Below are positions 1-64,000 of a stretch of DNA of 64,000 nt, piece after piece. This DNA is from Natronorubrum texcoconense (GTDB lineage: Archaea; Halobacteriota; Halobacteria; Halobacteriales; Natrialbaceae): the NCBI RefSeq assembly GCF_900100335.1, contig NZ_FNFE01000007.1, positions 62,001 through 126,000 of the forward strand, given 5' to 3'. Position numbers and translations under genes: made by a program. The notes beneath the pieces are model-generated. The model was given only the letters and a program-made list of their open reading frames with translations. It had not been told where the DNA came from and ran no database searches. The stretch's first letter is position 1; every line of letters begins with the position of its first letter.

Positions 1-54
1 GAGGGCGTCTGGAGCGATTCCTGAATCCGAGGTGAACGGACGAGTTCGAGTGCG

Positions 55-978
55 TTACAGGCCGTCGATAATCTCGTCGGCGAACGTCGCCAGCGCCGCC
101 TCCCGATCGTCGTTCTGGATCCCGACGATCGCGTGATCGAGCCCGTACTCCTCGAGCCGTCGGAAGTAGTCCCGAAACCACTCGATCCCCGCGTGAAAGC
201 CCAGATGTAGCGGTTCGGGCTCAGCCGTCGGCTCGTCGGCCAACTCGACCCGGACGGCGATCGAGAACGGCTTCTCGTCCGTCCGCTCCCGCCAGTCCGC
301 GAGGTAGCTCTCGAGCGTGCGTTCGGGAAGGTGGTAGAACAGCCAGCCGTCGCCGTGCTCGGCGATCCACTCGTCGGACTGCCGCGAGTTGCCGGTCGGG
401 AGGAGCGGGATCGTCTCCTCGACGGGGTTCGGCACCACCTCGAGGTCGCCCTCGAGTCGCCCCCACTCGCCCTCGATAGTCGGGTACTCCTCGCGCCAGA
501 CGGTTCGGATCGCCTCGTACCGCTCGCGAAACGCCCGGCCGCGCTCCTCGCGGTCGACGTCAAAAGCAGGGTACTCGGGGTCGCGGTCGCCGGAGGCGAC
601 GCCCAGGACGAGTCGGCCGCCCGAGAGCTGATCGACCGTCGCGGCCGATTTTGCGACGTGGATCGGATGACGGAGCGTAAGCACGACGCTCGAGGTCCCC
701 AGCGCGATCTCGTCGGTGTGGGCGGCGACGTGGGAGAGCCACGGCCAGGTGTCGAACGTTTGGCCGGCATCGCCAAATTTGGGCCAGTAGGTCGGCACGT
801 CGCGCGCCCAGAGGCCGTCGAAACCGACGGCTTCCGCGTGTTTCGCGAGCCGAATCTCTTCGGCGACGTCCGGCGTCGAGCGATTCGCGCCCGTGAGCGG
901 AAAGCCCGCGCCGAAGGTCAGGCCGTCGCGGTCGAACAGTCGTCGGTAGCCCTCGTTTTCGTGTCCCCGGGTCGGCAT
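55..978 (-). CDS. LLM-class flavin-dependent oxidoreductase (luciferase-like monooxygenase)
   Basis: A 307-residue protein of the bacterial-luciferase-like TIM-barrel family, which uses reduced FMN or F420 to oxidise small organic substrates. The N-terminus carries the family pattern of substrate-loop residues after the first strand (FGAGFPLTGAN). The mid-region stretch SGGRLVLGVASGDRDPEY matches the conserved GR-x-LGV-GxG turn. An internal GNSRQSDEWIAEHGDGW segment corresponds to the late cofactor-binding strand. The ATG at 978 gives a full-length family member. The gene stands alone; upstream lies the repeat-filled gap before the M42 peptidase gene. The substrate cannot be read from sequence. 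A second, distinct family member lies at 48.4-49.4 kb. Confidence 0.88.
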   Translation of the reverse strand: MPTRGHENEGYRRLFDRDGLTFGAGFPLTGANRSTPDVAEEIRLAKHAEAVGFDGLWARDVPTYWPKFGDAGQTFDTWPWLSHVAAHTDEIALGTSSVVLTLRHPIHVAKSAATVDQLSGGRLVLGVASGDRDPEYPAFDVDREERGRAFRERYEAIRTVWREEYPTIEGEWGRLEGDLEVVPNPVEETIPLLPTGNSRQSDEWIAEHGDGWLFYHLPERTLESYLADWRERTDEKPFSIAVRVELADEPTAEPEPLHLGFHAGIEWFRDYFRRLEEYGLDHAIVGIQNDDREAALATFADEIIDGL

Positions 979-1005
979 TCGCTCGAGCTATCGGCTCTGT
1001 TCGGA

Positions 1006-1115
1006 TGTCGGTACCGGTTCGGACCCGAGATCGGCTGTCGGTACCGGTTCGGACCCGAGATCGGCTGTCGGTACCGGTTCGGACCCGAGATCGGCTGTCG
1101 GTACCGGTTCGGACG
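1006..1115. repeat. Tandem repeat, 30-base unit, about 3.7 copies
   Basis: Units begin at 1006, 1036, 1066 and 1096 (last partial). The second and third units are identical; the first differs only near its left edge. Each unit contains CGGTACCGGTTCGGACC and GAGATCGG. The array lies between the start of the flavin oxidoreductase gene (978) and the palindromic element at 1146. Because 30 is a multiple of three, open frames run through it on both strands, but these have no gene-like composition. Confidence 0.97.
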
Positions 1116-1145
1116 AGACACCAGTTCGCGTGCGAGCGCCGAGAG

Positions 1146-1230
1146 TCATACTGTTTGCTGTAAGTCATTTCCAGTGGGACCGCGACCGTCTTGCGAACCC
1201 ACCGGTACATCGGTACAGCAAACCGTATCA
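1146..1230. repeat. Palindromic dispersed element, copy A (REP/MITE-like)
   Basis: The ends form an imperfect terminal inverted repeat: ATACTGTTTGCTGTA at 1148-1162 against TACAGCAAACCGTAT at 1214-1228 (14 of 15 pair). The interior holds a second stem, GTGGG..CGC against GCG..CCCAC, around a loop containing GACCGTC. A related copy with the same architecture lies at 60971-61056. The right end, CCGTATCA, supplies the TGA stop codon of the minus-strand M42 gene. Confidence 0.85.
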
Positions 1231-2289
1231 GATATCGACGGCGAACGGCGCGAACTCGTGTGCGTCGCTCGCGAACGCGCCGAGGAGGGCCGCGATCTCC
1301 TCGAGGTCCTCGGTGTCGATCAGCTCCACGGGGGTGTGCATGTACCGGTTAGGCACGCTGACGACCTGCGAGGGGATGCCGCCGGCCGCCGTAAAGAAGC
1401 CGTCGGCGTCGGTTCCCGTTCCGAGCCCGAGCGCTTCGACCTGCACGGCGATCTCGCGGTCGTCGGCGACCGACCGCAGCGCCTCGAAGAGCACCGGGTG
1501 GTTCGTACTCCCGCGTCCCAGCGCCGGCCCCTCGCCGAGTTCCATCTGACTCGTCTTCTCTTTCGGTGCCGAGGGGTAGTCGACCGCGTGACCGACGTCG
1601 ACGACGACGACGGCGTCGGGCTCCAAGTCGAAGCCGACCATCTGGGCCCCCTTGATCCCGACTTCCTCCTGGACGGTCGAGACGGCGTAGACGGTCGCCT
1701 CGGTGCCGGCTTCGACGGCCGACCGAAATCCTTCGGCGGCAGCCCACGTCCCGACGCGGTTGTCGAGCCCGCGGGCGGCCAGCCGCGTCTCCGAGAGCCA
1801 GGAGACCGTCGACGAGAACGTGATCGGATCGCCGACTGCGAGGCGCTCGCTCGCTTCCTCCTCGTCTTCGGCCCCGATATCGATCCAGAGGTCGGAGATC
1901 TCGGGTCCGTCGCCGTCCTCCTCCCGGAGGTGGATCGCCGTCTGGCCGACGACGCCCTCGACGGGACCGTCCGCGGCGTGAATCGTCACGTGTTGACCCT
2001 GCGAGACCGACGGATCGCTGCCGCCGATGCGGCCCGGCCTGACGAAGCCGTCGTCGTCGATCGATCTGACGATGAACCCGATCTCGTCAGCGTGTCCGGT
2101 GAGGACCACTTCGGGCGCGTCTGGATCCCCTTCGTGAACGGCGATAGCGTTCCCGTAGGCATCCGTTCGCACGTCGTCCGCAAACTGTTCGACGTAGTCC
2201 AGCCAGACGCGCTGACCGCGCGTTTCGTAGCCCGACGGGGAGGGCGTCTCGAGCAGTTCGACGAGGAAGTCACGCGATGAAGCGTCCAT
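1228..2289 (-). CDS. M42-family metallopeptidase (tetrahedral aminopeptidase type)
   Basis: A 353-residue cytosolic dinuclear-metal exopeptidase that trims peptides from protein turnover. Visible M42 residues are H66 and D68 in GHADEIG, the bridging D176 in LDNRVG, the catalytic pair E208-E209 in VQEEVG, D231 in VDVGHAVDYP, and H318 in NRYMHTP. All metal ligands and the general base are therefore present and the enzyme should be active. Length matches the family (about 350). The TGA stop is formed by the end of the palindromic element. A TATA-like box about 24 bases before the ATG suggests a leaderless transcript. Confidence 0.95.
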   Translation of the reverse strand: MDASSRDFLVELLETPSPSGYETRGQRVWLDYVEQFADDVRTDAYGNAIAVHEGDPDAPEVVLTGHADEIGFIVRSIDDDGFVRPGRIGGSDPSVSQGQHVTIHAADGPVEGVVGQTAIHLREEDGDGPEISDLWIDIGAEDEEEASERLAVGDPITFSSTVSWLSETRLAARGLDNRVGTWAAAEGFRSAVEAGTEATVYAVSTVQEEVGIKGAQMVGFDLEPDAVVVVDVGHAVDYPSAPKEKTSQMELGEGPALGRGSTNHPVLFEALRSVADDREIAVQVEALGLGTGTDADGFFTAAGGIPSQVVSVPNRYMHTPVELIDTEDLEEIAALLGAFASDAHEFAPFAVDI

Positions 2290-2306
2290 AGCCGACTCTT
2301 ACGGGC

Positions 2307-2320
2307 GATAAATAAATATC
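2307..2320 (-). promoter_or_regulatory. TATA box for the M42 peptidase gene
   Basis: On the minus strand the AT-only stretch GATATTTATTTATC is centred about 24 bases before the ATG at 2289. This is the spacing expected when transcription starts at or next to the start codon. Confidence 0.6.
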
Positions 2321-2347
2321 ATCGGCTATCGAGTTCTCGCGGACAAC

Positions 2348-2353
2348 AAAAAA
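2348..2353 (-). terminator. Oligo-T terminator after aconitase
   Basis: Read on the minus strand, a run of six T lies about 33 bases after the aconitase stop codon (2386). Short T tracts are the usual archaeal termination signal. Confidence 0.45.
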
Positions 2354-2385
2354 TCGAACCGGTGTCGCTCGCTGCAGCGAGTCGA

Positions 2386-4356
2386 TCAGTCGTCAGCGGG
2401 AGTTCCGGCGCTGCCGCCTTCGGCCTGGTCTTTCGTCCAGGAGAGCTTGCCACCGGCCGCGAGGATTGCACGTTCGCGTTCGGAGGCGTCCAGCGTCGCG
2501 GTGTACTCGTCGCCGTTGACGAGGACCGTGAACTCCTCCTGACCGCTGGTGACGGCGTCGTAGACGTCGTCGTCGATCTCGATCTCGTCGCCCTGATCGA
2601 TCGCGTCGTAGGTGTCCTCGTCGATCGTCAGCGGGACGATCCCGAAGTTAAAGAGGTTCGCGCGGTGGATCCGGGCGAAGCTCTGTGCGAGGACGCCTTC
2701 GATGCCCAGATACATCGGACAGAGGGCGGCGTGCTCACGCGAGGAGCCCTGGCCGTAGTTCTCGCCGGCGACGAGGAAGCCGCCGTCGGCGTCCAGCGCG
2801 CGCTGTGCGAAGGTGTCGTCGACGCGCGAGAGCGTGAACTCGCTCAGTTTGGGGACGTTCGACCGGTACATCAGGATGTCCTGGGTTGCAGGGATGATGT
2901 GGTCGGTCGTGATGTTGTCCTCCATCTTGAGCAGCGCTTCGCCCTTGATTTCGGAGCCGAGCTGGTCTTTCAGCGGGACGTCGCCGATGTTCGGACCCTT
3001 GATGAGTTCGTCGTCGACGGCCTCGTCGGGGGCGATGAGGTCCGTCTTGGAGCCGTCGTACTCGTCGGGAAGCTCGACGCCGGGGGCCTCGAGGTCGCCG
3101 AGTTCGTCGGCGAGGTTCCGTGGATCGATGATCTCGCCCTTGAGCGCGGCCGCGGCCGCGACCTCCGGCGAACAGAGGTAGACGTTGTCGTCTTCGATCC
3201 CGGAGCGACCCTCGAAGTTGCGGTTGAAGGTTCGCAGCGAGACGGAGTCCGAAGCCGGAACGTGACCGATGCCGATACACGCACCACAGGTGGCCTCGGA
3301 GAAGTTGACGCCAGCGGCCATCATCTCCGCGACCCAGCCCTCGCGGGCGAGCATCTCGGAGGCCTGCTTGGAGCCGGGCGCGACGATCGTCTCGGTCTCC
3401 ATCGAGGTCTCGCGACCCTCGAGCATCTTGGCGACGGGGAGGATGTCCTCGTAGCCGCCGTTCGTACAGGAGCCGACGATGACCTGCTCGACGGATTCGC
3501 CTTCGACTTCGCTGACGGGGACGACCTTGTCGGGCATCGAGGGCTGTGCGATCAGCGGCTCGAGGTCCGAGAGGTCGACGACGATCTCGTCGTCGTACTC
3601 GGCGTCGTCGTCGGGCTGGAGTTCGACGTACTCGTCGCCGCGGCCGACGCGCTCGAGGTAATCTTCGGTCTGGTGGTCGGTTGGGAAGATCGACGTCGTC
3701 GCGCCGAGTTCGGTTCCCATGTTGGTGATCGTCATCCGCTCGGGTGCGGTGAGCGACTCGACGCCGGGACCGGTGTACTCGAGGATCTTGCCGACGCCGC
3801 CTTTGACGGAGAGGCGACGGAGCAGCTCCAAGATGACGTCCTTCGCGGTGGCCCACTCGGGGAGTTCGCCCTCGAGACGGACGCTGACGATCTCGGGCAT
3901 CTCGATGTAGTACGGTGCGCCGCCCATGGCGACGGTGACGTCGATGCCGCCGGAGCCGATGGCGAGTTCGCCGATTCCGCCGGGGGTCGGGGTGTGGCTG
4001 TCGGAGCCGAGCAGCGTCTTGCCGGGGGCGGCGAAGTTCTCGCGGTGAACGTTGTGACAGATACCGTTACCGGGGCGAGAGAAATGAGCGCCGTAGGTGC
4101 CGGCCGCAGAGCGGAGGAAACGGTGATCGTCGGTGTTCTTAAAGTCGAACTGGTAGGTCTGGTGGTCGCAGTACTGGGCTGCGATCTCGGTCTGTACCTC
4201 GTCCAGTCCCATCGCTTCGAACTGGAGCCAGACCATCGTTCCGGTCGTGTCTTGGGTAAGTACCTGGTCGATCTCGATCCCGATCTCCTCGCCGGTCTCG
4301 AGTTCGCCCTCGACGAGGTGGTCGTCGAGAATCTTCTCGGTGAGAGTTTGTCCCAT
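2386..4356 (-). CDS. acn: Aconitate hydratase
   Basis: A 656-residue 4Fe-4S enzyme that interconverts citrate and isocitrate in the TCA cycle. Motifs in order: GSDSHTPTPGGIG of the active site, the first cluster cysteine in VGSCTNGG (about residue 295), and two more in ATCGACIGIG (about 355-359). The C-terminal swivel domain follows, with NYGQGSSREHAAL (about residue 538). The length is that of the shorter AcnA-like lineage common in haloarchaea. A minus-strand ATTTAT element 27-36 bases upstream of the ATG is a plausible TATA box. The gene appears monocistronic. Confidence 0.97.
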   Translation of the reverse strand: MGQTLTEKILDDHLVEGELETGEEIGIEIDQVLTQDTTGTMVWLQFEAMGLDEVQTEIAAQYCDHQTYQFDFKNTDDHRFLRSAAGTYGAHFSRPGNGICHNVHRENFAAPGKTLLGSDSHTPTPGGIGELAIGSGGIDVTVAMGGAPYYIEMPEIVSVRLEGELPEWATAKDVILELLRRLSVKGGVGKILEYTGPGVESLTAPERMTITNMGTELGATTSIFPTDHQTEDYLERVGRGDEYVELQPDDDAEYDDEIVVDLSDLEPLIAQPSMPDKVVPVSEVEGESVEQVIVGSCTNGGYEDILPVAKMLEGRETSMETETIVAPGSKQASEMLAREGWVAEMMAAGVNFSEATCGACIGIGHVPASDSVSLRTFNRNFEGRSGIEDDNVYLCSPEVAAAAALKGEIIDPRNLADELGDLEAPGVELPDEYDGSKTDLIAPDEAVDDELIKGPNIGDVPLKDQLGSEIKGEALLKMEDNITTDHIIPATQDILMYRSNVPKLSEFTLSRVDDTFAQRALDADGGFLVAGENYGQGSSREHAALCPMYLGIEGVLAQSFARIHRANLFNFGIVPLTIDEDTYDAIDQGDEIEIDDDVYDAVTSGQEEFTVLVNGDEYTATLDASERERAILAAGGKLSWTKDQAEGGSAGTPADD

Positions 4357-4719
4357 AGCACCCAGAACTCGGCTTTCCGTCGTGATAAATCCAGCGTGTT
4401 TTGGCGAGGCGTCGTCCGTTTTCGGGCCAGGAAACAGCTACTCTTCGAGTAAATGTTACCACGCGAGTGGACGTTCGTCCGGGGGATTCCGATTCGACGA
4501 TACTAACGTTCCAATACCGACGATTTTCTCCGTCTCTTGGATGTCACGCGTTCGAGTCGGCGTTCGATCGAGTCGCTCGTACTCGTGTTCGATCGATTCG
4601 CTCGAGTCCCGACAGCCGACACGAGTACAGTCCCACGCTCGGTTGCACAGCCCGCCTGTGTATCCGCCCCCTGCTCCCGAACGGATACGCTTTTCTCGGT
4701 TCCGTGGCGTTGTCAGCAC
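4357..4719. other. Divergent intergenic region, aconitase / dUTPase
   Basis: This 363-base stretch holds the two divergent promoters: a TATA-like GGATTTATC at about 4383-4392 for aconitase and GGATACGCTTTT at 4684-4695 for the plus-strand gene. I see no credible small gene or RNA in between. Confidence 0.5.
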
Positions 4720-5202
4720 ATGTTCCGCTCCGGTGCATTCGTCGCCGACCATATCTCGCCGACGTCCGACGATCAGATCCAGCCCAACGGCGTCGACCTG
4801 ACGCTCGACGTCGTCTTCGAACAGCTCGAACCGGGTCGCATCGGCCGGGACGGGAAAGAGGTCGGCGACCGCATCGCCCGTCCGCTCGAGGAACTCGAGA
4901 AGAAAGATCCCGACACCTACTATCTCCCGGAAGGAGCCTACGTCGCCCGCTACGGCGAGCGAATCGCGATCCCCGAGGGCCACATCGGCTTCGTCTACCC
5001 CCGCTCGTCGCTGATGCGTAACTCGTGCATGCTGAACACGGCCGTCTGGGACGCCGGCTACGAGGGCCGCGGCGAGGGCCTGTTGCAGGTCCACCACGAC
5101 GTCGAGATCGAGCGCGGCGCACGGATCGCCCAGCTCGTCTTCGCCGAAGCGAACCACGAGGACGTCTACGACGGCAGCTATCAGCGCGAGAACCTCGAGT
5201 AG
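4720..5202 (+). CDS. dut: dUTP diphosphatase / dCTP-deaminase-fold nucleotide hydrolase
   Basis: A 160-residue enzyme of the trimeric dUTPase/dCTP-deaminase superfamily, which keeps dUTP out of DNA and provides dUMP. Shared motifs are QPNGVDLTL near the N-terminus, the phosphate-binding YPRSSLMRN, NTAVWDAGYEGRGEG (motif 3) and ARIAQLVF. The ATG at 4720 is chosen because it begins the conserved domain and has a TATA-like element about 30 bases before it; upstream codons in the same frame look non-coding. Whether it hydrolyses dUTP, deaminates dCTP or does both cannot be decided here; haloarchaeal homologues are usually named dUTPase. Confidence 0.88.
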   Translation: MFRSGAFVADHISPTSDDQIQPNGVDLTLDVVFEQLEPGRIGRDGKEVGDRIARPLEELEKKDPDTYYLPEGAYVARYGERIAIPEGHIGFVYPRSSLMRNSCMLNTAVWDAGYEGRGEGLLQVHHDVEIERGARIAQLVFAEANHEDVYDGSYQRENLE

Positions 5203-5216
5203 TCGATCACCGACGG

Positions 5217-5226
5217 TTTTGTTTTT
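5217..5226 (+). terminator. Oligo-T terminator after the dUTPase gene
   Basis: TTTTGTTTTT begins 15 bases after the stop codon. It also overlaps the end of the converging minus-strand gene. Confidence 0.55.
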
Positions 5227-7429
5227 ACGCGTCTGGGTCGAACGCCGCCTGGACGGTCTCGTAGCCGCGTTTCAGCCGCTCCGTGTACGCCGGTTCGGTC
5301 CATGTCGGCGGCTCGTACGCGCCCGAACGGAGCCGGTCGCCCTCGAGTCCCGGAACGGCGTGGGTGAGGTTCGTTTCGCCGTCGATCGACGTCGCAGTCC
5401 CGTCCTCGCGCGGCCGGTAGGTCGTCGCGGCGACCGAAATCTCTCGAAACGACGCGTCGGTCTCGAGCGATTCCGCCCAGACGTCGCCGAGTCGCCGCCG
5501 CTGGCTCGGATCAGAGACGTTGAGCAGGAGCCAGGGAAGTCGAAGCTCGATCGCGTTCGTCGACGGCGAGACGTGAACGTCGGTGAGCGAGTCGGAGTCA
5601 GGAGCGTCGGGGTTGCCGTTTCCGAACCGGAGGCGGCCGGTTTCGACGGCGTCGAAGGGGACTTCCTTCCCGGTCGGCGGAACCGTGTACCCGCGGTTGA
5701 GAACCATCCGAATCGGCGTGAACCGACCGCTATCGTGCTCGCGGTAGGCGTCCACGTCGAGTCCCGCTTCTTCCCCATAGCGGGCCGCGAACGCGTCGTA
5801 GTACGCGTCGACGGTTACCCGGGAGTCGTCCGGGCCAGCCAACCGGACGAGGAAGTCCATCGGCGCCGTGCGGGCCGCGGTTCCGTGGGGGAGCGTCGTA
5901 TTTCCGCGGCCAGTGAGCCCGAGGGCGACGAGGACGGTCGTTTCCTCCCAGTCGATAGCCGACCCGAGGTCGGCGAACTCGAGTCGGATGGAGAGATATG
6001 CCTCGTCGCTCGTGACCCGGACCGCAGTGAGTTCGCGGGACGCGTCCGCGCCGTCGTCGAGTCGCCGCGGCGAGTCGGCGGGAGTGAGCGTCGTCGCGTC
6101 CACCCAGTCGTCGCTCGAGCCGTCGAGGGAGACGGCAGTCGCCGGATCGAACGCCAGGAGACCGAACCGCTGCTCGGGCGTCTGGACGTTCGACCAGAAC
6201 GGCCGCCGGTCGGGATCGGAGAACTGCTGGAGGTTCCAGGTCCGTTTGAACCACTCGTCTTGCCAGGTAAAGACGAGCGCGCCAGCCGCGCCGACCGCTC
6301 GAATATCTTCGTACATGTCGGCGACGATTCGGCCCTGTTCCCGTTCGGTGTGGGCACCCTGATCGCGCCCGTGAACGTCTCGGTGAGCGATCCCTCGAGA
6401 GGCGGGCACGCCGAACTCGGCGACCACTAGCGGATGCTCGGTCGTCTCGACGAGGTCGTCGAGGTAACCAGCGTAGCTGTTCGGATCGCCGCGGTGATCG
6501 ACGTAGTCGACGTACTTCGGGGTCTCGTTCAACAGGTCGGGATAGTAGGGGTAGACGTGGTAGGCCGCGAACGTTCCCGCCTCGAAGTCGGACGTCGGGA
6601 CCAGCGCGTCGGGATCGATCGTGACCGCGTCTTCCATCGGGAACGGCTCGTAGGGGTGCTCGAGCGGATCGGTCGTCACCCAGTTGGTGAACGTAACCGG
6701 CCGCTGGACCCCGTACTCCGCGGTTTCGTAGGCGACGGTGGCATCCAATCCACCGGCGAGCCAGCGCTCGAACGGCCGTTCGGTCGTCGACCGGAGGTAC
6801 GTCCCCTCGTACTTGCCGGGTTCGTTTCGGTCGTTCGTCTCGAGGACGACCGCAGGCGGCCACTCGATACCGGCGATGTAGCCCAGCACGTAGTTGCTGA
6901 CGTCGGTATCGAACGTTCCGTGAGCCAGCCCCGGCCGGTCGGGGAGCGTCGCCGCGCCGTGAACGACGTCGACGACCGTTCGAAGGCCGTCCGCGAGTTC
7001 GTCCGAGAGCCGGAACGCGTCGCCGGCGTCGTGGAGTCGCTGTTCGCCGATCCAGTTTCCGTGAAGCAGATAGAGGGGATCGTCCGCGCGGCGGTTGTAC
7101 GCGGCAAGGGCCTCGTAGAACGCCGGCGGATGGATGGTGTAGACTCGAATCGCGGTCGCGTTCAGTTCGCCGATAGCCTCGAGCCAGCGATCGTACTCCT
7201 CGCGGGTAATAGCGGCTTCGCCGGGGAATCGGCCCGGTTTGCCCATGCCGAGGTTGACGCCGCGGACGTCGAGGGGTTCGAACCCATCGCCCGTGTCGAA
7301 CTCGAACCCGTCGTCGCCGATTCGAAATCGGCGGTCGACGGATCGCCCCATCCTCCGCAACCGTCCACAGCCTGCAATCGAGACGGCACCGCCTATCCCT
7401 GCCAATCCGAGCAGGCTCCGTCGTCGCAT
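5225..7429 (-). CDS. Tat-exported lipoprotein, glycoside-hydrolase-like with C-terminal beta-sandwich
   Basis: A 734-residue secreted protein. RRRSLLGL followed by VSIAGC gives a twin-arginine lipoprotein signal with the lipidated Cys at residue 21. Residues about 50-420 resemble a TIM-barrel glycosidase: LDVRGVNLGMG is an entry strand, FTNWVTTDPLEHP a mid strand, and VVAEFGVPASRG carries a likely catalytic Glu near residue 337. From about residue 425, LDGSSDDWVDATTL and the strands that follow look like a CBM9/DOMON-type beta-sandwich. I cannot place it in a numbered GH family. It would act on carbohydrate at the outer face of the membrane. It converges on the dUTPase gene. Confidence 0.75.
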   Translation of the reverse strand: MRRRSLLGLAGIGGAVSIAGCGRLRRMGRSVDRRFRIGDDGFEFDTGDGFEPLDVRGVNLGMGKPGRFPGEAAITREEYDRWLEAIGELNATAIRVYTIHPPAFYEALAAYNRRADDPLYLLHGNWIGEQRLHDAGDAFRLSDELADGLRTVVDVVHGAATLPDRPGLAHGTFDTDVSNYVLGYIAGIEWPPAVVLETNDRNEPGKYEGTYLRSTTERPFERWLAGGLDATVAYETAEYGVQRPVTFTNWVTTDPLEHPYEPFPMEDAVTIDPDALVPTSDFEAGTFAAYHVYPYYPDLLNETPKYVDYVDHRGDPNSYAGYLDDLVETTEHPLVVAEFGVPASRGIAHRDVHGRDQGAHTEREQGRIVADMYEDIRAVGAAGALVFTWQDEWFKRTWNLQQFSDPDRRPFWSNVQTPEQRFGLLAFDPATAVSLDGSSDDWVDATTLTPADSPRRLDDGADASRELTAVRVTSDEAYLSIRLEFADLGSAIDWEETTVLVALGLTGRGNTTLPHGTAARTAPMDFLVRLAGPDDSRVTVDAYYDAFAARYGEEAGLDVDAYREHDSGRFTPIRMVLNRGYTVPPTGKEVPFDAVETGRLRFGNGNPDAPDSDSLTDVHVSPSTNAIELRLPWLLLNVSDPSQRRRLGDVWAESLETDASFREISVAATTYRPREDGTATSIDGETNLTHAVPGLEGDRLRSGAYEPPTWTEPAYTERLKRGYETVQAAFDPDA

Positions 7430-7616
7430 ACTGGGTACGGCGACCGAAAACGCATAAGCCTACTGTCCTGTCGACTCGAGAAACGGGACTCACAGGGTCG
7501 GCAACGGGATACGTTCTGGAAGTCAGACGAAGGCGACAGAACCAGATTCCGTGACGAACGCCATCGCGCTTCGCATACGTTTTGACCCCTGGGGCCGTCG
7601 GTCCGGACGAACCGCG

Positions 7617-8171
7617 ATGATGGCGACTACCCACGTGTTTACCGGGCTCGCCGTCGTCGCTCCCGTCGCCGCGTTGGCTCCCGAGTTCGCGGTACCGCTG
7701 GCCGTGGGGGCGATTCTCGGCGGACTCGCGCCCGATTTCGACCTCGTCTTCGCCCACCGGCGAACGCTGCACTTTCCCGTCGCCGGCGTCGCACTCGCCG
7801 TTCCGGCCGTCGCGTTCGCAGTCGCGTTTCCCTCGAGTGTTGCGGTCGCCCTCGCGACGTTCGCCGTCGCCGCCTGGCTCCACGCCGCCAGCGACGCGCT
7901 CGGCGGCGGGCCGGAGATGGATCCGTGGAACGACCGGAGCGAACGCGCCGTCTACGACCACGTTCGGAGCCGCTGGATCCGGCCGCGGCGTTGGATTCGC
8001 TACGACGGCGCGCCGGAAGACGCCGCCCTCGCCGTCGCGCTCGCCGTCCCCGCGCTGATCGTCTTCGACGGCTGGATCAGCGCAGTCGTGGTCGGCGGCA
8101 TTGCCGTCTCGCTGGCCTACGCGTTGCTCCGGCGGCGGCTGGTCGCGTGGGTGCCCGACTGGCTCGAGTGA
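7617..8171 (+). CDS. YdjM-like membrane metal-dependent hydrolase
   Basis: A protein of about 184 residues with four or five membrane segments. THVFTGLAV at the N-terminus, GGLAPDFDLVFAHRRTLHFP and a later WLHAASDALGGG follow the histidine/aspartate pattern of the PF04307 family of membrane-bound hydrolases, whose substrates are largely unknown. Two ATGs occur in tandem at 7617 and 7620; either could be used, and codons before them have no gene-like composition. It is followed after 75 bases by a CopD-like membrane gene on the same strand. Confidence 0.8.
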   Translation: MMATTHVFTGLAVVAPVAALAPEFAVPLAVGAILGGLAPDFDLVFAHRRTLHFPVAGVALAVPAVAFAVAFPSSVAVALATFAVAAWLHAASDALGGGPEMDPWNDRSERAVYDHVRSRWIRPRRWIRYDGAPEDAALAVALAVPALIVFDGWISAVVVGGIAVSLAYALLRRRLVAWVPDWLE

Positions 8172-8246
8172 CGGCGTACGGAGCCGCTGACACGACGGGA
8201 GCCGCGAGTCGGAACGCTGATACTGCCGCTTACCAAGCAACTCCGT

Positions 8247-8711
8247 ATGGTTGATACGTTCCTCGCCCAAGCGTCCCATCTCGTCTTCGCCGCGCTCTGG
8301 GCCGGCAGCGTCTGTTTCGTCGCGTTGGTCGTCCTTCCGCTCGCTCGAGACGGCGCCTTCAATACGACGAAACCACTCGAGGTCATCTCGGGCAAACTGA
8401 CGACCATTACGCGGGTGAGCGCGCTCGTCTTGCTCCTCTCGGGCGGCCACCTCGCCGGAACGCGGTACACGTCCGAGAGCCTCTTCGAGACGACGAACGG
8501 CCAACTCGTCCTCCTCATGGTCGTCCTCTGGGCCGTCCTCGCCGCGCTCGTCGAGATCGGCGCGAAGCGACTCGAGGCGGGACTCAACGGGAAGAAGCTG
8601 CGCGAGCCAGCGAGCAAGGCGCTCCCGATGTACCGCGCGGCGGCGGTCGTCTCCATCGCGTTGCTCGTCGTCGGGGGCATGATTTCGACGAACGTCGTCC
8701 GACTGCTCTGA
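8247..8711 (+). CDS. CopD-like four-helix membrane protein
   Basis: A 154-residue integral membrane protein with four hydrophobic spans, at about residues 10-32, 55-75, 85-105 and 128-150. The opening helix QASHLVFAALWAGSVCFVALVVLP resembles the first helix of CopD/DUF4149-type proteins, and GGHLAGTRYTSES follows in the loop. The CopD family is linked to copper handling, but no metal-ligand cluster is obvious here, so the function is open. It is probably co-transcribed with the hydrolase gene upstream. Confidence 0.75.
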   Translation: MVDTFLAQASHLVFAALWAGSVCFVALVVLPLARDGAFNTTKPLEVISGKLTTITRVSALVLLLSGGHLAGTRYTSESLFETTNGQLVLLMVVLWAVLAALVEIGAKRLEAGLNGKKLREPASKALPMYRAAAVVSIALLVVGGMISTNVVRLL

Positions 8712-8907
8712 CGACCTGGGGCCCGCTCGCGGCGGCAGCGGGCCGCGTGAGCGTTCGACGAGTAATAGACACTCTCGGTCGACATACGTCCGCGAACGCG
8801 TCGAATACCGTCGTGAAACTGGCGACAGAATGGTTTTTCGGCCGGAAACGTCTTAGGAACAAATATTCTTGCGAAAGATACTTAGTTGGTTACTGTAACG
8901 TACTCCC

Positions 8908-9345
8908 ATGATGATCAGGGGCAAAGAACTGGCGCTGTCGGTGCTCGCGGTCGGAACCGCTGCAGTCGCCGGATACGTGCTACACGCGGGCCAGCGGACC
9001 GACCGCCCGTCGCGATCGAAAGCCGACCTCGGCGCACGAGTCATCGGCCACGAGGAGGTCCCTCGCGGGGCCACCGTCGTCGATATCAGTTCCCAACGGC
9101 TGGGCGACATCCCCGGCGCGCGCCGCGCTATCGACCGCGCGGTTCGCAACGACGCACGGGAGGAGTGGGAACACCTCACGATCGATCACGAGGGCGCCTG
9201 GTCCGTCGTCGACGCCGTTCGCGGCTCGCTGCCGTATCACGACGGAAACGGCTGCGAGTACAACGGCGTCTACGTCCGGTACGACGACCGCATCGTCGTC
9301 CTCGACGCGATCGGCTGGGCGCGTCTCGAGGAGCCGCTCCACTAG
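8908..9345 (+). CDS. Haloarchaeal membrane-anchored protein of unknown function
   Basis: A 145-residue protein with one N-terminal hydrophobic segment (about residues 8-26) and a hydrophilic, acidic remainder containing DISSQRLGDIPGARRAIDRAV and CEYNGVYVRYDDRIVVLD. I do not recognise the family. The ATG at 8908 is chosen because GATACTTA at 8878-8885 lies about 27 bases upstream, fitting leaderless transcription; a second ATG follows at 8911. The gene stands alone. Confidence 0.7.
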   Translation: MMIRGKELALSVLAVGTAAVAGYVLHAGQRTDRPSRSKADLGARVIGHEEVPRGATVVDISSQRLGDIPGARRAIDRAVRNDAREEWEHLTIDHEGAWSVVDAVRGSLPYHDGNGCEYNGVYVRYDDRIVVLDAIGWARLEEPLH

Positions 9346-9617
9346 CCGTCCTAGCGTCCGATCGAACGGTTTTCTCGCTTACCCGTCGCCGAATCGTTGG
9401 TTTTTGAGCCGTTCCGAACCTGCACAGTGGGCACTGCTCGACCGGCACGTGTGGGTCGAGCGGATAGCTAGCGCGTGCCGACCGACCGGACAGCCAGCGC
9501 GTGCTGACCGGATGGATCACCCACGCGCCACTCGAGCGGAGGGTCGGCCGAACTCGAGCATCGAGTGGCGTAGCACGAATCACAACCACTACCTCACACC
9601 CCCGCCGAGTGAACCCC

Positions 9618-10517
9618 ATGCAACTGGGCGTAATCGGACTCGGACGTATGGGACAGATCGTCGTCGATCGCACGCTCGAGGCGGGCCACGACGTCGTCGC
9701 CTTCGACCTCGAGCCGGAAGCCGTCGCGACGGCTGCGGACGCGGGTGCCGAGCCGGCCGACTCGGTGGCGGATCTCGTCGACCGGCTCGGCGCGGACAAG
9801 CGCATCTGGCTGATGGTCCCCGCGGGCGGGGCCGTCGACGCGACGCTCGAGGAACTCGAGGACCATCTCGACTCGGACGACGTCGTGGTGGACGGCGGCA
9901 ACTCCTACTTCGAGGACTCCGTTCGGCGAGCCGAGAGCTGTCCCGCGGCCTACCTCGATTGCGGGACCTCCGGCGGTCCCGCGGGCGCACACCTCGGCTT
10001 CTCGCTGATGGTCGGCGGCCCCGAGTGGGCCTACGACGAACTGACGCCCGTCTTCGACGCCGTCGCGACGGGGCCCGACGGCCACGAGCGCATGGGACCC
10101 GCGGGTTCGGGTCACTACGTGAAGATGGTCCACAACGGCGTCGAGTACGCGCTGATGCAGACCTACGGCGAGGGCTTCGAGCTGCTCCACGAGGGGCGAT
10201 ACGATCTCGATCTGGAGAACGTGGCGTCGGTCTGGAACAACGGCGCGGTGATCCGCTCGTGGCTGCTCGAACTCTGCGAGGAGGCGTTCCGCGAGGAGGG
10301 CTCCGATCTGGGCGACGTCGCGGACCGAATCGAGGGCGGCTCGACGGGGACGTGGACCGTCCAGGAGGGACTCGAGCAGGAGGTGCCCCTCCCACTGATC
10401 TACACCGCGCTGTCCGAACGGTTCGGCTCGCGGGCCGACGACGGCCGCTTCTCGCGGCGGCTGGCGAACCGACTCCGATACGGCTTCGGTCGACACGAAG
10501 TGCAGCGACGGGAGTAG
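9618..10517 (+). CDS. gnd: 6-phosphogluconate dehydrogenase, short (GndA/YqeC) type
   Basis: A 299-residue decarboxylating dehydrogenase converting 6-phosphogluconate to ribulose 5-phosphate. The Rossmann motif GLGRMG opens the protein at residues 7-12. GGNSYFEDS, GTSGGPAGAHLGFSLMVGG and HYVKMVHNGVEYALMQTYGEG carry the substrate-binding and catalytic Lys/Asn residues. At about 300 residues it belongs to the short form, often NAD-linked, rather than the 470-residue enzyme. The ATG at 9618 starts exactly at the nucleotide-binding strand; longer in-frame options add sequence with no homology-like character. Haloarchaea use this step to make pentose phosphates. Confidence 0.93.
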   Translation: MQLGVIGLGRMGQIVVDRTLEAGHDVVAFDLEPEAVATAADAGAEPADSVADLVDRLGADKRIWLMVPAGGAVDATLEELEDHLDSDDVVVDGGNSYFEDSVRRAESCPAAYLDCGTSGGPAGAHLGFSLMVGGPEWAYDELTPVFDAVATGPDGHERMGPAGSGHYVKMVHNGVEYALMQTYGEGFELLHEGRYDLDLENVASVWNNGAVIRSWLLELCEEAFREEGSDLGDVADRIEGGSTGTWTVQEGLEQEVPLPLIYTALSERFGSRADDGRFSRRLANRLRYGFGRHEVQRRE

Positions 10518-10685
10518 CGGCGTCCCGATCCCGAAACCGGGCGTAGAAGGTACTGACACGCGACAAAACCGACCGGATCGACACCGATCGCGACATTACA
10601 CGGGGTCGAACTGTGATTTTGCCTGTCCGACCCGGGTCGAAATATTGGGTCATTTTCTTTACTCCCGGTCTCGACAGCATGAGTT

Positions 10686-10997
10686 ATGAACGCTCACAAC
10701 TCGACGACGGTGTCAGCTGACGACGACCAGCAGCCGAGTATGGCCGTCGTCGACCTCGTCAGTGAGGTAACCGGCACCGACGCACTCGAGCTCGATCCCC
10801 TCTATAACGCCATCGATCCCGACGTTCTCGACACGCTCTGTACGTCCAGTTCTGGCTTCACGAGCCTCGAATTTCAGTACGCGAGTCACACCGTCGTCGT
10901 CGAACAGGTCGAGGAGGGGTTAGATATCTCGCTCGAGCCGGTGACGATCGGCGCGGCGGGGTCGTCGGGTGTTGCGGATAGCGGACCATCGGTATAG
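10686..10997 (+). CDS. HalOD1 output-domain protein
   Basis: A 103-residue single-domain protein. The core from about residue 18 to 85 (VDLVSEVTGTDALELDPLYNAIDPDVLDTL, FEYA-type strand, VVVEQVEEGLDISLEP) is the HalOD1 pattern, a small haloarchaeal output domain usually coupled to signalling proteins; its biochemical role is unknown. A second copy is encoded at 39416-39748. A TATA-like TTTACT about 25 bases upstream supports the start. No partner gene lies next to it. Confidence 0.82.
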   Translation: MNAHNSTTVSADDDQQPSMAVVDLVSEVTGTDALELDPLYNAIDPDVLDTLCTSSSGFTSLEFQYASHTVVVEQVEEGLDISLEPVTIGAAGSSGVADSGPSV

Positions 10998-11053
10998 GCT
11001 GAACTTTCACCACGTCACAAACGAACGGTCGCGACTGCAGCCGGGTTCCGCCC

Positions 11054-11518
11054 TTAGTTGCAGACTTCTTCCTCGTATTCGCGCTCGAGCGTGAGCACGA
11101 TATCCCACTGACCCGACGTCATCAGTGCCTCGTTCTCGAGCGTGATGTAGTAACGGTCGTCGGCATCGATACTGAGCGTCCGCCGAATGTTGCTGCTGGG
11201 ACCGATATCAGCGATCATGGTTCCGGACGAATCCTCCACCTCGAGTGCGGGCCGTGCACCGTCGATTTCGGTAACGTCGATGGTCAGTTGGTCCCCACGC
11301 TCCAGGTCGGGATTCCACGTGAGCGTCCCGCCGGCGTTGATAGACTGTATCTCGTCGTACAGCGTGTCTGTTCTGGTCTCGGTAACGGTTCTGCAATCCG
11401 AATCGCTGTCGGACGACGCCGTCGCTGTCGTCTCACCGTTCCCTTCGTCTGCACAGCCAGCGACCACACCGACTCCGCCAGCACAACAGGCCCCAATGAC
11501 AGTACGTCGTGTAACCAT
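11054..11518 (-). CDS. Tat-exported lipoprotein of unknown function
   Basis: From the ATG at 11518 the protein is 154 residues long and opens MVTRRTVIGACCAGGVGVVAGC, a twin-arginine signal with a lipobox. A longer start at 11551 would bury the signal, so I reject it. After a Ser/Thr/Asp-rich linker, the C-terminal ~100 residues alternate like a small beta-sandwich (TLTWNPDLERGDQLTIDVTEI, YYITLENEAL), as in many haloarchaeal secreted domains. It is expressed divergently from the restriction-like gene, with TATA-like ATAACTATAAACG at about 11555-11567. Confidence 0.8.
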   Translation of the reverse strand: MVTRRTVIGACCAGGVGVVAGCADEGNGETTATASSDSDSDCRTVTETRTDTLYDEIQSINAGGTLTWNPDLERGDQLTIDVTEIDGARPALEVEDSSGTMIADIGPSSNIRRTLSIDADDRYYITLENEALMTSGQWDIVLTLEREYEEEVCN

Positions 11519-11632
11519 ACGTCCTACTGGTACGACATCGTGAAAAGACACTCGTTTATAGTTATCATTAATGGTATTATTCCCTATCGAGAGTAGACAC
11601 AGCTACTACGTCGAATCTCGTCGATCGTCTCA

Positions 11633-11649
11633 CGTTTCGGACCGAAACG
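11633..11649. promoter_or_regulatory. Perfect 17-base palindrome upstream of the HNH endonuclease gene
   Basis: CGTTTCGG-A-CCGAAACG is perfectly symmetrical around 11641. It lies 28 bases before the TATA-like TTTATA at 11677-11682 of the downstream gene and some 115 bases from the divergent lipoprotein start. Symmetry and placement suggest a binding site for a dimeric regulator. Confidence 0.5.
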
Positions 11650-11721
11650 CGGTTCGAGCCGCTCACTGCCACTCAATTTATACTGTTCGTTTCACAATAG
11701 TATCGATGGTACCACTTACAG

Positions 11722-13206
11722 ATGGGGGAGGAGAAACTCACAATCGCAGTTCGATTCTTCGGCGGCGCAGGAAACTATGCGGACGTCCTCGAACGGTGTT
11801 TCACGTACATTCTCACCGATACCCCGGACGAGGCTGCGCTCTTCGAGTGGGTGAGATCGAACACGCGAGCGACGAGCGACGACGGCATCCGCGATCGACT
11901 CCGCTTTCTCGAGGCGATCGGACTGCTCGTCCTCGAGGAAGACAAAGTGGAATTGACCGAACGCGGAATTCAGTGGCGGGCCGGTACTGAGCCGAAGGTG
12001 CTGTTCGAGGCGCTCACGGAGAACGTCCGTGGCTTCGAAACGGCGCTCGAGACGTTGCTCGACGGCCCGAAAACGGACGAGGAGTTAGGTGAGGCGATCG
12101 CAGCCGCCCATCCAGAAATCGGCTGGAACGACCCCTCGGGACCCGCCCAGCACCGCGGCTGGCTGCAGAGTCTTGACTACGTCGAGCGCTCGGATGGGAT
12201 GAACTCGCTGACGGAGACCGGACACGACTTGGCTCGACAACTCGCGTCCGATGGCCCGACGCTCGAGCGCGGCGAGTACTATTCGCAGACGGAGCTCGAA
12301 TCGGCGTTCGACACGAGTTTCGGGTCGTACATCAAGGGAATCAGTCCGCGAACGGACGATGACGGCGCGCTATCGTACATCATCGTGAAAGCGAGAGAGG
12401 ACGGCCCGTACGGCGACGACCTCGAGGGTGAGCGGTTCACCTATATCGGCGAGGGCGTCCCCTCGAAGGGCGATCAGTCGCCGACCGGGGCGAACAAGGC
12501 GCTGCTCGGACAGGCCGACGGATCGACCGTGCCGATATATTTCTTCTACCAGCCGGCGGACAGCAGCGAGCTTCGGTACGAGGGGCTGGTCGCTGTCGTC
12601 GACGCCCGATACGTGTTCGACGACGACCAAGACCGAATGGTCTACCAGTTCACGATGGAGCGGCTGGAACTCGACCATCCGGCGGAGTTCGAGACGCTCG
12701 CAGCGTCGGTGACCGACGGCGGTGCTGCGAGTGGGATGGAGACAATGGGCGGTAAAGACTCGGAACCGGCGCTGACCGACGACGATGCCGAGTTCACCGA
12801 GACCCAACGACGGGTGCGCTCGAGTGCGTTCGCGAGCCGAGTCAAATCAGCCTACGACTCCCGCTGTGCGATCTGTGGAACGTCTCGAGAGTCACCCGCG
12901 GGAACCGTCGACATCGAGGCAGCACACATCTATCCGAAACGGGACGACGGCCGCGATGTCGTACAGAACGGGCTCGCACTCTGTCGACTGCACCACTGGG
13001 CCTTCGACGCCGGCTGGCTCGCCGTATCGGACGAGTATCGAATTCTCGTGGCGGATCGACCGGACCTCGAGGGCTACGAGGAGTTTTCGCGACTCGAGGG
13101 GGAGACCATCACGGTGCCGACTAGTGAGGAAGAACGACCGCACGCGAAATTCCTGGCGGCACACCGCGAGCGGTACGGGTTCGAATCGATCGAAGAACCC
13201 TCATAA
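11722..13206 (+). CDS. Modification-dependent (type IV-like) HNH endonuclease
   Basis: A 494-residue multidomain protein. Residues ~1-85 and ~95-175 look like two winged-helix modules ending in VELTERGIQW and SLTETGHDLARQL. Residues ~195-325 resemble the SRA-like domain of ScoMcrA-type enzymes, with RFTYIGEGVPSKGDQSPTGANKALL as the diagnostic stretch followed by a VAVVDARYVFD strand. Residues ~378-425 form a Cys-bearing HNH nuclease: CAICG, VDIEAAHIYPK, NGLALCRLHHWAFD. Such proteins cut DNA carrying modified bases. The start at 11722 lies about 40 bases after a TATA-like box. It converges with a nuclease-fold gene ending 16 bases away. Confidence 0.82.
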   Translation: MGEEKLTIAVRFFGGAGNYADVLERCFTYILTDTPDEAALFEWVRSNTRATSDDGIRDRLRFLEAIGLLVLEEDKVELTERGIQWRAGTEPKVLFEALTENVRGFETALETLLDGPKTDEELGEAIAAAHPEIGWNDPSGPAQHRGWLQSLDYVERSDGMNSLTETGHDLARQLASDGPTLERGEYYSQTELESAFDTSFGSYIKGISPRTDDDGALSYIIVKAREDGPYGDDLEGERFTYIGEGVPSKGDQSPTGANKALLGQADGSTVPIYFFYQPADSSELRYEGLVAVVDARYVFDDDQDRMVYQFTMERLELDHPAEFETLAASVTDGGAASGMETMGGKDSEPALTDDDAEFTETQRRVRSSAFASRVKSAYDSRCAICGTSRESPAGTVDIEAAHIYPKRDDGRDVVQNGLALCRLHHWAFDAGWLAVSDEYRILVADRPDLEGYEEFSRLEGETITVPTSEEERPHAKFLAAHRERYGFESIEEPS

Positions 13207-13222
13207 GCAGCGGGTGCTCGAA

Positions 13223-14470
13223 TCAAACCGGCTCTCGAAGCGCCCAGACGTCTTCCGTCGGCTCGAGTCGATTCGGCTCCCGTCCGCGCTCGGTCAGAAT
13301 CCCGGCGTGGTAGAGCATCGCCTTCAGCTGAAACACGGTCGGTGAGTGGTAGACGTGTCCGTCCGCGAGCGCCTCGCGTCGCAGGTCCCCGTCTTCGGTC
13401 AACACCCGCCGTCGAACGTTGTCGTCACCGCGAACGAACAGCTCCACCGTAAAGGTCGGGTGGACCGCGTGCAGGTGCTCGACGAGATCCACGAGCGACG
13501 GTTCCGGCTGCCAGTCGTCGTGCATGACCTGCAACTCCGTGACGAGTAGCTCCGTCGCGGGGTACTCGAACACCACTCGCCGAGCCAGCTGGCCCCACTC
13601 GGGTGCGAGATCGACGAACCGTGTTCGCGATCGATACCAGTCCGCGAACTCCTCGAGCGCGCTCTCGACGGAGCCACAGCGGGCGTTCGCGAACCGGACG
13701 ACCTCCTGGCCCAGCGACGTGAGTTCGATTCCGCGCGGCTCGTCCTCGACCAAACCAAGAAACGCGGCTCCCTGTCTGGCGCTCTCGACGGCGCTGACGA
13801 CCGTGTACTCCGAGAGCAACGCGTCCGTGTCGCCGTCCGCGTAGTGGGCCAGCGGATAGCCGAGGTAGTTCTTCGGGTGGTTCAGCCCGAAGGATTTGTC
13901 CGCGACGCCCTGTGCGCCGGCCTGAAACCGCAGCGCAGTCGCCTCGCTCGAGGTCCGATTGCCGACGACTCGCGGGACCTCGAGCGCGTCGACGCTTCCC
14001 GTCGCATCGACGCCCAGCACGCCCACGTTCAGCTCCCGCGCGAGCGTCCGATCGGTCTCCGTGATCGCGGCCGCGGGCGCGGCGAGGTACGCCGCGTTGG
14101 CCTCGTGCAGCCGATCGTAAGCCTGGACGATTCCGAGCTGGGTATCGACGCCGCTACTCGTCTCCCCCTTCGCTTCGATGGCGATCAGCGGCGGCTCGTC
14201 GCCCACCCGTTCGACGGCGAGGAGGTCCGACTCGAGGGCGCGGACGCCGACGAGATCCGGATAGCCGCCGCCGATTCGGACGTGGTTGAACGGCGCGAGA
14301 CACTCCCGAACGGCCGGCGTAACGGGCTGGCCGGGGAGCCACTCGTCTTTCGAGAACTGCGTGTCCGCCACCACGTAGGACGGCCCGTCGTCTTCCGCGG
14401 CCGGAAAGAGCCGCCGCTTCGTGTGGGCCAGCACCTGCGGTTCCGAAAGCGGCCGCGCCGCGCTACTCAT
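13223..14470 (-). CDS. PD-(D/E)XK nuclease-fold protein
   Basis: A 415-residue protein without an obvious named family. Residues 68-101 contain GGGYPDLVGV (P71-D72) followed by LIAIEAKGE (E99-A100-K101), then Q116 and Y118 in LGIVQAYDRL. This is the proline-Asp, Glu-x-Lys, Gln-x-x-x-Tyr signature of restriction-endonuclease-like folds. The rest is mostly helical and ends in a winged-helix-like segment with VFQLKAMLYHAGILTERG. The metal-binding triad is complete, so nuclease activity is plausible. Its stop lies 16 bases from that of the HNH endonuclease, which suggests a shared defence or DNA-processing role. Confidence 0.72.
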   Translation of the reverse strand: MSSAARPLSEPQVLAHTKRRLFPAAEDDGPSYVVADTQFSKDEWLPGQPVTPAVRECLAPFNHVRIGGGYPDLVGVRALESDLLAVERVGDEPPLIAIEAKGETSSGVDTQLGIVQAYDRLHEANAAYLAAPAAAITETDRTLARELNVGVLGVDATGSVDALEVPRVVGNRTSSEATALRFQAGAQGVADKSFGLNHPKNYLGYPLAHYADGDTDALLSEYTVVSAVESARQGAAFLGLVEDEPRGIELTSLGQEVVRFANARCGSVESALEEFADWYRSRTRFVDLAPEWGQLARRVVFEYPATELLVTELQVMHDDWQPEPSLVDLVEHLHAVHPTFTVELFVRGDDNVRRRVLTEDGDLRREALADGHVYHSPTVFQLKAMLYHAGILTERGREPNRLEPTEDVWALREPV

Positions 14471-14723
14471 GGGTCTCGATTAGTCACGGACACCAATAAT
14501 GTTCTGGCGAGTCGACGGTGCCGTCGAACCCGAACCGAACGCCTGCGGGCTCGAGGGGGAGGGGATGAAGTGACACGCAGTGAGACCGCCCACCGCCGGG
14601 AGCGGCCCGCCGAACGCGGCACAATAGTTAATTCAACGTGCGTAGACGTGCTCCCATGTCGTATGATGTCATGCCACAGTGCACGAACGGACGCGCCACC
14701 GATTCCTCGAGCGGGGGCCACCC

Positions 14724-16361
14724 GTGAGTTCGACGCCGCGAGGCCGCTGGGGATGGGGCTTCGAGAACGAACTGATCGACGAGGACGGCCTTCGGGATCG
14801 GAAGGCGTTCCTCGAGTCCGTTCTCGACTTCCCGGAGCGGCCCGTTCTCGAGCCGACGCCGATAGCCGAGGCGACGATCCCCGAGCCGGAGATCGAACCG
14901 CCCGCCCACCTCGAGGACGTCTGCTCGATGGATCCGGCTGCCCGAGCCAGACGAACGTACGGCATGGCCCCGCCGGAGAACGTTCGGGCGTTCCACGGCG
15001 ACTTCTCGCCCGCGCCGGACGTCCTCGCCCGGCCGCGGACTGAGACGGACGTCGAGGCGGTCCTCGAGTGGGCCACCGACCGGCGAATCGCCGTAACGCC
15101 GATCACCGGCGGGACGGGCGTCGCGGGCGGCACGGGGCCGCCGGCGGGAGACGTTCGATCGAACTACGCGGGCACGCTGGCGCTCGACCTCCGAGAGCTA
15201 AACGACGTCCTCGAGGTCGACGAGACCTCCCGGACCGCGCTGATCGAAGGCGGGACTATGGGCCCAGATATCAACGACCAACTCGAGGCCCACGGACTCC
15301 ACCTCCGGCACTATCCCCAATCCTACGAGCTCTCGGGACTCGGCGGCTGGATCGCGACGCGATCCGGCGGCCACTACGCGACCAGGTACACCCACATCGA
15401 CGAACTCGTCGAGAGCGTCCGGATGATCTGTCCGGCGGGTACGTTCGAAACCCAGCGGCTCCCGGCCCACGGCGCCGGACCGGACGCGAACCGGCTCGTC
15501 TGCGGCTCCGAGGGCAGCCTCGGGGTGATCACGCGAGCGTGGATGCGGGTCGAACCGCGACCGGAGTACCGTTCGGAGGCCGCGGTCTACTTCGACGGGA
15601 TCTTCGAGGCCGCGGAAGCGATCCGGCGGATCGTCCAGGCGAAGCTCTACCCCGCGAACTGTCGCCTCCACGATCGCGTGGAGACGACGATGTACGGCCT
15701 CGAGGACGTCGATCGCGACATGGTCGTCCTCGGGTTCGAGTCCACCAACGGACCGACGGAGGGAGCGATCGAGCGCGCCCTCGAGATCTGCGAGGAAGAA
15801 GGCGGCGACTGCCCGGACGGACCGGATCACCACGGGGAGGGCTACGGCAGCAACCGCTCGCCCGACAGCGACGTGGTCCGGTGGGGACGAGCCTTCCAGA
15901 TGGGTGGTGCGGGCAACGCGGCGATTCCGCTCTGCGTCGTCCGCGGCACCGTCGAGACCGCGGTGACCTGGGATCGGTTCCCCGCGTTCCACGAGGCGAT
16001 GCTCGCCGCGTTCGACGAGGTACTCGAGGCGGAGTGCGGGATGGGACACGTCTCGACCCGCTTCTCGCACGTCTATCCGGACGGGCCGGCCGTCTACTAC
16101 ACCTTCCAGGCACCCGGCGACGCCGACCCTGATCGTCGGATCGAACAGTGGCAGCGAATCAAACGCGCCGGGCTCGACACCGTCATGGAGTACGACCTGT
16201 CCCCGACGCACCACCACGCAGTCGGGCGAAATCACAGGGAGTGGTACGCCGAACAGATCCCCGAGAACTACGGCGAGTCGCTGCGCGCCGTGAAGGGCGT
16301 CCTCGACCCCGCGGGCGTGATGAATCCGGGCGTGCTCGTCGATGTACCCGAAAAGGGGTAA
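14724..16361 (+). CDS. FAD-binding oxidoreductase (GlcD/alkyl-DHAP-synthase-like)
   Basis: From the GTG at 14724 this is a 545-residue flavoprotein of the VAO/PCMH superfamily. DVLARPRTETDVEAVLEWA and VTPITGGTGVAGGTG form the FAD-binding N-domain, and SGLGGWIATRSGGHYATRYTHIDELV and CGSEGSLGVITRAWM follow. A cap domain comes next, then the C-terminal active-site element HHHAVGRNHREWY, typical of alkyldihydroxyacetonephosphate-synthase relatives. MNPG near the end is the family closing motif. An alternative GTG at 14679 would add 15 residues of poor character. A 23-codon upstream reading frame ends across this start. The physiological substrate is unknown. Confidence 0.85.
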   Translation: MSSTPRGRWGWGFENELIDEDGLRDRKAFLESVLDFPERPVLEPTPIAEATIPEPEIEPPAHLEDVCSMDPAARARRTYGMAPPENVRAFHGDFSPAPDVLARPRTETDVEAVLEWATDRRIAVTPITGGTGVAGGTGPPAGDVRSNYAGTLALDLRELNDVLEVDETSRTALIEGGTMGPDINDQLEAHGLHLRHYPQSYELSGLGGWIATRSGGHYATRYTHIDELVESVRMICPAGTFETQRLPAHGAGPDANRLVCGSEGSLGVITRAWMRVEPRPEYRSEAAVYFDGIFEAAEAIRRIVQAKLYPANCRLHDRVETTMYGLEDVDRDMVVLGFESTNGPTEGAIERALEICEEEGGDCPDGPDHHGEGYGSNRSPDSDVVRWGRAFQMGGAGNAAIPLCVVRGTVETAVTWDRFPAFHEAMLAAFDEVLEAECGMGHVSTRFSHVYPDGPAVYYTFQAPGDADPDRRIEQWQRIKRAGLDTVMEYDLSPTHHHAVGRNHREWYAEQIPENYGESLRAVKGVLDPAGVMNPGVLVDVPEKG

Positions 16362-16399
16362 TCGACGACCGTCGCGCTACGCGGTCGATCGTCCCCTTT
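16352..16399 (+). terminator. Stop-codon hairpin after the FAD oxidase
   Basis: AAAGGGG at 16352-16358 pairs with CCCCTTT at 16393-16399, and GACCG/CGGTC pair inside. The stem starts within the last two codons and encloses the TAA. It is a candidate 3'-end structure rather than a proven terminator, as no T tract follows. Confidence 0.4.
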
Positions 16400-16519
16400 G
16401 AGTCCACCTCCCGACTCGAGAATCCGCCGTTCGAGACGACGTCTCCGGCGCTCGAGCGCTCTCATCACGAGACGCGAAACCGGGCCAAACGTTACTGTCT
16501 CGAAGACGTACGTCGACCC

Positions 16520-16915
16520 ATGATCGAGCCGACCCTCGTCTACGACGACGACTGCGGCTTCTGTACGTGGTGGGCCGACTACTTCGACGACCGGACCGAA
16601 ATCAGGATCGTCGGCTTCAGCGATCTGCCGGACCACCCCGACCTGCAAGAGCGACTGCCGGAACAGTACGAGGAGTGCTCGCACTTCCTGACCGAAGACG
16701 CCCGCTACTCCTGTGGCGCGTCGATCGAGGAGGCGCTGCGCCGGTACGACGATGGCGGCCCCGTCGGCAACGCGATCGGTTTCCTCCGAAATTTCGAGGA
16801 CTACGGCCAGATTCGCGAGTGGGGCTACCGACAGGTGGCGGACAACCGCGACAAGTGGGGACAGGTGATGTCGAAGACGCCGCCGGCGCGCCAGAAAGCC
16901 GACGGCGATCGCTGA
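16520..16915 (+). CDS. DCC-family thiol-disulfide oxidoreductase-like protein (DUF393)
   Basis: A 131-residue thioredoxin-fold-like protein. The defining motif is YDDDCGFCTWW, residues 7-17, where D-C-x-x-C gives the family its name and a likely redox pair. GFSDLPDHPDL and ARYSCGASIEEALRRYD follow as in relatives. Cellular partners are unknown. The start at 16520 places the motif at the usual N-terminal position. The 23-base tandem repeat lies just beyond its stop. Confidence 0.85.
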   Translation: MIEPTLVYDDDCGFCTWWADYFDDRTEIRIVGFSDLPDHPDLQERLPEQYEECSHFLTEDARYSCGASIEEALRRYDDGGPVGNAIGFLRNFEDYGQIREWGYRQVADNRDKWGQVMSKTPPARQKADGDR

Positions 16916-16965
16916 GATTGAGTCGGTCAGTACCGACGCTCCTCGGAGCGCCGACTCGCCAGCGA

Positions 16966-17073
16966 CTACAGCCCCGGTCCGCGATCGTCTACAGCCCCGG
17001 TCCGCGATCGCCTACAGCCCCGGTCCGCGATCGACTACAGCCCCGGTCCGCGATCGACTACAGCCCCGGTCCG
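16966..17073. repeat. Tandem repeat, 23-base unit, about 4.7 copies
   Basis: Units begin at 16966, 16989, 17012, 17035 and 17058 (partial). Each contains CTACAGCCCCGGTCCG then CGATCG, and only the last base of the unit varies. The array fills the gap between two convergent genes (stops at 16915 and 17151). It is contiguous, without spacers, so it is not CRISPR. Confidence 0.97.
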
Positions 17074-17150
17074 GACATCCGTCGCTCCTCGAGCCACCCG
17101 CTCACGTGACGCGAATGAGCGACTCGCGTAACACGAACACCGCACGCACG

Positions 17151-17942
17151 TTACTCGAGTCCCTCGTACTCGGCGAACCACGAACGCACCACGCCCTGTA
17201 GGGCCCCCGTCGTGGTCCCCAGGTTCAGGAGCTGATACCCCGACCGCGCCTTCTCGTTGACGTCGTCCATCCCGAAGCCGAGCCCGCCGAGGGGGACGTC
17301 GGCCTCGAGCGCCGCCTCTCGAATCTCCTCAATCTGTTCCTCGACCGCCTCGTGGGTCGGCTCCCCGGGATGACCCAGCGACACCGCGAGATCGAGCGGG
17401 CCGGCGAAGACGAACCCGAGTTCCGGAACCGCCAGAATCTCCTCGATGTTCGCCACCGCGGTCGGGTTCTCGATCGTCACGCCGACGACGATCTCGTCGT
17501 CTTCGGTGCCGGCGTAGTCGTCGGTCGTCCCCCACCGACTCGCGCGGGGGCTCGCGAACCCCCGCTTGCCGGGGTCGCCGTCGTACTCGAACCGAGACGC
17601 TTCCACCGCTTGCCGGACCTCCGCGGCCGTCTCGATCCGCGAGACGAACAGGGTCCGAACGCCGGCGTCCAGCGCCTTCCGAATCATCCCCGGATCGGGT
17701 TCGGGTAGTCGAACGAGCAGTTCCGTGCCCGTCACGTTCGCCGCGCGGAGCAGGTCCTCGAGTCGGTCGCCGTCGAACGGGCTCGGCCCCGCGTGCTCGA
17801 GGTCGATCCAGACGAAGTCGAGACCGAGTTCGCCGTAGAACTCGACGAGGGTAGGGCTGTACGTGTTCTCGAGGATGCCGAGCGCGACGGCGTCGTCCTC
17901 GAGCGTCCGTCGGAGCAGGTTGGTGCGTGGTGACGTCGCCAT
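17151..17942 (-). CDS. HpcH/HpaI-family aldolase (2-keto-3-deoxy acid aldolase)
   Basis: A 263-residue class II pyruvate aldolase that cleaves 2-keto-3-deoxy acids to pyruvate and an aldehyde. FVWIDLEHAG carries the early active-site Asp/Glu. GVTIENPTAVANIEEILAV holds the metal-binding Glu of the family. FAGPLDLAVSLGHPGEP is the canonical GP-x-DL-x-x-SLG loop (Asn to Leu change). The late metal-ligand strand varies, so substrate range is uncertain. Its length is typical. The divergent neighbour is a cupin; the convergent one is the DCC protein. Confidence 0.9.
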   Translation of the reverse strand: MATSPRTNLLRRTLEDDAVALGILENTYSPTLVEFYGELGLDFVWIDLEHAGPSPFDGDRLEDLLRAANVTGTELLVRLPEPDPGMIRKALDAGVRTLFVSRIETAAEVRQAVEASRFEYDGDPGKRGFASPRASRWGTTDDYAGTEDDEIVVGVTIENPTAVANIEEILAVPELGFVFAGPLDLAVSLGHPGEPTHEAVEEQIEEIREAALEADVPLGGLGFGMDDVNEKARSGYQLLNLGTTTGALQGVVRSWFAEYEGLE

Positions 17943-18034
17943 AGCACAGTGACACCTGCAGGAGTGATAACGCTTCGCAGACTAGAGCATCGCTTCGAGG
18001 AAGCATCTTTGTGCCGACACGTCGAACGGCACCC

Positions 18035-18556
18035 ATGAACCGCGTCGCGATCGGCGACCTCGAGCCGAAACCGTACGACGACGAGTTACACGGGGATCGA
18101 CGCCCCCTGACCGAACCCCTGGGAACCGACCACGTCGCGATCACGCGCTACGTCCTCGAGCCCGGCGAGCGGTTCAGCGGCTCCGTCCACGCCCACTTCG
18201 ATCAGGAGGAGGTGTTCGTCGTCCTCGAGGGCGAGGCGACGTTCGAAGTCATTCCGAACACTGGAGATAGAGGCATCGAACCCACCGATATCACCGTCGC
18301 CGAAAACGAGGTGATCCGCTTTGCGCCAGGCGAGTTCCAGTCCGGTCGAAACGACGGCGAGGATCGGGTCGTCGCGCTGGCGCTCGGTGCGCCGCGCGAC
18401 ACCGAGGATATTCGCATCGCTCGGATTCCCGTGCTCGAGGACAGGGACGTGAGCTGTCCGGACTGTGAGGCAGATCACATGCGCATCTCGAGCGACGAGG
18501 ACGCCGATTTCGAGTGTCCGGACTGCGAGGCGACGCTGTCGCTCGAGGAAGCGTAG
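18035..18556 (+). CDS. Cupin protein with C-terminal zinc-ribbon-like tail
   Basis: A 173-residue protein. Residues ~35-115 are a cupin barrel: LEPGERFSGSVHAHFDQEEVFVVLEGEATFEV contains the His-x-His...Glu metal set, and ENEVIRFAPGEFQSGRN the second motif. The last ~40 residues add CPDCEADHMRI...FECPDCEATLSLEE, two CPDC knuckles that should bind zinc. A cupin fused to a ribbon is recurrent in haloarchaea but has no assigned role. The ATG at 18035 is the first that begins homologous-looking sequence. Confidence 0.85.
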   Translation: MNRVAIGDLEPKPYDDELHGDRRPLTEPLGTDHVAITRYVLEPGERFSGSVHAHFDQEEVFVVLEGEATFEVIPNTGDRGIEPTDITVAENEVIRFAPGEFQSGRNDGEDRVVALALGAPRDTEDIRIARIPVLEDRDVSCPDCEADHMRISSDEDADFECPDCEATLSLEEA

Positions 18557-18584
18557 CGTTGGCGCCGCAACGCGACCGATCGCG

Positions 18585-18998
18585 TCACTTCCAGATCGTC
18601 TCGACTCCAGCGTCCTGAATGGTTCTGTCGGACGTGATCACGGCGTCGGTTTCTCGAGCGGAATGACTCGCGACGACCAGTGCGTCGTGAATACTGAACG
18701 CATCGACGACTGACGCATATTCCACGAGTTCATCATCGTCGATTGGAGCAAGAGCTATCGGACCGTTCGCGACGAGCGCCTGCCGAGCGTCCTCGGGCGT
18801 CCCGGTCAACTGTACTCCACGAACGTCTTTGTCTCGGGAAACTGCATACAACACTTCGGCGAGCGCCGTACTCGGCGCTTGAATGACGGCTTCGCCAGCC
18901 TCTGCCTGTGCGAACACGCTATCAGCGCGCTCCGGAAGTCCGTCGACCAGATACACGAGCAGCGCGACCGCATCGGCCGTGTACGTCGGCGTCGCCAC
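18585..18998 (-). CDS. vapC: PIN-domain ribonuclease toxin (VapC-like)
   Basis: A 137-residue PIN protein, likely an Mg-dependent RNase acting on RNA to arrest growth. Acidic residues at the expected places are YTADAVALLVYL near the start, APSTALAEVLYAV, DAFSIHDALVVASHSA and DAVITSDRTIQDAGVETIW. It starts with GTG at 18998, one base after the antitoxin stop codon. That spacing implies translational coupling. The tight partner arrangement identifies it as the toxin of a VapBC pair; the first Asp is preceded by TA rather than the commoner LD-x-S. Confidence 0.88.
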   Translation of the reverse strand: MATPTYTADAVALLVYLVDGLPERADSVFAQAEAGEAVIQAPSTALAEVLYAVSRDKDVRGVQLTGTPEDARQALVANGPIALAPIDDDELVEYASVVDAFSIHDALVVASHSARETDAVITSDRTIQDAGVETIWK

Positions 18999-18999
18999 G

Positions 19000-19260
19000 T
19001 CAAGCTTCCTCGTAATTTCGATCGCGCCGGTCGCGAACGCGCTGTGTGAGTTCCTCACCAATCGCTTCGCGCTTCTCCTTCGGCGTCTCGTCCGGGACGA
19101 GCAGGCCTCGGGCATCGGTTCGCGTACGCTTTTTTACGACGATCCCGTCGTCGGTATCCACCCAGACGACCTCGTCACCGGGGTCGAGGTCGTATTTTTC
19201 ACGAAGTTCCTTCGGGATGGTCGCCTGTCCTTTTTCCGTCACTCGCGTACTCTTGCTCAT
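19000..19260 (-). CDS. vapB: AbrB/SpoVT-fold antitoxin (VapB-like)
   Basis: An 86-residue protein whose first 45 residues form a swapped-hairpin AbrB DNA-binding domain (STRVTEKGQATIPKELREKYDLDPGDEVVWVDTDDGIVVKK). The charged C-terminal half, ending KREAIGEELTQRVRDRRDRNYEEA, would wrap the toxin. The ATG at 19260 begins the domain exactly. Direct repeats GTATTAC lie just upstream and are likely autoregulatory sites. Confidence 0.92.
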   Translation of the reverse strand: MSKSTRVTEKGQATIPKELREKYDLDPGDEVVWVDTDDGIVVKKRTRTDARGLLVPDETPKEKREAIGEELTQRVRDRRDRNYEEA

Positions 19261-19265
19261 ATCGG

Positions 19266-19284
19266 GTAATACGTCCCGTAATAC
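19266..19284 (-). promoter_or_regulatory. Direct repeats at the vapBC promoter
   Basis: GTAATAC occurs at 19266-19272 and 19278-19284, a 12-base period (about one helical turn). The outer copy reads GTATTAC on the coding strand some 20 bases before the antitoxin ATG, so it may double as the TATA element. Confidence 0.5.
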
Positions 19285-19300
19285 CAAAGTGTTGTGGACG

Positions 19301-20515
19301 TCATTCAGCCCGTCGTTGCAGCCCCCCTCCGGCGAGAACAACGACCAGCGCGCCGCCCGCAAGCATCGCCAGCCCGGGGACGAACGACCCCGTCGCATCG
19401 TGGAAGACGCCGATGAGCATCGGGCCGAAGAAGCCGCCGATCTCGCCGACGGCGAAGATGAAGCCCACCGCGGTGCCCGTGAGTCGCGCGCCGATTCCCT
19501 CGAGATCCGGCGGGATCGCCCGGACGAGCGGCGAGACGCCGCCGACTCCCAGCCCCGTGACGACGATGCCGACGACGACCAGCGCTCCAGTGTCGCCGAC
19601 GATCACCCCCAGGAGACCGAGGAAGGCAACAGTGCCACAGCCCATCAGCGCAGGTCGTCGTGCCTCGAATCGGTCCGCCAGTTCGGGAACCGTGAGGACG
19701 CCGACGACGTAGGCGCCGATCAGCAGGCTCGTCGCCTGCCCGGCCAACCCGGGTGAGAGCCCGCGGGACTCGAGCACCGTCGGCAGCCACCCCTGCAGCC
19801 CGTGATTGAGCAGCAGGTACATCGTCCCGACGACGACGACCAACTGGAGTTCGCGATGCGAGAGCACCAGTCGGAGGTCGGCGACGACCGACTCGAGCGA
19901 GAAGGAGTCATCGTCGGCCATCCGGGCGTCGATCCGCGCTCGGCGGGCGACGAGCAGCCAGCCCAGTCCGTAGGCGACGGAGACGACGCCGCTCCAGAAA
20001 AACAGCGCTCGCCAGCCGCCGAGCCACGGGCCCAGCACCGGCCGGCCGACCGCGAACACGAGCGCCGACCCCGCCGACGCGCCGACGAGGTAGATCGCGG
20101 ACGGGCGACCGGTCTTCGCCGGCGGAAAGAGCACGCCGACCAGTTTCGGGAGCCCGAAGGTGATCGCCGTCGCGCCGACGCCGAGCAGCAGCGTCGCGGC
20201 CAGCAACGACGGAAACCCGGGGGCGACGCTGCGACCGACCTGGGCGAGTCCGTAGATCACCACGCCGACCGCGAGGCTCCGTCCGGGGCCGATTCGGTCC
20301 ACCGCGATCCCGGAAAAGAGCGCGAGCGGGATGTAGGTCAACGGCACCGCGCCGGCGAGCATCCCGGCCTGCGTACTCGAGAGCCCCAAATCGTCGATGA
20401 TCACCGGCAGATACGCCGGCAGCGAGAACCAGACGAACATCAGGCAGGTGTAGCTCAGCGCCGCGACGGCGACGAGCCCGTACTCCTGACGGTACTCGGC
20501 ACTCGAGCGACTCAT
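19301..20515 (-). CDS. Major facilitator superfamily transporter
   Basis: A 404-residue, 12-helix permease. The loop after helix 2 reads GIAVDRIGPGRSLAVG, a version of the MFS A-motif, and the repeat in the C-half is ELADRFEARRPAL. A charged loop (RARIDARMADDDSFSLESV) separates the two six-helix halves near residue 200. Its general shape resembles CynX/NimT-type anion and drug transporters, but substrate is not predictable. It lies upstream of vapBC on the same strand with a 40-base gap that contains the vapBC promoter. Confidence 0.9.
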   Translation of the reverse strand: MSRSSAEYRQEYGLVAVAALSYTCLMFVWFSLPAYLPVIIDDLGLSSTQAGMLAGAVPLTYIPLALFSGIAVDRIGPGRSLAVGVVIYGLAQVGRSVAPGFPSLLAATLLLGVGATAITFGLPKLVGVLFPPAKTGRPSAIYLVGASAGSALVFAVGRPVLGPWLGGWRALFFWSGVVSVAYGLGWLLVARRARIDARMADDDSFSLESVVADLRLVLSHRELQLVVVVGTMYLLLNHGLQGWLPTVLESRGLSPGLAGQATSLLIGAYVVGVLTVPELADRFEARRPALMGCGTVAFLGLLGVIVGDTGALVVVGIVVTGLGVGGVSPLVRAIPPDLEGIGARLTGTAVGFIFAVGEIGGFFGPMLIGVFHDATGSFVPGLAMLAGGALVVVLAGGGLQRRAE

Positions 20516-20692
20516 TCAGGCGAATCGAGTGCGAGGACGTTCGAGTAGTTTGCCGTCCCGGTCGATACGACCGGGTTTGATGCGACTCCGTTCACGCGCT
20601 GGGCGAACTAATCACCGAAGCATCTACAAGTTGGAATAACTATTATTTTAGTGAGTTTTCTTTCTCCGACTATATTTAGAATGGTAGAAATA

Positions 20693-20962
20693 TCAATAGA
20701 GAGATAACGCATACGGAATCGCTGTAACGGCAAATATAACATAGATAGTACGGATGATCCCAGCCACATATGTACGCTCTCTTGGAAGAACCTCTGGAAC
20801 CGCCATCAGGAAAAAGAGGATTCCCGTAACCGGTAACACGAACAGTTCACGGCCAGAAAATAGAAAAAGACCAAAAAACATGAGTCCGAAAAGAACCCAA
20901 AGGGCTCCGATTCGATATCCATCTGGTTCTCGAAAGACCCGCCCTTGAAGGCCCCCGTTCAT
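20693..20962 (-). CDS. Small membrane protein of unknown function
   Basis: An 89-residue protein with three probable membrane spans (about residues 17-38, 40-56 and 66-88), joined by short loops such as VPEVLPRERTYV. The region is clearly AT-richer than its surroundings and codon use follows suit, which hints at acquired DNA. A TATA-like TTTTTAATAGG precedes the ATG by about 20-30 bases. I do not recognise the family. Confidence 0.6.
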   Translation of the reverse strand: MNGGLQGRVFREPDGYRIGALWVLFGLMFFGLFLFSGRELFVLPVTGILFFLMAVPEVLPRERTYVAGIIRTIYVIFAVTAIPYALSLY

Positions 20963-21144
20963 GTTACCCGATACCTATTAAAAACTAATAATGCTTTGGG
21001 TACTAATTGACGTTGGAAATCCGCCCCCTAAATTGTAATTTCCTATACATAGAGCGCCTGTACTAATTGCGGAAGGGGCGAATTAACATATCCTGAATAT
21101 GTCGACAGCAGCCGCGTTCTCGAGCACAGAATCCGACCGACTCG

Positions 21145-22443
21145 TCACACCGTCACGGTCTCGCCGAGTTCGGGTGCGCTCGAGTCGAACCCCTCCCCCC
21201 GCAGTTCCTCGGCGAACGCCTCGCACCGATCACCGTGATTGACCAGCACCGGACTCTCGCGGTACGATTCCAGAAACTCGAGCACCCCGTCTCGATCCGC
21301 GTGCGCCGAAAAGTCGTACTGCTCGACCTGCGCGCTGACGGGCATCACGCGGCCGTCGATCTCGGCGCGGCCGGTCTCGAGGAGGTCGCGGCCCGGGGTC
21401 CCCTCTACCTGATACCCCGTCATCGTGATCTTGTTCGTCGGGTTCCCGCGAATTTCGGGGATGTAGGTCATCGCCGGGCCGCCCGAGAGCATCCCGCTGG
21501 TAGTGATGATCGCCGCCGTCTGGTCGACGATCCGCTTGCGCTGTCCGTCGCGGCCGGTCACGAACCGGGCGTGTGAGATTGCCCGTTTGAACGCGTCGGA
21601 ATCGCGGACGAACTCGGGGTGCTGTCGGAGCATCTCCGTGACTTCCGTCCCCATGCCGTCGACGTAGCACGGGATGTCGTGGGCCGCACAGACGAGCATC
21701 AGCTCCTGCGTGCGGCCGATCGCGAACGCGGGGACGACGACCGTGCCACCCTCCCAGAGCGTCGTCTCGACGCTCTCGACGAACTGCTCCTCCACGACGG
21801 CCCGGTCATCGTGTTCGACATCGGAGTACGTGCTCTCACAGAGGACGACGTCCGCCCCGGGGCGCGCGCTCGAGCCCGCGACCAGTCGCTGGCCGCTGAC
21901 GGCTTCGCCGGAGTCGTCCCCCCGATTCGAGGCGACGTTACCGTTCGTGCCTGACGGCTCGTCGATGTGGAAATCACCCGTGTAGAGGAGTCGGGTCTCC
22001 CCGTCGTCGACGAGGACGTGTGCACTACCCGGAATGTGGCCGGCGTTGTAGAAGGTGACCTCGTGGCCGGCCGCCTCGAACGTCTCGCGGTAGCCGTGGG
22101 TCTCCGAAACTTGCGTGACGCGTCGGAGGTCGGTTTCCGTGAACGGGCAGTGGAACGATCCCCCGTGGAGTTTGAGCGTGTCTCGAGCGAGCGTCATCGT
22201 CAGCTCGTACGTCGGCGGCGTCCAGTGGATCGACGGCCGGGCGTCGCCCGAAAGCAGCGCCGGCACCGTGCCGACGTGGTCGAGGTGACCGTGGGAGACG
22301 ACGACCGCCTCGGGGGTCGGCGTCTCGACCGGAAACTGCGGCGGATTGGCCGTCAGCATCCCGAAATCGAGGAGGAGGGCGTCGTTCACGAGGATCGCAC
22401 TGCGGCCCACCTCGCGAGCGCCGCCGAGAAAACGGAGTTCCAT
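21145..22443 (-). CDS. Beta-CASP metallo-beta-lactamase RNase (aCPSF2-like)
   Basis: A 432-residue nuclease of the CPSF/RNase J group. Metal-binding motifs are SHGHLDHVG (motif 2), NAGHIPGSAH (motif 3) and YTGDFH (motif 4). The beta-CASP cap follows, with VVVPAFAIGRTQELM, and the C-terminal SAHADRDG and LVNHGD supply the last ligands. No KH domains precede the catalytic domain, so it matches the shorter archaeal CPSF2-like form. A 30-residue Gly/Asn/Ser-rich insertion after GDFHIDEPSG looks like a flexible loop. It acts in RNA trimming or 3'-end processing. Confidence 0.88.
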   Translation of the reverse strand: MELRFLGGAREVGRSAILVNDALLLDFGMLTANPPQFPVETPTPEAVVVSHGHLDHVGTVPALLSGDARPSIHWTPPTYELTMTLARDTLKLHGGSFHCPFTETDLRRVTQVSETHGYRETFEAAGHEVTFYNAGHIPGSAHVLVDDGETRLLYTGDFHIDEPSGTNGNVASNRGDDSGEAVSGQRLVAGSSARPGADVVLCESTYSDVEHDDRAVVEEQFVESVETTLWEGGTVVVPAFAIGRTQELMLVCAAHDIPCYVDGMGTEVTEMLRQHPEFVRDSDAFKRAISHARFVTGRDGQRKRIVDQTAAIITTSGMLSGGPAMTYIPEIRGNPTNKITMTGYQVEGTPGRDLLETGRAEIDGRVMPVSAQVEQYDFSAHADRDGVLEFLESYRESPVLVNHGDRCEAFAEELRGEGFDSSAPELGETVTV

Positions 22444-22670
22444 TGGGAGAACTCAGTGCTCGAGCCGTTTTCCTCCATCGGTTCCCGGTGCTCGGTCGTG
22501 GCGGCTCCGCCACCGGCAGTGACAGGCTGCTTTCGAGTGTACGTGCACTATTGCAGGTCTCGAAACGTGCTGTGGAGAAGCCTCCTGTCGTGAGTTCAGC
22601 CCGTTTGTATCGCAGATCGAGCGGTTTGACAACCGGGATACTTAAACTCTCCACCAACATACATTGGCCA

Positions 22671-23129
22671 ATGGATTCTCAACCCTCCGCTCCCGGTCAG
22701 GAGGTGGAGATTCTCCTGGTAGAAGATAATCCAGGAGACGCTCGGCTCGTAACAGAGCTGTTCTCGGATGCACACATCGTGAACACGCTTCACGTCGCCA
22801 CCGACCACCGGGAGGCACTCGATTTCGTCAATCAGCGCGGCGAGTTTACGGACGTTCCGCGACCGGACATCGTCCTGCTGGATTGGCATCTTCCGCGAGC
22901 GACTGGCGACGAAGTCCTCCGAGCGATGAAAGAGGATTCAGCACTGAGTCAGATTCCCGTCATCGTGTTAACGGGCTCTGACGTCGGCGAAGAGCTCATC
23001 CAGACGTCCGAGTTCGAAGCCAACGCCTATCTCACGAAGCCGGTCGATCCTGACGATTTTATCTCGCTCGTGCGCTCGTTCGAGTTCTTTTGGCTCAGCG
23101 TTATCCGTTCACCGCCGCCCGAATTGTAG
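22671..23129 (+). CDS. Response regulator, single receiver domain (Rcp1-like)
   Basis: A 152-residue protein made of one receiver domain. It has the acidic pair in LLVEDNPGDARL, the phospho-acceptor Asp in IVLLDWHLP, the Ser/Thr in VIVLTGS and the Lys in AYLTKPVDP. The NPGDARL form and the extended HIV...THREALDFV loop are typical of Rcp-type regulators paired with phytochrome- or PAS-kinases. The ATG at 22671 is supported by GATACTTAAA at 22637-22646. No kinase gene is adjacent; the one at 32.0 kb could be a partner, but nothing shows this. Confidence 0.9.
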   Translation: MDSQPSAPGQEVEILLVEDNPGDARLVTELFSDAHIVNTLHVATDHREALDFVNQRGEFTDVPRPDIVLLDWHLPRATGDEVLRAMKEDSALSQIPVIVLTGSDVGEELIQTSEFEANAYLTKPVDPDDFISLVRSFEFFWLSVIRSPPPEL

Positions 23130-23267
23130 CACTCGGACGTTTTCACGCCGCTCGTGACTGCGGTGACCGACCGCTCTACAGGCGGCACAGGCCGAGGTAA
23201 GTCACGAGTGTGCTGTTCGAAACGCTCCGTTTCGACAGTGCGTTTCGTTGCAGACGACTGCTGACCG

Positions 23268-23681
23268 TTAGCGATCCCGGAGTCGCGTTCGATCGGTCGA
23301 CCCGCGAGCGCTCGAGCCATCGTGACTGAGATCGTCCTCGAGCAGTCGGTCCAGTTCGCGCTCGAACTCGTCCTCGCTGAGTGTCCCGTCGACGTACTGG
23401 GAGCGAATTCGGTCCGCCGGCGCCTCGGTCTTGGCCGACTGCTCCGGACGCTCACTGCTGTACGCCGCATCGACGGTCGCCCCGTCGTCGCGGAACAGCG
23501 AGGCGAGACCGACGACCGCCAGCACGACGACGGCCAGAATCGCGAGCGTCACGACGGCGGCGACGACGGTCGCGACGATCGAGAGGACGATACCGACGAC
23601 GGCCGCGATCACGCTGAGCACGACGAACGCGAGGAGGAGGGCTCCGGCCCCCTTGAGCAGGAGTGTCCCGAGACGAGCCAT
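23268..23681 (-). CDS. Membrane protein with SHOCT domain
   Basis: A 137-residue protein. Residues ~5-65 are two merged, strongly hydrophobic segments rich in Val, Ala and Ile. The C-terminal DRIRSQYVDGTLSEDEFERELDRLLEDD is a SHOCT (short C-terminal) motif of about 28 residues, thought to mediate oligomerisation. A longer in-frame start would add Arg-rich sequence with no gene-like composition, so the ATG at 23681 is preferred. Confidence 0.85.
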   Translation of the reverse strand: MARLGTLLLKGAGALLLAFVVLSVIAAVVGIVLSIVATVVAAVVTLAILAVVVLAVVGLASLFRDDGATVDAAYSSERPEQSAKTEAPADRIRSQYVDGTLSEDEFERELDRLLEDDLSHDGSSARGSTDRTRLRDR

Positions 23682-23755
23682 ACCTGTCGTTCGTCTCACA
23701 CGGCAAAAAAGGTGTAGCAATCGGCCGGCTACCGGACCGGCCCTCGAGGCCCGCC

Positions 23756-24094
23756 TCAGGAGCCGTTCGATGCCGGCGGCGGCGTCGTCTTCGCGGCCGT
23801 CCGTCTCGTGAGTCCGATGAGGTAGACGTCGAGTAGGCAGATCACCAACACGGCGAGCGGAACCGCGACGTCGACGTAGGCGACCGACTCGAACTGCAGC
23901 GCCGTCACGACGAACGGCTCGCCGAAGTCGAGCGCACCCGACAGCGTCCGGGCGGAGAGGAAGGCGAGCGCGAGCGCGTAGCACGCGAACCAGATCGCTC
24001 CGCGTTTCCACTGGCCGAGATAGCAGTGGCCGAGCCCCGCGACGAACGCCGACAGCGGGTAGGCAGGCCAGATCGGTCTCGAGAGCCCACTCAT
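23756..24094 (-). CDS. TM2-like small membrane protein
   Basis: A 112-residue protein with about four hydrophobic segments. The opening AFVAGLGHCYLGQWKRGAIWFACYALAL resembles the TM2/DUF6677 hairpin (G-x-G-H-x-Y-L-G-x-x-x-R-G). The ATG at 24094 is used because upstream codons are Arg-rich. It is 10 bases downstream of the next minus-strand gene and so probably shares its transcript. Confidence 0.75.
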   Translation of the reverse strand: MSGLSRPIWPAYPLSAFVAGLGHCYLGQWKRGAIWFACYALALAFLSARTLSGALDFGEPFVVTALQFESVAYVDVAVPLAVLVICLLDVYLIGLTRRTAAKTTPPPASNGS

Positions 24095-24104
24095 CGGTCG
24101 GACC

Positions 24105-25007
24105 TCACTCCCGGTGGAACGGAACGCGCGTCGCACGCTCGAGTCGACCGAGCGGTGACGAGACGTCGGTACCAGCGGCGTCGTCGGCGAGCGCCTCGAG
24201 TGCCGTCCGCGCTCGCTCGAGCGAGCGCTCGACGGTCGGGGTCGCGTACGCGAGTTCCTCGTCGGTCACGACCGCGTGCTGGCACGTCGGGTCGAAGAGT
24301 ACGCGAGCGGCGCTCGCCCGGGGATCGTCGTCGTCGGACGTGGCCGACGACTGGGACGCGAGTGCGGTCATCATCGCGTGACTATAGCGGCGCAGCGCCG
24401 TCCGTGTTTCGGCCGAGGCGCCGACGACCGTCGCACCGATCGCACCCGCCGTTTCGGCGAGCGTCGCTGGCGCCTCGAATCGGCCGTCGCTGGCCCCGTT
24501 CGCATCGGCGCGCTCGTCCGCGTCGGCGCGGGCCAGACACTGCCGGGTGAGCGTCGTCGAACCCCCGAGCAGAAGGCGGTACAGCTCGAGGCGCCGTCGG
24601 TCGGGAACCGGCGTCTCGGCGACCGTCGCGTACGCGCTGGCGTGAAGAAAGTCGCTCGCGAGGATGGCGTCGTCGCGGTCGACCGTCGGTGCGCCCCAGT
24701 CCGCCAGCGCCTCGGCGGCGTCCACCAGCGTCAGTCGGAGTCGGACGTAGCCCTCGAGGAGCGTGACCGTCGTGACGACCGGCTCGAGAACGTCCGCGAA
24801 CGCTGTCGCGTTCGCCGAATCGGTCCCGTTTGCGGTCTCGAAACCGACTTCGGCCGCCACGGTACACAGCGCGGCGGGGAGCGATCGGTCACGCGGGGTG
24901 ACGGTGTCGGTGGCGAGCGTACGAATCCGCGGCGCCAGTTCGCCGCCCGGGCTGTTTGGGGTCGAACGAGCGATACGTCGGCTGGGGTGGAAATCGTGTT
25001 CGGTCAC
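24105..25007 (-). CDS. Prenyl-synthase-fold-like protein lacking the catalytic Asp motif
   Basis: A helical protein of about 300 residues. The stretch ALADWGAPTVDRDDAILASDFLHASAYATVAE looks like the helix following the first aspartate-rich motif of polyprenyl diphosphate synthases (their GD-x-L-x-A-x-AF), but no DD-x-x-D motif is present, so it is probably not a synthase. Two GTG starts are possible: 25007, one base after the MATE stop, and 25016, overlapping it by eight bases. I favour the first. It forms an operon with the MATE and TetR genes. Confidence 0.75.
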   Translation of the reverse strand: MTEHDFHPSRRIARSTPNSPGGELAPRIRTLATDTVTPRDRSLPAALCTVAAEVGFETANGTDSANATAFADVLEPVVTTVTLLEGYVRLRLTLVDAAEALADWGAPTVDRDDAILASDFLHASAYATVAETPVPDRRRLELYRLLLGGSTTLTRQCLARADADERADANGASDGRFEAPATLAETAGAIGATVVGASAETRTALRRYSHAMMTALASQSSATSDDDDPRASAARVLFDPTCQHAVVTDEELAYATPTVERSLERARTALEALADDAAGTDVSSPLGRLERATRVPFHRE

Positions 25008-25008
25008 G

Positions 25009-26487
25009 TCAATCACCGGGTGTGGGCGTCGGCGACTCGTCGGTCACGACGTCGTCGGTCCAGGTTCCACGGAGGAACCAGGCCGCGGTGGTGATCGTCG
25101 ACAGTACGTACGAGATGGCGACGGCGTACCAGACGCCAACAACGCCCATGTCGAGAACGATAAGCGCAACGGCTGCGATCGGGATGCGCCAGAGCCACAG
25201 CTCCTGTACGGAGAGCACCATCGCGGCTCGGGTGGAGCCGCTGCCGCGGAGCCCGCCCAGCAGTATCTGAAAGATGCCGAGGAAGAGGTAGGAGGGGCCG
25301 GCGATGATGACGTACGCTGCGGCGTACTCGATCACCTGATCGGCGCCCTCGGTCCCCGCCTCGATGAAGATCGAGACAATCGGCTCGGCGAACTGGTAGG
25401 CGACCGCGATGACGACCGCGAACACCGAGACGACGACGATCGAACTGAGCGTGACCGCCTGCTTGGCGCGGTCGACCTGCTGGGCGCCGAGGTTCTGGCC
25501 GACGACCGTCTCGGTCCCGCGGGCGAGCCCCAGCGCGGGCATGAACAGCAACGAGGAGAGGCGCGTGATGATCCCGTAGGCTGCAACGGCTTCGGTGCCC
25601 GCGAGCGCGATGATCGCCGTCAGGACGGTGATCCCGAACGCGCGAAAGCCCTGCTCGGTCGCGATCGGCGCGCCGATGTCGAGGATCTGCCGGACCGTCT
25701 CACCGTCGAGCCAGAGATCCGAGAACGAGGGCTGAAGCCCGACGCGGCCCGTGAACAGCAACGTGAGACCGATTGCGGCCGCGATGCCGCGGGAGAAGAT
25801 CGTCGCGACTGCGGCGCCGTCGACGCCCCAGCCGTCGAAACCGGTAGCGGCGTAGAGCGTGGACTCGAGACTCGTCGCCCCGACCCAGGCGAACAGCGGG
25901 TTCCCGTCGAAGCCGAGAATCAGGAACGGGTCGATGAGCACGTTGAGCGTAACGCTGATGGCCATCAGATAGAGCGGCGTTCTGGTGTCGCCCCAGCCGC
26001 GAGAGAGCGCGTCGAAGATGAAAAACCAGAACATGAACACGATGCCGACGAACATGATCCGAGTGTAGCTGACGGCGTAGGCGTAGGCGTCGCCGCCGGG
26101 TGCGGCGCCGACCATCTGCATGAGCCACGGCGTCAGCACGTAGCCGACGGCCGCGAACGCCAGGGCGACGACCGTCACGAACGAGAGCGTCTGGCCGGCG
26201 AGATGACTCGCCGCGCCGATCTTCCCTGCGCCCTTGTTCTGGGCGATGAGGACCGTCCCGGCGACGGTGAGGCCGCCGCCGACGCTGATCATCAGGAAGA
26301 CGACCGCCCAGGAGTACGAGAGCGCGGCGATGGCGTCCCCGCCGAGGCGACCGACCCAGTAGGTGTCCGCCAGATTGTAGCCGACGTTGAGGATCTGCGA
26401 GGCGACGATCGGCGCCGACAGCACCATGAGCGGCTTGAACAGTTCGCCGTCGGTGACATCCACCGATCGGTCCGTCGCTTCGCTCAT
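25009..26487 (-). CDS. MATE-family efflux transporter
   Basis: A 492-residue, 12-helix multidrug or metabolite exporter driven by Na+ or H+. PLMVLSAPIVASQILNVGYNLADTYWVGRLGGDAIAAL is the canonical first helix pair of MATE proteins, mirrored at LDIGAPIATEQGFRAFGITVL in the second half. GLARGTETVVGQNLGAQQ is another family element. Its ATG overlaps the stop of the TetR gene by four bases (ATGA), so the repressor and pump are translationally coupled. This layout implies that a TetR ligand induces the pump. Confidence 0.95.
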   Translation of the reverse strand: MSEATDRSVDVTDGELFKPLMVLSAPIVASQILNVGYNLADTYWVGRLGGDAIAALSYSWAVVFLMISVGGGLTVAGTVLIAQNKGAGKIGAASHLAGQTLSFVTVVALAFAAVGYVLTPWLMQMVGAAPGGDAYAYAVSYTRIMFVGIVFMFWFFIFDALSRGWGDTRTPLYLMAISVTLNVLIDPFLILGFDGNPLFAWVGATSLESTLYAATGFDGWGVDGAAVATIFSRGIAAAIGLTLLFTGRVGLQPSFSDLWLDGETVRQILDIGAPIATEQGFRAFGITVLTAIIALAGTEAVAAYGIITRLSSLLFMPALGLARGTETVVGQNLGAQQVDRAKQAVTLSSIVVVSVFAVVIAVAYQFAEPIVSIFIEAGTEGADQVIEYAAAYVIIAGPSYLFLGIFQILLGGLRGSGSTRAAMVLSVQELWLWRIPIAAVALIVLDMGVVGVWYAVAISYVLSTITTAAWFLRGTWTDDVVTDESPTPTPGD

Positions 26488-27251
26488 TCCGTGGGATCAC
26501 CCTCCGCGTTCGACGCTGTGTTTTCGGTATCGCTCTCCGCGTCCGTGGTTTCGTCATCGTCCGCTGCGTTCGTGGTCCCGTCGCTGTCCGCTGTGTCTGT
26601 GGTCCCGTCGTCGTCCACGAGCCGATCGTCGCGCGGGAACTCGAAACTCGCCTCGTCGGGAAACTCGACGTCCGCTGCGAGAACGTCCGCGAGAACGCGA
26701 TCGACGGTCTCCGCTCTGACCGTCTCGAGGTACTCGTCGCGCCCGAGCGTGAACTGGCGGATCCGCGCGCCGTCGAACGAGGCGAGAAGGAGTGCCGAAA
26801 CGGACTCCGGATCGTGCGCTCGAAAGACGCCCGCGTCGATCCCGTCCCGGAGGATATCCTCGACGACCGTTCGGAGGATATCGTCGCTCTCGCGGAGCTT
26901 CTCTCGGTAGACGTCGTTGTACGGCGCCTGCGCTCGGAGTTCGAGGAAGGCCGTGTGAAACGCCAGCTCGTCGTCGTCGGGATCGGCGAGGAACCAGTCG
27001 ACGAACGCCGCGAGTCGCTCGAGGGGCGGCTGCTCGCGGGTTCGTTCGACCCGTGCGTCGAACCCCTCGATCAGGTACTCGATAAAGTCCGCGACGAGCG
27101 CCTCGCGCGAGTCGTAGTGGTAGAAGAGCGCGGATTTGCTGCGGTCGGTTCGGTCGGCGATCGACTGGGCGGTGAGATCACTGTAGCCCTCCTCACAGAG
27201 TGCTTCGTATGTCGCCACCATGATCGCGTCCCGCGTGTCGTCTGTACTCAC
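26484..27251 (-). CDS. TetR/AcrR-family transcriptional regulator
   Basis: A 255-residue repressor. Residues ~8-55 form the HTH (ATYEALCEEGYSDLTAQSIADRTDRSKSALFYHYDSREALVADFI). The middle is a helical ligand-binding domain, and the last ~50 residues are a low-complexity tail of Asp, Thr and Glu repeats. It starts with GTG at 27251, which lies inside a perfect inverted repeat, so binding would block its own transcript and that of the MATE pump. Confidence 0.94.
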   Translation of the reverse strand: MSTDDTRDAIMVATYEALCEEGYSDLTAQSIADRTDRSKSALFYHYDSREALVADFIEYLIEGFDARVERTREQPPLERLAAFVDWFLADPDDDELAFHTAFLELRAQAPYNDVYREKLRESDDILRTVVEDILRDGIDAGVFRAHDPESVSALLLASFDGARIRQFTLGRDEYLETVRAETVDRVLADVLAADVEFPDEASFEFPRDDRLVDDDGTTDTADSDGTTNAADDDETTDAESDTENTASNAEGDPTE

Positions 27252-27267
27252 TGACTAACCAGTCAGT
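27250..27267. promoter_or_regulatory. TetR operator overlapping the regulator start codon
   Basis: ACTGACT-AACC-AGTCAGT is a perfect 7+7 inverted repeat whose left end covers the GTG start. TGACT/AGTCA half-sites are typical of TetR-family operators. The position, between a putative TATA region and the first codon, predicts autorepression. Confidence 0.78.
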
Positions 27268-27330
27268 CAGGAGCGGGAAAAGATGTTTCGGTTCGAAGGA
27301 GATGGCACTCGAAACAGCACGATCGAACCC

Positions 27331-27615
27331 TCACTCCTGGTTCTGATATCGACGGATTCCGAACTGTCCGTAGCCGCCGAAGGCGATCTCGAGCGAGCCG
27401 ATCCACCAGTTCCACCGGTCCGTCGGGGGACCGTCGGGCGCGTCCGAAAGCTCCTCGATGACGACGTCGTTCGTCAGCGTCGCCCCGACGTCGGCCTGGT
27501 ACTGGCCGGAGTCCGCGAGATCGACGGCCTGCCGCACGACGACGCGGGACTGGCCCATCGTCCCGCCGAACTCGTCGCGCAGGCGTATCTCGAGTTTTCC
27601 GGGGTCGATAAACAC
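27331..27615 (-). CDS. Conserved-looking haloarchaeal protein of unknown function
   Basis: A 94-residue acidic protein with the run RLRDEFGGTMGQSRVVVRQAVDLADSGQY and a Trp-rich ending, DRWNWWIGSLEIAFGGYGQFGIRRYQNQE. Its composition is that of a real halophilic protein, and opposite-strand frames are not. No catalytic motif is visible and I do not recognise the family. It lies downstream of engB on the same strand with a 160-base gap. Confidence 0.6.
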   Translation of the reverse strand: MFIDPGKLEIRLRDEFGGTMGQSRVVVRQAVDLADSGQYQADVGATLTNDVVIEELSDAPDGPPTDRWNWWIGSLEIAFGGYGQFGIRRYQNQE

Positions 27616-27775
27616 GGACGAACGTACGGCTTCGACCCACTTGACTGTTCGAGCGCCGGAACCACCGTGACTCTCGAGTGGCGTCGAGGAACACCGATTC
27701 CGGTGGCCGGGAGGACACAGAGCGGGCCGACGATCGATGTGGAGGGCGCGGCGTCCTCGGACCGGCGTTGCGGGT

Positions 27776-28393
27776 CTAGAAGAACTTGAACAGATCGTCC
27801 CGGTTCTGCTCGTGGAGGTGATCGCGAACGGCCTCCTCGAGCGAACTGATCTGGCCGTTCTTGGCGGTGATGGGAGCGATCGTCTCCTGCCACTGCTTCC
27901 ACGGCGGGAGTAAGCCGAGGCGGTCGCAGAGTTCGTTCAGGCGCTCGTCGCGGTCGTCGACCTTGTCCATCTTGTTGACGGCGACGACGGTCGGCACGTC
28001 GAGTTCCCGCAGGAAGTGGAACATCTCGACGTCGTAGGGGATCTCGTCGGGGCCGGAGTGGCGGTCGATGATGTCGATGACGCTCTTGCCGTCGACGACG
28101 AGCACCGCGACGAGGACGTTGTCGGCGTACTCCTCGAGATAGTGGACGATGCCGGTCTTGATCTCCTCGCGGTAGTCCTCGTGGACGCCGCTCATGAAGC
28201 CGAAGCCGGGCAGATCGGTGATGACGAAGTCCTCGGGCGCCCAGTCGTAGTGGTTCGGCTCGCGGGTGACGCCGGGTTTACCGCCGGTGTCGAAGCTGTG
28301 GCCGGTCAACTCGCGCATGAGCGTCGACTTGCCCACGTTGGAGCGACCGACGAGGACAACTTCGGCCTCGCGGGCGGGACGGGTGTCGAACAT
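27776..28393 (-). CDS. engB: EngB/YihA-family GTP-binding protein
   Basis: A 205-residue P-loop GTPase associated with ribosome assembly. It has G1 [12 protein letters not shown], the G2 Thr in [15 protein letters not shown]3 DLPGFGFM, G4 NKMD and a G5-like ITAKNG. All nucleotide contacts are conserved and the length matches the family. It is apparently transcribed from its own promoter upstream of 28393. Confidence 0.94.
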
Positions 28394-28477
28394 AGGGCGT
28401 CGTAGGTGCGTCTCGGGTTTATACTCCGTGAAAGGGGTCGATCCGCGCGGGTTCGAGCACGCGACCCGGAATCGGGG

Positions 28478-28948
28478 TCACACGACCGTCGTAACGAGGA
28501 GTCCGGCGACCACGGAAGCGACCACGAGCGCGGCGGTTCCGACCACTCGTCCGCGCGATGGCGTAGGCTCGAGTTCGATATGGCGGCCCTCACGAGCGAT
28601 TTGGAGACCGAACCAAGCGAGCGACAACCCGCCAATACTCGCCGCGACGGCAAAGAGCCCCGCGTCGGTTCCGCCGGTACCGAAGGCTCGAAGACCCGAC
28701 AGGATGACGACGGCCGCGAGAACGACGTCCGCGGCGCCGAGGAGGACGTTCCACCGGAGCGTCCGCGGGCCGATCGTGATCGACTCGACAGTACCGCCGA
28801 CGATCGACAGCGTCGCCGCGGCGACGAGCCCCGAAATCAGGACGGCGGTACCGGGATCCGCGATGGCGTCGCGTCCGAAAACGGCAAGAAATCCCGCGAT
28901 CAGCGCCAGCAGGAGGCTACCGAACCACAGTGCGAGCCGTCGGTGCAT
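28478..28948 (-). CDS. Multi-spanning membrane protein of unknown function
   Basis: A 156-residue protein with about five hydrophobic segments, starting MHRRLALWFGSLLLALIAG. Segments alternate with short charged loops such as GRDAIADPG and AREGRHIELEPTPSRGR. The ATG at 28948 is preferred; longer in-frame extensions are basic and unlikely. There is no recognised family. It is divergent from the TIGR00341 gene. Confidence 0.7.
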   Translation of the reverse strand: MHRRLALWFGSLLLALIAGFLAVFGRDAIADPGTAVLISGLVAAATLSIVGGTVESITIGPRTLRWNVLLGAADVVLAAVVILSGLRAFGTGGTDAGLFAVAASIGGLSLAWFGLQIAREGRHIELEPTPSRGRVVGTAALVVASVVAGLLVTTVV

Positions 28949-29102
28949 ACAGCAAATTGCGTTTCGTTGATACAAACAACTACCGGTGCGTACCGCCCGA
29001 CGACCACCGACGTCGGACGCCGACAGCGCTTCGTCGCGAAAGCGACCGACTGGGGCCCGAAAGCGCCCCAAGTTATGTCCCCCGAGGTTCTCAGCCAGAG
29101 AT

Positions 29103-30395
29103 GTGCGGCTCGTACAGCTGACGGTTCCGACGGGCAAGCGGCAAACGATCGTCGACACGCTCGAGGATCGGGAGATCGATTACGTCCTCACTGACGAGAA
29201 TAGCAATCGGGACTATACGGCAGTTATCTACTTCCCGCTCCCGTCGCCGGCGGTCGAACCCGTTCTCGACGAGCTACAGGACGCCGGCATCGACGACGAT
29301 GCGTACACGGTCGTCGTCGACGCGGAAACGGTCATCTCTCGCCGCTTCGAGTCCCTGCGCGCGGAGTACGAGAACGGCGACGTCGAGAGCGACCGGATCT
29401 CGAGACAGGAGCTTCAGGCCGAAGCGGACTCGCTGACGCCGACGTTTGCCGTCTACGCGATCATGACGATCATCAGTGCCGTGGTCGCGACGGCCGGGCT
29501 CTTTCTCGACTCGCCGGCCGTCGTCGTCGGTTCGATGGTGATCGCGCCGCTGATCGGTCCGGCGCTCGGACTGAGCGTCGGCTCGGTGATCGACGACGAG
29601 GACCTGTTCAAGAGCAGTCTCTACTATCAGATCATCGGCATCGTTCTCGCGATCGGTGCAGCGGCGGTCTTCGCCTGGATGGTCAGGGTTACCAACATCG
29701 TGCCGCCGGGACTCAACATCAGCGGGGTCGACGAAATCTCCGAGCGACTCGCGCCGGACTTGCTCTCGCTCGCGATCGCCCTCGGTGCCGGCGTCGCGGG
29801 GATCATCAGTATCGCGACGGGAACCTCCGTCGCCCTCGTCGGTGTGATGATCGCAGCCGCGTTGATTCCGCCCGCCGCGGCGGCCGGAATCGCCATCGCC
29901 TGGGGCCAGCCGTCAGCCGCGATCGGGTCGACCGCGCTCGTGCTGGTCAACGTCCTCTCGGTGAACCTCGCCGGACTGCTGACGCTCTGGTGGGCTGGCT
30001 ACCGCCCGGAGAACCTGTTCACGCTCGGCCAGACGGAAAAGCGCGTCCGCAGACGGGTGCTCGGACTGGCCGGAATCGTCCTCGTCTTCGCGATCTTCCT
30101 CGCCGCCATCACCTACTCCTCCTACGCCGTCGCGACCTTCGAGGAGAACGCCCGCGGCGAGGTCGAGACGGTCCTCTCCGAGGAGGAGTTCGCCGAGTAC
30201 CAGCTCCTCGAGTTCGAGGTCATTATGGACGACAACTATCCGTTCGTCGGCCCGGAGCGCGTGACCCTCACGATCGGGGGGCCCCAGGGGGAGATCCCCT
30301 CGGAGCTAGCCGATACGTTACACGAGCGGATCAACCAGCACGCCGACGACCCGGTCGGCGTCGAGATCAGGTCCGTCGGAATCACCGAGCGCTGA
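29103..30395 (+). CDS. TIGR00341/DUF389-family membrane protein
   Basis: A 430-residue protein. A cytosolic ferredoxin-like N-domain (residues ~1-110, with LTVPTGKRQTIVDTLEDREIDYV) is followed by about six helices. These contain the family signature VVGSMVIAPLIGPALGLSVG and IATGTSVALVGVMIAAALIPPAAAAGIAIAWG. A C-terminal extramembrane domain ends the protein. Transport or channel function is suspected for the family but not known. The GTG at 29103 is chosen by the domain start and a TATA-like AGTTATG about 30 bases upstream; the ATG at 29101 lies in another frame that stops at once. Confidence 0.88.
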   Translation: MRLVQLTVPTGKRQTIVDTLEDREIDYVLTDENSNRDYTAVIYFPLPSPAVEPVLDELQDAGIDDDAYTVVVDAETVISRRFESLRAEYENGDVESDRISRQELQAEADSLTPTFAVYAIMTIISAVVATAGLFLDSPAVVVGSMVIAPLIGPALGLSVGSVIDDEDLFKSSLYYQIIGIVLAIGAAAVFAWMVRVTNIVPPGLNISGVDEISERLAPDLLSLAIALGAGVAGIISIATGTSVALVGVMIAAALIPPAAAAGIAIAWGQPSAAIGSTALVLVNVLSVNLAGLLTLWWAGYRPENLFTLGQTEKRVRRRVLGLAGIVLVFAIFLAAITYSSYAVATFEENARGEVETVLSEEEFAEYQLLEFEVIMDDNYPFVGPERVTLTIGGPQGEIPSELADTLHERINQHADDPVGVEIRSVGITER

Positions 30396-30535
30396 ACGCG
30401 CGGCTTTCTGCCTCCTTCGGTCCGATACTGAACGCTTCGTCGAGGGCTCCAAACTGCGCGCTCGGTTTGGCGTGAGTCTCTTGAACGGCGGCTACTCGAG
30501 CAAGTTCCAGGTTCCAGAATCAGTTCGGGCCGAGC

Positions 30536-30880
30536 TTATCGGCGCAATCGATCGAGCAGCGTCGCGTTTCGCTCGGTTCCGTCGGCCGCGTCCGTCGGCT
30601 CGGCCGCTGCGTCGGACTCGTGTTCGGATCGATCGCTCCGGTCGTCGTCCTCGCTCGAGTCGCCGCGGCCGAGTCGTCGTCGAATCCACGTTCTCGGCCC
30701 GCCGATGCGGTTGATGAGATACGTCGGAAAGTACAGCGCCACCGCTCCGAGGGCGAAAAAGCCGATGCCGTATGCGGTCCGGCCGCTCCGGACGAACTCG
30801 AAGCCGACGACGAACATCGGGCCGGCCATCGAGAGTCCGGCGGCGGTCTGGAGCATCCAGAAGATACCCGGTCCCTTCAT
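30536..30880 (-). CDS. Small haloarchaeal membrane protein
   Basis: A 114-residue protein with two hydrophobic hairpin helices (about residues 7-27 and 36-57) and a charged C-terminal tail, DSSEDDDRSDRSEHESDAAAEP. It lies 61 bases after the NOG1 stop on the same strand and may be co-expressed. No family recognised. Confidence 0.7.
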   Translation of the reverse strand: MKGPGIFWMLQTAAGLSMAGPMFVVGFEFVRSGRTAYGIGFFALGAVALYFPTYLINRIGGPRTWIRRRLGRGDSSEDDDRSDRSEHESDAAAEPTDAADGTERNATLLDRLRR

Positions 30881-30941
30881 CGCTGTCTCGGTTCGGGTCG
30901 CCCGCCGGTATCGCTGTCGGTTCGTGCGTTCGAAGACACCG

Positions 30942-31937
30942 TCACTCGTCGAACGGCAGCTTGGGTTCGTAGTCGATCGCCGCGACGGCCGCTTCGACCA
31001 CCGTCTCGACGTCCGCGCCGGTCTCGACGCTCATGCTGTAATCGGCCGCCATCTCGTCGATCAAGCTGTCGTCCCAGACCTCTCGCCGGTCGGCTTTGTT
31101 CGCGATCGTGAGCACGGGGACGTCCTCGAACTGGCTCGCGATCGCGTCGCGGAGCTCGAGTTGGGAGTCGAGCGGGTAGCCACACTCGGCGCTGGGGTCG
31201 ATCATCACGAGCATGCAGTCGGCGAGGTGTTCGATGGCGCTGACGGCCTGGGACTCGATCTCGTTGCGTTCGTCCGCCGGTCGGTCGAGCAAGCCGGGCG
31301 TGTCGACGATCTGGTAGCGGATGTGATCGCGCTCGAAGTGACCGAGGCCGATCCCTCTGGTCGTAAACGGGTACGATGCCGTCTCGCCGCGGGCGTTGGT
31401 GATGTCGTTGACGAACGAAGACTTGCCGACGTTGGGGTAGCCGGCGACGACGATCGTCGGCTCCTCGGGGTTGATCTCGGGTAAGTCCCGCAGGTCGTTC
31501 CGGGACTTGTTGATGTAGATCAGTTCGTCGTCGATCTGCTCGACGATGTCCGCGAGGCGAGCGAAGGCCTGCTTGCGGTGTTTGCGGGCCGTGTCGACGT
31601 CCGTCTTCCGAAGCTTCGGCTGGTACTCCTCGTGGATCTCGCGAGCCTTCCGGCTGGCCCACATCACCTCCGAGAGGCTCTGGCGAAGCCTGTCGACGTC
31701 GACGATCGCGTCGGCGAGTTCGTAGTAGAACGGGTGGACGTCGTCTTCGTACGCGAAGTCAGGCCACGCCGTGACCACGTTCTCCAAGTTGTCCGAGATG
31801 ATGTTCGCCGCTACCTGAAGCATCGACTGCTGGGCCTCGAGCCCGCCTTTGGCTTTCCCGGACCGGGATGCCCGCGAAAACGCCTTGTCGATCAGCTCTT
31901 CCGACGTGGGCGTTGTCGGAAGGTCTTCGAAAATCAT
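30942..31937 (-). CDS. NOG1-family GTPase
   Basis: A 331-residue Obg-like GTPase involved in large-subunit ribosome biogenesis. The N-terminal ~150 residues are the helical NOG1 domain (MIFEDLPTTPTSEELIDKAFSRASR). G1 is AGYPNVGKSSFV, G2 lies in YPFTTRGIGLGHF, G3 is DTPGLLDRP and G4 is ANKAD. The ATG at 31937 begins the conserved N-terminus; a slightly earlier ATG at 31946 is possible. All nucleotide-binding motifs are intact. Confidence 0.94.
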   Translation of the reverse strand: MIFEDLPTTPTSEELIDKAFSRASRSGKAKGGLEAQQSMLQVAANIISDNLENVVTAWPDFAYEDDVHPFYYELADAIVDVDRLRQSLSEVMWASRKAREIHEEYQPKLRKTDVDTARKHRKQAFARLADIVEQIDDELIYINKSRNDLRDLPEINPEEPTIVVAGYPNVGKSSFVNDITNARGETASYPFTTRGIGLGHFERDHIRYQIVDTPGLLDRPADERNEIESQAVSAIEHLADCMLVMIDPSAECGYPLDSQLELRDAIASQFEDVPVLTIANKADRREVWDDSLIDEMAADYSMSVETGADVETVVEAAVAAIDYEPKLPFDE

Positions 31938-32035
31938 ACCCAGCACTAGATCCCCCGATCATAAAAGGCCGTTCGTTACGTGCCGGCGGCAATCGGCCGC
32001 GAGGATTATATCCCGCTCGACGGTCTAGCTGATGC

Positions 32036-34261
32036 ATGCACGTGTGTTGTTTCGTTTCCGGCGATCTCGAGGCGGGCGAGCAGATTCGCTCGCTCGAGCG
32101 AGAGCGCCGCGAGCTAACGATCACCGTCGTGGACCCGACGGACGGGGACGAGTGGACCGACGTGGAATCGGTCGACTGCGTGCTCTATCACGACAGCGTC
32201 GATCTGATATCGATCGATCAGATTCGCTCGGAGTGGCCCGCCGTCCCCGTCGTTCACGTGATCGGCGGTCGCGACGACGAGTTCGAGGACGGAGCGATAG
32301 CCGAGTTGCGTCCCGTCGACGACTGGGTGGACGAGGACCGACTCGTCTCGGCCCCGTCGCTGGTCGTCGCTCGTCTCCGTCGAGCGGTCGAGCGCGCGGC
32401 GGAACTGTCGACCGCGCGAGAACGGGCCACTCACTTCTCCGGTCTCATCGAGAACGCGTCGGATCTTGTCACGGTCCTCGACGAGAACGGTATCGTCCGG
32501 TATCAGTCCCCGTCGATCAGCGACATTCTGGGCTACGAGCAGGACGACCTCGTCGACGAGTATGCGTTCGACTACATCCACCCGGAGGACACGGACCGCG
32601 CTGCCGAGGTGTTTTTCGACATCGTCACGTCCGAAACAAGTCGTACCGGCCGTGCCGTGTTCCGGTTCCGGCACACGGACGGCTCGTGGGTCTCACTCGA
32701 GGCGGTCGGCCAGTCGCTCCCGACCGACACCCCTACCGGATCGGACGACGACGACGGCCGCGAGTTCGTCATTATCTCCCGAGACATCACGGAGATGCGT
32801 GAGACGACCGAGGAGTTGCGGAGCACGCGCGACCAACTGCAGGTCATCCTCGACAACACACCGGCGGTCGTCTACATGAAGGATCTCGAGCGGCGATATC
32901 TCTACGTCAACCCGGCGTTCGAGGAGATATTCGATCAGCCGCGCGAGGAGATACTCGGGAAGCGATCGGAGGACATCCATCCGGCGGTCAACATCGAGCA
33001 GATCAACGAGATGGATCGCGAGGTGCTCGAGAGTGGGGAGGCGAACAAGTACGTCGAAGATTTCCGTATTCGGGGCAGGCGTCGGGTCTTTTTCAACGTC
33101 CGAGCGCCGCTGTTCGACGCCGACGGCGAGCCGTACGCGATCTACGGGATCGCCACCGAGATCACCGAACGCAAAGAGCGCGAAGAGAGCATGCAAGCGC
33201 TCGCCGAAGCCGGGCCGCGGCTGCTCGAGTGCGAGACGATGGAGTCGGTCGGCTCGGTCGCCGTCTCCGTTGCGGAATCGGTGTTGAACCAGCAGATCAC
33301 CGGCATCCTGACGCTCGACGAGATGGGTGACGCGCTCCGTCCGCTCAGTATGACTGACGAAGCGATCGAGCTGTTCGGCGAAACGGCGATACCGCGCGGG
33401 TCGGGGATCGCCTGGCGGGTGTTCGACACGGGCGAACTGTACGCCTCGAGCGACGTCAGTTCCGATCAGGAGGTGTTGAACCCAGAAACCCCCATCGAGA
33501 GCGAGATCATCGTTCCGCTCGGCGAACACGGGATCCTGCTCGCGGGTTCGACTGAACCCCGCACGTTTGACGAGCACGACCTCGAGTTCGCGACGATCCT
33601 GGGGGCGATGATTCAGGGGACGATCGACCGGGTCGACAGGGAGCAACAGCTTCAGACGAAAAACCAGCGGTTAGAGGAGTTCTCGAACGTCCTCGCACAC
33701 GACCTCCGGAATCCACTCGCCGTCGCGAAGGGGTACACCGACCTCACGCGCGAGACCGGCGACCTGGAGTACCTCGCTGACGTCGAAGAAGGTGTCGAAC
33801 GGGCGCTATCGATCATGGACGGGTTGCTCGCGCTCGCACGAACTGGCCAGGGAGTCAGCGAGTTCGAATCGGCCCCGCTCAAGCAGCTGGCCAGCGAAGC
33901 GTGGTCGTCGATCAAGACGCGCGACGCGACGCTACGGGTCGAGTCCGATCGGACGATCACCGCCGATCTGGGCTGGCTCCAACAGCTGTTCGAGAACATG
34001 TTCCGAAACGCGATCGATCACGGCGGTGCGGACGTCTCCGTTCGCGTCGGCGCGATCGACGGCGGCATCTACATCGCCGACGACGGTCCCGGGATCGACC
34101 CCGAACAACGAGAGCAGTTGCTCGAGGGCGACAGCTCCGGCGCCGACGTCAGATTCGGCTTCAAGATCATCCGGGACGTCATCGACGCACACGGCTGGAG
34201 TCTTTCGATCGAGGAGAGCGAAGAGGGCGGTGCGAGGTTCGAAATCGTCGGTCTTCGATGA
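32036..34261 (+). CDS. PAS/PAS/GAF sensor histidine kinase
   Basis: A 741-residue soluble sensor kinase. In order: a receiver-like N-domain without a clear phosphorylation site (1-115), PAS1 (~128-252, ending VIISRDITEMRE), PAS2 (~262-378, ending IYGIATEITERKERE) and a GAF domain (~383-535). A dimerisation/H-box segment follows (FSNVLAHDLRNPLAVAKGY), with the phospho-acceptor His, then an ATPase domain with N-box NMFRNAIDHGG and G1 ADDGPGIDPEQ. No membrane helix is present, so it senses cytoplasmic signals. The HD-L-R-NPL form is typical of haloarchaeal kinases. Confidence 0.95.
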   Translation: MHVCCFVSGDLEAGEQIRSLERERRELTITVVDPTDGDEWTDVESVDCVLYHDSVDLISIDQIRSEWPAVPVVHVIGGRDDEFEDGAIAELRPVDDWVDEDRLVSAPSLVVARLRRAVERAAELSTARERATHFSGLIENASDLVTVLDENGIVRYQSPSISDILGYEQDDLVDEYAFDYIHPEDTDRAAEVFFDIVTSETSRTGRAVFRFRHTDGSWVSLEAVGQSLPTDTPTGSDDDDGREFVIISRDITEMRETTEELRSTRDQLQVILDNTPAVVYMKDLERRYLYVNPAFEEIFDQPREEILGKRSEDIHPAVNIEQINEMDREVLESGEANKYVEDFRIRGRRRVFFNVRAPLFDADGEPYAIYGIATEITERKEREESMQALAEAGPRLLECETMESVGSVAVSVAESVLNQQITGILTLDEMGDALRPLSMTDEAIELFGETAIPRGSGIAWRVFDTGELYASSDVSSDQEVLNPETPIESEIIVPLGEHGILLAGSTEPRTFDEHDLEFATILGAMIQGTIDRVDREQQLQTKNQRLEEFSNVLAHDLRNPLAVAKGYTDLTRETGDLEYLADVEEGVERALSIMDGLLALARTGQGVSEFESAPLKQLASEAWSSIKTRDATLRVESDRTITADLGWLQQLFENMFRNAIDHGGADVSVRVGAIDGGIYIADDGPGIDPEQREQLLEGDSSGADVRFGFKIIRDVIDAHGWSLSIEESEEGGARFEIVGLR

Positions 34262-34325
34262 AGTCGCGACATCGCCAGCTCCCTCCGGCCAACAGTATAT
34301 CCCCGCTGCTCGCGTACGTTCGGCT

Positions 34326-34739
34326 ATGACGAATTGGCGTGCGGTTCTGGTCGGCTTCCTCGTCGCGACCGTGCTCGGACTGTTCGGGCTTGCCCTGCCC
34401 GGGTTAGGGCAACTCGCCGCGGGACTGATCGGTGGCTTCGTCGCCGGCTACATGGCCGGCGGCGGCCTCGGGCGCGGCTTCTGGCACGGATTGCTCGCGG
34501 GTGCCCTCGGCGGCATCGTCGGAGGTCTGTTGATCGCGCTGGTCGTCGGCGTCGCCGGCTGGGCGGGCGGTCCCATCGGCGGCGCGATTACCGGGATCGC
34601 CGGCCTCGGAATCTTCGCGATCGCCGTGCTCGTCTCGTTCATTATGGCGATCGAGAGCGCCATCGCGGGGGCGATCGGTGGTGTGCTCAACCCCGACCGT
34701 CCCGACCGCCCAGGTCGCGGCGGACGGAACACGTACTGA
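34326..34739 (+). CDS. DUF5518-type glycine-rich membrane protein
   Basis: A 137-residue protein with four Gly/Ala-rich hydrophobic segments, including GLIGGFVAGYMAGGGLGRGFWHGLLAGALGG, the hallmark of DUF5518 proteins. It ends in a charged NPDRPDRPGRGGR tail. AGTATATCC about 25-33 bases before the ATG is a good TATA box. Function unknown. Confidence 0.85.
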   Translation: MTNWRAVLVGFLVATVLGLFGLALPGLGQLAAGLIGGFVAGYMAGGGLGRGFWHGLLAGALGGIVGGLLIALVVGVAGWAGGPIGGAITGIAGLGIFAIAVLVSFIMAIESAIAGAIGGVLNPDRPDRPGRGGRNTY

Positions 34740-34875
34740 TCTCGGCGAAACGAGTGCCGATGGCCGACAGTTTGAGCCGCTACGGTGTCCCGAATCGTCT
34801 CGAGTGCGCGCCGCTCCCCGGCTACGTTTGGACGCTCGACCGACCTGCAATGCGACCGGTGGGGGAGACTACGGT

Positions 34876-35223
34876 TCAGGCAGACGCCATCTCGCGACAG
34901 CTCTCGACACAGTTCGGGAGGATCTCCGCGCAGGCCTGACAGTGGTCGTGATCGTGCTGGTCGCACTCCTCGGCACACTCCTCACAGAGGTCCGCACAGA
35001 GTTCGCCCAGTTCCTCGTGGTAGCCCGAGCTACGAGCCATGAACCGCGCGTGTAGCGAAGCGATATCCGCCACGTCCCGACAGAGGCGGATACAGCGGGC
35101 CATTTCCTCACCTTCTCCCGCGCAGGCGTCGGCACACCACTCACAGACCTGGGCCGCCTCGAGGCAGTTGTCGATACACTCCTGCATGTGGTCGTCCGCG
35201 TGCTCGAGCTGTTGGAGCGCCAT
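34876..35223 (-). CDS. Four-helix-bundle copper-binding protein (DUF326)
   Basis: About 115 residues with 14 cysteines spaced on amphipathic helices: CIDNCLEAAQVCEWCADACAG, CIRLCRDVADIASLHARFM, LCADLCEECAEECDQHDHDHCQACAEIL. This is the Cys-lined core of DUF326/Csp-type copper-storage bundles, which hold many Cu(I) ions. The ATG at 35223 is favoured over 35238 because a palindrome overlapping a TATA-like GATGTAT lies about 29 bases upstream. It lies downstream of, and on the same strand as, the cupredoxin-dehydrogenase gene. Confidence 0.88.
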   Translation of the reverse strand: MALQQLEHADDHMQECIDNCLEAAQVCEWCADACAGEGEEMARCIRLCRDVADIASLHARFMARSSGYHEELGELCADLCEECAEECDQHDHDHCQACAEILPNCVESCREMASA

Positions 35224-35246
35224 CACGCAGTTCGGCACCGAAGAGA

Positions 35247-35260
35247 TACATCAAGATGTA
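35247..35260. promoter_or_regulatory. Palindrome at the copper-protein promoter
   Basis: TACATC-AA-GATGTA is a perfect inverted repeat. It overlaps the probable TATA element of the DUF326 gene, so a bound repressor would block transcription. Confidence 0.5.
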
Positions 35261-35517
35261 ACGAGCGACTGCAAGGAGGACAGACGGAGACTCCAGCGGG
35301 AACGAGCGGACGATGTCAGCAGCCGTCGACGGTCGTCTCGAGTGCAATCCGGGTGGGTTCCGAACACCTGTAGCTCGGCGCGGTCTTCGCTGCTGCGAGT
35401 GAACTCGCGTGTATGGTCGCCGCTGCGAGCCGTCTCGTTCCGGTGTGTGATCGTTCGCACGTGCCCGACCGCGTGTTCGAGGGCGCTCGAAAACCGACCG
35501 CGCTGAACCCGTCGCGG

Positions 35518-38175
35518 TCAGTCGTCGGCTTCCTGTGGCTCTGGGTCCGCTTCGTCGTCGGGTCCAGCTTCGTCCGCTTCAGGTTCGTCCGGCGCTTCGT
35601 CCTCCGGCATCTCGTCGTCCTCGTCTTCGGGCACCTCCTCGTCCTCTTCTGCAACGTCGTCCGGCGCTTCTTCCTCGGGATCGTCTTCGTCCATCGCTTC
35701 TTCGTCGACGACGAACGGGTCCTCGGGTTCGGGGATCTCCTCACCCTCTCCCGCCGGCACGATTCGGTAGATCTCGCCCGTCTCGGGGTCCGGTCGGAAG
35801 TCGGTGTTCGCGAGGACGTACAGTTCGCCGTTCTCGTCGCGTTCGACGCCGTAGACGTACCGGTTGAGCGACTCGTCATCGGCGCCCTCGAACTGTAGTT
35901 CCTCGAGTTCCCAGCGTTCGTCGACCTCGACGAGGTCGTCCTCGTCTTCGTCGTCTTCTAGCTCTTCATCTTCGTCCAGTTCTTCCTCCTCTTCTTCCTC
36001 GTCCAGTTCTTCTTCGTCTTCGTCCAGTTCTTCCTCCTCTTCTTCCTCGTCCAGTTCCGCATCGTCGTCCTCGTCGTCTTCGTCCTGAATCCAGCTGTCT
36101 TCCTCGGTCTCCTCAGCCTCGTCGTCCTCGAGTTCCTCCTCGTCTTCGTCGTCTTCTTCGTCTGCGACCTCGCCGTTCGGATCGACCGCCACTAACACTT
36201 CGCCGTCGGCGTCGGCGACACCCTGGCTGCTCCAGTTGCCGAAGACGAAGTTACCCTCGAGTTCGGGGATCGCTTCGCCCGCGTAGCGGTGGCCGCCGAC
36301 GACGACCGAGCTGTCGATGAACGCCTCGGAGATCCGCGTGTGCTGGTACTCCGCGATCGGATCGAGGAGCGGCTCACCGTCTCGAGCGTCGCTGACGTCG
36401 CCGTCGACCTCGTCGGGACACTCATCGGCCGGTTCGAGCGGCGAGTCCGGGCTGAAGCAGAACGAGCCCTCCTTGACGTTCCAGCTGTAGTTGCCGCCCT
36501 CTTCGACGGCGTAGACGGATTCGATGGCGTGCTGGCCGGCGTCGGAGACGAACACCTGGCCGTCGTCGTCGATCGACATTCCCCAGGGGTTCCGGAAGCC
36601 CCAGGCCCAGTAGGAGTCGATGTCTTCGTCCGAGTCGACGAGCGGATTGTCCTCGGGGATGCCGTACTCGCCGTACTCCTGATCCTCCTCCTCGTCGACG
36701 TCGATGCGGTGGATCCCGCCGTGTAAATTCTCTTCCGTATCTTGGCCGTTGCCGCCCTCGTTCTCGTCGTACCAGTCCTCGACGTGGCCCACGCCGATGT
36801 CGTGGACGTTGCCGCCGTCTCCGAGCGAGACGTAGAGGTAGCCGTCAGGGCCGAACGCGAGACGGCCGCCGTTGTGGTTGTCCTGTGGCTGCGGGATCTC
36901 CATGATCGTCCGCTCGGAGTCCGGATCGACGCCCGTCAGGTCCTCTTCGGCCTGGAACTCCGCGACGACCGCGGTGTGGTTGTAACCGAGTCCGTGGCGC
37001 TCCGGCGCGCTGTAGTGGACGTAGAACAACTGGTTCTCCTCGAACTCGGGGTGGAACGCGAGCCCCAGCAGGCCGCGCTCGTCGTAGCCGCCGAGTTCGC
37101 CGATGCCGAGGCTGACAAGCTGATCCTCGATGTCGAGGAAGAGGTCCATGTCGGCGGGCGTCATCGAGTCGGCATCCTCGACCTCTTCTTCCTCGTCTTC
37201 CGCCGGTTCGACCTGAATGGCGCCTACCATCGTCCCGGGGTGGACCTCACAGAGGTACCGATCCATCTCCTCGGTCGCCTCGAACTCGAGAGTCTGGCTC
37301 TCGCCGACCTCCTGGACGATCTCCGTTCGCTCGAGGATGTCGTCGTTGGCGTCGAGGATGACGACGTTGTGCGGATCGCCGTCGCCGTTCTCCCAGGTGA
37401 ACTGGTAGGTCTCGCCGGCGGTCAGCTCGAGCGTCGGGTTCTCCTCGCCGTCGATTTCTTCCGGCTCCATACCGAACCAGGCCGGGATGACGCCGTTGAA
37501 GACGAACTCCTGTGGGTCGTCCGGATCGTCCTCGACTTCCTCGTCTGGCTCCGGTTCGATCTCCTCGTCTGCGCCTTCCTCGACCTCCTCGTCCGGCTCC
37601 GGTTCGTCGACGTCGTCCTCGTCGTCGACTTCGACCGGCTCGTCGGGGTCATCGTCCTCCTGGATCAGACTACCCTCCTCGGGTCCGACAGGGTCGTCCT
37701 CGTCAGCTTCGGCTGGCTCACCTTCGGCGTCTTCCTCGTCGAGTTCGTCCTCGGCGGCTTCGTCCTCCCCGGTCGGTTCGTCTTCTACTTCATCCTCCTC
37801 GAGTTCCTCATCGACGTCCGCCGGCTCCTCGTCGAAGTTGGTGACGAACACCTGTCCAGTCTGCGTGACGACGAAGTGGTAGACCTCGCCGTCTACCTCG
37901 ACGTAATCGAGGTCGGTCGGCGCGGGCAAATTCTCCGCAACCAGTTGGAGGCCGACGGTCTCTCCCGCGGGAAACTCGCCGGCGACGGGGACGTCCTCGA
38001 AGTCGGCCGCTTCGGCCTCCTCCTCGTCTGGATCTTCCTCGTCCTGTGCGCTCGCGACGCCGCCGAGTGCGGCCGCCGACCCCGTCGCCGCGAGGGCGCG
38101 AAGGATCGTTCGTCGCGATTGACGTCCGATTCCGGTGCTCTGACTGTCGGGTATCGTCTCGTTCGGTTGGCTCAT
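35518..38175 (-). CDS. Tat-secreted PQQ-type sugar dehydrogenase with nested cupredoxin domain
   Basis: An 885-residue exported protein. SRRTILRALAATGSAAALGG (residues 20-39) is a Tat signal. The first strand set of a glucose/sorbosone-dehydrogenase propeller (~70-118) breaks off into an acidic linker (119-222). A cupredoxin domain follows (223-323) with type-1 copper ligands H269, C309, H312 and M316, then the propeller resumes: ERGLLGLAFHPEF (367-379) and DNHNGGRLAFGPDG with catalytic-type H434. A second acidic insertion (669-750) and tail (812-885) follow. It would oxidise a sugar or alcohol outside the cell and pass electrons through copper. PQQ dependence is inferred from the fold. Confidence 0.88.
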   Translation of the reverse strand: MSQPNETIPDSQSTGIGRQSRRTILRALAATGSAAALGGVASAQDEEDPDEEEAEAADFEDVPVAGEFPAGETVGLQLVAENLPAPTDLDYVEVDGEVYHFVVTQTGQVFVTNFDEEPADVDEELEEDEVEDEPTGEDEAAEDELDEEDAEGEPAEADEDDPVGPEEGSLIQEDDDPDEPVEVDDEDDVDEPEPDEEVEEGADEEIEPEPDEEVEDDPDDPQEFVFNGVIPAWFGMEPEEIDGEENPTLELTAGETYQFTWENGDGDPHNVVILDANDDILERTEIVQEVGESQTLEFEATEEMDRYLCEVHPGTMVGAIQVEPAEDEEEEVEDADSMTPADMDLFLDIEDQLVSLGIGELGGYDERGLLGLAFHPEFEENQLFYVHYSAPERHGLGYNHTAVVAEFQAEEDLTGVDPDSERTIMEIPQPQDNHNGGRLAFGPDGYLYVSLGDGGNVHDIGVGHVEDWYDENEGGNGQDTEENLHGGIHRIDVDEEEDQEYGEYGIPEDNPLVDSDEDIDSYWAWGFRNPWGMSIDDDGQVFVSDAGQHAIESVYAVEEGGNYSWNVKEGSFCFSPDSPLEPADECPDEVDGDVSDARDGEPLLDPIAEYQHTRISEAFIDSSVVVGGHRYAGEAIPELEGNFVFGNWSSQGVADADGEVLVAVDPNGEVADEEDDEDEEELEDDEAEETEEDSWIQDEDDEDDDAELDEEEEEEELDEDEEELDEEEEEEELDEDEELEDDEDEDDLVEVDERWELEELQFEGADDESLNRYVYGVERDENGELYVLANTDFRPDPETGEIYRIVPAGEGEEIPEPEDPFVVDEEAMDEDDPEEEAPDDVAEEDEEVPEDEDDEMPEDEAPDEPEADEAGPDDEADPEPQEADD
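35973..36057. repeat. In-gene direct repeat, 48-base period
   Basis: Two near-identical copies, starting at 35973 and 36021, each open CGTCCAGTTCTTCCTCC. They encode a duplicated 16-residue Glu/Asp block in the second acidic insertion of the dehydrogenase. The frame is kept. Confidence 0.8.
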
Positions 38176-38580
38176 AGTGTCTCACTCGTGAGTCGATTGG
38201 ACGATGGAGTGTGGTCCTCCCCCACCACACGGTGACGCTCCCGCACGTACGCGGATTTGGCGGGATCGACCCGCCATGACCGTGTGACTCGCCCTTCCGT
38301 GGCTGTGCCACACAGTCGCATAAATCGGATAAACCGTTCCACGGACAATCTCGCTCTGGCCGTCCGTTTCACGTCCTAACCTCGAGTTGGGGCGACCACG
38401 TCCGCGAGCGTTGTCTCGCCGACGGCGCCCGCGGACGCATCGCTCGACGCGACTCCGTGACAATCGCTCCCAAAAACAACAGCGCTGCTCCGTGTCGTCG
38501 CCGTCCGACTCGTAATTCCCGCGTTAGCGTCGCACTGTCGCGCCGTCCGTTTCATCGACGGACGGCTCGAGTCGTCCGCT
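38176..38580. other. Upstream region of the acidic dehydrogenase
   Basis: 405 bases without a credible gene. Two TATA-like motifs on the minus strand, GGTTTATCC and GATTTATGC at about 38318-38336, could drive the dehydrogenase, but that would leave a leader of over 100 bases, unusual for this genome. hisE ends at the far side. Confidence 0.4.
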
Positions 38581-38865
38581 TCAGCGCCGCGCCTCGAGTT
38601 CCGCCTCGAGATCCTCCAGCTCCATCTCCTTCATCGAGAGGAGGACGAGCAGGTGGTAGACGATATCTGCGGCCTCGTAAGCGATCTCGTCGTGATCATC
38701 GTCTTTGGCCGCCAACACGAGTTCGGTCGTCTCCTCGCCGAGTTTCTCGAGCACCGCGTTCTCGCCTTTCTCGTGTGTGAACAGCGAGGCGGTGTAGGAC
38801 TCCTCCGGTAGCGTCTCCTTTCGGTCCTCGATCACGGCGAACAGCGCTTCGAGCGTCTGGTCCAT
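38581..38865 (-). CDS. hisE: Phosphoribosyl-ATP diphosphatase
   Basis: A 94-residue all-alpha NTP pyrophosphatase that catalyses the second step of histidine synthesis. LFTHEKGENAVLEKLGEETTELVLAAKDDD and EIAYEAADIVYHLLVLL contain the EE-x-x-E and E-x-x-D metal-binding sets. The length is right for the stand-alone archaeal enzyme. It begins directly after the DUF151 stop codon, and GGTGA just before its ATG can serve as Shine-Dalgarno site, so the two are coupled. Confidence 0.95.
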   Translation of the reverse strand: MDQTLEALFAVIEDRKETLPEESYTASLFTHEKGENAVLEKLGEETTELVLAAKDDDHDEIAYEAADIVYHLLVLLSMKEMELEDLEAELEARR

Positions 38866-39333
38866 CTACATCTCACCCGACATGCTGCGGATGTCTTCTA
38901 ACTGCTCGAACTTCTGGCTATCGTCTCGGCCGTCCTCGAAGACGGCGTCGGTGATCTCGATGGGGGCGTTGGTCCGAGCCGCGAGCGCAAGCGAGTCGCT
39001 CGGTCGGGCGTCGACGACGGTCTCGCCCCGCGCCGTCTCGAGGTGGAGGTCGGCGATGTAGGTGCCGCCCTGTCCGTCCTCGCGCGCTTTGATCTCGCTG
39101 ACGACGACGCGGTCGATCCGGCTCCCCAGCTCTTCCATGACGTCGAGCAGGAGGTCGTGCGTGAGCGGGCGGCCGATATCCTCGGCCTCGAGGCCGCGAG
39201 CGATGCTCGTCGCCTCGTTGAAGCCGATGAAGATCGGAACGACGTCGTCTTCGCCGTCGACCTCGAGGACGACCACTGGCACCGGTCCCTGTGGAGTCCC
39301 CGCGACACGAACCGCGTCGATGGATGCCTGCAT
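38866..39333 (-). CDS. Bifunctional-nuclease-family protein (DUF151)
   Basis: A 155-residue single-domain protein. VVVLEVDGEDDVVPIFIGFNEATSIARGLEAEDIGRPLTHDLLLDVMEELGSRI is the family core, and VDARPSDSLALAARTNAPI the second motif. Plant and bacterial relatives have DNase/RNase activity; archaeal ones are untested. It forms an operon with hisE, with no gap between the genes. Confidence 0.9.
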   Translation of the reverse strand: MQASIDAVRVAGTPQGPVPVVVLEVDGEDDVVPIFIGFNEATSIARGLEAEDIGRPLTHDLLLDVMEELGSRIDRVVVSEIKAREDGQGGTYIADLHLETARGETVVDARPSDSLALAARTNAPIEITDAVFEDGRDDSQKFEQLEDIRSMSGEM

Positions 39334-39415
39334 ACCGATACCCTTGCGAGCGAGCGAGAAAACAGGTCCGGTCGCGAATGCATGCAGCTGTATCGTCGCT
39401 ATCGGGACGATCGAT

Positions 39416-39748
39416 TCAGTTCGTCGGCGGTTCGACGACGACGCGTCCGTCGTTCGACACGGTCACCTGACAGCGCTCGTAGGCGAAGGTGATATCGATG
39501 GGGCGATCTCGAGTCGATCGAAGGAGGGTCCCGAGCGCTTCGGGGTCGACCGTCTCGTACAGCGCTTCCATAGCGGTCGGATCGCGGTTCGTAACCGCAC
39601 CCACGGTTTCGACGACCGCGCTGAGCACCGTCTCGGAGTCGATATCGAACTCCCTGTGAAACGTTCCCGTCGTGGGATCGTAGCCGGTACTGTCGTCACC
39701 GATCGGTCGGAACGGGGCGGAATCGGTGTGACCCGTGTTCTCGTTCAT
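39416..39748 (-). CDS. HalOD1 output-domain protein
   Basis: A 110-residue single-domain protein whose C-terminal ~75 residues match HalOD1: VLSAVVETVGAVTNRDPTAMEALYETVDPEALGTLL, then FAYERCQVTVSNDGRVVVEP. The start at 39748 begins MNENTGHTD; an upstream in-frame ATG at 39769 is possible. It lies 46 bases after the stop of the PAS/HTH_10 regulator on the same strand and is likely its operon partner. Confidence 0.82.
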   Translation of the reverse strand: MNENTGHTDSAPFRPIGDDSTGYDPTTGTFHREFDIDSETVLSAVVETVGAVTNRDPTAMEALYETVDPEALGTLLRSTRDRPIDITFAYERCQVTVSNDGRVVVEPPTN

Positions 39749-39794
39749 TATCGCTATTAGAACGGACATCAGCCTAAGAGGAGGCGCTGACCAG

Positions 39795-40937
39795 TCAGCG
39801 TGCGTCCGCGCCGGACTTCTCGAAGAGGTGCCGGAAGACGGTCCGCTGTGCCTTGCGAAGGTGCTGGTTGAAGGTCTGTCGCGTGACGCCGAACCGGTTC
39901 GCGAGTTCGTCGCCGGTGCTGGCTCGCGGCGAATCGAAGTAGCCGCCGAAGTAAGCGGTGTCGAGCACGGCCAGCTGTCGATCGGTGAGCGCGTCGGCGA
40001 CGACGTCGTAGAGGAGATGCGGCGAGTAGACGAGCTTTTCGGACACCAGTTCGACCTCGGGATGGAACTCCCGAATGCCGTCCGCGGCCAGACGGGGATC
40101 GACGTCACCGGGAAGTTCGCCGCGGAACCGGACCTCGTCCGGACTGACGATGATCGTGCGGGCCTGACCGCCGAGGGACTGGAAGACGTGGGAGACCGTC
40201 GTCGTTTCCGCGTGGGCTTCGATACGGCTGTAACCGTCGATCGAACTGAGCAACCGCGCGTCGAGATAGTGGGGGACCTCCTCTACCATGGTGACGAACT
40301 CGCTCGCGGAGAGATCCGACGTCCCCATATACTGGACGGTTGTCCCGTCCGGTAGCGAAACGATGGAATCGATTTCGATCCGCGTTTCGCCGCCGTCGAT
40401 GCGGAGGGAAGGGGGCACTGCCGCTTGCGTCGCGCGAAACTCGACCTGTCTGACGTGATCGCTAGTTAATCGCTTCTCGCGTCGTTTCAACGCCGTTACG
40501 TCCTCGAACGCGACGACGACGTACTCGACTTCCCCCTCGTCGTCCAGGACGGGGGACGTGCTGCTCGAGAACCATCGCTCGGAGCCGTCCGAGAGCTCGA
40601 TCCAGTGTTCGAATCCGTACACCGGTTCACCCGACTCGAAGGTGCGCGTGACGGGGTGGTCGTCCACGGTGATCGGCGCTCCATCGTCGTCGTAGATATT
40701 CCACTCGGACGGATCGTACGGTCGGCCGGTGAGCCGTTCGTTCGAGAGGGCGAGCGTCTCAGAGGCGCGCTCGTTTGCGAAGACGATAGTTCCCGCCGAG
40801 TCGATCACGATGGTGCTAATCGGGCTCGAATCGAATACTCGCTCCGCGAGGTCCTCGGAGGGCGTATCTCGAAACGCGGATTCATCACCGTCAGTTGAGT
40901 CGTCGTCGTGAACGGTCTCCGTTGGCGAATCCGTCAT
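39795..40937 (-). CDS. PAS-domain regulator with bacterio-opsin-activator-type HTH
   Basis: A 380-residue regulator. A PAS domain spans ~35-150 (FDSSPISTIVIDSAGTIVFANERASETL to VVVAFEDVTALKRREKRL). The middle ~160-310 matches the Bat-type N-terminal sensor of the bacterio-opsin activator family (QVEFRATQAAVPPSLRIDGGETRIEIDSIV). The HTH_10 domain closes at ~320-378 (ALTDRQLAVLDTAYFGGYFDSPRASTGDELANRFGVTRQTFNQHLRKAQRTVF). It probably binds DNA in response to a cytoplasmic signal. A GTGTTAACAC palindrome (40939-40948) abuts its start. Confidence 0.92.
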   Translation of the reverse strand: MTDSPTETVHDDDSTDGDESAFRDTPSEDLAERVFDSSPISTIVIDSAGTIVFANERASETLALSNERLTGRPYDPSEWNIYDDDGAPITVDDHPVTRTFESGEPVYGFEHWIELSDGSERWFSSSTSPVLDDEGEVEYVVVAFEDVTALKRREKRLTSDHVRQVEFRATQAAVPPSLRIDGGETRIEIDSIVSLPDGTTVQYMGTSDLSASEFVTMVEEVPHYLDARLLSSIDGYSRIEAHAETTTVSHVFQSLGGQARTIIVSPDEVRFRGELPGDVDPRLAADGIREFHPEVELVSEKLVYSPHLLYDVVADALTDRQLAVLDTAYFGGYFDSPRASTGDELANRFGVTRQTFNQHLRKAQRTVFRHLFEKSGADAR

Positions 40938-41117
40938 CGTGTTAACACCCGCTCGACACACCGTCGGCTCACCTCGAGGCGGTCGAATTGCTCGTCGCAC
41001 CATCCGTCGCGTCGGTAGCCGGGTGCCGATCGTCGTCCGAGTACACCGCGGCGATCGATCGACGCCCCGACGGATCGGTACCGGTTCATACCACTACTAC
41101 GGTGTCGACGGGTAAAT

Positions 41118-41134
41118 GCGTACCACTGGTACGC
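41118..41134. promoter_or_regulatory. Perfect palindrome in the regulator/acetamidase gap
   Basis: GCGTACC-ACT-GGTACGC is a perfect 7+7 inverted repeat between the acetamidase stop and the PAS/HTH_10 start. It lies about 180 bases upstream of the latter, so a regulatory role is only a possibility. Confidence 0.35.
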
Positions 41135-41215
41135 TAGCCGGACGGAGTTGGCCGCGCCGTCTCGGCTGGGTTCGACATGTCGTCTCACGGGATCATCGCT
41201 CCGCGCTGCCGATCG

Positions 41216-42181
41216 CTACTCCTCGGGGAAGATACTCTGCGGGAGATACGCGGAGACGACCCAGTTCGGGGCGTTGACCGCCTCGTTGATCTTCAGGTCG
41301 ACGGCCGCCGAACACAGGATGTAGGCCTCGTTCCGATCGAGTCCGCGTTCCTCCTGGAGATGGTCGATCATGGATCGAACGGCCGCTCTGCTCGCCTCCA
41401 TCAGGTCGTCGCCGATCCCCGTCGTCCCGTACATCCGCTCGTCCCGACCGGTCGGGGTGAACGGGCCCGTGGTTTCGAACTGCGGTTGCTCGATGGATAG
41501 ATCCGACCGCAGGTCGAACCGGCAGGTGACGGTCATCGGCGCCTCGATGCCGGTCCCACAGACCTCGCCGTCGCCCTGAGCGGCGTGGCAGTCGCCGATG
41601 CTGAACAGCGCGTCGTCGACCGCGACGGGGAGGTAGACCGTCGACCCCGCCGTCAGCTGTTTGATGTCCATGTTCCCGCCGACCGACCGCGGCGGGAACG
41701 TCTCGTGGCTGCCGGCCTCCTCGGGGGCGACGCCGACGACGCCGGGGAACGGATCCAGCGGGACCTCGATTCCGTCGACGAACTGTGCGACGCCGTCCTC
41801 GAGGTCCCAGACGTGGAGGCTCGGTTCGGGGAACTCGTCCGACAGGAGTCCGAGCTCCGCTTCGCCCGGAAGGATCAGCGAGTGGCCCCAGCCCTCGTGT
41901 TCGAGGTCGAGCAGTTCGACCTCGAGGACGTCGCCCGGCTGGGCACCCTCGACCGCGACCGGCCCGGTCAGCGCGTGGACGCGGCTGACGTCGAGGTCGG
42001 CGAGGTCGGCGACCGTCGAGCCGGGACCGAGCTGTCCGTCGGTCGAGTCTCTGCACGTAAACTGGACGATGTCGCCAGGTTCGACCGTCCGCACCGGCTC
42101 GAGACTGTTGTCCCACATGCTGTGGACGGTATCGTCGTCGGGGCGTATCTCGTGATCCGCTGAAGCGCTCTCGTTCGACAT
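41216..42181 (-). CDS. Acetamidase/formamidase-family amidohydrolase
   Basis: A 321-residue enzyme hydrolysing short amides to carboxylate and ammonia. Family motifs are TGPVAVEGAQPGDVLEVELLDLEH, PPRSVGGNMDIKQLTAGSTVYLPV, FSIGDCHAAQGDGEVCGTGIE and ILCSAAVDLKINEAVNAPNWVVSAYLP. These cover the zinc and active-site residues of FmdA/AmdA. The length is typical. It is followed on the same strand by no close gene and preceded by the TRAP permease, 74 bases away, with which it may be co-transcribed. Confidence 0.93.
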   Translation of the reverse strand: MSNESASADHEIRPDDDTVHSMWDNSLEPVRTVEPGDIVQFTCRDSTDGQLGPGSTVADLADLDVSRVHALTGPVAVEGAQPGDVLEVELLDLEHEGWGHSLILPGEAELGLLSDEFPEPSLHVWDLEDGVAQFVDGIEVPLDPFPGVVGVAPEEAGSHETFPPRSVGGNMDIKQLTAGSTVYLPVAVDDALFSIGDCHAAQGDGEVCGTGIEAPMTVTCRFDLRSDLSIEQPQFETTGPFTPTGRDERMYGTTGIGDDLMEASRAAVRSMIDHLQEERGLDRNEAYILCSAAVDLKINEAVNAPNWVVSAYLPQSIFPEE

Positions 42182-42255
42182 TCGTTCTCATTCTCGGCGC
42201 GAGACGGGATAAAACACTCTCCGATCCGATCGGCCGTCCGCGGGCCCCCCGAGGC

Positions 42256-44352
42256 TCACCGTAGCCGAACGGTGGCCAGTCCGAGGATCACCGCGGCGGC
42301 GACGAACTGGATCGCAGTCGTCGGGTACGCCATCGCGACGACGCCGAGCGCGCCCGCGACTGTGCGGACGAACCACCGCGACCGTCGCGACTGCGAATTC
42401 TGTATCGGTGCGTTGGCCGCGTAGACGACCGCGAGCGCACCGACCAGCACGACCGCGGCAGTAGTGAGACTCTCGAGCGACGGTGACGGCGAGACGAGTT
42501 CGGGGTGGGAGACGATCGCAAACGGCAGGACGTACACCGGCGCGAGCAGTCGCATTGCAGTCAGCGAGACGGACCGGGTGTCCGTCGACCCAACTCGAGC
42601 GGTCCGCGCCGCGGCGGCGGCGACCGGCGGCGCGACGCCGACCGCGACGGCCGCGTAAAGCGTGGCGAAAAACGCGGACAGGTCCGACGGCGACCCGGCC
42701 CCGAAGACGGCGAGCGTGCCGACGAGCGCGGCGCCCACGGCCGTCGGGAGGCCGGCGGTCCCGACGGCGGCGACGACCAGCGCGAGACCGACGACGGCCA
42801 GCGGCCAGTCCTCGAGCGTCGTTCCGACGGTCGAGAGCAATTCGAGCGCCTCGACGGCCAATAGGAGATCAACGACGACGCCGATCGCGGCGACGGCGAT
42901 CACGACGGGAGCGAGCACCAGCGCCCCCAGGCGAAGCCCGTGGGCGGTGTCGCCGACTGCGTCCTCGAGGGCAGCGATCGGTCGGCGGTGCCGTCCGTCC
43001 ACTGCTGGCTCCCGGATCGCGCTTCTGACGACGGGGACGAGGAGTCCGAGCGCCGCGAGCAGGAGGACCGTCCACACCAGCGCCTGTGTCAGCGTCAGCG
43101 AGAGCGTAACGTTACCGTAGTACAGGCCGGCGAACGCGACCAGCGGGAGGCCGAACCGAACGCCGTCGATCGCGAGGACCCGCCGCGTCCGGCTCGAGTC
43201 CACGCCTGCGCCCGCTCCCGCGTTCCGACTCGTATCGGCCCCGTCGTCCGATCGACTCGAGTCGGTCGTCGCCGCTCGTCGATCCGCGCCGAACGGGACG
43301 TATCGGAGCGCGACGAGGAAACAACTCACGGCGATCGCCGCCGGGAGCAGCCCCGCGACGACGACGTCCGTGAGCGTGAGATCCGAGACGAGCGACGCGA
43401 CCAGAAAGCCCGCGATGAAGATTGTCGGCGGCAGCACCTGGCCGATCGTCGACGCGGCCGCTTCGACCCCGGCGGCGTCCCGGTCGCTCAGTCCCAGTTC
43501 GGACAGCGCCGGCACCGACCGCGACCGCAGCAGGTCGGCGTTCGCCAGGTACGAGCCGCTGACCGAGGCGAGCAGCGCCGAGCCGATCGCCCACCTCCGA
43601 ACGCTCCCGAGTCGAGACGACGCGGCGGCGGCGATCGATCGGAGCGTCTCGACGCCACCGTAGCCGACCACGAGCGCCGCGTACAACACGAGGAGCGCGA
43701 TCTGGAGTCCGGTCGTCTGGACGAACTGGCCGTGGACGCCGCCGTCGATCGCGACGGTCAGCGCCAACTGCTCGACCGCGAGCCCCTCGTGGCCGAGCGG
43801 TTCGGGGAGGCCGGCCCCGAGGAGGGCGTACGCGAGCGCGAGACCGACCAGTCCGGCGGGGACGGGGCCGAGCTCTCGCCACGCGAAGTACCACACGAGG
43901 CCGAGGAGCGCGACGGCTGCCACCGTTGCGCTCAGCGGCAGTTCGGCTCCAAAGGCGAGCTCGATCTGATTTCGATAGACGTACAGCGACCCGAGGAGGG
44001 CGACGCCCGCGGCGACGGCCATTGCCCTCGCTTCCCGGTGGTCACCGGCCGCATACGCGCGGCGACACGAGTCGATCGCGTAGAACGCGAGGACGCCCCC
44101 GAGAAAGAGGGTCGCGAACTCCATCCGGTGGAACGACCCGTCTCGACCGACGGGAACCAGTCCCGGATGGGACACGTACAGTATTCCTGCCCAGAGGCAG
44201 GCGGCCGCGACAGTCACCGCGAGCGTCTCGTCCGATGGCTCGCCGTTTCGGCTCGCGGAGCCCGCGTACTCGGGTTCGCTCGGAGCGGTCACGATCGGAC
44301 GTCCTCGGTTTCCCCAGCGGACAGTGAGCAGATCGGACGCCTCGATCGACAT
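42256..44352 (-). CDS. TRAP-type fused permease (4TM/12TM, DctQM)
   Basis: A 698-residue protein with roughly 16-18 hydrophobic segments. The central part, GYGGVETLRSIAAAASSRLGSVRRWAIGSALLASVSGSYLANADLLRSRSVPAL...EAAASTIGQVLPPTIFIAGFLVA, is the signature of the fused TRAP permease, and VAPPVAAAAA occurs later. These secondary transporters take up organic acids with a TAXI or DctP binding protein, but none is encoded nearby. The Arg/Ser-rich loop around residue 380 is a hydrophilic spacer. The adjacent acetamidase suggests amide or carboxylate uptake. Confidence 0.8.
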   Translation of the reverse strand: MSIEASDLLTVRWGNRGRPIVTAPSEPEYAGSASRNGEPSDETLAVTVAAACLWAGILYVSHPGLVPVGRDGSFHRMEFATLFLGGVLAFYAIDSCRRAYAAGDHREARAMAVAAGVALLGSLYVYRNQIELAFGAELPLSATVAAVALLGLVWYFAWRELGPVPAGLVGLALAYALLGAGLPEPLGHEGLAVEQLALTVAIDGGVHGQFVQTTGLQIALLVLYAALVVGYGGVETLRSIAAAASSRLGSVRRWAIGSALLASVSGSYLANADLLRSRSVPALSELGLSDRDAAGVEAAASTIGQVLPPTIFIAGFLVASLVSDLTLTDVVVAGLLPAAIAVSCFLVALRYVPFGADRRAATTDSSRSDDGADTSRNAGAGAGVDSSRTRRVLAIDGVRFGLPLVAFAGLYYGNVTLSLTLTQALVWTVLLLAALGLLVPVVRSAIREPAVDGRHRRPIAALEDAVGDTAHGLRLGALVLAPVVIAVAAIGVVVDLLLAVEALELLSTVGTTLEDWPLAVVGLALVVAAVGTAGLPTAVGAALVGTLAVFGAGSPSDLSAFFATLYAAVAVGVAPPVAAAAARTARVGSTDTRSVSLTAMRLLAPVYVLPFAIVSHPELVSPSPSLESLTTAAVVLVGALAVVYAANAPIQNSQSRRSRWFVRTVAGALGVVAMAYPTTAIQFVAAAVILGLATVRLR

Positions 44353-44394
44353 CGAATCGGGTTCCGCTCCGTTACCATCATGTCAATAATTTAT

Positions 44395-44434
44395 TCTCCC
44401 ACACGTATATGTTTTCCCTAAGTTATGTGGGAGA
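44395..44434. promoter_or_regulatory. Long inverted repeat upstream of the TRAP permease
   Basis: TCTCCCACA at 44395-44403 pairs perfectly with TGTGGGAGA at 44426-44434, with a 22-base AT-rich spacer. It abuts the TATA-like AATAAATTATT (about 44385-44396) of the permease gene, placing it where an activator or repressor could bind. Confidence 0.55.
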
Positions 44435-44554
44435 TATTTGTGGATGAACGAGAGTACACGATTTCTTCTGCCACGTATACTGCTACGATCGAGAATGCTC
44501 GAAAAGGCCGCATAGTCTATCGGCTATCGACGGTCGTCGATCGGGCCAGTTGCG

Positions 44555-45184
44555 TCAGGCCGTTTCCTCGAGTTCGGGGACGTCGGCGCTCCCGTTCTCG
44601 AAGAAGGCGAGCCCGTGAATCCGGCTGTCGGGAGTCAGTTCGGGGTGGAACGCGGTTCCAACGACCGAGCCTTGCTTGACGGCGACCGGCCGGCCGTCCC
44701 ACGCGGCGAGTACCTCGGCGTTCCCGTCGCCGACGTCGTCGATTGCCGGTGCGCGGATGAACACCGCCGGATACGGCTCGTCGTCGGCCAGCCCGTCGAC
44801 CGCGAGCGGGGCCTCGAAGCTGTCTCGCTGACGGCCGAAGGCGTTGCGTTCGACGCTCACGTCGATCAGTCCGAGTTCGTCGACCCGGTCGTCCCCCGCG
44901 TCGCTCGAGGCGACGATCAGGCCGGCACAGGTCGCGAGCAATGGTTTTCCGGCGGCGACGTGATCCCGAATCTCGGGGGCGATCCCCTCGCTGTGGAGCA
45001 GTCGGGAGATGGTCGTCGACTCGCCGCCGGGCATCGCGAGCAGGTTGCAGTCGGGGACGATGCCCGAGTCGCGAATCTCGCGGACGGTGACCTCGCGGTC
45101 GTGGGCCTGCGCCGCGCGTTCGATGGCGGCCGCGTGTTCCTCGACGTCGCCCTGGACGGCGACGACGCCAGCGATCAGTGACAT
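44555..45184 (-). CDS. pdxT: Pyridoxal 5'-phosphate synthase glutaminase subunit
   Basis: A 209-residue class I glutaminase supplying ammonia to PdxS for vitamin B6 synthesis. GVVAVQGDVEEHAAAI opens the family, and PGGESTTISRLL follows. LLATCAGLIV carries the nucleophilic Cys, and GTAFHPELTPD the His-Glu of the triad. The start at 45184 is the family N-terminus. pdxS is not in the window. A T-rich CCTTTTTGAC between the VOC gene and this start may serve as TATA element or terminator. Confidence 0.95.
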   Translation of the reverse strand: MSLIAGVVAVQGDVEEHAAAIERAAQAHDREVTVREIRDSGIVPDCNLLAMPGGESTTISRLLHSEGIAPEIRDHVAAGKPLLATCAGLIVASSDAGDDRVDELGLIDVSVERNAFGRQRDSFEAPLAVDGLADDEPYPAVFIRAPAIDDVGDGNAEVLAAWDGRPVAVKQGSVVGTAFHPELTPDSRIHGLAFFENGSADVPELEETA

Positions 45185-45228
45185 GCTCCGCCCTATGGAG
45201 GGGGCCGTCAAAAAGGTCACGTCACCGG

Positions 45229-46086
45229 CTACGATTCGGCGACGAGGCGAACGGTGATCCCGTCGGGATCAGCGATCTCGAAGCCCTCGTCGCGGTCGGC
45301 GACGGGAACGCCGCGGTCCTCGAGTCGCCGCCGGATCGGCGCGAGGGCGTCGCTCGAGGGGACGACGAGTTCGAACCACGCGAGTCCGCGATGGTCCGCC
45401 GTCGACGGGACCGATCGGCGGTTCCAGGTGTTCAGCCCCAGATGGTGGTGGTAGCCGCCCGCGGCGAGAAACAGTGCCGACGGCGCCGAAACCATCACGT
45501 CGAACCCCAGGGTATCAACGTAGAACTCGCGGGCGTCGTCGAGCGACGACACCTCGAGGTGGACGTGCCCGAGCGAGGTCTCTGCGGGGGCCGTCGATAC
45601 CGACTCGTCGCTCGCCGCGGCCGCGAGGTCGGCGAGGTCGAGCGGCCACGAGCCGATCTCGAGGCTCCCGTCGTCGTCTCGCGGCCAGTCCTTCCGCGGT
45701 CGGTCCCGATAGATTTCGACCCCGTTTCCCTCCGGATCGGTACAGTAGAGCGCCTCGCTGACGCCGTGGTCGGACGCCCCGGTCAGCTCCCAGCCGTCGC
45801 GAATCCGCGCGAGTGCATCCCCCAGCGCTTCACGAGTTGGTACTCTGAACGCGTTGTGAAAGAGTCCAGTCGCGTCCTCGGGACGCGGATGCGCATCCGC
45901 GTCGTAGCGAACCTCGAGCAGCGACCTGCCGTCGACGCCGAGCGCCGTCGTCGACGCCTCTCGCGTCAGTTGCTCGAGTCCGACGATGTCCCGATAGAAG
46001 TCGATCACCGCCGACTCGTCGCCGACGGTCAGTGCCGCCCGACCGATCCGGCTCGAGTCCGGTAGAAGCCCGATAGCGTCGTTCAT
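45229..46086 (-). CDS. Two-domain VOC-family protein (ring-cleavage dioxygenase-like)
   Basis: A 285-residue protein with two vicinal-oxygen-chelate modules. Module 1 is RIGRAALTVGDESAVIDFYRDIVGLEQL with DHGVSEALYCTDPEGNGVEIYRDRP. Module 2 is LGHVHLEVSSLDDAREFYVDTLGFDV with AWFELVVPSSD. The His-His-Glu metal set of extradiol dioxygenases (DHGVS, GHVHL, FEIADPDG/VEIY) appears present. It resembles CatE/YfiE-type 2,3-dioxygenases; the substrate is unknown. Start at 46086. It lies immediately upstream of pdxT. Confidence 0.87.
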   Translation of the reverse strand: MNDAIGLLPDSSRIGRAALTVGDESAVIDFYRDIVGLEQLTREASTTALGVDGRSLLEVRYDADAHPRPEDATGLFHNAFRVPTREALGDALARIRDGWELTGASDHGVSEALYCTDPEGNGVEIYRDRPRKDWPRDDDGSLEIGSWPLDLADLAAAASDESVSTAPAETSLGHVHLEVSSLDDAREFYVDTLGFDVMVSAPSALFLAAGGYHHHLGLNTWNRRSVPSTADHRGLAWFELVVPSSDALAPIRRRLEDRGVPVADRDEGFEIADPDGITVRLVAES

Positions 46087-46210
46087 ACGTCCGATACGCA
46101 CCGATCGCATATAGACGGTGTGACCGATGCTGTCTCTCGGTCGACAGTGTAGAATCGTCGAGGTATCACTGGGTGACCTCGAACGTCGTGTGAGAAGCCG
46201 GGCCAGTCGA

Positions 46211-46372
46211 TTACGCGACGAACGTCAGCAACTGGATCAGCACACCGATCATCACGCCGGTCGCGATGACCGTCTTCGGATCGATCTGGATCGCGTTCGA
46301 GTCCTCTGCGTCGAAGTACCGAACGAGTCCGGCACTGGACATCAGTCCGCCAGTGTTCTGTCCTTTATCCAT
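46211..46372 (-). CDS. secG: Preprotein translocase Sec61-beta subunit
   Basis: A 53-residue tail-anchored subunit of the SecYEG translocon. The protein opens [19 protein letters not shown] and continues [13 protein letters not shown], the highly conserved archaeal Sec61-beta N-terminus. One transmembrane helix follows ([18 protein letters not shown]). The reading frame is intact from the ATG at 46372 to TAA at 46211. A TATA-like AAGATTTAG is centred 28 bases before the start and is flanked by an inverted repeat. The gene is easily missed because of its length. Confidence 0.92.
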
Positions 46373-46385
46373 ACCAGATACTACG

Positions 46386-46414
46386 AGCGGACGGAACTAA
46401 ATCTTTCGTCCGCT
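46386..46414. promoter_or_regulatory. Inverted repeat flanking the Sec61-beta TATA box
   Basis: AGCGGACG at 46386-46393 pairs perfectly with CGTCCGCT at 46407-46414. The TATA-like element occupies the 13-base spacer between the arms. Confidence 0.5.
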
Positions 46415-47631
46415 AGCTGGTCTGGCTGTGATGGCTCTCACCAGTGCCCCTCGACCGTCGGTTCGTTCGTCGCTCCCGTTTTCAGTGTCGGATCGTCGTC
46501 CGAGTCGCCGGGATGTCGACATATTATTAAACTGATGTAGAGTTTTTAGTAGAGTCGAGAGTGTTTATATTCTTACACTTAAATTACGCTGTGTACGCGG
46601 CTTCTCGAGATGCCACCAAATCGCCTTCACTACATGCCCACGTTTTAGGCGCACCAATACCGTTATCTCTCCGTGAGAAAGCTGAGCTGATTGTGGGAGC
46701 GCGTCTAATAGAAAGATACGAAATAATAGGGCCGAAAAGACCACAAATACAGTAATAAATAGTCATTAAATAACTGATATCTGAATGGTGTGGTCTGATT
46801 TTCATATACCACATTCAGCCGAGTGCGCTTAGCAGAAATGTGTACGTTGACATAATTGAGTGTGTAATAAATATGTGTATGTTTTAATATAACAGTGCCG
46901 TACCCTGTCAACGGGCCTACCGCTTGGTCTGGCAACCGACGTTATCCCGGTAGAAGAGAATGTGCGAACACTGGTCTCTCGAGGCAGCAGTTCCCAGCCG
47001 GCTAACGATGTTTAGTCGGCACCGTTCTCTACTCGACCCCGTAGTGGATTACGAGTGTACGTCTGTAAAGTATAGTCATTATCTCGTTCCGCTGCCATTA
47101 GACTCTTCACACGACTCATTATCAGTTCCGAGTAAGTCGGAACGTACCGAAGATCGAAAACCGGTTCGAAGGCTGCTCTCTATGGTCCATTCACCAGTTG
47201 AGGTTGCATCCGACGCGAAACGTGTTCCGACTCTACCGGAACCACATTGAGAGGTGTTGACGTAGCCCTCTTCCGGATGTACTGGTAGAACAGTCGGGCT
47301 ATTCCCTCGTACAGCCATGCTCAGGGTCTCAATCGAGATCTCGGCTTTCGTTCCGAACGAACGGGTTCCTAATAATATGGTGTTAATATAATATATTCAG
47401 TGGAAGGAGATCCGACTCCTTCGAAACAGCCGTTTCCGCCATCTCCCCCTGCTAGCACCCCACATTCACGACAATCTCTGCTTTCTGGCCTACCACTAGA
47501 GTATTCCCGCTGATCTGACGCCATCGTCTTCGTTTCTCGCGCCGTCGGCAACGAATCGATCGTCAGTCTGCTCGAAAACATATCCGGTAGAGTCGAAAGA
47601 CTTCTGTGGGTGGCGGTAGAGGTCGTTCAGT
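46415..47631. other. AT-rich intergenic region without a convincing gene
   Basis: About 1.2 kb of clearly lower GC than the rest. It has short AT-only runs (for example TTAATATAATATATTC near 47380) and several short open frames that lack halophilic composition. One minus-strand frame (47369-47524, 51 codons) contains CRECGVLAGG...GCF and could be a small zinc-binding protein, but support is weak. A plus-strand frame at 46561-46755 resembles nothing I know. The region may be a decayed insertion. The promoter of the IclR gene must lie at its right end. Confidence 0.5.
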
Positions 47632-48384
47632 ATGGGACGGACATCGAATCGGTCGGTCGAACGGGCGTTCGCACTCGTCGACGAACTCGCGGAGAACGGC
47701 GGCGGGAGAGTCTCCGAACTCGCTGAGCGCGTCGATATGCCGGTGAGTACGGCTCACGATCACCTGCAGACGCTCGTCGAGACCGGCTACGTGCGGATGG
47801 AGGACAAGGAGTACCAGACGACGACGCGGTTTCTGGAGGTCGGTCACCGGCAGCGACACCGACTGGAGGTGTTCAAGGCCGTTCGCGACGAACTCGAGAC
47901 CGTCGCCGAGGAGACCGGCGAACACGCGACGCTCTTCGTCGAGGAGGCGGACCAGGCGGTTATCCTCGCCGTCCAGGAGGGATCGGACGCGGTCAACCTG
48001 TTCGCGTATCCTGGCGCGCGAATGCCCCTGCACGCGGTGGCACCGGGGAAGGCGATGCTCGCCTCCATGCCGACCGACCGCGTCGAGGAGATCATCGACC
48101 GACACGGGCTCGTCGAACTGACCTCTCGAACGATCACCAACCCGGACGTCCTGTTCGACCAGCTCGAGGAGATTCGCGGACAGGGGTACGCGGTCGACGA
48201 GGGCGAGCGGATCGCGGGCATGGTCTGTATCGCCGCACCGATCTTCGACAAGAACGATCGAGTGCGGGGTGCGATCTGTGTCTGCGGACCCCAGAGCCGA
48301 ATCGACGAGACGCGCCGAGACGAAATCGCGGACGTCGTCCAGCGAGCGGCGAACGTGACGCAGGTGAACTTAGATTACGTGTGA
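47632..48384 (+). CDS. IclR-family transcriptional regulator
   Basis: A 250-residue regulator. Residues ~6-70 are a winged helix (SVERAFALVDELAENGGGRVSELAERVDMPVSTAHDHLQTLVETGYV). The rest is the IclR effector domain with HAVAPGKAMLASMP, EEIRGQGYAVDEGERIAGMVCIAAPIFD and GAICVCGP. IclR proteins in haloarchaea often govern aromatic, sugar or acyl-CoA catabolism. Its position at the head of the acyl-CoA gene cluster makes that cluster the likely target. Confidence 0.95.
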   Translation: MGRTSNRSVERAFALVDELAENGGGRVSELAERVDMPVSTAHDHLQTLVETGYVRMEDKEYQTTTRFLEVGHRQRHRLEVFKAVRDELETVAEETGEHATLFVEEADQAVILAVQEGSDAVNLFAYPGARMPLHAVAPGKAMLASMPTDRVEEIIDRHGLVELTSRTITNPDVLFDQLEEIRGQGYAVDEGERIAGMVCIAAPIFDKNDRVRGAICVCGPQSRIDETRRDEIADVVQRAANVTQVNLDYV

Positions 48385-48423
48385 CGGCGGCTCGAGCGTC
48401 ACCAGCCGTTCGTCGCCGTCCGA

Positions 48424-49407
48424 TTACGAGTCAGAAACCGGCGCGAGCGCCTCGATCGTTCCCTCGGCCAGATCGTCCGCGGCCTGCTCCGGGATCGTCA
48501 GCAGCGGCCGATCGATGGCGGTCTCGGCGACGAGGTCGCGAAGCTGTTCGCGAGCATCCGCCGGTGTCCCTGCGACACCCAGGTCGTGGACCATCTCGTC
48601 CGTCACGAGCCCGGCGGCCTCCCCGCGGTTGCCGGCTCCCCACGCCTCGGCGATGCGGTCGGCCCGGTCGGGGAACCGGGTCCCGACCGCGTTCCGGTAG
48701 CCGTCGGCGCTCCCGGCGTAGTAGGCGATGTGGCCGCGAACGGCGTCGTAAGCCTCCTCTGCGTCGTCGCTGACGGCGGCAGGGACGTACGGCGCGATCG
48801 TGATCTCGTCCGGATCGCGGCCGCTCTCTCGAGCGGTCTCCTCGACGACCTCGAACGCCTCGTCGAGCGCCGAGAACGGGATGTTGTGCGGCATCCAGCC
48901 GTCGCAGAGTCGGCCGACGACTCGCCGGTTCGCCGGTCCGAGCGCCGCGTGGTAGATCGGGACGTCCCTGTCGATGGGCGGGACGCCGGTCACCTCGAGC
49001 AGTTCACCCTCGTAGTCGACGGACTCCTCGCCCGTCAGGATCTCCTGTACGATTTCGATGGTCTCGTGAGAGCGGCGAACGGGGCGTTCGAACGGCATGC
49101 CGTGGACGTTCTCGACGGCCGTCGGCGTGCTCGTCCCGACGCCGAAGGACGCCCGTCCGTCCGACACGTCGTCGAGCGTCGCCGCCGTCATGGCGAGGAC
49201 GGCCGGCGTCCGCGAGAAGACGTTCACGATCGCCGTTCCGATCTCGACGCTGTCGGTGCGTGCGGCGATCTCCGAGAGTTTGACGACGGAACTCGTTCCC
49301 CAGAGTTCGCCCATCCAGACGGAGTCGTACCCCTGCGCTTCGGCGTCGATCGCGAGGTCGGTCGGGTCGTGTGCGCCAGTTCGCGGGATTACCAGGCCGA
49401 GATGCAT
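48424..49407 (-). CDS. LLM-class (F420- or FMN-dependent) monooxygenase
   Basis: A 327-residue TIM-barrel oxidoreductase. LGLVIPRTGAHDPTDLAIDAEAQGYDSVWMGELWG is the canonical start, and ASFGVGTSTPTAVENVHGMPFERPVRRSHETIEIV the R-x-GVGTG-type loop. VPIYHAALGPANRRVVGRLCDGWMPHNIP is the cofactor-phosphate region of F420-binding relatives. It converges with the IclR gene. In context it may oxygenate a substrate entering the acyl-CoA pathway. Confidence 0.9.
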   Translation of the reverse strand: MHLGLVIPRTGAHDPTDLAIDAEAQGYDSVWMGELWGTSSVVKLSEIAARTDSVEIGTAIVNVFSRTPAVLAMTAATLDDVSDGRASFGVGTSTPTAVENVHGMPFERPVRRSHETIEIVQEILTGEESVDYEGELLEVTGVPPIDRDVPIYHAALGPANRRVVGRLCDGWMPHNIPFSALDEAFEVVEETARESGRDPDEITIAPYVPAAVSDDAEEAYDAVRGHIAYYAGSADGYRNAVGTRFPDRADRIAEAWGAGNRGEAAGLVTDEMVHDLGVAGTPADAREQLRDLVAETAIDRPLLTIPEQAADDLAEGTIEALAPVSDS

Positions 49408-49458
49408 ATCCCCCTATTTGCGACTCGGTGCCATAAATCATTCCGCGGCGCGGGCTCG

Positions 49459-50247
49459 TTACCGACCGACGAACTCGGGATCGCCGTCGCCGAAGAAGGC
49501 CTCGAGCCCTCGCTCGTAGTCTTCCGTCCGCGTCGCGCCCGCGATGGTGTCCGCCTCCGCGGACAGTTGGGACTCGAGGCTCCGCTCGTAGCTGTCGGTC
49601 AGCAGTCGCGTCGTCGCTCCGAGGGCCTGAGTCGGGCCGGAGGCGATCTCTGCGGCGACGGTCTCGAGTCGATCCTCGAACTCGTCGCTGGGGACGGCTT
49701 CGGTCGCGAGTCCCATTTCGACGGCCTCGTCGGGCGCGATCGGCTCGTCCCGGAGGACGATCTCCTTCGCGGTTCGAAGCCCAACGAGTCGCGGCAGGAA
49801 GAAGGTGGCTCCGCCGTCTCCCGTCAGCCCGATTCCCGGATAGGCGAATTTGAGGGTCGCGCTCTCGCCGAGGACGACCAGGTCGGGCATGAGCGCGAGA
49901 CTGAAGCCGATTCCGGCAGCGACGCCGTCGATACCGCCGACGACCGGCGTCTCGGTCCGGTGGAACTGGACGATCGCCTCGTGGGCGCGGCCAGCCAACT
50001 CGCGGAGCAGCGGCGCGTCGGACTCGTCGCCCGAAAATTGGGAGAGGTCGGCGCCCGCACCGAAGAAGTCGCCCTCGTGGGTCAGCACGACACACCGAAC
50101 GTCCGGATCTTCGCCCAGCGTCGTCGCCGCCGAGACCAGTTCGTTCGCCATCTCGAGCGTCAGCGCGTTCCGGCCGGCCGCGCTGTCGAGCGTTACCGTC
50201 GCCACGCCGTCGGTCCGATCGACGGTCAGGTTGTCGTAGTCGTCCAT
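49459..50247 (-). CDS. Enoyl-CoA hydratase/isomerase-family protein, PaaG-like
   Basis: A 262-residue crotonase-fold protein. The oxyanion-hole loops are present (FFGAGADLSQF and DGVAAGIGFSLALMPD). The two glutamates of true hydratases are replaced by S116 and G138, while D144 in GIGLTGDGGATFFLPRLVG sits where PaaG-type isomerases have their catalytic Asp. Double-bond or epoxide isomerisation is thus more likely than hydration. The ATG at 50247 is preferred over an upstream in-frame one at 50292. It is divergent from the acyl-CoA dehydrogenase gene. Confidence 0.88.
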   Translation of the reverse strand: MDDYDNLTVDRTDGVATVTLDSAAGRNALTLEMANELVSAATTLGEDPDVRCVVLTHEGDFFGAGADLSQFSGDESDAPLLRELAGRAHEAIVQFHRTETPVVGGIDGVAAGIGFSLALMPDLVVLGESATLKFAYPGIGLTGDGGATFFLPRLVGLRTAKEIVLRDEPIAPDEAVEMGLATEAVPSDEFEDRLETVAAEIASGPTQALGATTRLLTDSYERSLESQLSAEADTIAGATRTEDYERGLEAFFGDGDPEFVGR

Positions 50248-50408
50248 GTGTGCGGCCGGTTCGACACGATTCCGGTTAACGATTCCGTTCATCCGGCACT
50301 CGCCGCCCGAGCTCTCTTCTCACTCGTCGCTCGAGGTTCCACATTCGGGACGTATCCGACGGCTGTCGAATCGCACACTTTAGTAGCAGCCTCGAGAAGA
50401 GGGAGGTA

Positions 50409-51533
50409 ATGACGCTGACAGACGAACAGGAGCTCATTCGGAACACGGTACAGGAGTTCGTCGAGAACGAGGTCGGAGTCGACGTCGACGAGGCGGACGC
50501 GAACCAGGCGTTCCCGGAGGACGTCTGGGACGGCCTCGCGGAACTCGACCTCACGGGGCTGACGGTCCCAGAGGAGTACGGCGGACTCGACGTCGACACG
50601 CTCACGTACAGCATCGTCAACGAGGAGCTCGCGTACGGCCACCTCGCCGTTGCGACGGCCCTCTCGGTCCACTGTCTCGCCACCTCCTGCATCCGGCAGT
50701 TCGGCTCGGAGACACACCGCGAGGAGTGGCTCCCGGAGATGGTGTCGGGCCGGCCGGTCGGCGCGTTCGCGCTGTCGGAGCCCCACGCCGGCTCGAACCC
50801 CGCCGAACTGTCGACCGAAGCCCGCCTCGAAGGGGACGAGTACGTCATCAACGGCAAGAAACAATGGATCACGAACGGCGAGCGCGCGGGCGTCGTGATC
50901 CTCTTCGCCAAGACCGACCGCGACGACCCGGGAAGTGTCACTCAGTTCCTCGTCCCAAAAGACGTCGAGGGGCTCGAGGTCGGCAAGAAGGAGGACAAAC
51001 TCGGCCTGCGCGCGAGCGACACGACGACGCTCATCTTCGACGACGTCCGCATTCCGGCCGAGAATCGACTGACGGAGGTCGGGGAGGGACTCAGCTCCGC
51101 GTTCTCGATCCTGACCGGCGGCCGGGTCGCGATCGCGAGTCAGGCGGTCGGCGTCGCGCAGGCGGCGCTCGACGACTCGATCACCTACGCACACGACCGC
51201 GAGCAGTTCGGCAAGCCGATCGTCGAACACCAGGCGATCGGGCACAAACTCGCCGATATGCAGACGGACGTACAGGCGGCCCGCCTGCTCACCCGCGACG
51301 CGGCCCGCCAGAACGAGGGCGGCGTCGCCCCGAAAGCGGCCGCGATGGCGAAGTACTTCGCCAGCGAGACGGCGGTGGACGTCGCGAGCGAGGCGGTCCA
51401 GATCCACGGCGGCTACGGCTACACGAAGGACTTCGACGTCGAGCGCTACTACCGCGACGCCAAGATCACGACGATCTACGAGGGTACGTCCGAGATCCAG
51501 AAGAAGATCATCGCCCGGCACTTGAAGCGGTAG
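50409..51533 (+). CDS. Acyl-CoA dehydrogenase
   Basis: A 374-residue FAD enzyme introducing the alpha-beta double bond. Its motifs are LTGLTVPEEYGGLDVDTLTYSIVNEELA, FALSEPHAGSNPAELST (FAD and substrate contact), KQWITNG and AVQIHGGYGYTKDFDVERYYRDAKITTIYEGTSEIQ. The Glu of YEGTSEIQ is the usual catalytic base of short/medium-chain enzymes. A TATA-like ACTTTAGTA about 30 bases before the ATG implies a leaderless message. Confidence 0.96.
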   Translation: MTLTDEQELIRNTVQEFVENEVGVDVDEADANQAFPEDVWDGLAELDLTGLTVPEEYGGLDVDTLTYSIVNEELAYGHLAVATALSVHCLATSCIRQFGSETHREEWLPEMVSGRPVGAFALSEPHAGSNPAELSTEARLEGDEYVINGKKQWITNGERAGVVILFAKTDRDDPGSVTQFLVPKDVEGLEVGKKEDKLGLRASDTTTLIFDDVRIPAENRLTEVGEGLSSAFSILTGGRVAIASQAVGVAQAALDDSITYAHDREQFGKPIVEHQAIGHKLADMQTDVQAARLLTRDAARQNEGGVAPKAAAMAKYFASETAVDVASEAVQIHGGYGYTKDFDVERYYRDAKITTIYEGTSEIQKKIIARHLKR

Positions 51534-51569
51534 GCGGCCGGGCAGCGATTCGGACTCGAGCGAACGAAC

Positions 51570-52424
51570 TCAGTCGTACTCGTAGAAGCCGACGCCAGTT
51601 TTCTTCCCGAGGTCGCCCGCTTCGACCTTCCGCTTGAGGAGGTAGGCGGGTTTGTAGCGGTCGCCGAGCTCCTCGTACAGCGTTTCGGTCGCGTGCAGAC
51701 AGATGTCCAGACCGATGTGATCCGCGAGCGTCAGCGGCCCCATCGGAACGTTCGTGCCGAGTTCCATGCCCGCGTCGATATCCTCCTTCGTGGCGACGCC
51801 CTCGTCGAACGCGCGGATCCCCTCGTTGATCCACGGCATCAGGATCCGGTTCGTAACGAAGCCGGGCTTGTCGTCGGACTCCCAGGTCGTCTTCTCGAGG
51901 TCCTCGGAGAACTCGTGGGCGAACTCGACGATCTCCGGGTCGGTCTTCTCGCCGACGACGACCTCGACGCCCTCCATGATCGGCACGGGGTTCATGAAGT
52001 GCAGTCCGACCACGCGCTCGGGCGCGTCCAGGTCGCCCGCGATCGAGGTGATCGAGAGCGTGCTCGTGTTCGTCGCGAGCACGCACGCTTCGTCACAGAC
52101 ATCCTCGAGGTCCGCGAAGATGTCCCGTTTCACGTCGAGTTTCTCGAGGGCCGCCTCGACCACGATATCGCAGTCGGCGAGGTCCTCGAGACTCGTCGTG
52201 CCGTCGATTCGCTCCCGGATGGTATCGGGGTCTTCCTCGAGGGAATCGCGTCCCTCGAGCCGCCCGAGACTGTCGTCGATCGTGTCGAAGCCGTTCTCGA
52301 CGAACCCCTGCTCGATGTCCCGCATCACGACGTCGTAGCCGTGCGTGGCGGCGACCTGTGCGATACCGCTGCCCATCGTTCCCGCGCCGACGACGCCGAC
52401 GCGGTCGATCGTCTCGGCGACCAC
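51570..52424 (-). CDS. 3-hydroxyacyl-CoA dehydrogenase
   Basis: A 284-residue NAD-linked enzyme oxidising 3-hydroxyacyl-CoA to 3-ketoacyl-CoA. It has Rossmann GVVGAGTMGSGIAQVAA, ATNTSTLSIT, the catalytic His in GLHFMNPVPIMEGVEVV, and the C-domain KPGFVTNRILMPWINEGIRAFDEGVAT and GLDICLHATETLYEELGD. It is the stand-alone, non-fused form and converges with the acyl-CoA dehydrogenase gene. Confidence 0.96.
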   Translation of the reverse strand: MVAETIDRVGVVGAGTMGSGIAQVAATHGYDVVMRDIEQGFVENGFDTIDDSLGRLEGRDSLEEDPDTIRERIDGTTSLEDLADCDIVVEAALEKLDVKRDIFADLEDVCDEACVLATNTSTLSITSIAGDLDAPERVVGLHFMNPVPIMEGVEVVVGEKTDPEIVEFAHEFSEDLEKTTWESDDKPGFVTNRILMPWINEGIRAFDEGVATKEDIDAGMELGTNVPMGPLTLADHIGLDICLHATETLYEELGDRYKPAYLLKRKVEAGDLGKKTGVGFYEYD

Positions 52425-52544
52425 CGAGAGAAGGTGTTTCGACCACGCTGATAAGTGTAGCGCCTCGAGCGGCCGTCGCTCCGTGCTTCGGGCCGCTGTC
52501 GATACACCTAAATCGTCGTCTGTGCAATCGTGTCGTGGTAGCTA

Positions 52545-53714
52545 ATGACGAAGGCATTCATCGCCGGATCAGGGACGACTGCGTTCGGATCGTTTCCGGA
52601 CCGAACCGGACGGGACATGTTCGCGGAGGCCGGACTCGCCGCGCTCGACGACGCCGGCCTCACATCTGCGGACGTCGACGAGGTGTTCTACGGCAACTTC
52701 GTCGGCACGCTCTCGGAGCGCCAGGGCCACCAGGGACCGCTCGTCGCGGAGGCCCTCGGCACGACCGCGCCGGCGAGACGCGTCGAGAGCGCTTGCGCCT
52801 CGAGCGGCGTCGCGATTCGGGACGCGGTTCGCGCCGTTCGGGCCGGCGACGCCGACGTGGTCGTCGCGGGCGGTATGGAACGGATGAGCAACATGGGAAC
52901 CGCCGGAGCGACCGACGGGCTGGCTCGCGCGGCGGACGATCTCTTCGAAGTGCGGGCCGGCGTGACGTTTCCTGCGGCCTACGCGTTATTGGCTCGAGCC
53001 TACTTCGACGCCTACGGCGGCGACCGGACGGACCTCGCGCACGTCGCGGTCAAGAACCACGAGAACGCGCTCGTCAACGACCACGCCCACCTGCGCCAGG
53101 AGATCACCGTCGACGACGTCCTCGAGGCCCCGGAGATCGCCGCGCCGCTCGGGCTGTACGACGCCTGCCCGATCAGCGACGGCGCCGCCGCCGTCGTCCT
53201 CTGCTCTCCGTCCTACGCAGCCGAGCACGGGCTCGACTCTGGCGTTGCGATCACGGGCTCGGGCCACGGCGGCGACACGATGGCGCTGCAGGATCGCCAG
53301 TCGCTCGCGAAGACGCCCGGCACGCGCGAGGCCGCCGAAGCGGCGTACGACGACGCCGGGATTACCCCCGACGAGGTCGGCATCGCCGAAGTCCACGACT
53401 GCTTTACGATCGCGGAGGTGCTCGCGCTCGAGGGACTGGGCCTCTACAGCTACGGCGAGGCGCTCGGCGCGGCCCGCCGCGGCGAGACGCGCCGCGACGG
53501 CGCGCTGCCGGTGAACCTCTCGGGCGGACTGAAGGCAAAGGGCCACCCCGTCGGCGCGACCGGCGCGGCCCAGATCGCGGCCGTCAGGACCTTGCTCGAG
53601 GGCACCCATCCCCAGTCGGACGCCGTCGACGACGACGTCACCGTCGGGCTGGCCCACAACGCCGGCGGGACGGTCGCCAGTGCGACGGTTCACGTGTTGG
53701 AGGTGGTTGCGTGA
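52545..53714 (+). CDS. SCP2-type thiolase
   Basis: A 389-residue thiolase-fold acyltransferase. The nucleophilic C84 lies in VESACASSG, the second Cys in IAEVHDCFTIAE and the His in SGGLKAKGHPVGATGAAQ. The HDCF arrangement and the downstream DUF35 partner mark it as an SCP2-type archaeal thiolase. Such enzymes cleave 3-ketoacyl-CoA, or perform retro-aldol cleavage in some sterol pathways. Its TGA overlaps the GTG of the next gene (GTGA), so the two subunits are coupled. Confidence 0.94.
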   Translation: MTKAFIAGSGTTAFGSFPDRTGRDMFAEAGLAALDDAGLTSADVDEVFYGNFVGTLSERQGHQGPLVAEALGTTAPARRVESACASSGVAIRDAVRAVRAGDADVVVAGGMERMSNMGTAGATDGLARAADDLFEVRAGVTFPAAYALLARAYFDAYGGDRTDLAHVAVKNHENALVNDHAHLRQEITVDDVLEAPEIAAPLGLYDACPISDGAAAVVLCSPSYAAEHGLDSGVAITGSGHGGDTMALQDRQSLAKTPGTREAAEAAYDDAGITPDEVGIAEVHDCFTIAEVLALEGLGLYSYGEALGAARRGETRRDGALPVNLSGGLKAKGHPVGATGAAQIAAVRTLLEGTHPQSDAVDDDVTVGLAHNAGGTVASATVHVLEVVA

Positions 53715-54109
53715 GCGACTCTCGTAACGCCGGCTACGACGAGTTCCTCGAGGCCCTCGACTCCGGCGACGGCTACTACTACGAGTGTTCGAACGCCCAC
53801 GGAACGCTTCCGCCGCGACGGGCCTGTCCCCACTGCGGGGATCGGGACCTCGAGACGCTGCCGTTGCCGGCAACGGGCGAGATCGTCACGCACACGACCG
53901 TCACCGTGCCGACGCCGGCGTTCGACGACGACGCGCCCTACGTGACGGCGCTCGCGGCGTTCGGGCCGGTCAGGCTGACCGGAATCGTCCGCGGCGTCGA
54001 TCCAGCCGACGTCGATATCGGAGACGCCGTCACGGCGACCGTCAAACCGAGCGAGACGAGCGGCGACCGAACGATTACATTTCGACCGGCCGATGACACA
54101 CACGACTGA
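53711..54109 (+). CDS. OB-fold/zinc-ribbon acyl-CoA-associated protein (DUF35)
   Basis: A 132-residue partner of SCP2-type thiolases. The N-terminal rubredoxin-like zinc ribbon has YYYECSNAHGTLPPRRACPHCGDRD, though only three of four expected Cys are clear. An OB-fold follows with GEIVTHTTVTVPTPAFDDDAPYVTALAAF and DIGDAVTATV. The GTG start at 53711 overlaps the thiolase stop by four bases. In archaea, DUF35 proteins bridge thiolase and acyl-CoA enzymes and channel intermediates. Confidence 0.9.
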   Translation: MSDSRNAGYDEFLEALDSGDGYYYECSNAHGTLPPRRACPHCGDRDLETLPLPATGEIVTHTTVTVPTPAFDDDAPYVTALAAFGPVRLTGIVRGVDPADVDIGDAVTATVKPSETSGDRTITFRPADDTHD

Positions 54110-54509
54110 GATCACCGTCGACTGGGGCGACACCGACGCCGGCGGCCTCATCTACTACCCGCGATTCTTCCACTTCGTGATCGTGGGACTGAACGACTAC
54201 TTCAGGCTCGCCACCGACGGCGAACACCCGATGGAGCGGTACCGACGCGCCGGCTACGTCCTCCCCGCGGTCGAGGCCTCGGCGTCGTTTCACTCGCCGC
54301 TTCGCGCCGGCGACGAGGCCGTCATCGAGACGACCGTCGTGGACAGCGGGACGTCCTCGCTGACGCTCGCGTTCGCGATCACCCGCGCGGCGGACGACGA
54401 ACGCGTCGCCGAGGGCGAGGTGTCGTTCGTCTTCGTCGACGACGCGTTCGAGGCGACGCCGCTGCCCGACGAGATTCGCGAGTGTATCCGGGCCCGCGGC
54501 GACGCGTAA
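54093..54509 (+). CDS. Acyl-CoA thioesterase, 4HBT hotdog family
   Basis: A 138-residue hotdog enzyme. ITVDWGDTDAGGLIYYPRFFHFVIVGLNDYF is the 4-hydroxybenzoyl-CoA-thioesterase signature with the catalytic Asp. It overlaps the DUF35 gene by 17 bases, which shows tight coupling. It may release CoA from a dead-end or product ester. Confidence 0.93.
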   Translation: MTHTTEITVDWGDTDAGGLIYYPRFFHFVIVGLNDYFRLATDGEHPMERYRRAGYVLPAVEASASFHSPLRAGDEAVIETTVVDSGTSSLTLAFAITRAADDERVAEGEVSFVFVDDAFEATPLPDEIRECIRARGDA

Positions 54510-54559
54510 CCCACTCGAGCGGCAGTAGCTTGAAATCGGCTCGGCGAGAACGAACGACC

Positions 54560-54949
54560 ATGTCGACGTCAGTTCCCGAAGCAGGCGAGGAGTATACGTA
54601 CGAGCGGACGTTCACGGTCGCGGAGGTTCGCGAGTTCGGCGAGCTCTCGGGCGATCAGCAGGCGATTCACACGGAGCCGAACGAGGACGGCGAACTGGTG
54701 GTTCAGGGCCTTCTCACCGCGAGCCTCCCGACGAAGATCGGCGGCGATCTCAGCTATCTGGCGCGGCGGATGGAACTCGAGTTCGTCCGGCCGGTGTACA
54801 CAGGCGATCGAATCACCTGCACCCTGCGAAACGAGTCGGTGAACGAGGGCGACGATCGCTACGAGATCGAGAGCAGCGTCGTTTGTACGAACGACGACGG
54901 AAAGATCGTTCTCGAGGGCGAGATCGCGGGACTGATCTGGAAAGAGTAA
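54560..54949 (+). CDS. MaoC-like (R)-specific enoyl-CoA hydratase
   Basis: A 129-residue hotdog hydratase. FTVAEVREFGELSGDQQAIHTEP provides the Asp/His pair of the hydratase motif, and VQGLLTASLPTKI the conserved turn. The ATG at 54560 starts the domain. It can supply the hydration step that the PaaG-like crotonase probably lacks. Confidence 0.9.
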   Translation: MSTSVPEAGEEYTYERTFTVAEVREFGELSGDQQAIHTEPNEDGELVVQGLLTASLPTKIGGDLSYLARRMELEFVRPVYTGDRITCTLRNESVNEGDDRYEIESSVVCTNDDGKIVLEGEIAGLIWKE

Positions 54950-54976
54950 GCGGCTGCGTTCAGTTGACGGCGGGGA

Positions 54977-56611
54977 TTAGCTGTACTTCTCCTGTTCCTG
55001 CTGGCGGAGTTCGATCCGTCGGATCTTCCCGCTCGAAGTCTTGGGCAGTTCGTCGACGAACTCGATGCGGCGCGGGTACTTGTAGGGGGCCGTCTCCTCT
55101 TTCATGAAGTCCTGGAGTTCGGTCTTGAGCTCCTCGCTGCCTTCGTACTCCTCGGCGAGGATCACGTAGGTCTTGACGACGCTGCCGCGTTCGTCGTGGG
55201 GACTGTCGACCGCGGCCGCTTCGGCGACGGCGTCGTGGCTCACGAGCGCGTCCTCGACCTCGAACGGGCCGATGCGGTAGCCCGAGGAGATGATGATGTC
55301 GTCGGCCCGGCCCTCGAAGAAGAAGTAGCCGTCCTCGTCCTGGGAGGCAAGGTCGCCGGTTCGGTAGTACTCGCCCGAGAGCTTCTGCTCGTCGAGTTCG
55401 GGCTTCTCGTAGTAGCCGTCGAAGATGGCCGGCGAGTCGACGGGAACGGCGATCTCGCCGATCTCGCCGGGCTCGACCTCTTTCTCCTCGTCCATCTCGA
55501 TGATCGTCGCGCCGACGCCGGGGGTCGGTTTCCCCATGCTGCCGGTTTTGACGTCGATTCCGGGGTAGTTCGTCACGAGCGCGACGGTCTCGGTCTGGCC
55601 GTAGCCGTCCCGCGGGGTCACGCCCCAGGCGTCCTGAATGCGCTCGATCGGCTCGCGGTTGAGCGGTTCGCCGGCCGAGAGCGTGTCGTTCAACTGGACG
55701 TCGTAGGACTCGAGGTCGGCGTTCGCGAACATCCGGTACTGGGTGGGGACCGCACAGAGTTTCGTGACGCCCTCATCCTGGAGAATTTCGAGGAAGACGT
55801 CGGGTTCGAAATCGCCGTCGTATACGAGCTGGGTCGCACCGGTCGTCAGGCCGACGCCGACGGGGCTCCAGAACCACTTCGCCCAGCCGGTGCCGGTCGT
55901 CGCCCACAGCAGTTCGTCCTCGAGATCGGTGTCTTCGTCGACGCCCCACCAGTAGGGGGCGTTAACCTGGTTGAAGCAGTACTGCCAACGGTGTTTGTGC
56001 AGCACCGGTTTCGGCTGACCGGTCGTCCCGCTGGTGTAGTTGATCGACATCGGGTCCTCCGAGGAGAGCTCCGGACCGTCGTAGTCCGCCGACTGGCCGT
56101 CGGCGACCGACTGGACGGTCGACCACCGGTCGTCGTCGAGCTCGCTCTCGTCGCCGTCGAGGACGATCACGCGCTCGAGCGGCGTCTCCTCGAGCACCGG
56201 CTCGACCATATCGATGAGCGACTCGTGGACGACGATGGTCGTGGCGTTGCAGTCGTTCGCCCGGAACTCGATGTCCTTCGCTCGCAGCATCGACGAACAG
56301 GGGACCAGCAGCGAGCCGGTTGCGAGCGCGCCAAGTTGGACGGCGAACACGTCCGGATGTCGCGGCAGCAGATGCATCACGCGGTCGCCCTCGCTGACGC
56401 CGAGTTCCTCGAGGCCGTTCGCGAACCGATACATCTCGTCCCGGAGATCGGCGTACGTCCGCTCCTCGCGGTGACCGTCCGCGTTCAGAAACTTGATCGC
56501 GACCCGGTCGCCGAACGACGACGCGTGGTCGTCGACGGTCGACGTGATCGTGTACGACTCGGGAATGTCCCATTCGAACGACTCGACTATGGTATCGTAA
56601 TCCACACCCAT
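54977..56611 (-). CDS. Acyl-CoA synthetase (AMP-forming)
   Basis: A 544-residue ligase that activates a carboxylic acid to its CoA ester. It has the P-loop YTSGTTGQPKPVLHKH, the adenylate motif PRDGYGQTETVALVTNYPG, the hinge region YYRTGDLASQDEDGYFFFEGRADDIIISSGYRIGPFEVE and the C-terminal lysine in LPKTSSGKIRR. It resembles medium-chain/acetyl-type synthetases. An ATTAAA element about 30 bases before the ATG at 56611 is a likely TATA box. It converges with the MaoC gene. Confidence 0.95.
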   Translation of the reverse strand: MGVDYDTIVESFEWDIPESYTITSTVDDHASSFGDRVAIKFLNADGHREERTYADLRDEMYRFANGLEELGVSEGDRVMHLLPRHPDVFAVQLGALATGSLLVPCSSMLRAKDIEFRANDCNATTIVVHESLIDMVEPVLEETPLERVIVLDGDESELDDDRWSTVQSVADGQSADYDGPELSSEDPMSINYTSGTTGQPKPVLHKHRWQYCFNQVNAPYWWGVDEDTDLEDELLWATTGTGWAKWFWSPVGVGLTTGATQLVYDGDFEPDVFLEILQDEGVTKLCAVPTQYRMFANADLESYDVQLNDTLSAGEPLNREPIERIQDAWGVTPRDGYGQTETVALVTNYPGIDVKTGSMGKPTPGVGATIIEMDEEKEVEPGEIGEIAVPVDSPAIFDGYYEKPELDEQKLSGEYYRTGDLASQDEDGYFFFEGRADDIIISSGYRIGPFEVEDALVSHDAVAEAAAVDSPHDERGSVVKTYVILAEEYEGSEELKTELQDFMKEETAPYKYPRRIEFVDELPKTSSGKIRRIELRQQEQEKYS

Positions 56612-56800
56612 ACTCGACCAATCATACCATGTCCGCTTTAATGTTTTCCTGTTTCTGCCGTTCTTGCCGCCGCCAATCTCCCCAACGTGCCGGCGATCGG
56701 TGGGCGTCCGTCGAACCGTCCGATGCGTACTCGACGGCATTCGACGCTCTCGATTTGGTCAACGAGAACACTTAACACGACACGCGGTCGCTGCTCCGGT

Positions 56801-57685
56801 ATGGATACGAGCAAGCAGCTGTACGAGATCGAGGCGACGGGCTGGAAACGAGGGCTCTACGACGACATCAAACGGACGTTCAGGGCGCCGATCGTCAACT
56901 GGATCTTTCGAACGACGATCGCGAACTACCCCGAGTTCTGCCGATATGCGTGGGCACAGGTGAAGCCGGTGTTCGAGACCGCTCGGTTCGGCAGGCTGTC
57001 GGTCGCGTATCGGGACACCGTGCTCTCGGCACTCGAGGCCGAGTCCACCGTGCCGACCTATCGCTGCGGAGAGCTCGACGTCTCGCCGGCCGAGTACGGC
57101 GAACTCCGGGGCCAGCTCGCGACCTACGATATCGTCGCCCCCCGACTCGCCGTGCTCTTCGAACTCGTAGACCGGGGGCTCCACGAGGAGCCGGTCGGGA
57201 CCGACCCCGACTCCACTCGCGAGGCGACGTCGCCCCTTCCGCCGTGGCTCGACGCCGACCGGGGACGACCGCCGACGATGATCGCGTTCGACGAGACGCC
57301 GGCCGAACTGGACGACGTGGTTACGGCTATCCAGTCGTTTCACGGCCTCGAGGACGGCCTGCCGAGCATCTACCGGACTCTCGCACAGTGGCCCGACTAC
57401 CTGGCCCCGATGTGGGACGACGTCGAGCCGATTTTAGCGGGCGACGCGTTCTCGACGGCCGTCGACGACGCTCGAGCGGTGGTTTCCGAGTTCGTCGACG
57501 AGGCCGCGTACGTCCCGCAACTGGGGCCGGAGTCGCTCGCCGAACGGGGGATCGACGAAGAGGCGATATCGGAGCTGCAGACGCTGTTTCGCGACTTCAA
57601 TCGAGGACCGATCGAGACCGTGATCCCGGCGCTGCCGGTGTACGCGGCGACGGTCGACGCGACGGGGAGACGCGCGTACGACTGA
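56801..57685 (+). CDS. DehI-family (group I) 2-haloacid dehalogenase-like protein
   Basis: A 294-residue, all-helical protein with an internal duplication. N42-Y-P-E-F...W51-x-x-V-K-P in the first half mirrors Q196-W-P-D-Y...W205-x-x-V-E-P in the second, as in DehI, whose pseudo-dimer fold hydrolyses both D- and L-2-haloacids without a covalent intermediate. The ATG at 56801 follows a TATA-like ACACTTAACA at 56768-56777. The next gene on the same strand is a group II dehalogenase, which strengthens the assignment. Confidence 0.82.
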   Translation: MDTSKQLYEIEATGWKRGLYDDIKRTFRAPIVNWIFRTTIANYPEFCRYAWAQVKPVFETARFGRLSVAYRDTVLSALEAESTVPTYRCGELDVSPAEYGELRGQLATYDIVAPRLAVLFELVDRGLHEEPVGTDPDSTREATSPLPPWLDADRGRPPTMIAFDETPAELDDVVTAIQSFHGLEDGLPSIYRTLAQWPDYLAPMWDDVEPILAGDAFSTAVDDARAVVSEFVDEAAYVPQLGPESLAERGIDEEAISELQTLFRDFNRGPIETVIPALPVYAATVDATGRRAYD

Positions 57686-57778
57686 GGAACCGTTCGAATC
57701 GAAGGGCATTCGATCGCGAAACCGATCCGTGCCAACACACCCCACCGTATATGAGCGACGGCGTCCAACCGATAGCGT

Positions 57779-58462
57779 ATGTCCTTCGATCCGACCGCCG
57801 TCGACACGATCACCGTCGATTCGTACGGGACGCTCGTCGATCCTCACTCCGTCGAGGCGACCCTCGAGGAACACGTCGACGAAATTCGTCCGATCTCGAC
57901 GCTCTGGCGCAGTCGCTCGATCATGTACACGATGGTCGGCAACTTCGTCGACGACTATCAGCCGTTCTACGAGATGAATCGCGACGCCCTCCGGTTTGCA
58001 CTCGAGAGCCACGGTGTCGATCTCACCTCGGAGACGATCGAGGAGATCCTCTCGACGTACCACGATCTCGACCCGTTCGACGACGTTCGGGACGGACTCG
58101 AGACGCTTACGGACGCCGGCTACGACGTGTACGTGCTGTCGAACGGCAACCCCGAGATGCTCGAATCGATGGTCGAGTCGGCGGATATCGAGGACGTCAT
58201 CGCCGACGCGATCAGCGCACACGAGATTCGGACGTTCAAACCCGACGCTGACATCTACCGACACGCTGCGGCCCGAACCGGAACACCGATCGAGTCGATA
58301 GCGCACGTTGCCGGACCGACCTTCGACGTCCGGGGAGCGATGCACGCGGGGATGCAAGGCGTGTGGATCAATCGCGACGACGGGCCGTGGGATCCCTCCG
58401 CGACGGAGCCGGATCTGACCGTCGAGACGTTCTTCGACCTTACGGACGAACTCGCGGGCTGA
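57779..58462 (+). CDS. HAD-superfamily (group II) haloacid dehalogenase-like protein
   Basis: A 227-residue HAD protein. The nucleophile D14 lies in VDSYGTLVD. R44 in LWRSRSIMYT, S121-N122 in VLSNGNPEML, K154 and Y160 in FKPDADIY and D183 all match the L-2-haloacid dehalogenase set. Where the enzyme usually has a Ser and an Asn before that Asp, this one reads AGPTFD, so two active-site residues differ. It may be a dehalogenase of changed specificity or a phosphatase. Confidence 0.85.
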   Translation: MSFDPTAVDTITVDSYGTLVDPHSVEATLEEHVDEIRPISTLWRSRSIMYTMVGNFVDDYQPFYEMNRDALRFALESHGVDLTSETIEEILSTYHDLDPFDDVRDGLETLTDAGYDVYVLSNGNPEMLESMVESADIEDVIADAISAHEIRTFKPDADIYRHAAARTGTPIESIAHVAGPTFDVRGAMHAGMQGVWINRDDGPWDPSATEPDLTVETFFDLTDELAG

Positions 58463-58669
58463 GCCGGTCGCGTTCCTCTCGATGGTGAGTACCGCGAGCT
58501 GTCGACGCCGTTCGACCGAGTATCCCGGTCTGCAGAGCGTACTATCGGCCGATATTCGTTTGAATCAACGCGATCAGTTCACTCAGACGACGGTTCAAAT
58601 GCATATGATGAATATTAGGTCTACCTATGCGTAAGAATTTAATAGTTGCATTATGACGGGGAGTAGTGT

Positions 58670-58972
58670 ATGCAGACTCATACCAAGGAAGCACTCGCAT
58701 CACTGATTGCTGCGTTGGCACTCATTGGTGTGATACACTCGGGGATCTGGTTCACCATGTTTGGAACACCGGACTTCAGAATACTGGGATTCCCGTTCCA
58801 CTACTTCTGGATGATCGCCGGTGGACCGGCAGCGATGTTCGTCCTGTACTGGGGGTACTACCAGTACGTTACCACCTCGATCATGGACGAAAAAGCGCAG
58901 TTGAACGCGTCGGCAGGTGACGTAAGCGGAGCCGACGAGGTCGGCGCAGAGCCGGGTGATGCCGATGATTAG
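58670..58972 (+). CDS. DUF3311 small membrane protein, symporter-associated
   Basis: A 100-residue protein with two membrane helices (residues ~8-30 and ~45-65) and an acidic C-terminal tail, AGDVSGADEVGAEPGDADD. It occurs just before sodium:solute symporters and is presumed to be an accessory subunit. AATTTAATAG about 30 bases upstream is a good TATA box. The gene overlaps the symporter start. Confidence 0.87.
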   Translation: MQTHTKEALASLIAALALIGVIHSGIWFTMFGTPDFRILGFPFHYFWMIAGGPAAMFVLYWGYYQYVTTSIMDEKAQLNASAGDVSGADEVGAEPGDADD

Positions 58973-60635
58973 GCCGCTCCCGCTCCAGGAGATGGGAGAG
59001 TATCCGTTCCAGGAAACGTTCACCGACCTTCTGATCCCGCTGATCATTATCGGACTCACGTTCGTCGCCTACTACGGGATCAGCTACTACATGAAAAACA
59101 AGATCAAGGGGACGGACGACTACATGGTCGCCGGCCGGACTATCGGGCCGTTCGTCAACGGTTCCGCGATCTCCGCGACCTGGGAGAGTCTGGCGACGTT
59201 CATGGGCGTCGTCGCCCTGATGGTTACGGTCCAGATCCCGTTTCTGGCCGTCTGGACCAACTTCCTGCTCTCGATTCCGCTGATCGTCATCCTGTACGGA
59301 CAGACGCTCCGTCGGCTCGGCTCGTACACGCCGGCGACGTTCTGTAAGGACCGGTACGGCAACACGATGTCCGTCGTGATGGCGCTGCTCATCGTGTTCG
59401 TCATGCTGATGTACGCGCTGGGGCAGTTCATCGGCCTCGCACAGATCGCCGAGATCCTGTTCGGGTGGGACTACACCCTCTCGCTGTTCGTCATCGCCGC
59501 GCTCGTGACGGGGTACGTCGTCATCGCCGGAATGTGGGGCGTCTCCTACAACTCCGCCCTGCAGTTCTGGATCATGCTGACGGCGGCGTTCTTCCCGATG
59601 ATGATCGTCCTCCATCAACTCGGCTCGAGCGGCTGGTTCTTCCCGCCGCTCGGCTACGGTGACCTCGTTCCGGAGATGGAGGCGACCAATCCGGGCTTCT
59701 TCGACATGACGTTCGACACCCGATGGTACTTCGCTATGTTCCTGGCGATGGCGCTAGGGCCGATCGGGATGCCCCACCTGGCACAGCGTATCTTCACGAG
59801 CCGTGACGTCGAGGCCGGCCGCAAGACCGTCTTCTGGTTCGTCGCCGTGACGGGGCTCATGTTCGCGACGATCTACTCCGTCGCGTTCGCCGGCGTCATG
59901 TGGCTCGGGCAGGAAGGGTTCGAGGTCGCCGAGGCCGACTTCGACAAGATGATCTTCTACCTCAACTTCGCGTTCAGCGGCAACTCGATTACCGGCTACG
60001 TCGTCGCGGGGGCGATCGCCGGCGGGCTGTCGACCGTCAGCGGTCACATGCTCGCGATCAGTGCCGCCGTCGCGAACGACGTCATCGAGGCCTTCGAGCT
60101 CGACATCACGGAAGACCGCAAGACCCAGGCCGGCTACGCGTCCGTCATCGCGGCCGGACTGATCATCGCGCTCATCGCGCTGAACCCGCCCGCGTTCCTC
60201 GTGGTCAGTATCTTGTGGGCGTTCGCCGTCAGCGCCGCCGCGATCACGCCGGTGATCGTGCTCGGTGTCTGGTCCGCTCGCGTGAACCGCTACGGGGCGA
60301 TCGCCTCGAGCGTCGTCGGTTTCGTTACCGTCGTCGCGCTCTCGCCGCACGCGATCGGCGGGCTCGGAGCGGGTGCGGAGGGACTAACCGCCGACCTGGG
60401 GATCGACGCGATCATGATCGCGTTCCCGCTGTCGATCCTGACGTTCGTCATCGTCTCCCTCGTGGCCGAACGGATCGACGCGCTGAACGTCGATCCGGAA
60501 TCGAACCGCAACCTGATCAACGAGATGCACGGCTACCCCGACGACAACGTCGACCGCTTCACGAGCGCGGTGCCGCTCATCGTGCTCGCCGTGCTCATGC
60601 TCCCGATCCTCTGGTGGGGAATCCAGCCCTGGTAA
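58965..60635 (+). CDS. Sodium:solute symporter (SSS family, monocarboxylate-type)
   Basis: A 556-residue, about 13-helix permease of the acetate/pyruvate/propionate group. It has KGTDDYMVAGRTIGPFVNGSAISATWESLATFMG, GLAQIAEILFGWDYTLSL, GPIGMPHLAQRIFTSRDVEAGRK and GLSTVSGHMLAISAAVANDVIEAF. The start is uncertain: GTG 58956, ATG 58959 or ATG 58965. I choose 58965 because GGTGA lies five bases upstream as Shine-Dalgarno. The DUF3311 partner and a tiny third gene flank it. The neighbouring dehalogenase genes make 2-halo- or short carboxylates plausible substrates. Confidence 0.92.
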   Translation: MIRPLPLQEMGEYPFQETFTDLLIPLIIIGLTFVAYYGISYYMKNKIKGTDDYMVAGRTIGPFVNGSAISATWESLATFMGVVALMVTVQIPFLAVWTNFLLSIPLIVILYGQTLRRLGSYTPATFCKDRYGNTMSVVMALLIVFVMLMYALGQFIGLAQIAEILFGWDYTLSLFVIAALVTGYVVIAGMWGVSYNSALQFWIMLTAAFFPMMIVLHQLGSSGWFFPPLGYGDLVPEMEATNPGFFDMTFDTRWYFAMFLAMALGPIGMPHLAQRIFTSRDVEAGRKTVFWFVAVTGLMFATIYSVAFAGVMWLGQEGFEVAEADFDKMIFYLNFAFSGNSITGYVVAGAIAGGLSTVSGHMLAISAAVANDVIEAFELDITEDRKTQAGYASVIAAGLIIALIALNPPAFLVVSILWAFAVSAAAITPVIVLGVWSARVNRYGAIASSVVGFVTVVALSPHAIGGLGAGAEGLTADLGIDAIMIAFPLSILTFVIVSLVAERIDALNVDPESNRNLINEMHGYPDDNVDRFTSAVPLIVLAVLMLPILWWGIQPW

Positions 60636-60649
60636 CCCAAACCGAGACT

Positions 60650-60814
60650 ATGCAACTCTTTGGATCCAAATCCGGGACGGTGGTGTGGTTGCTCATCGGT
60701 ATCGGGACCGCGGCGCTCGCGCTCCACAACGACAATCGGTTGACCGCGATCATCGCGATCGGGTGGATCACGCTCGCGGTGTTCAGCTGGGCCGAGTACC
60801 GAAAAGCGGACTGA
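60650..60814 (+). CDS. 54-residue membrane peptide, third gene of symporter operon
   Basis: Two short hydrophobic segments (about residues 9-25 and 30-46), bounded by MQLFGSKSG and AEYRKAD. It lies 14 bases after the symporter stop on the same strand. Composition and spacing support a real small subunit; no family is recognised. Confidence 0.6.
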   Translation: MQLFGSKSGTVVWLLIGIGTAALALHNDNRLTAIIAIGWITLAVFSWAEYRKAD

Positions 60815-60970
60815 CGAACCGATCGCCGTCGCGTTTTACAGCCGGCTCTCGCGGTCGGGGACGACTTCGAATTCAGCGACGATCCCGGCTGCACCGACGT
60901 TCGCTGTTCGACTCGAGGTTTGCTATACCCTCTCGAGCCGTACTCGTCCGCAGAAACAGTTTGAACTCGG

Positions 60971-61056
60971 TCATACGGACTACTGTAAGTCGTTGACGCT
61001 GCAACCGCGAGCCGTCCTGCGGTTGCACCGGTAAAAAGTTACAGCAGGCCGTATCA
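60971..61056. repeat. Palindromic dispersed element, copy B (REP/MITE-like)
   Basis: Terminal inverted repeat: ATACGGACTACTGTA at 60973-60987 against TACAGCAGGCCGTAT at 61040-61054 (13 of 15 pair). The internal stem TGCAACCGC/GCGGTTGCA is perfect over nine pairs, around a loop containing GAGCCGTCC. It matches copy A (1146-1230) in length, ends and folding. The terminal CCGTATCA supplies the TGA stop of uspA. A minus-strand T5 run at 61033-61037 may act as terminator. Confidence 0.87.
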
Positions 61057-61488
61057 GTCGTCGCTCATCAATACGGTGACGGGCCGATCCGCGCTGAGCA
61101 ACACCGACTGGGTGACGCTGCCGAAGAGCACCTTTCCGGTCGCGCTCTTCTTTCGCCCGCTCATGACGATGCTGTCCGCGTCGATCTCCTCGGCAACCGC
61201 TAGAATATTTTCGGTGATGTCGCCCCGCTCCAGTCGCGTGTCGACGTCGATGCCGGCCTCCGCGAGAAGAGCTCGCGCCGCCTCGGTGCTGGCCGGCAAC
61301 TCGGGCTCAGCCCGCCCCTCCGCCCGCTGGCTCTCGAACTCCTGTAGCCAGGGCTGTTTCGTCTCCTCGGAAACGTTGAGGAGGACGACCGCCTTCTCCT
61401 CGGGGCCGCCGGGCAGATCGATGACGGTTCTGGCCGCCCGCCGCGACCGCGTTTCACTCTCGTCTATCGGGAGCAGAATCGTGTGCAT
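61054..61488 (-). CDS. Universal stress protein (UspA family)
   Basis: A 144-residue single Usp domain. MHTILLPIDESETRSRRAARTVIDL opens with the conserved D; VLLNV follows. The C-terminal SIVMSGRKKSATGKVLFGSVTQSVLLSADRPVTVLM contains the G-x2-G-x9-G(S/T) ATP-binding pattern (GRKKSATGKVLFGSVT). The ATG at 61488 is the family start. Its stop lies at the edge of the palindromic element. Confidence 0.93.
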   Translation of the reverse strand: MHTILLPIDESETRSRRAARTVIDLPGGPEEKAVVLLNVSEETKQPWLQEFESQRAEGRAEPELPASTEAARALLAEAGIDVDTRLERGDITENILAVAEEIDADSIVMSGRKKSATGKVLFGSVTQSVLLSADRPVTVLMSDD

Positions 61489-61638
61489 AGCTGACAATCG
61501 AGTCAGCAGCACTTAACGATTTGGGCGACGGAGCCAGTCGTCGGAAACGAGAGTCAATGACGTCGATATCGGCACCTCGACGATCCACCAGCGTCCCGAT
61601 AACAAGACTTTAGAATCTTGGCACTGTTATCCATACTA

Positions 61639-63339
<1,701 letters not shown>

Positions 63340-63375
63340 GCGGATCGATACCGGCCCGAGCGATCTCGGAATTGA

Positions 63376-63900
63376 CTACGCGATACCGTCGATCTCTTCG
63401 GCGTACGACTCGCGCTCGAGAACGTACGTACACTCCTGATAGTCATCGTCACCGATCGACACCGTCTCGACGTCGTCCCGCTCGAAGCCGAACGCACCGT
63501 AGAAGTCCTTGCCGAGTTCGTTCGCGTCGAGCACCATCGCGTTGACCTGCTCGACGCCCTGTTCGAAGAGCGAGCGACACGTCTCCTCGAGCAGCCGGCC
63601 GCCGGTTCCCTCGCCCCGAGCGTCCGGGGCGACGTAGACACGAAGGATGTTCCCGACTTCGGTCTCGTTGTCCCAGACGCCGTGTGCGAAGCCGACGATT
63701 TCGTCGTCCCGCTCGACGACCAGCATAAGCGCACGCGCCCAGACGATGGAATCTCGAACTCGCTCCTCGGAGTACCAGTCGTCGAGCCCCTCCTGTAACG
63801 ACTCTCGGCTCAGAATCTTTGGATAGTCCTGCGTCCACGACTGCTGTGCTACGTCCTGAATCGACTCGATGTCGTCGACGGTTGCTTCGCGGATTGCCAT
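63376..63900 (-). CDS. GNAT-family N-acetyltransferase
   Basis: A 174-residue acetyl-CoA-dependent transferase. IREATVDDIESIQDVAQQSW opens the fold. VGNILRVYVAPDARGEGTGGRLLEETCRSLFEQGVEQVNAMVLDANELGKDFYGAFGF includes the R/Q-x-x-G-x-G/A CoA motif (RGEGTGG) and the C-terminal Y/F of motif B. The acceptor substrate is unknown. It converges with mutB. Confidence 0.92.
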   Translation of the reverse strand: MAIREATVDDIESIQDVAQQSWTQDYPKILSRESLQEGLDDWYSEERVRDSIVWARALMLVVERDDEIVGFAHGVWDNETEVGNILRVYVAPDARGEGTGGRLLEETCRSLFEQGVEQVNAMVLDANELGKDFYGAFGFERDDVETVSIGDDDYQECTYVLERESYAEEIDGIA

Positions 63901-64000
63901 ACAATACCAACCACGCTTGGGAGATTAATCCTTTTCTCCGATTCAGGAGACCCTCCCCGCAAACGATCCAACTCGAGTTTCACCGATGAAACGGGACTGT

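Follow-up and report, generated by a model that had tools for sequence, protein, structure and literature searches.

Sugar dehydrogenases built on a six-bladed propeller are known both with and without a built-in electron acceptor. In the fungal PQQ pyranose dehydrogenase CcPDH (AA8 cytochrome b, AA12 propeller and CBM1), an N-terminal cytochrome b is tethered to a related propeller (PMC4133262, PMC6881789). The sGDH and aldose sugar dehydrogenases (1cru, 3a9g, 2g8s) have no fused acceptor. In haloarchaea the one-electron carrier is halocyanin, the Natrialbales are often without complex III, and electron flow without this complex has been called unresolved in a haloarchaeal group (PMC8305020). 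Other enzymes fused to halocyanin or plastocyanin have been described (PMC8305020, PMC11237513), and in 2016 no characterised glucose/sorbosone dehydrogenase was known in any member of Halobacteria (PMC4766312). In the open-licence literature we found no paper on a GSDH-halocyanin fusion.

The open reading frame described here occupies exactly positions 35518-38175 on the minus strand of the window, which is the whole stretch of 64,000 nucleotides of Natronorubrum texcoconense DNA that was analysed; all features given below lie on the same strand. It encodes 885 amino acids (aa) plus a stop codon, and the product is predicted to be a Tat-exported, secreted, sugar-dehydrogenase-like protein of this salt-loving archaeon. 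The Tat-type signal region (aa 1-44, 38044..38175; RRTILRALAATGSAAALGG), which is alike in the orthologues, has no lipobox cysteine. The downstream neighbour (34876..35238) encodes a Cys/His-rich small protein with a DUF326 domain (PF03860, by Pfam), and copies 90-93% identical are found near the gene in genomes G001, G003 and G004, in differing orientation. A conserved operon was rejected, as synteny was found only with the closest genome.

Foldseek searches with the predicted propeller placed HHIP first, followed by sGDH and the aldose dehydrogenases. HHIP, a non-enzymatic member, is the closest solved relative in both sequence and fold; unlike the window protein, it has not kept the Arg-Asn pair and has no copper domain. 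With the sGDH and aldose sugar dehydrogenases, to which L101 of the same genome belongs, the protein shares the propeller fold, the active-site His and the Arg-Asn pair, whereas their C-terminal R-x-R is missing. CcPDH is likewise a six-bladed sugar-dehydrogenase propeller with a built-in acceptor, but it is distant in the fold search (6jt5, E 4e-6) and its acceptor is an N-terminal cytochrome b instead of a nested blue-copper domain. In the window protein Pfam gave matches to GSDH, Copper-bind and NHL alone, and no AA8 cytochrome b domain; it is not a member of the AA12/CcPDH quinohemoproteins and may work in a similar way. The copper domain, when searched alone, had as its best match the cupredoxin domain of the Hyphomicrobium three-domain copper nitrite reductase (2dv6). 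There too a cupredoxin is fused to its enzyme, but that enzyme is a copper nitrite reductase and not a propeller, and the cupredoxin is not nested. Haloarchaeal proteins with an N-terminal copper domain joined to GSDH (L012, and L023 of Halopiger djelfimassiliensis) share the same copper domain, propeller, Tat export and short tether to a D strand. Unlike in the window protein, their copper domain precedes all propeller strands and the blade-1 loop has about 11 aa.

Position of the copper domain in the propeller

Pfam matched Copper-bind at aa 248-323 (E 5e-6) and GSDH (PF07995) at aa 366-653 (E 4e-28; 99 bits against a cut-off of 25). The GSDH match spans profile positions 48-283 only, the counterpart of the profile's first 47 positions being displaced upstream of the copper domain. 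From the N-terminal side, the chain consists of the displaced strands D6, A1, B1 and C1 (aa 69-112, 37840..37971), an acidic linker (aa 113-222, 37510..37839), the type-1 copper, halocyanin-like domain (PF00127; aa 223-325, 37201..37509), a short tether (aa 326-343, 37147..37200) and the propeller from strand D1 to C5 (PF07995 and AlphaFold; aa 344-665, 36181..37146). An acidic insert (aa 666-752, 35920..36180), delimited by a D/E scan and orthologue comparison, separates this part from the last strands D5, A6, B6 and C6 (aa 753-808, 35752..35919; AlphaFold strand assignment), and an acidic C-terminal tail (aa 809-885, 35521..35751), delimited in the same way, ends the protein. The copper domain interrupts blade 1 of a six-bladed GSDH propeller after strand C and before strand D, in a loop with a median length of 11 residues in relatives without a nested domain (118 proteins). 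Its ligands H269 (37369..37371) and C309, H312 and M316 (37228..37251) are invariant across 18 aligned copper domains, and Pfam, the alignment, AlphaFold (mean pLDDT 88) and Foldseek all point to a His-Cys-His-Met type-1 site in a cupredoxin fold.

Three profiles were run on 102 loci, a set that was later enlarged: SA covers the first propeller strands, CU the copper domain and PROP the remaining propeller. An SA profile built without the nested proteins still matches the strands N-terminal to CU in every one of them, with E-values of 6.7e-8 for the window protein and 5.6e-10 at best, and chance similarity of the displaced strands was therefore rejected. A sequencing or frame artefact was rejected because the order SA-CU-PROP recurs in 11 distinct proteins.

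The AlphaFold model, calculated from 67 sequences of which three cover SA, has pLDDT values of 89-96 for SA, 76-87 for most of CU and 80-97 for most of the propeller, with the acidic stretches (the first linker included) mostly below 50. Its strands can be assigned, in our own numbering of the blades, to six blades of four (D6 70-83, A1 86-94, B1 97-104, C1 108-112, D1 344-348, and so on to C6 800-807). These 24 strands, with the predicted closure by the N-terminal strand and the two termini meeting at blade 6, place the protein in the PF07995 superfamily. In the model, the C-D hairpin of blade 1 houses the copper domain, and that of blade 5 the second acidic insert. The independent profile, the model and the relatives confirm that a type-1 copper domain is nested inside the propeller, as the earlier note had proposed from the sequence. 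The residues it named (H269, C309, H312, M316 and H434) are all as stated there, and the propeller, which it saw resuming at about residue 340, does so with strand D1 at 344-348.

Relatives and the origin of the nested order

The search for the insertion across the family recovered the order SA-CU-PROP in the window protein, L002, L003, L004, L005, L007, L021 (Natrialba hulunbeirensis), L022 (Halopiger djelfimassiliensis), L143, L144 and L147; L145 and L146 duplicate L021 and L022 and were left out of the 11. The order CU-SA-PROP is found in about 46 haloarchaeal proteins, and most other relatives, those from bacteria among them, lack CU. The earlier note would have given up the insertion had homologues carried the domain solely at a terminus; as both orders exist, the insertion stands. 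Nested forms occur in 10 of 125 Natrialbaceae genomes and in one MAG of another family, and by an order-level search they are rare across the order. At L103 and L104 (genomes G001 and G004) nested and N-terminal paralogues are adjacent, in divergent orientation.

Other relatives have further arrangements. In genome G023 (L118:194-2779 and L119:1-2424) two copper domains and apparent dockerin-type repeats stand C-terminal to a GSDH propeller. A Candidatus Hydrogenedentes locus (L093:355-2562) encodes, besides GSDH, a PKD domain and at the N-terminus a cupredoxin-like stretch (AHPF ... YRCSVHTSTM) that is not called as a copper domain by Pfam. L054 and L055 are two contigs of equal length (92,608 bases) that carry the same match and are filed under two organisms, Amaricoccus solimangrovi and Pontibacter mangrovi; assembly cross-contamination is the probable cause. 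Cytochrome c fusions in bacterial relatives were considered as redox support and rejected, as no CxxCH was found inside any relative checked.

The tree of the propellers groups the nested proteins in a single clade (support 99/90), with L148 as its sister (100/100), L026 next (97/95) and the other N-terminal forms outside. L148 has an N-terminal copper domain and, in the blade-1 loop, a 109-aa insert of 65% D/E that holds no copper domain. By its sequence and its place in the tree, L148 is a living intermediate between the terminal and the nested order, and since this sister combines an N-terminal CU with an acidic insert in the same loop, the polarity is from terminal to nested. Because its insert is present without a copper domain, the acidic insert in blade 1 most simply arose before the copper domain entered the loop. 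The N-terminal position of the copper domain is ancestral; the blade-1 loop would first have acquired an acidic insert of simple sequence, which L148 still has, after which a copper domain came to lie in the insert and the N-terminal one was lost.

Such a move could also consist of the insertion of a second copy and the loss of the first, because the copper-domain tree does not group the nested domain with that of L148. In that tree the N-terminal domains form a clade that leaves out the nested ones (98/93), and constraining the nested domains with the domain of L148 gives an AU p of 0.064. Both values would suit a history without any move, in which the acidic loop acquired a separate halocyanin-type domain and the N-terminal copper domain disappeared. 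The copper-domain tree has 103 columns only, however, and in a larger sample the split of free halocyanins from propeller-borne domains is weakly supported. We give this history slightly less than an even chance; it concerns origin only and is compatible with the functional explanation preferred below. That a second copper domain can join a loop while the first stays is suggested by L026/L110 of genome G031 (QS_1_68_20). There the L008/L026 gene is cut off by the end of contig C24 inside a Gly-Asp repeat. Contig C9 (L110) opens with the same repeat (73 identical bases, with a 34-base exact overlap of the ends), after which come a second copper domain, 16 further aa and strand D5. Apparently these are one gene across an assembly gap, with one copper domain at the N-terminus and a second nested in the C-D loop of blade 5, the loop that carries an acidic insert in the window protein.

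Acidic stretches and tethers

A six-frame scan for runs of at least 60% D/E over 60 residues found exactly three in the 64 kb, all in this gene. They measure 106, 130 and 77 aa and have 58-62% D/E overall, so the three hyperacidic stretches of the earlier note are present and unique in the window, but are not nearly all Asp/Glu as it described them. Fourteen consecutive Asp/Glu codons occur at two other sites of the genome, neither in this gene.

The earlier note suggested that these stretches could bind metal or cations, or extend the molecule. Compared with the closest orthologue, CU and PROP are 96-97% identical, and the alignment has 27 gap columns in the first linker and 32 in the blade-5 insert. 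Across orthologues the acidic stretches range over 31-112 and 22-95 aa, with D/E as low as 32%; those of Halopiger come down to 22-36 aa and 32-39% D/E. Gly/Asp repeats replace them in L026/L110 and Gly/Ser in L046, and in the AlphaFold model they are disordered. The presence of three runs of about 60% D/E, unique in 64 kb, might favour the binding of metal or divalent cations as a conserved function, but such variation in length and acidity argues against a conserved metal site, and we regard it as very improbable. A spacer role fits the same observations, and the stretches are probably spacers.

The tether from the end of CU has 13-30 aa to D6 in the N-terminal forms (median 21, n=46), 18-48 aa to D1 in the nested forms (median 22, n=11) and 16 aa to D5 in the blade-5 insertion; on the N-side, the linker of the nested proteins has 31-112 aa. 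The three attachment points are, in the model, the starts of D strands in the neighbouring blades 5, 6 and 1 and lie on one face, and in every arrangement the copper domain is predicted to be followed by a short tether that leads to one of these strands. As a tentative reading that we hold to be unlikely on present evidence, copper domains could be a movable electron-acceptor module that hops among the termini and the C-D loops of blades 1, 5 and 6, always on the same face and with a short tether. Acidic or Gly-Asp simple-sequence linkers would be its landing sites, and the enzyme would feed the copper pool directly in archaea without complex III.

Active site, cofactor and proposed function

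Among 52 aligned relatives, H434 (36874..36876), the equivalent of the catalytic His of sGDH (PMC6881789), is conserved in all. R528 and N529 (36589..36594), equivalents of the PQQ-contacting Arg-Asn, are kept in 51 and 52, respectively, and E552 in 52. The catalytic His and the Arg-Asn of a canonical PQQ sugar dehydrogenase (sGDH/ASD) are thus present. The cysteines C573 and C586 (36418..36459) are kept in all 52 propellers, bacterial ones included, as a possible disulfide. The C-terminal R-x-R that holds PQQ is found in five solved relatives; here it reads R772-x-V774, and the two positions are Arg in 5 and 0 of the 52 aligned relatives. A pqqC model that matches two control bacteria (G355 and G359) found no pqqC in any of the 125 Natrialbaceae genomes, and the window protein's own genome has one canonical GSDH with R-x-R, L101.

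The earlier note placed the acceptor beside the PQQ pocket of an otherwise standard enzyme. In the predicted structure H434 falls between strands D2 and A3, and R528-N529 between strands D3 and A4. The C-D and D-A loops of an antiparallel meander lie on opposite faces, and the copper domain, entering through a C-D hairpin, should therefore be attached on the face opposite the catalytic loops; its placement beside the pocket is not borne out. The claim of PQQ itself is weakened: H434 is intact and R528 and N529 are kept, but the missing R-x-R arginines, the absence of pqqC from the family and HHIP as the nearest solved fold make PQQ doubtful as the cofactor. Without pqqC in the family, the cofactor would be either scavenged PQQ or a different compound. 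A canonical PQQ sugar dehydrogenase with its copper acceptor held beside the pocket could draw on the conserved His and Arg-Asn, on the PF07995 match and on PQQ enzymes in which the second C-terminal Arg is absent (PMC6881789). CcPDH is PQQ-dependent although several bacterial PQQ residues are absent (PMC4133262, PMC6881789). Given the near loss of the R-x-R pair, the entry on the opposite face and the lack of pqqC in Natrialbaceae, we consider that explanation improbable.

The reading that we prefer, with a probability of roughly 0.6, is a secreted quinone-type dehydrogenase with a tethered, built-in electron acceptor on an HHIP/GSDH-type six-bladed propeller. Both domains are recognised by Pfam and by fold, the copper ligands are invariant, and H434, R528 and N529 essentially so; the cofactor, substrate, electron path and mobility of the copper domain are what we infer. 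With a quinone as its bound cofactor, the propeller probably oxidises a small external substrate of the sugar or the aldehyde type; the type-1 copper domain would take up the electrons singly and pass them to free halocyanin or to a terminal oxidase at the cell surface. A short tether of about 20 residues would anchor the copper domain where an outer strand begins, on the face away from the catalytic loops, while the long disordered acidic linker on its other side closes the chain. Because of this asymmetry and the opposite face, the copper domain may be a mobile tethered carrier and not a fixed neighbour of the pocket; since it is attached opposite the catalytic loops, direct transfer would require the tether to swing.

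The protein could instead be no enzyme but an HHIP-like binding propeller whose accessory domain binds copper, serving surface binding or copper storage or buffering. This would agree with HHIP as the best solved relative by sequence and fold, with the loss of the C-terminal PQQ arginines, with the absence of pqqC, and with the DUF326 protein that adjoins the gene. It is nonetheless unlikely, as R528 and N529, which the alignment shows to be lost in HHIP, are kept together with H434 in 51-52 of 52 relatives, and the copper domain has the full set of type-1 ligands, which marks a redox and not a storage site.

The tethered dehydrogenase would deliver electrons at the level of copper. PF00033, the cytochrome b of complex III, has no match in the organism's own genome and is absent from 101 of 125 family genomes. 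A link between nesting and loss of complex III was rejected: all 10 nested family genomes are without this cytochrome b, but so are the 101 of 125 overall (Fisher p 0.21, kinship ignored). The missing complex III is compatible with direct electron entry at copper and is not evidence for it. The family provides a clear case in which a terminal arrangement of a redox domain has become a nested one, with an intermediate that still exists, and suggests a rule for where such a domain can go, on the same face and with the same short tether. If the copper domain accepts the electrons of the propeller, the protein would offer these haloarchaea a complex-III-independent route into the halocyanin pool.
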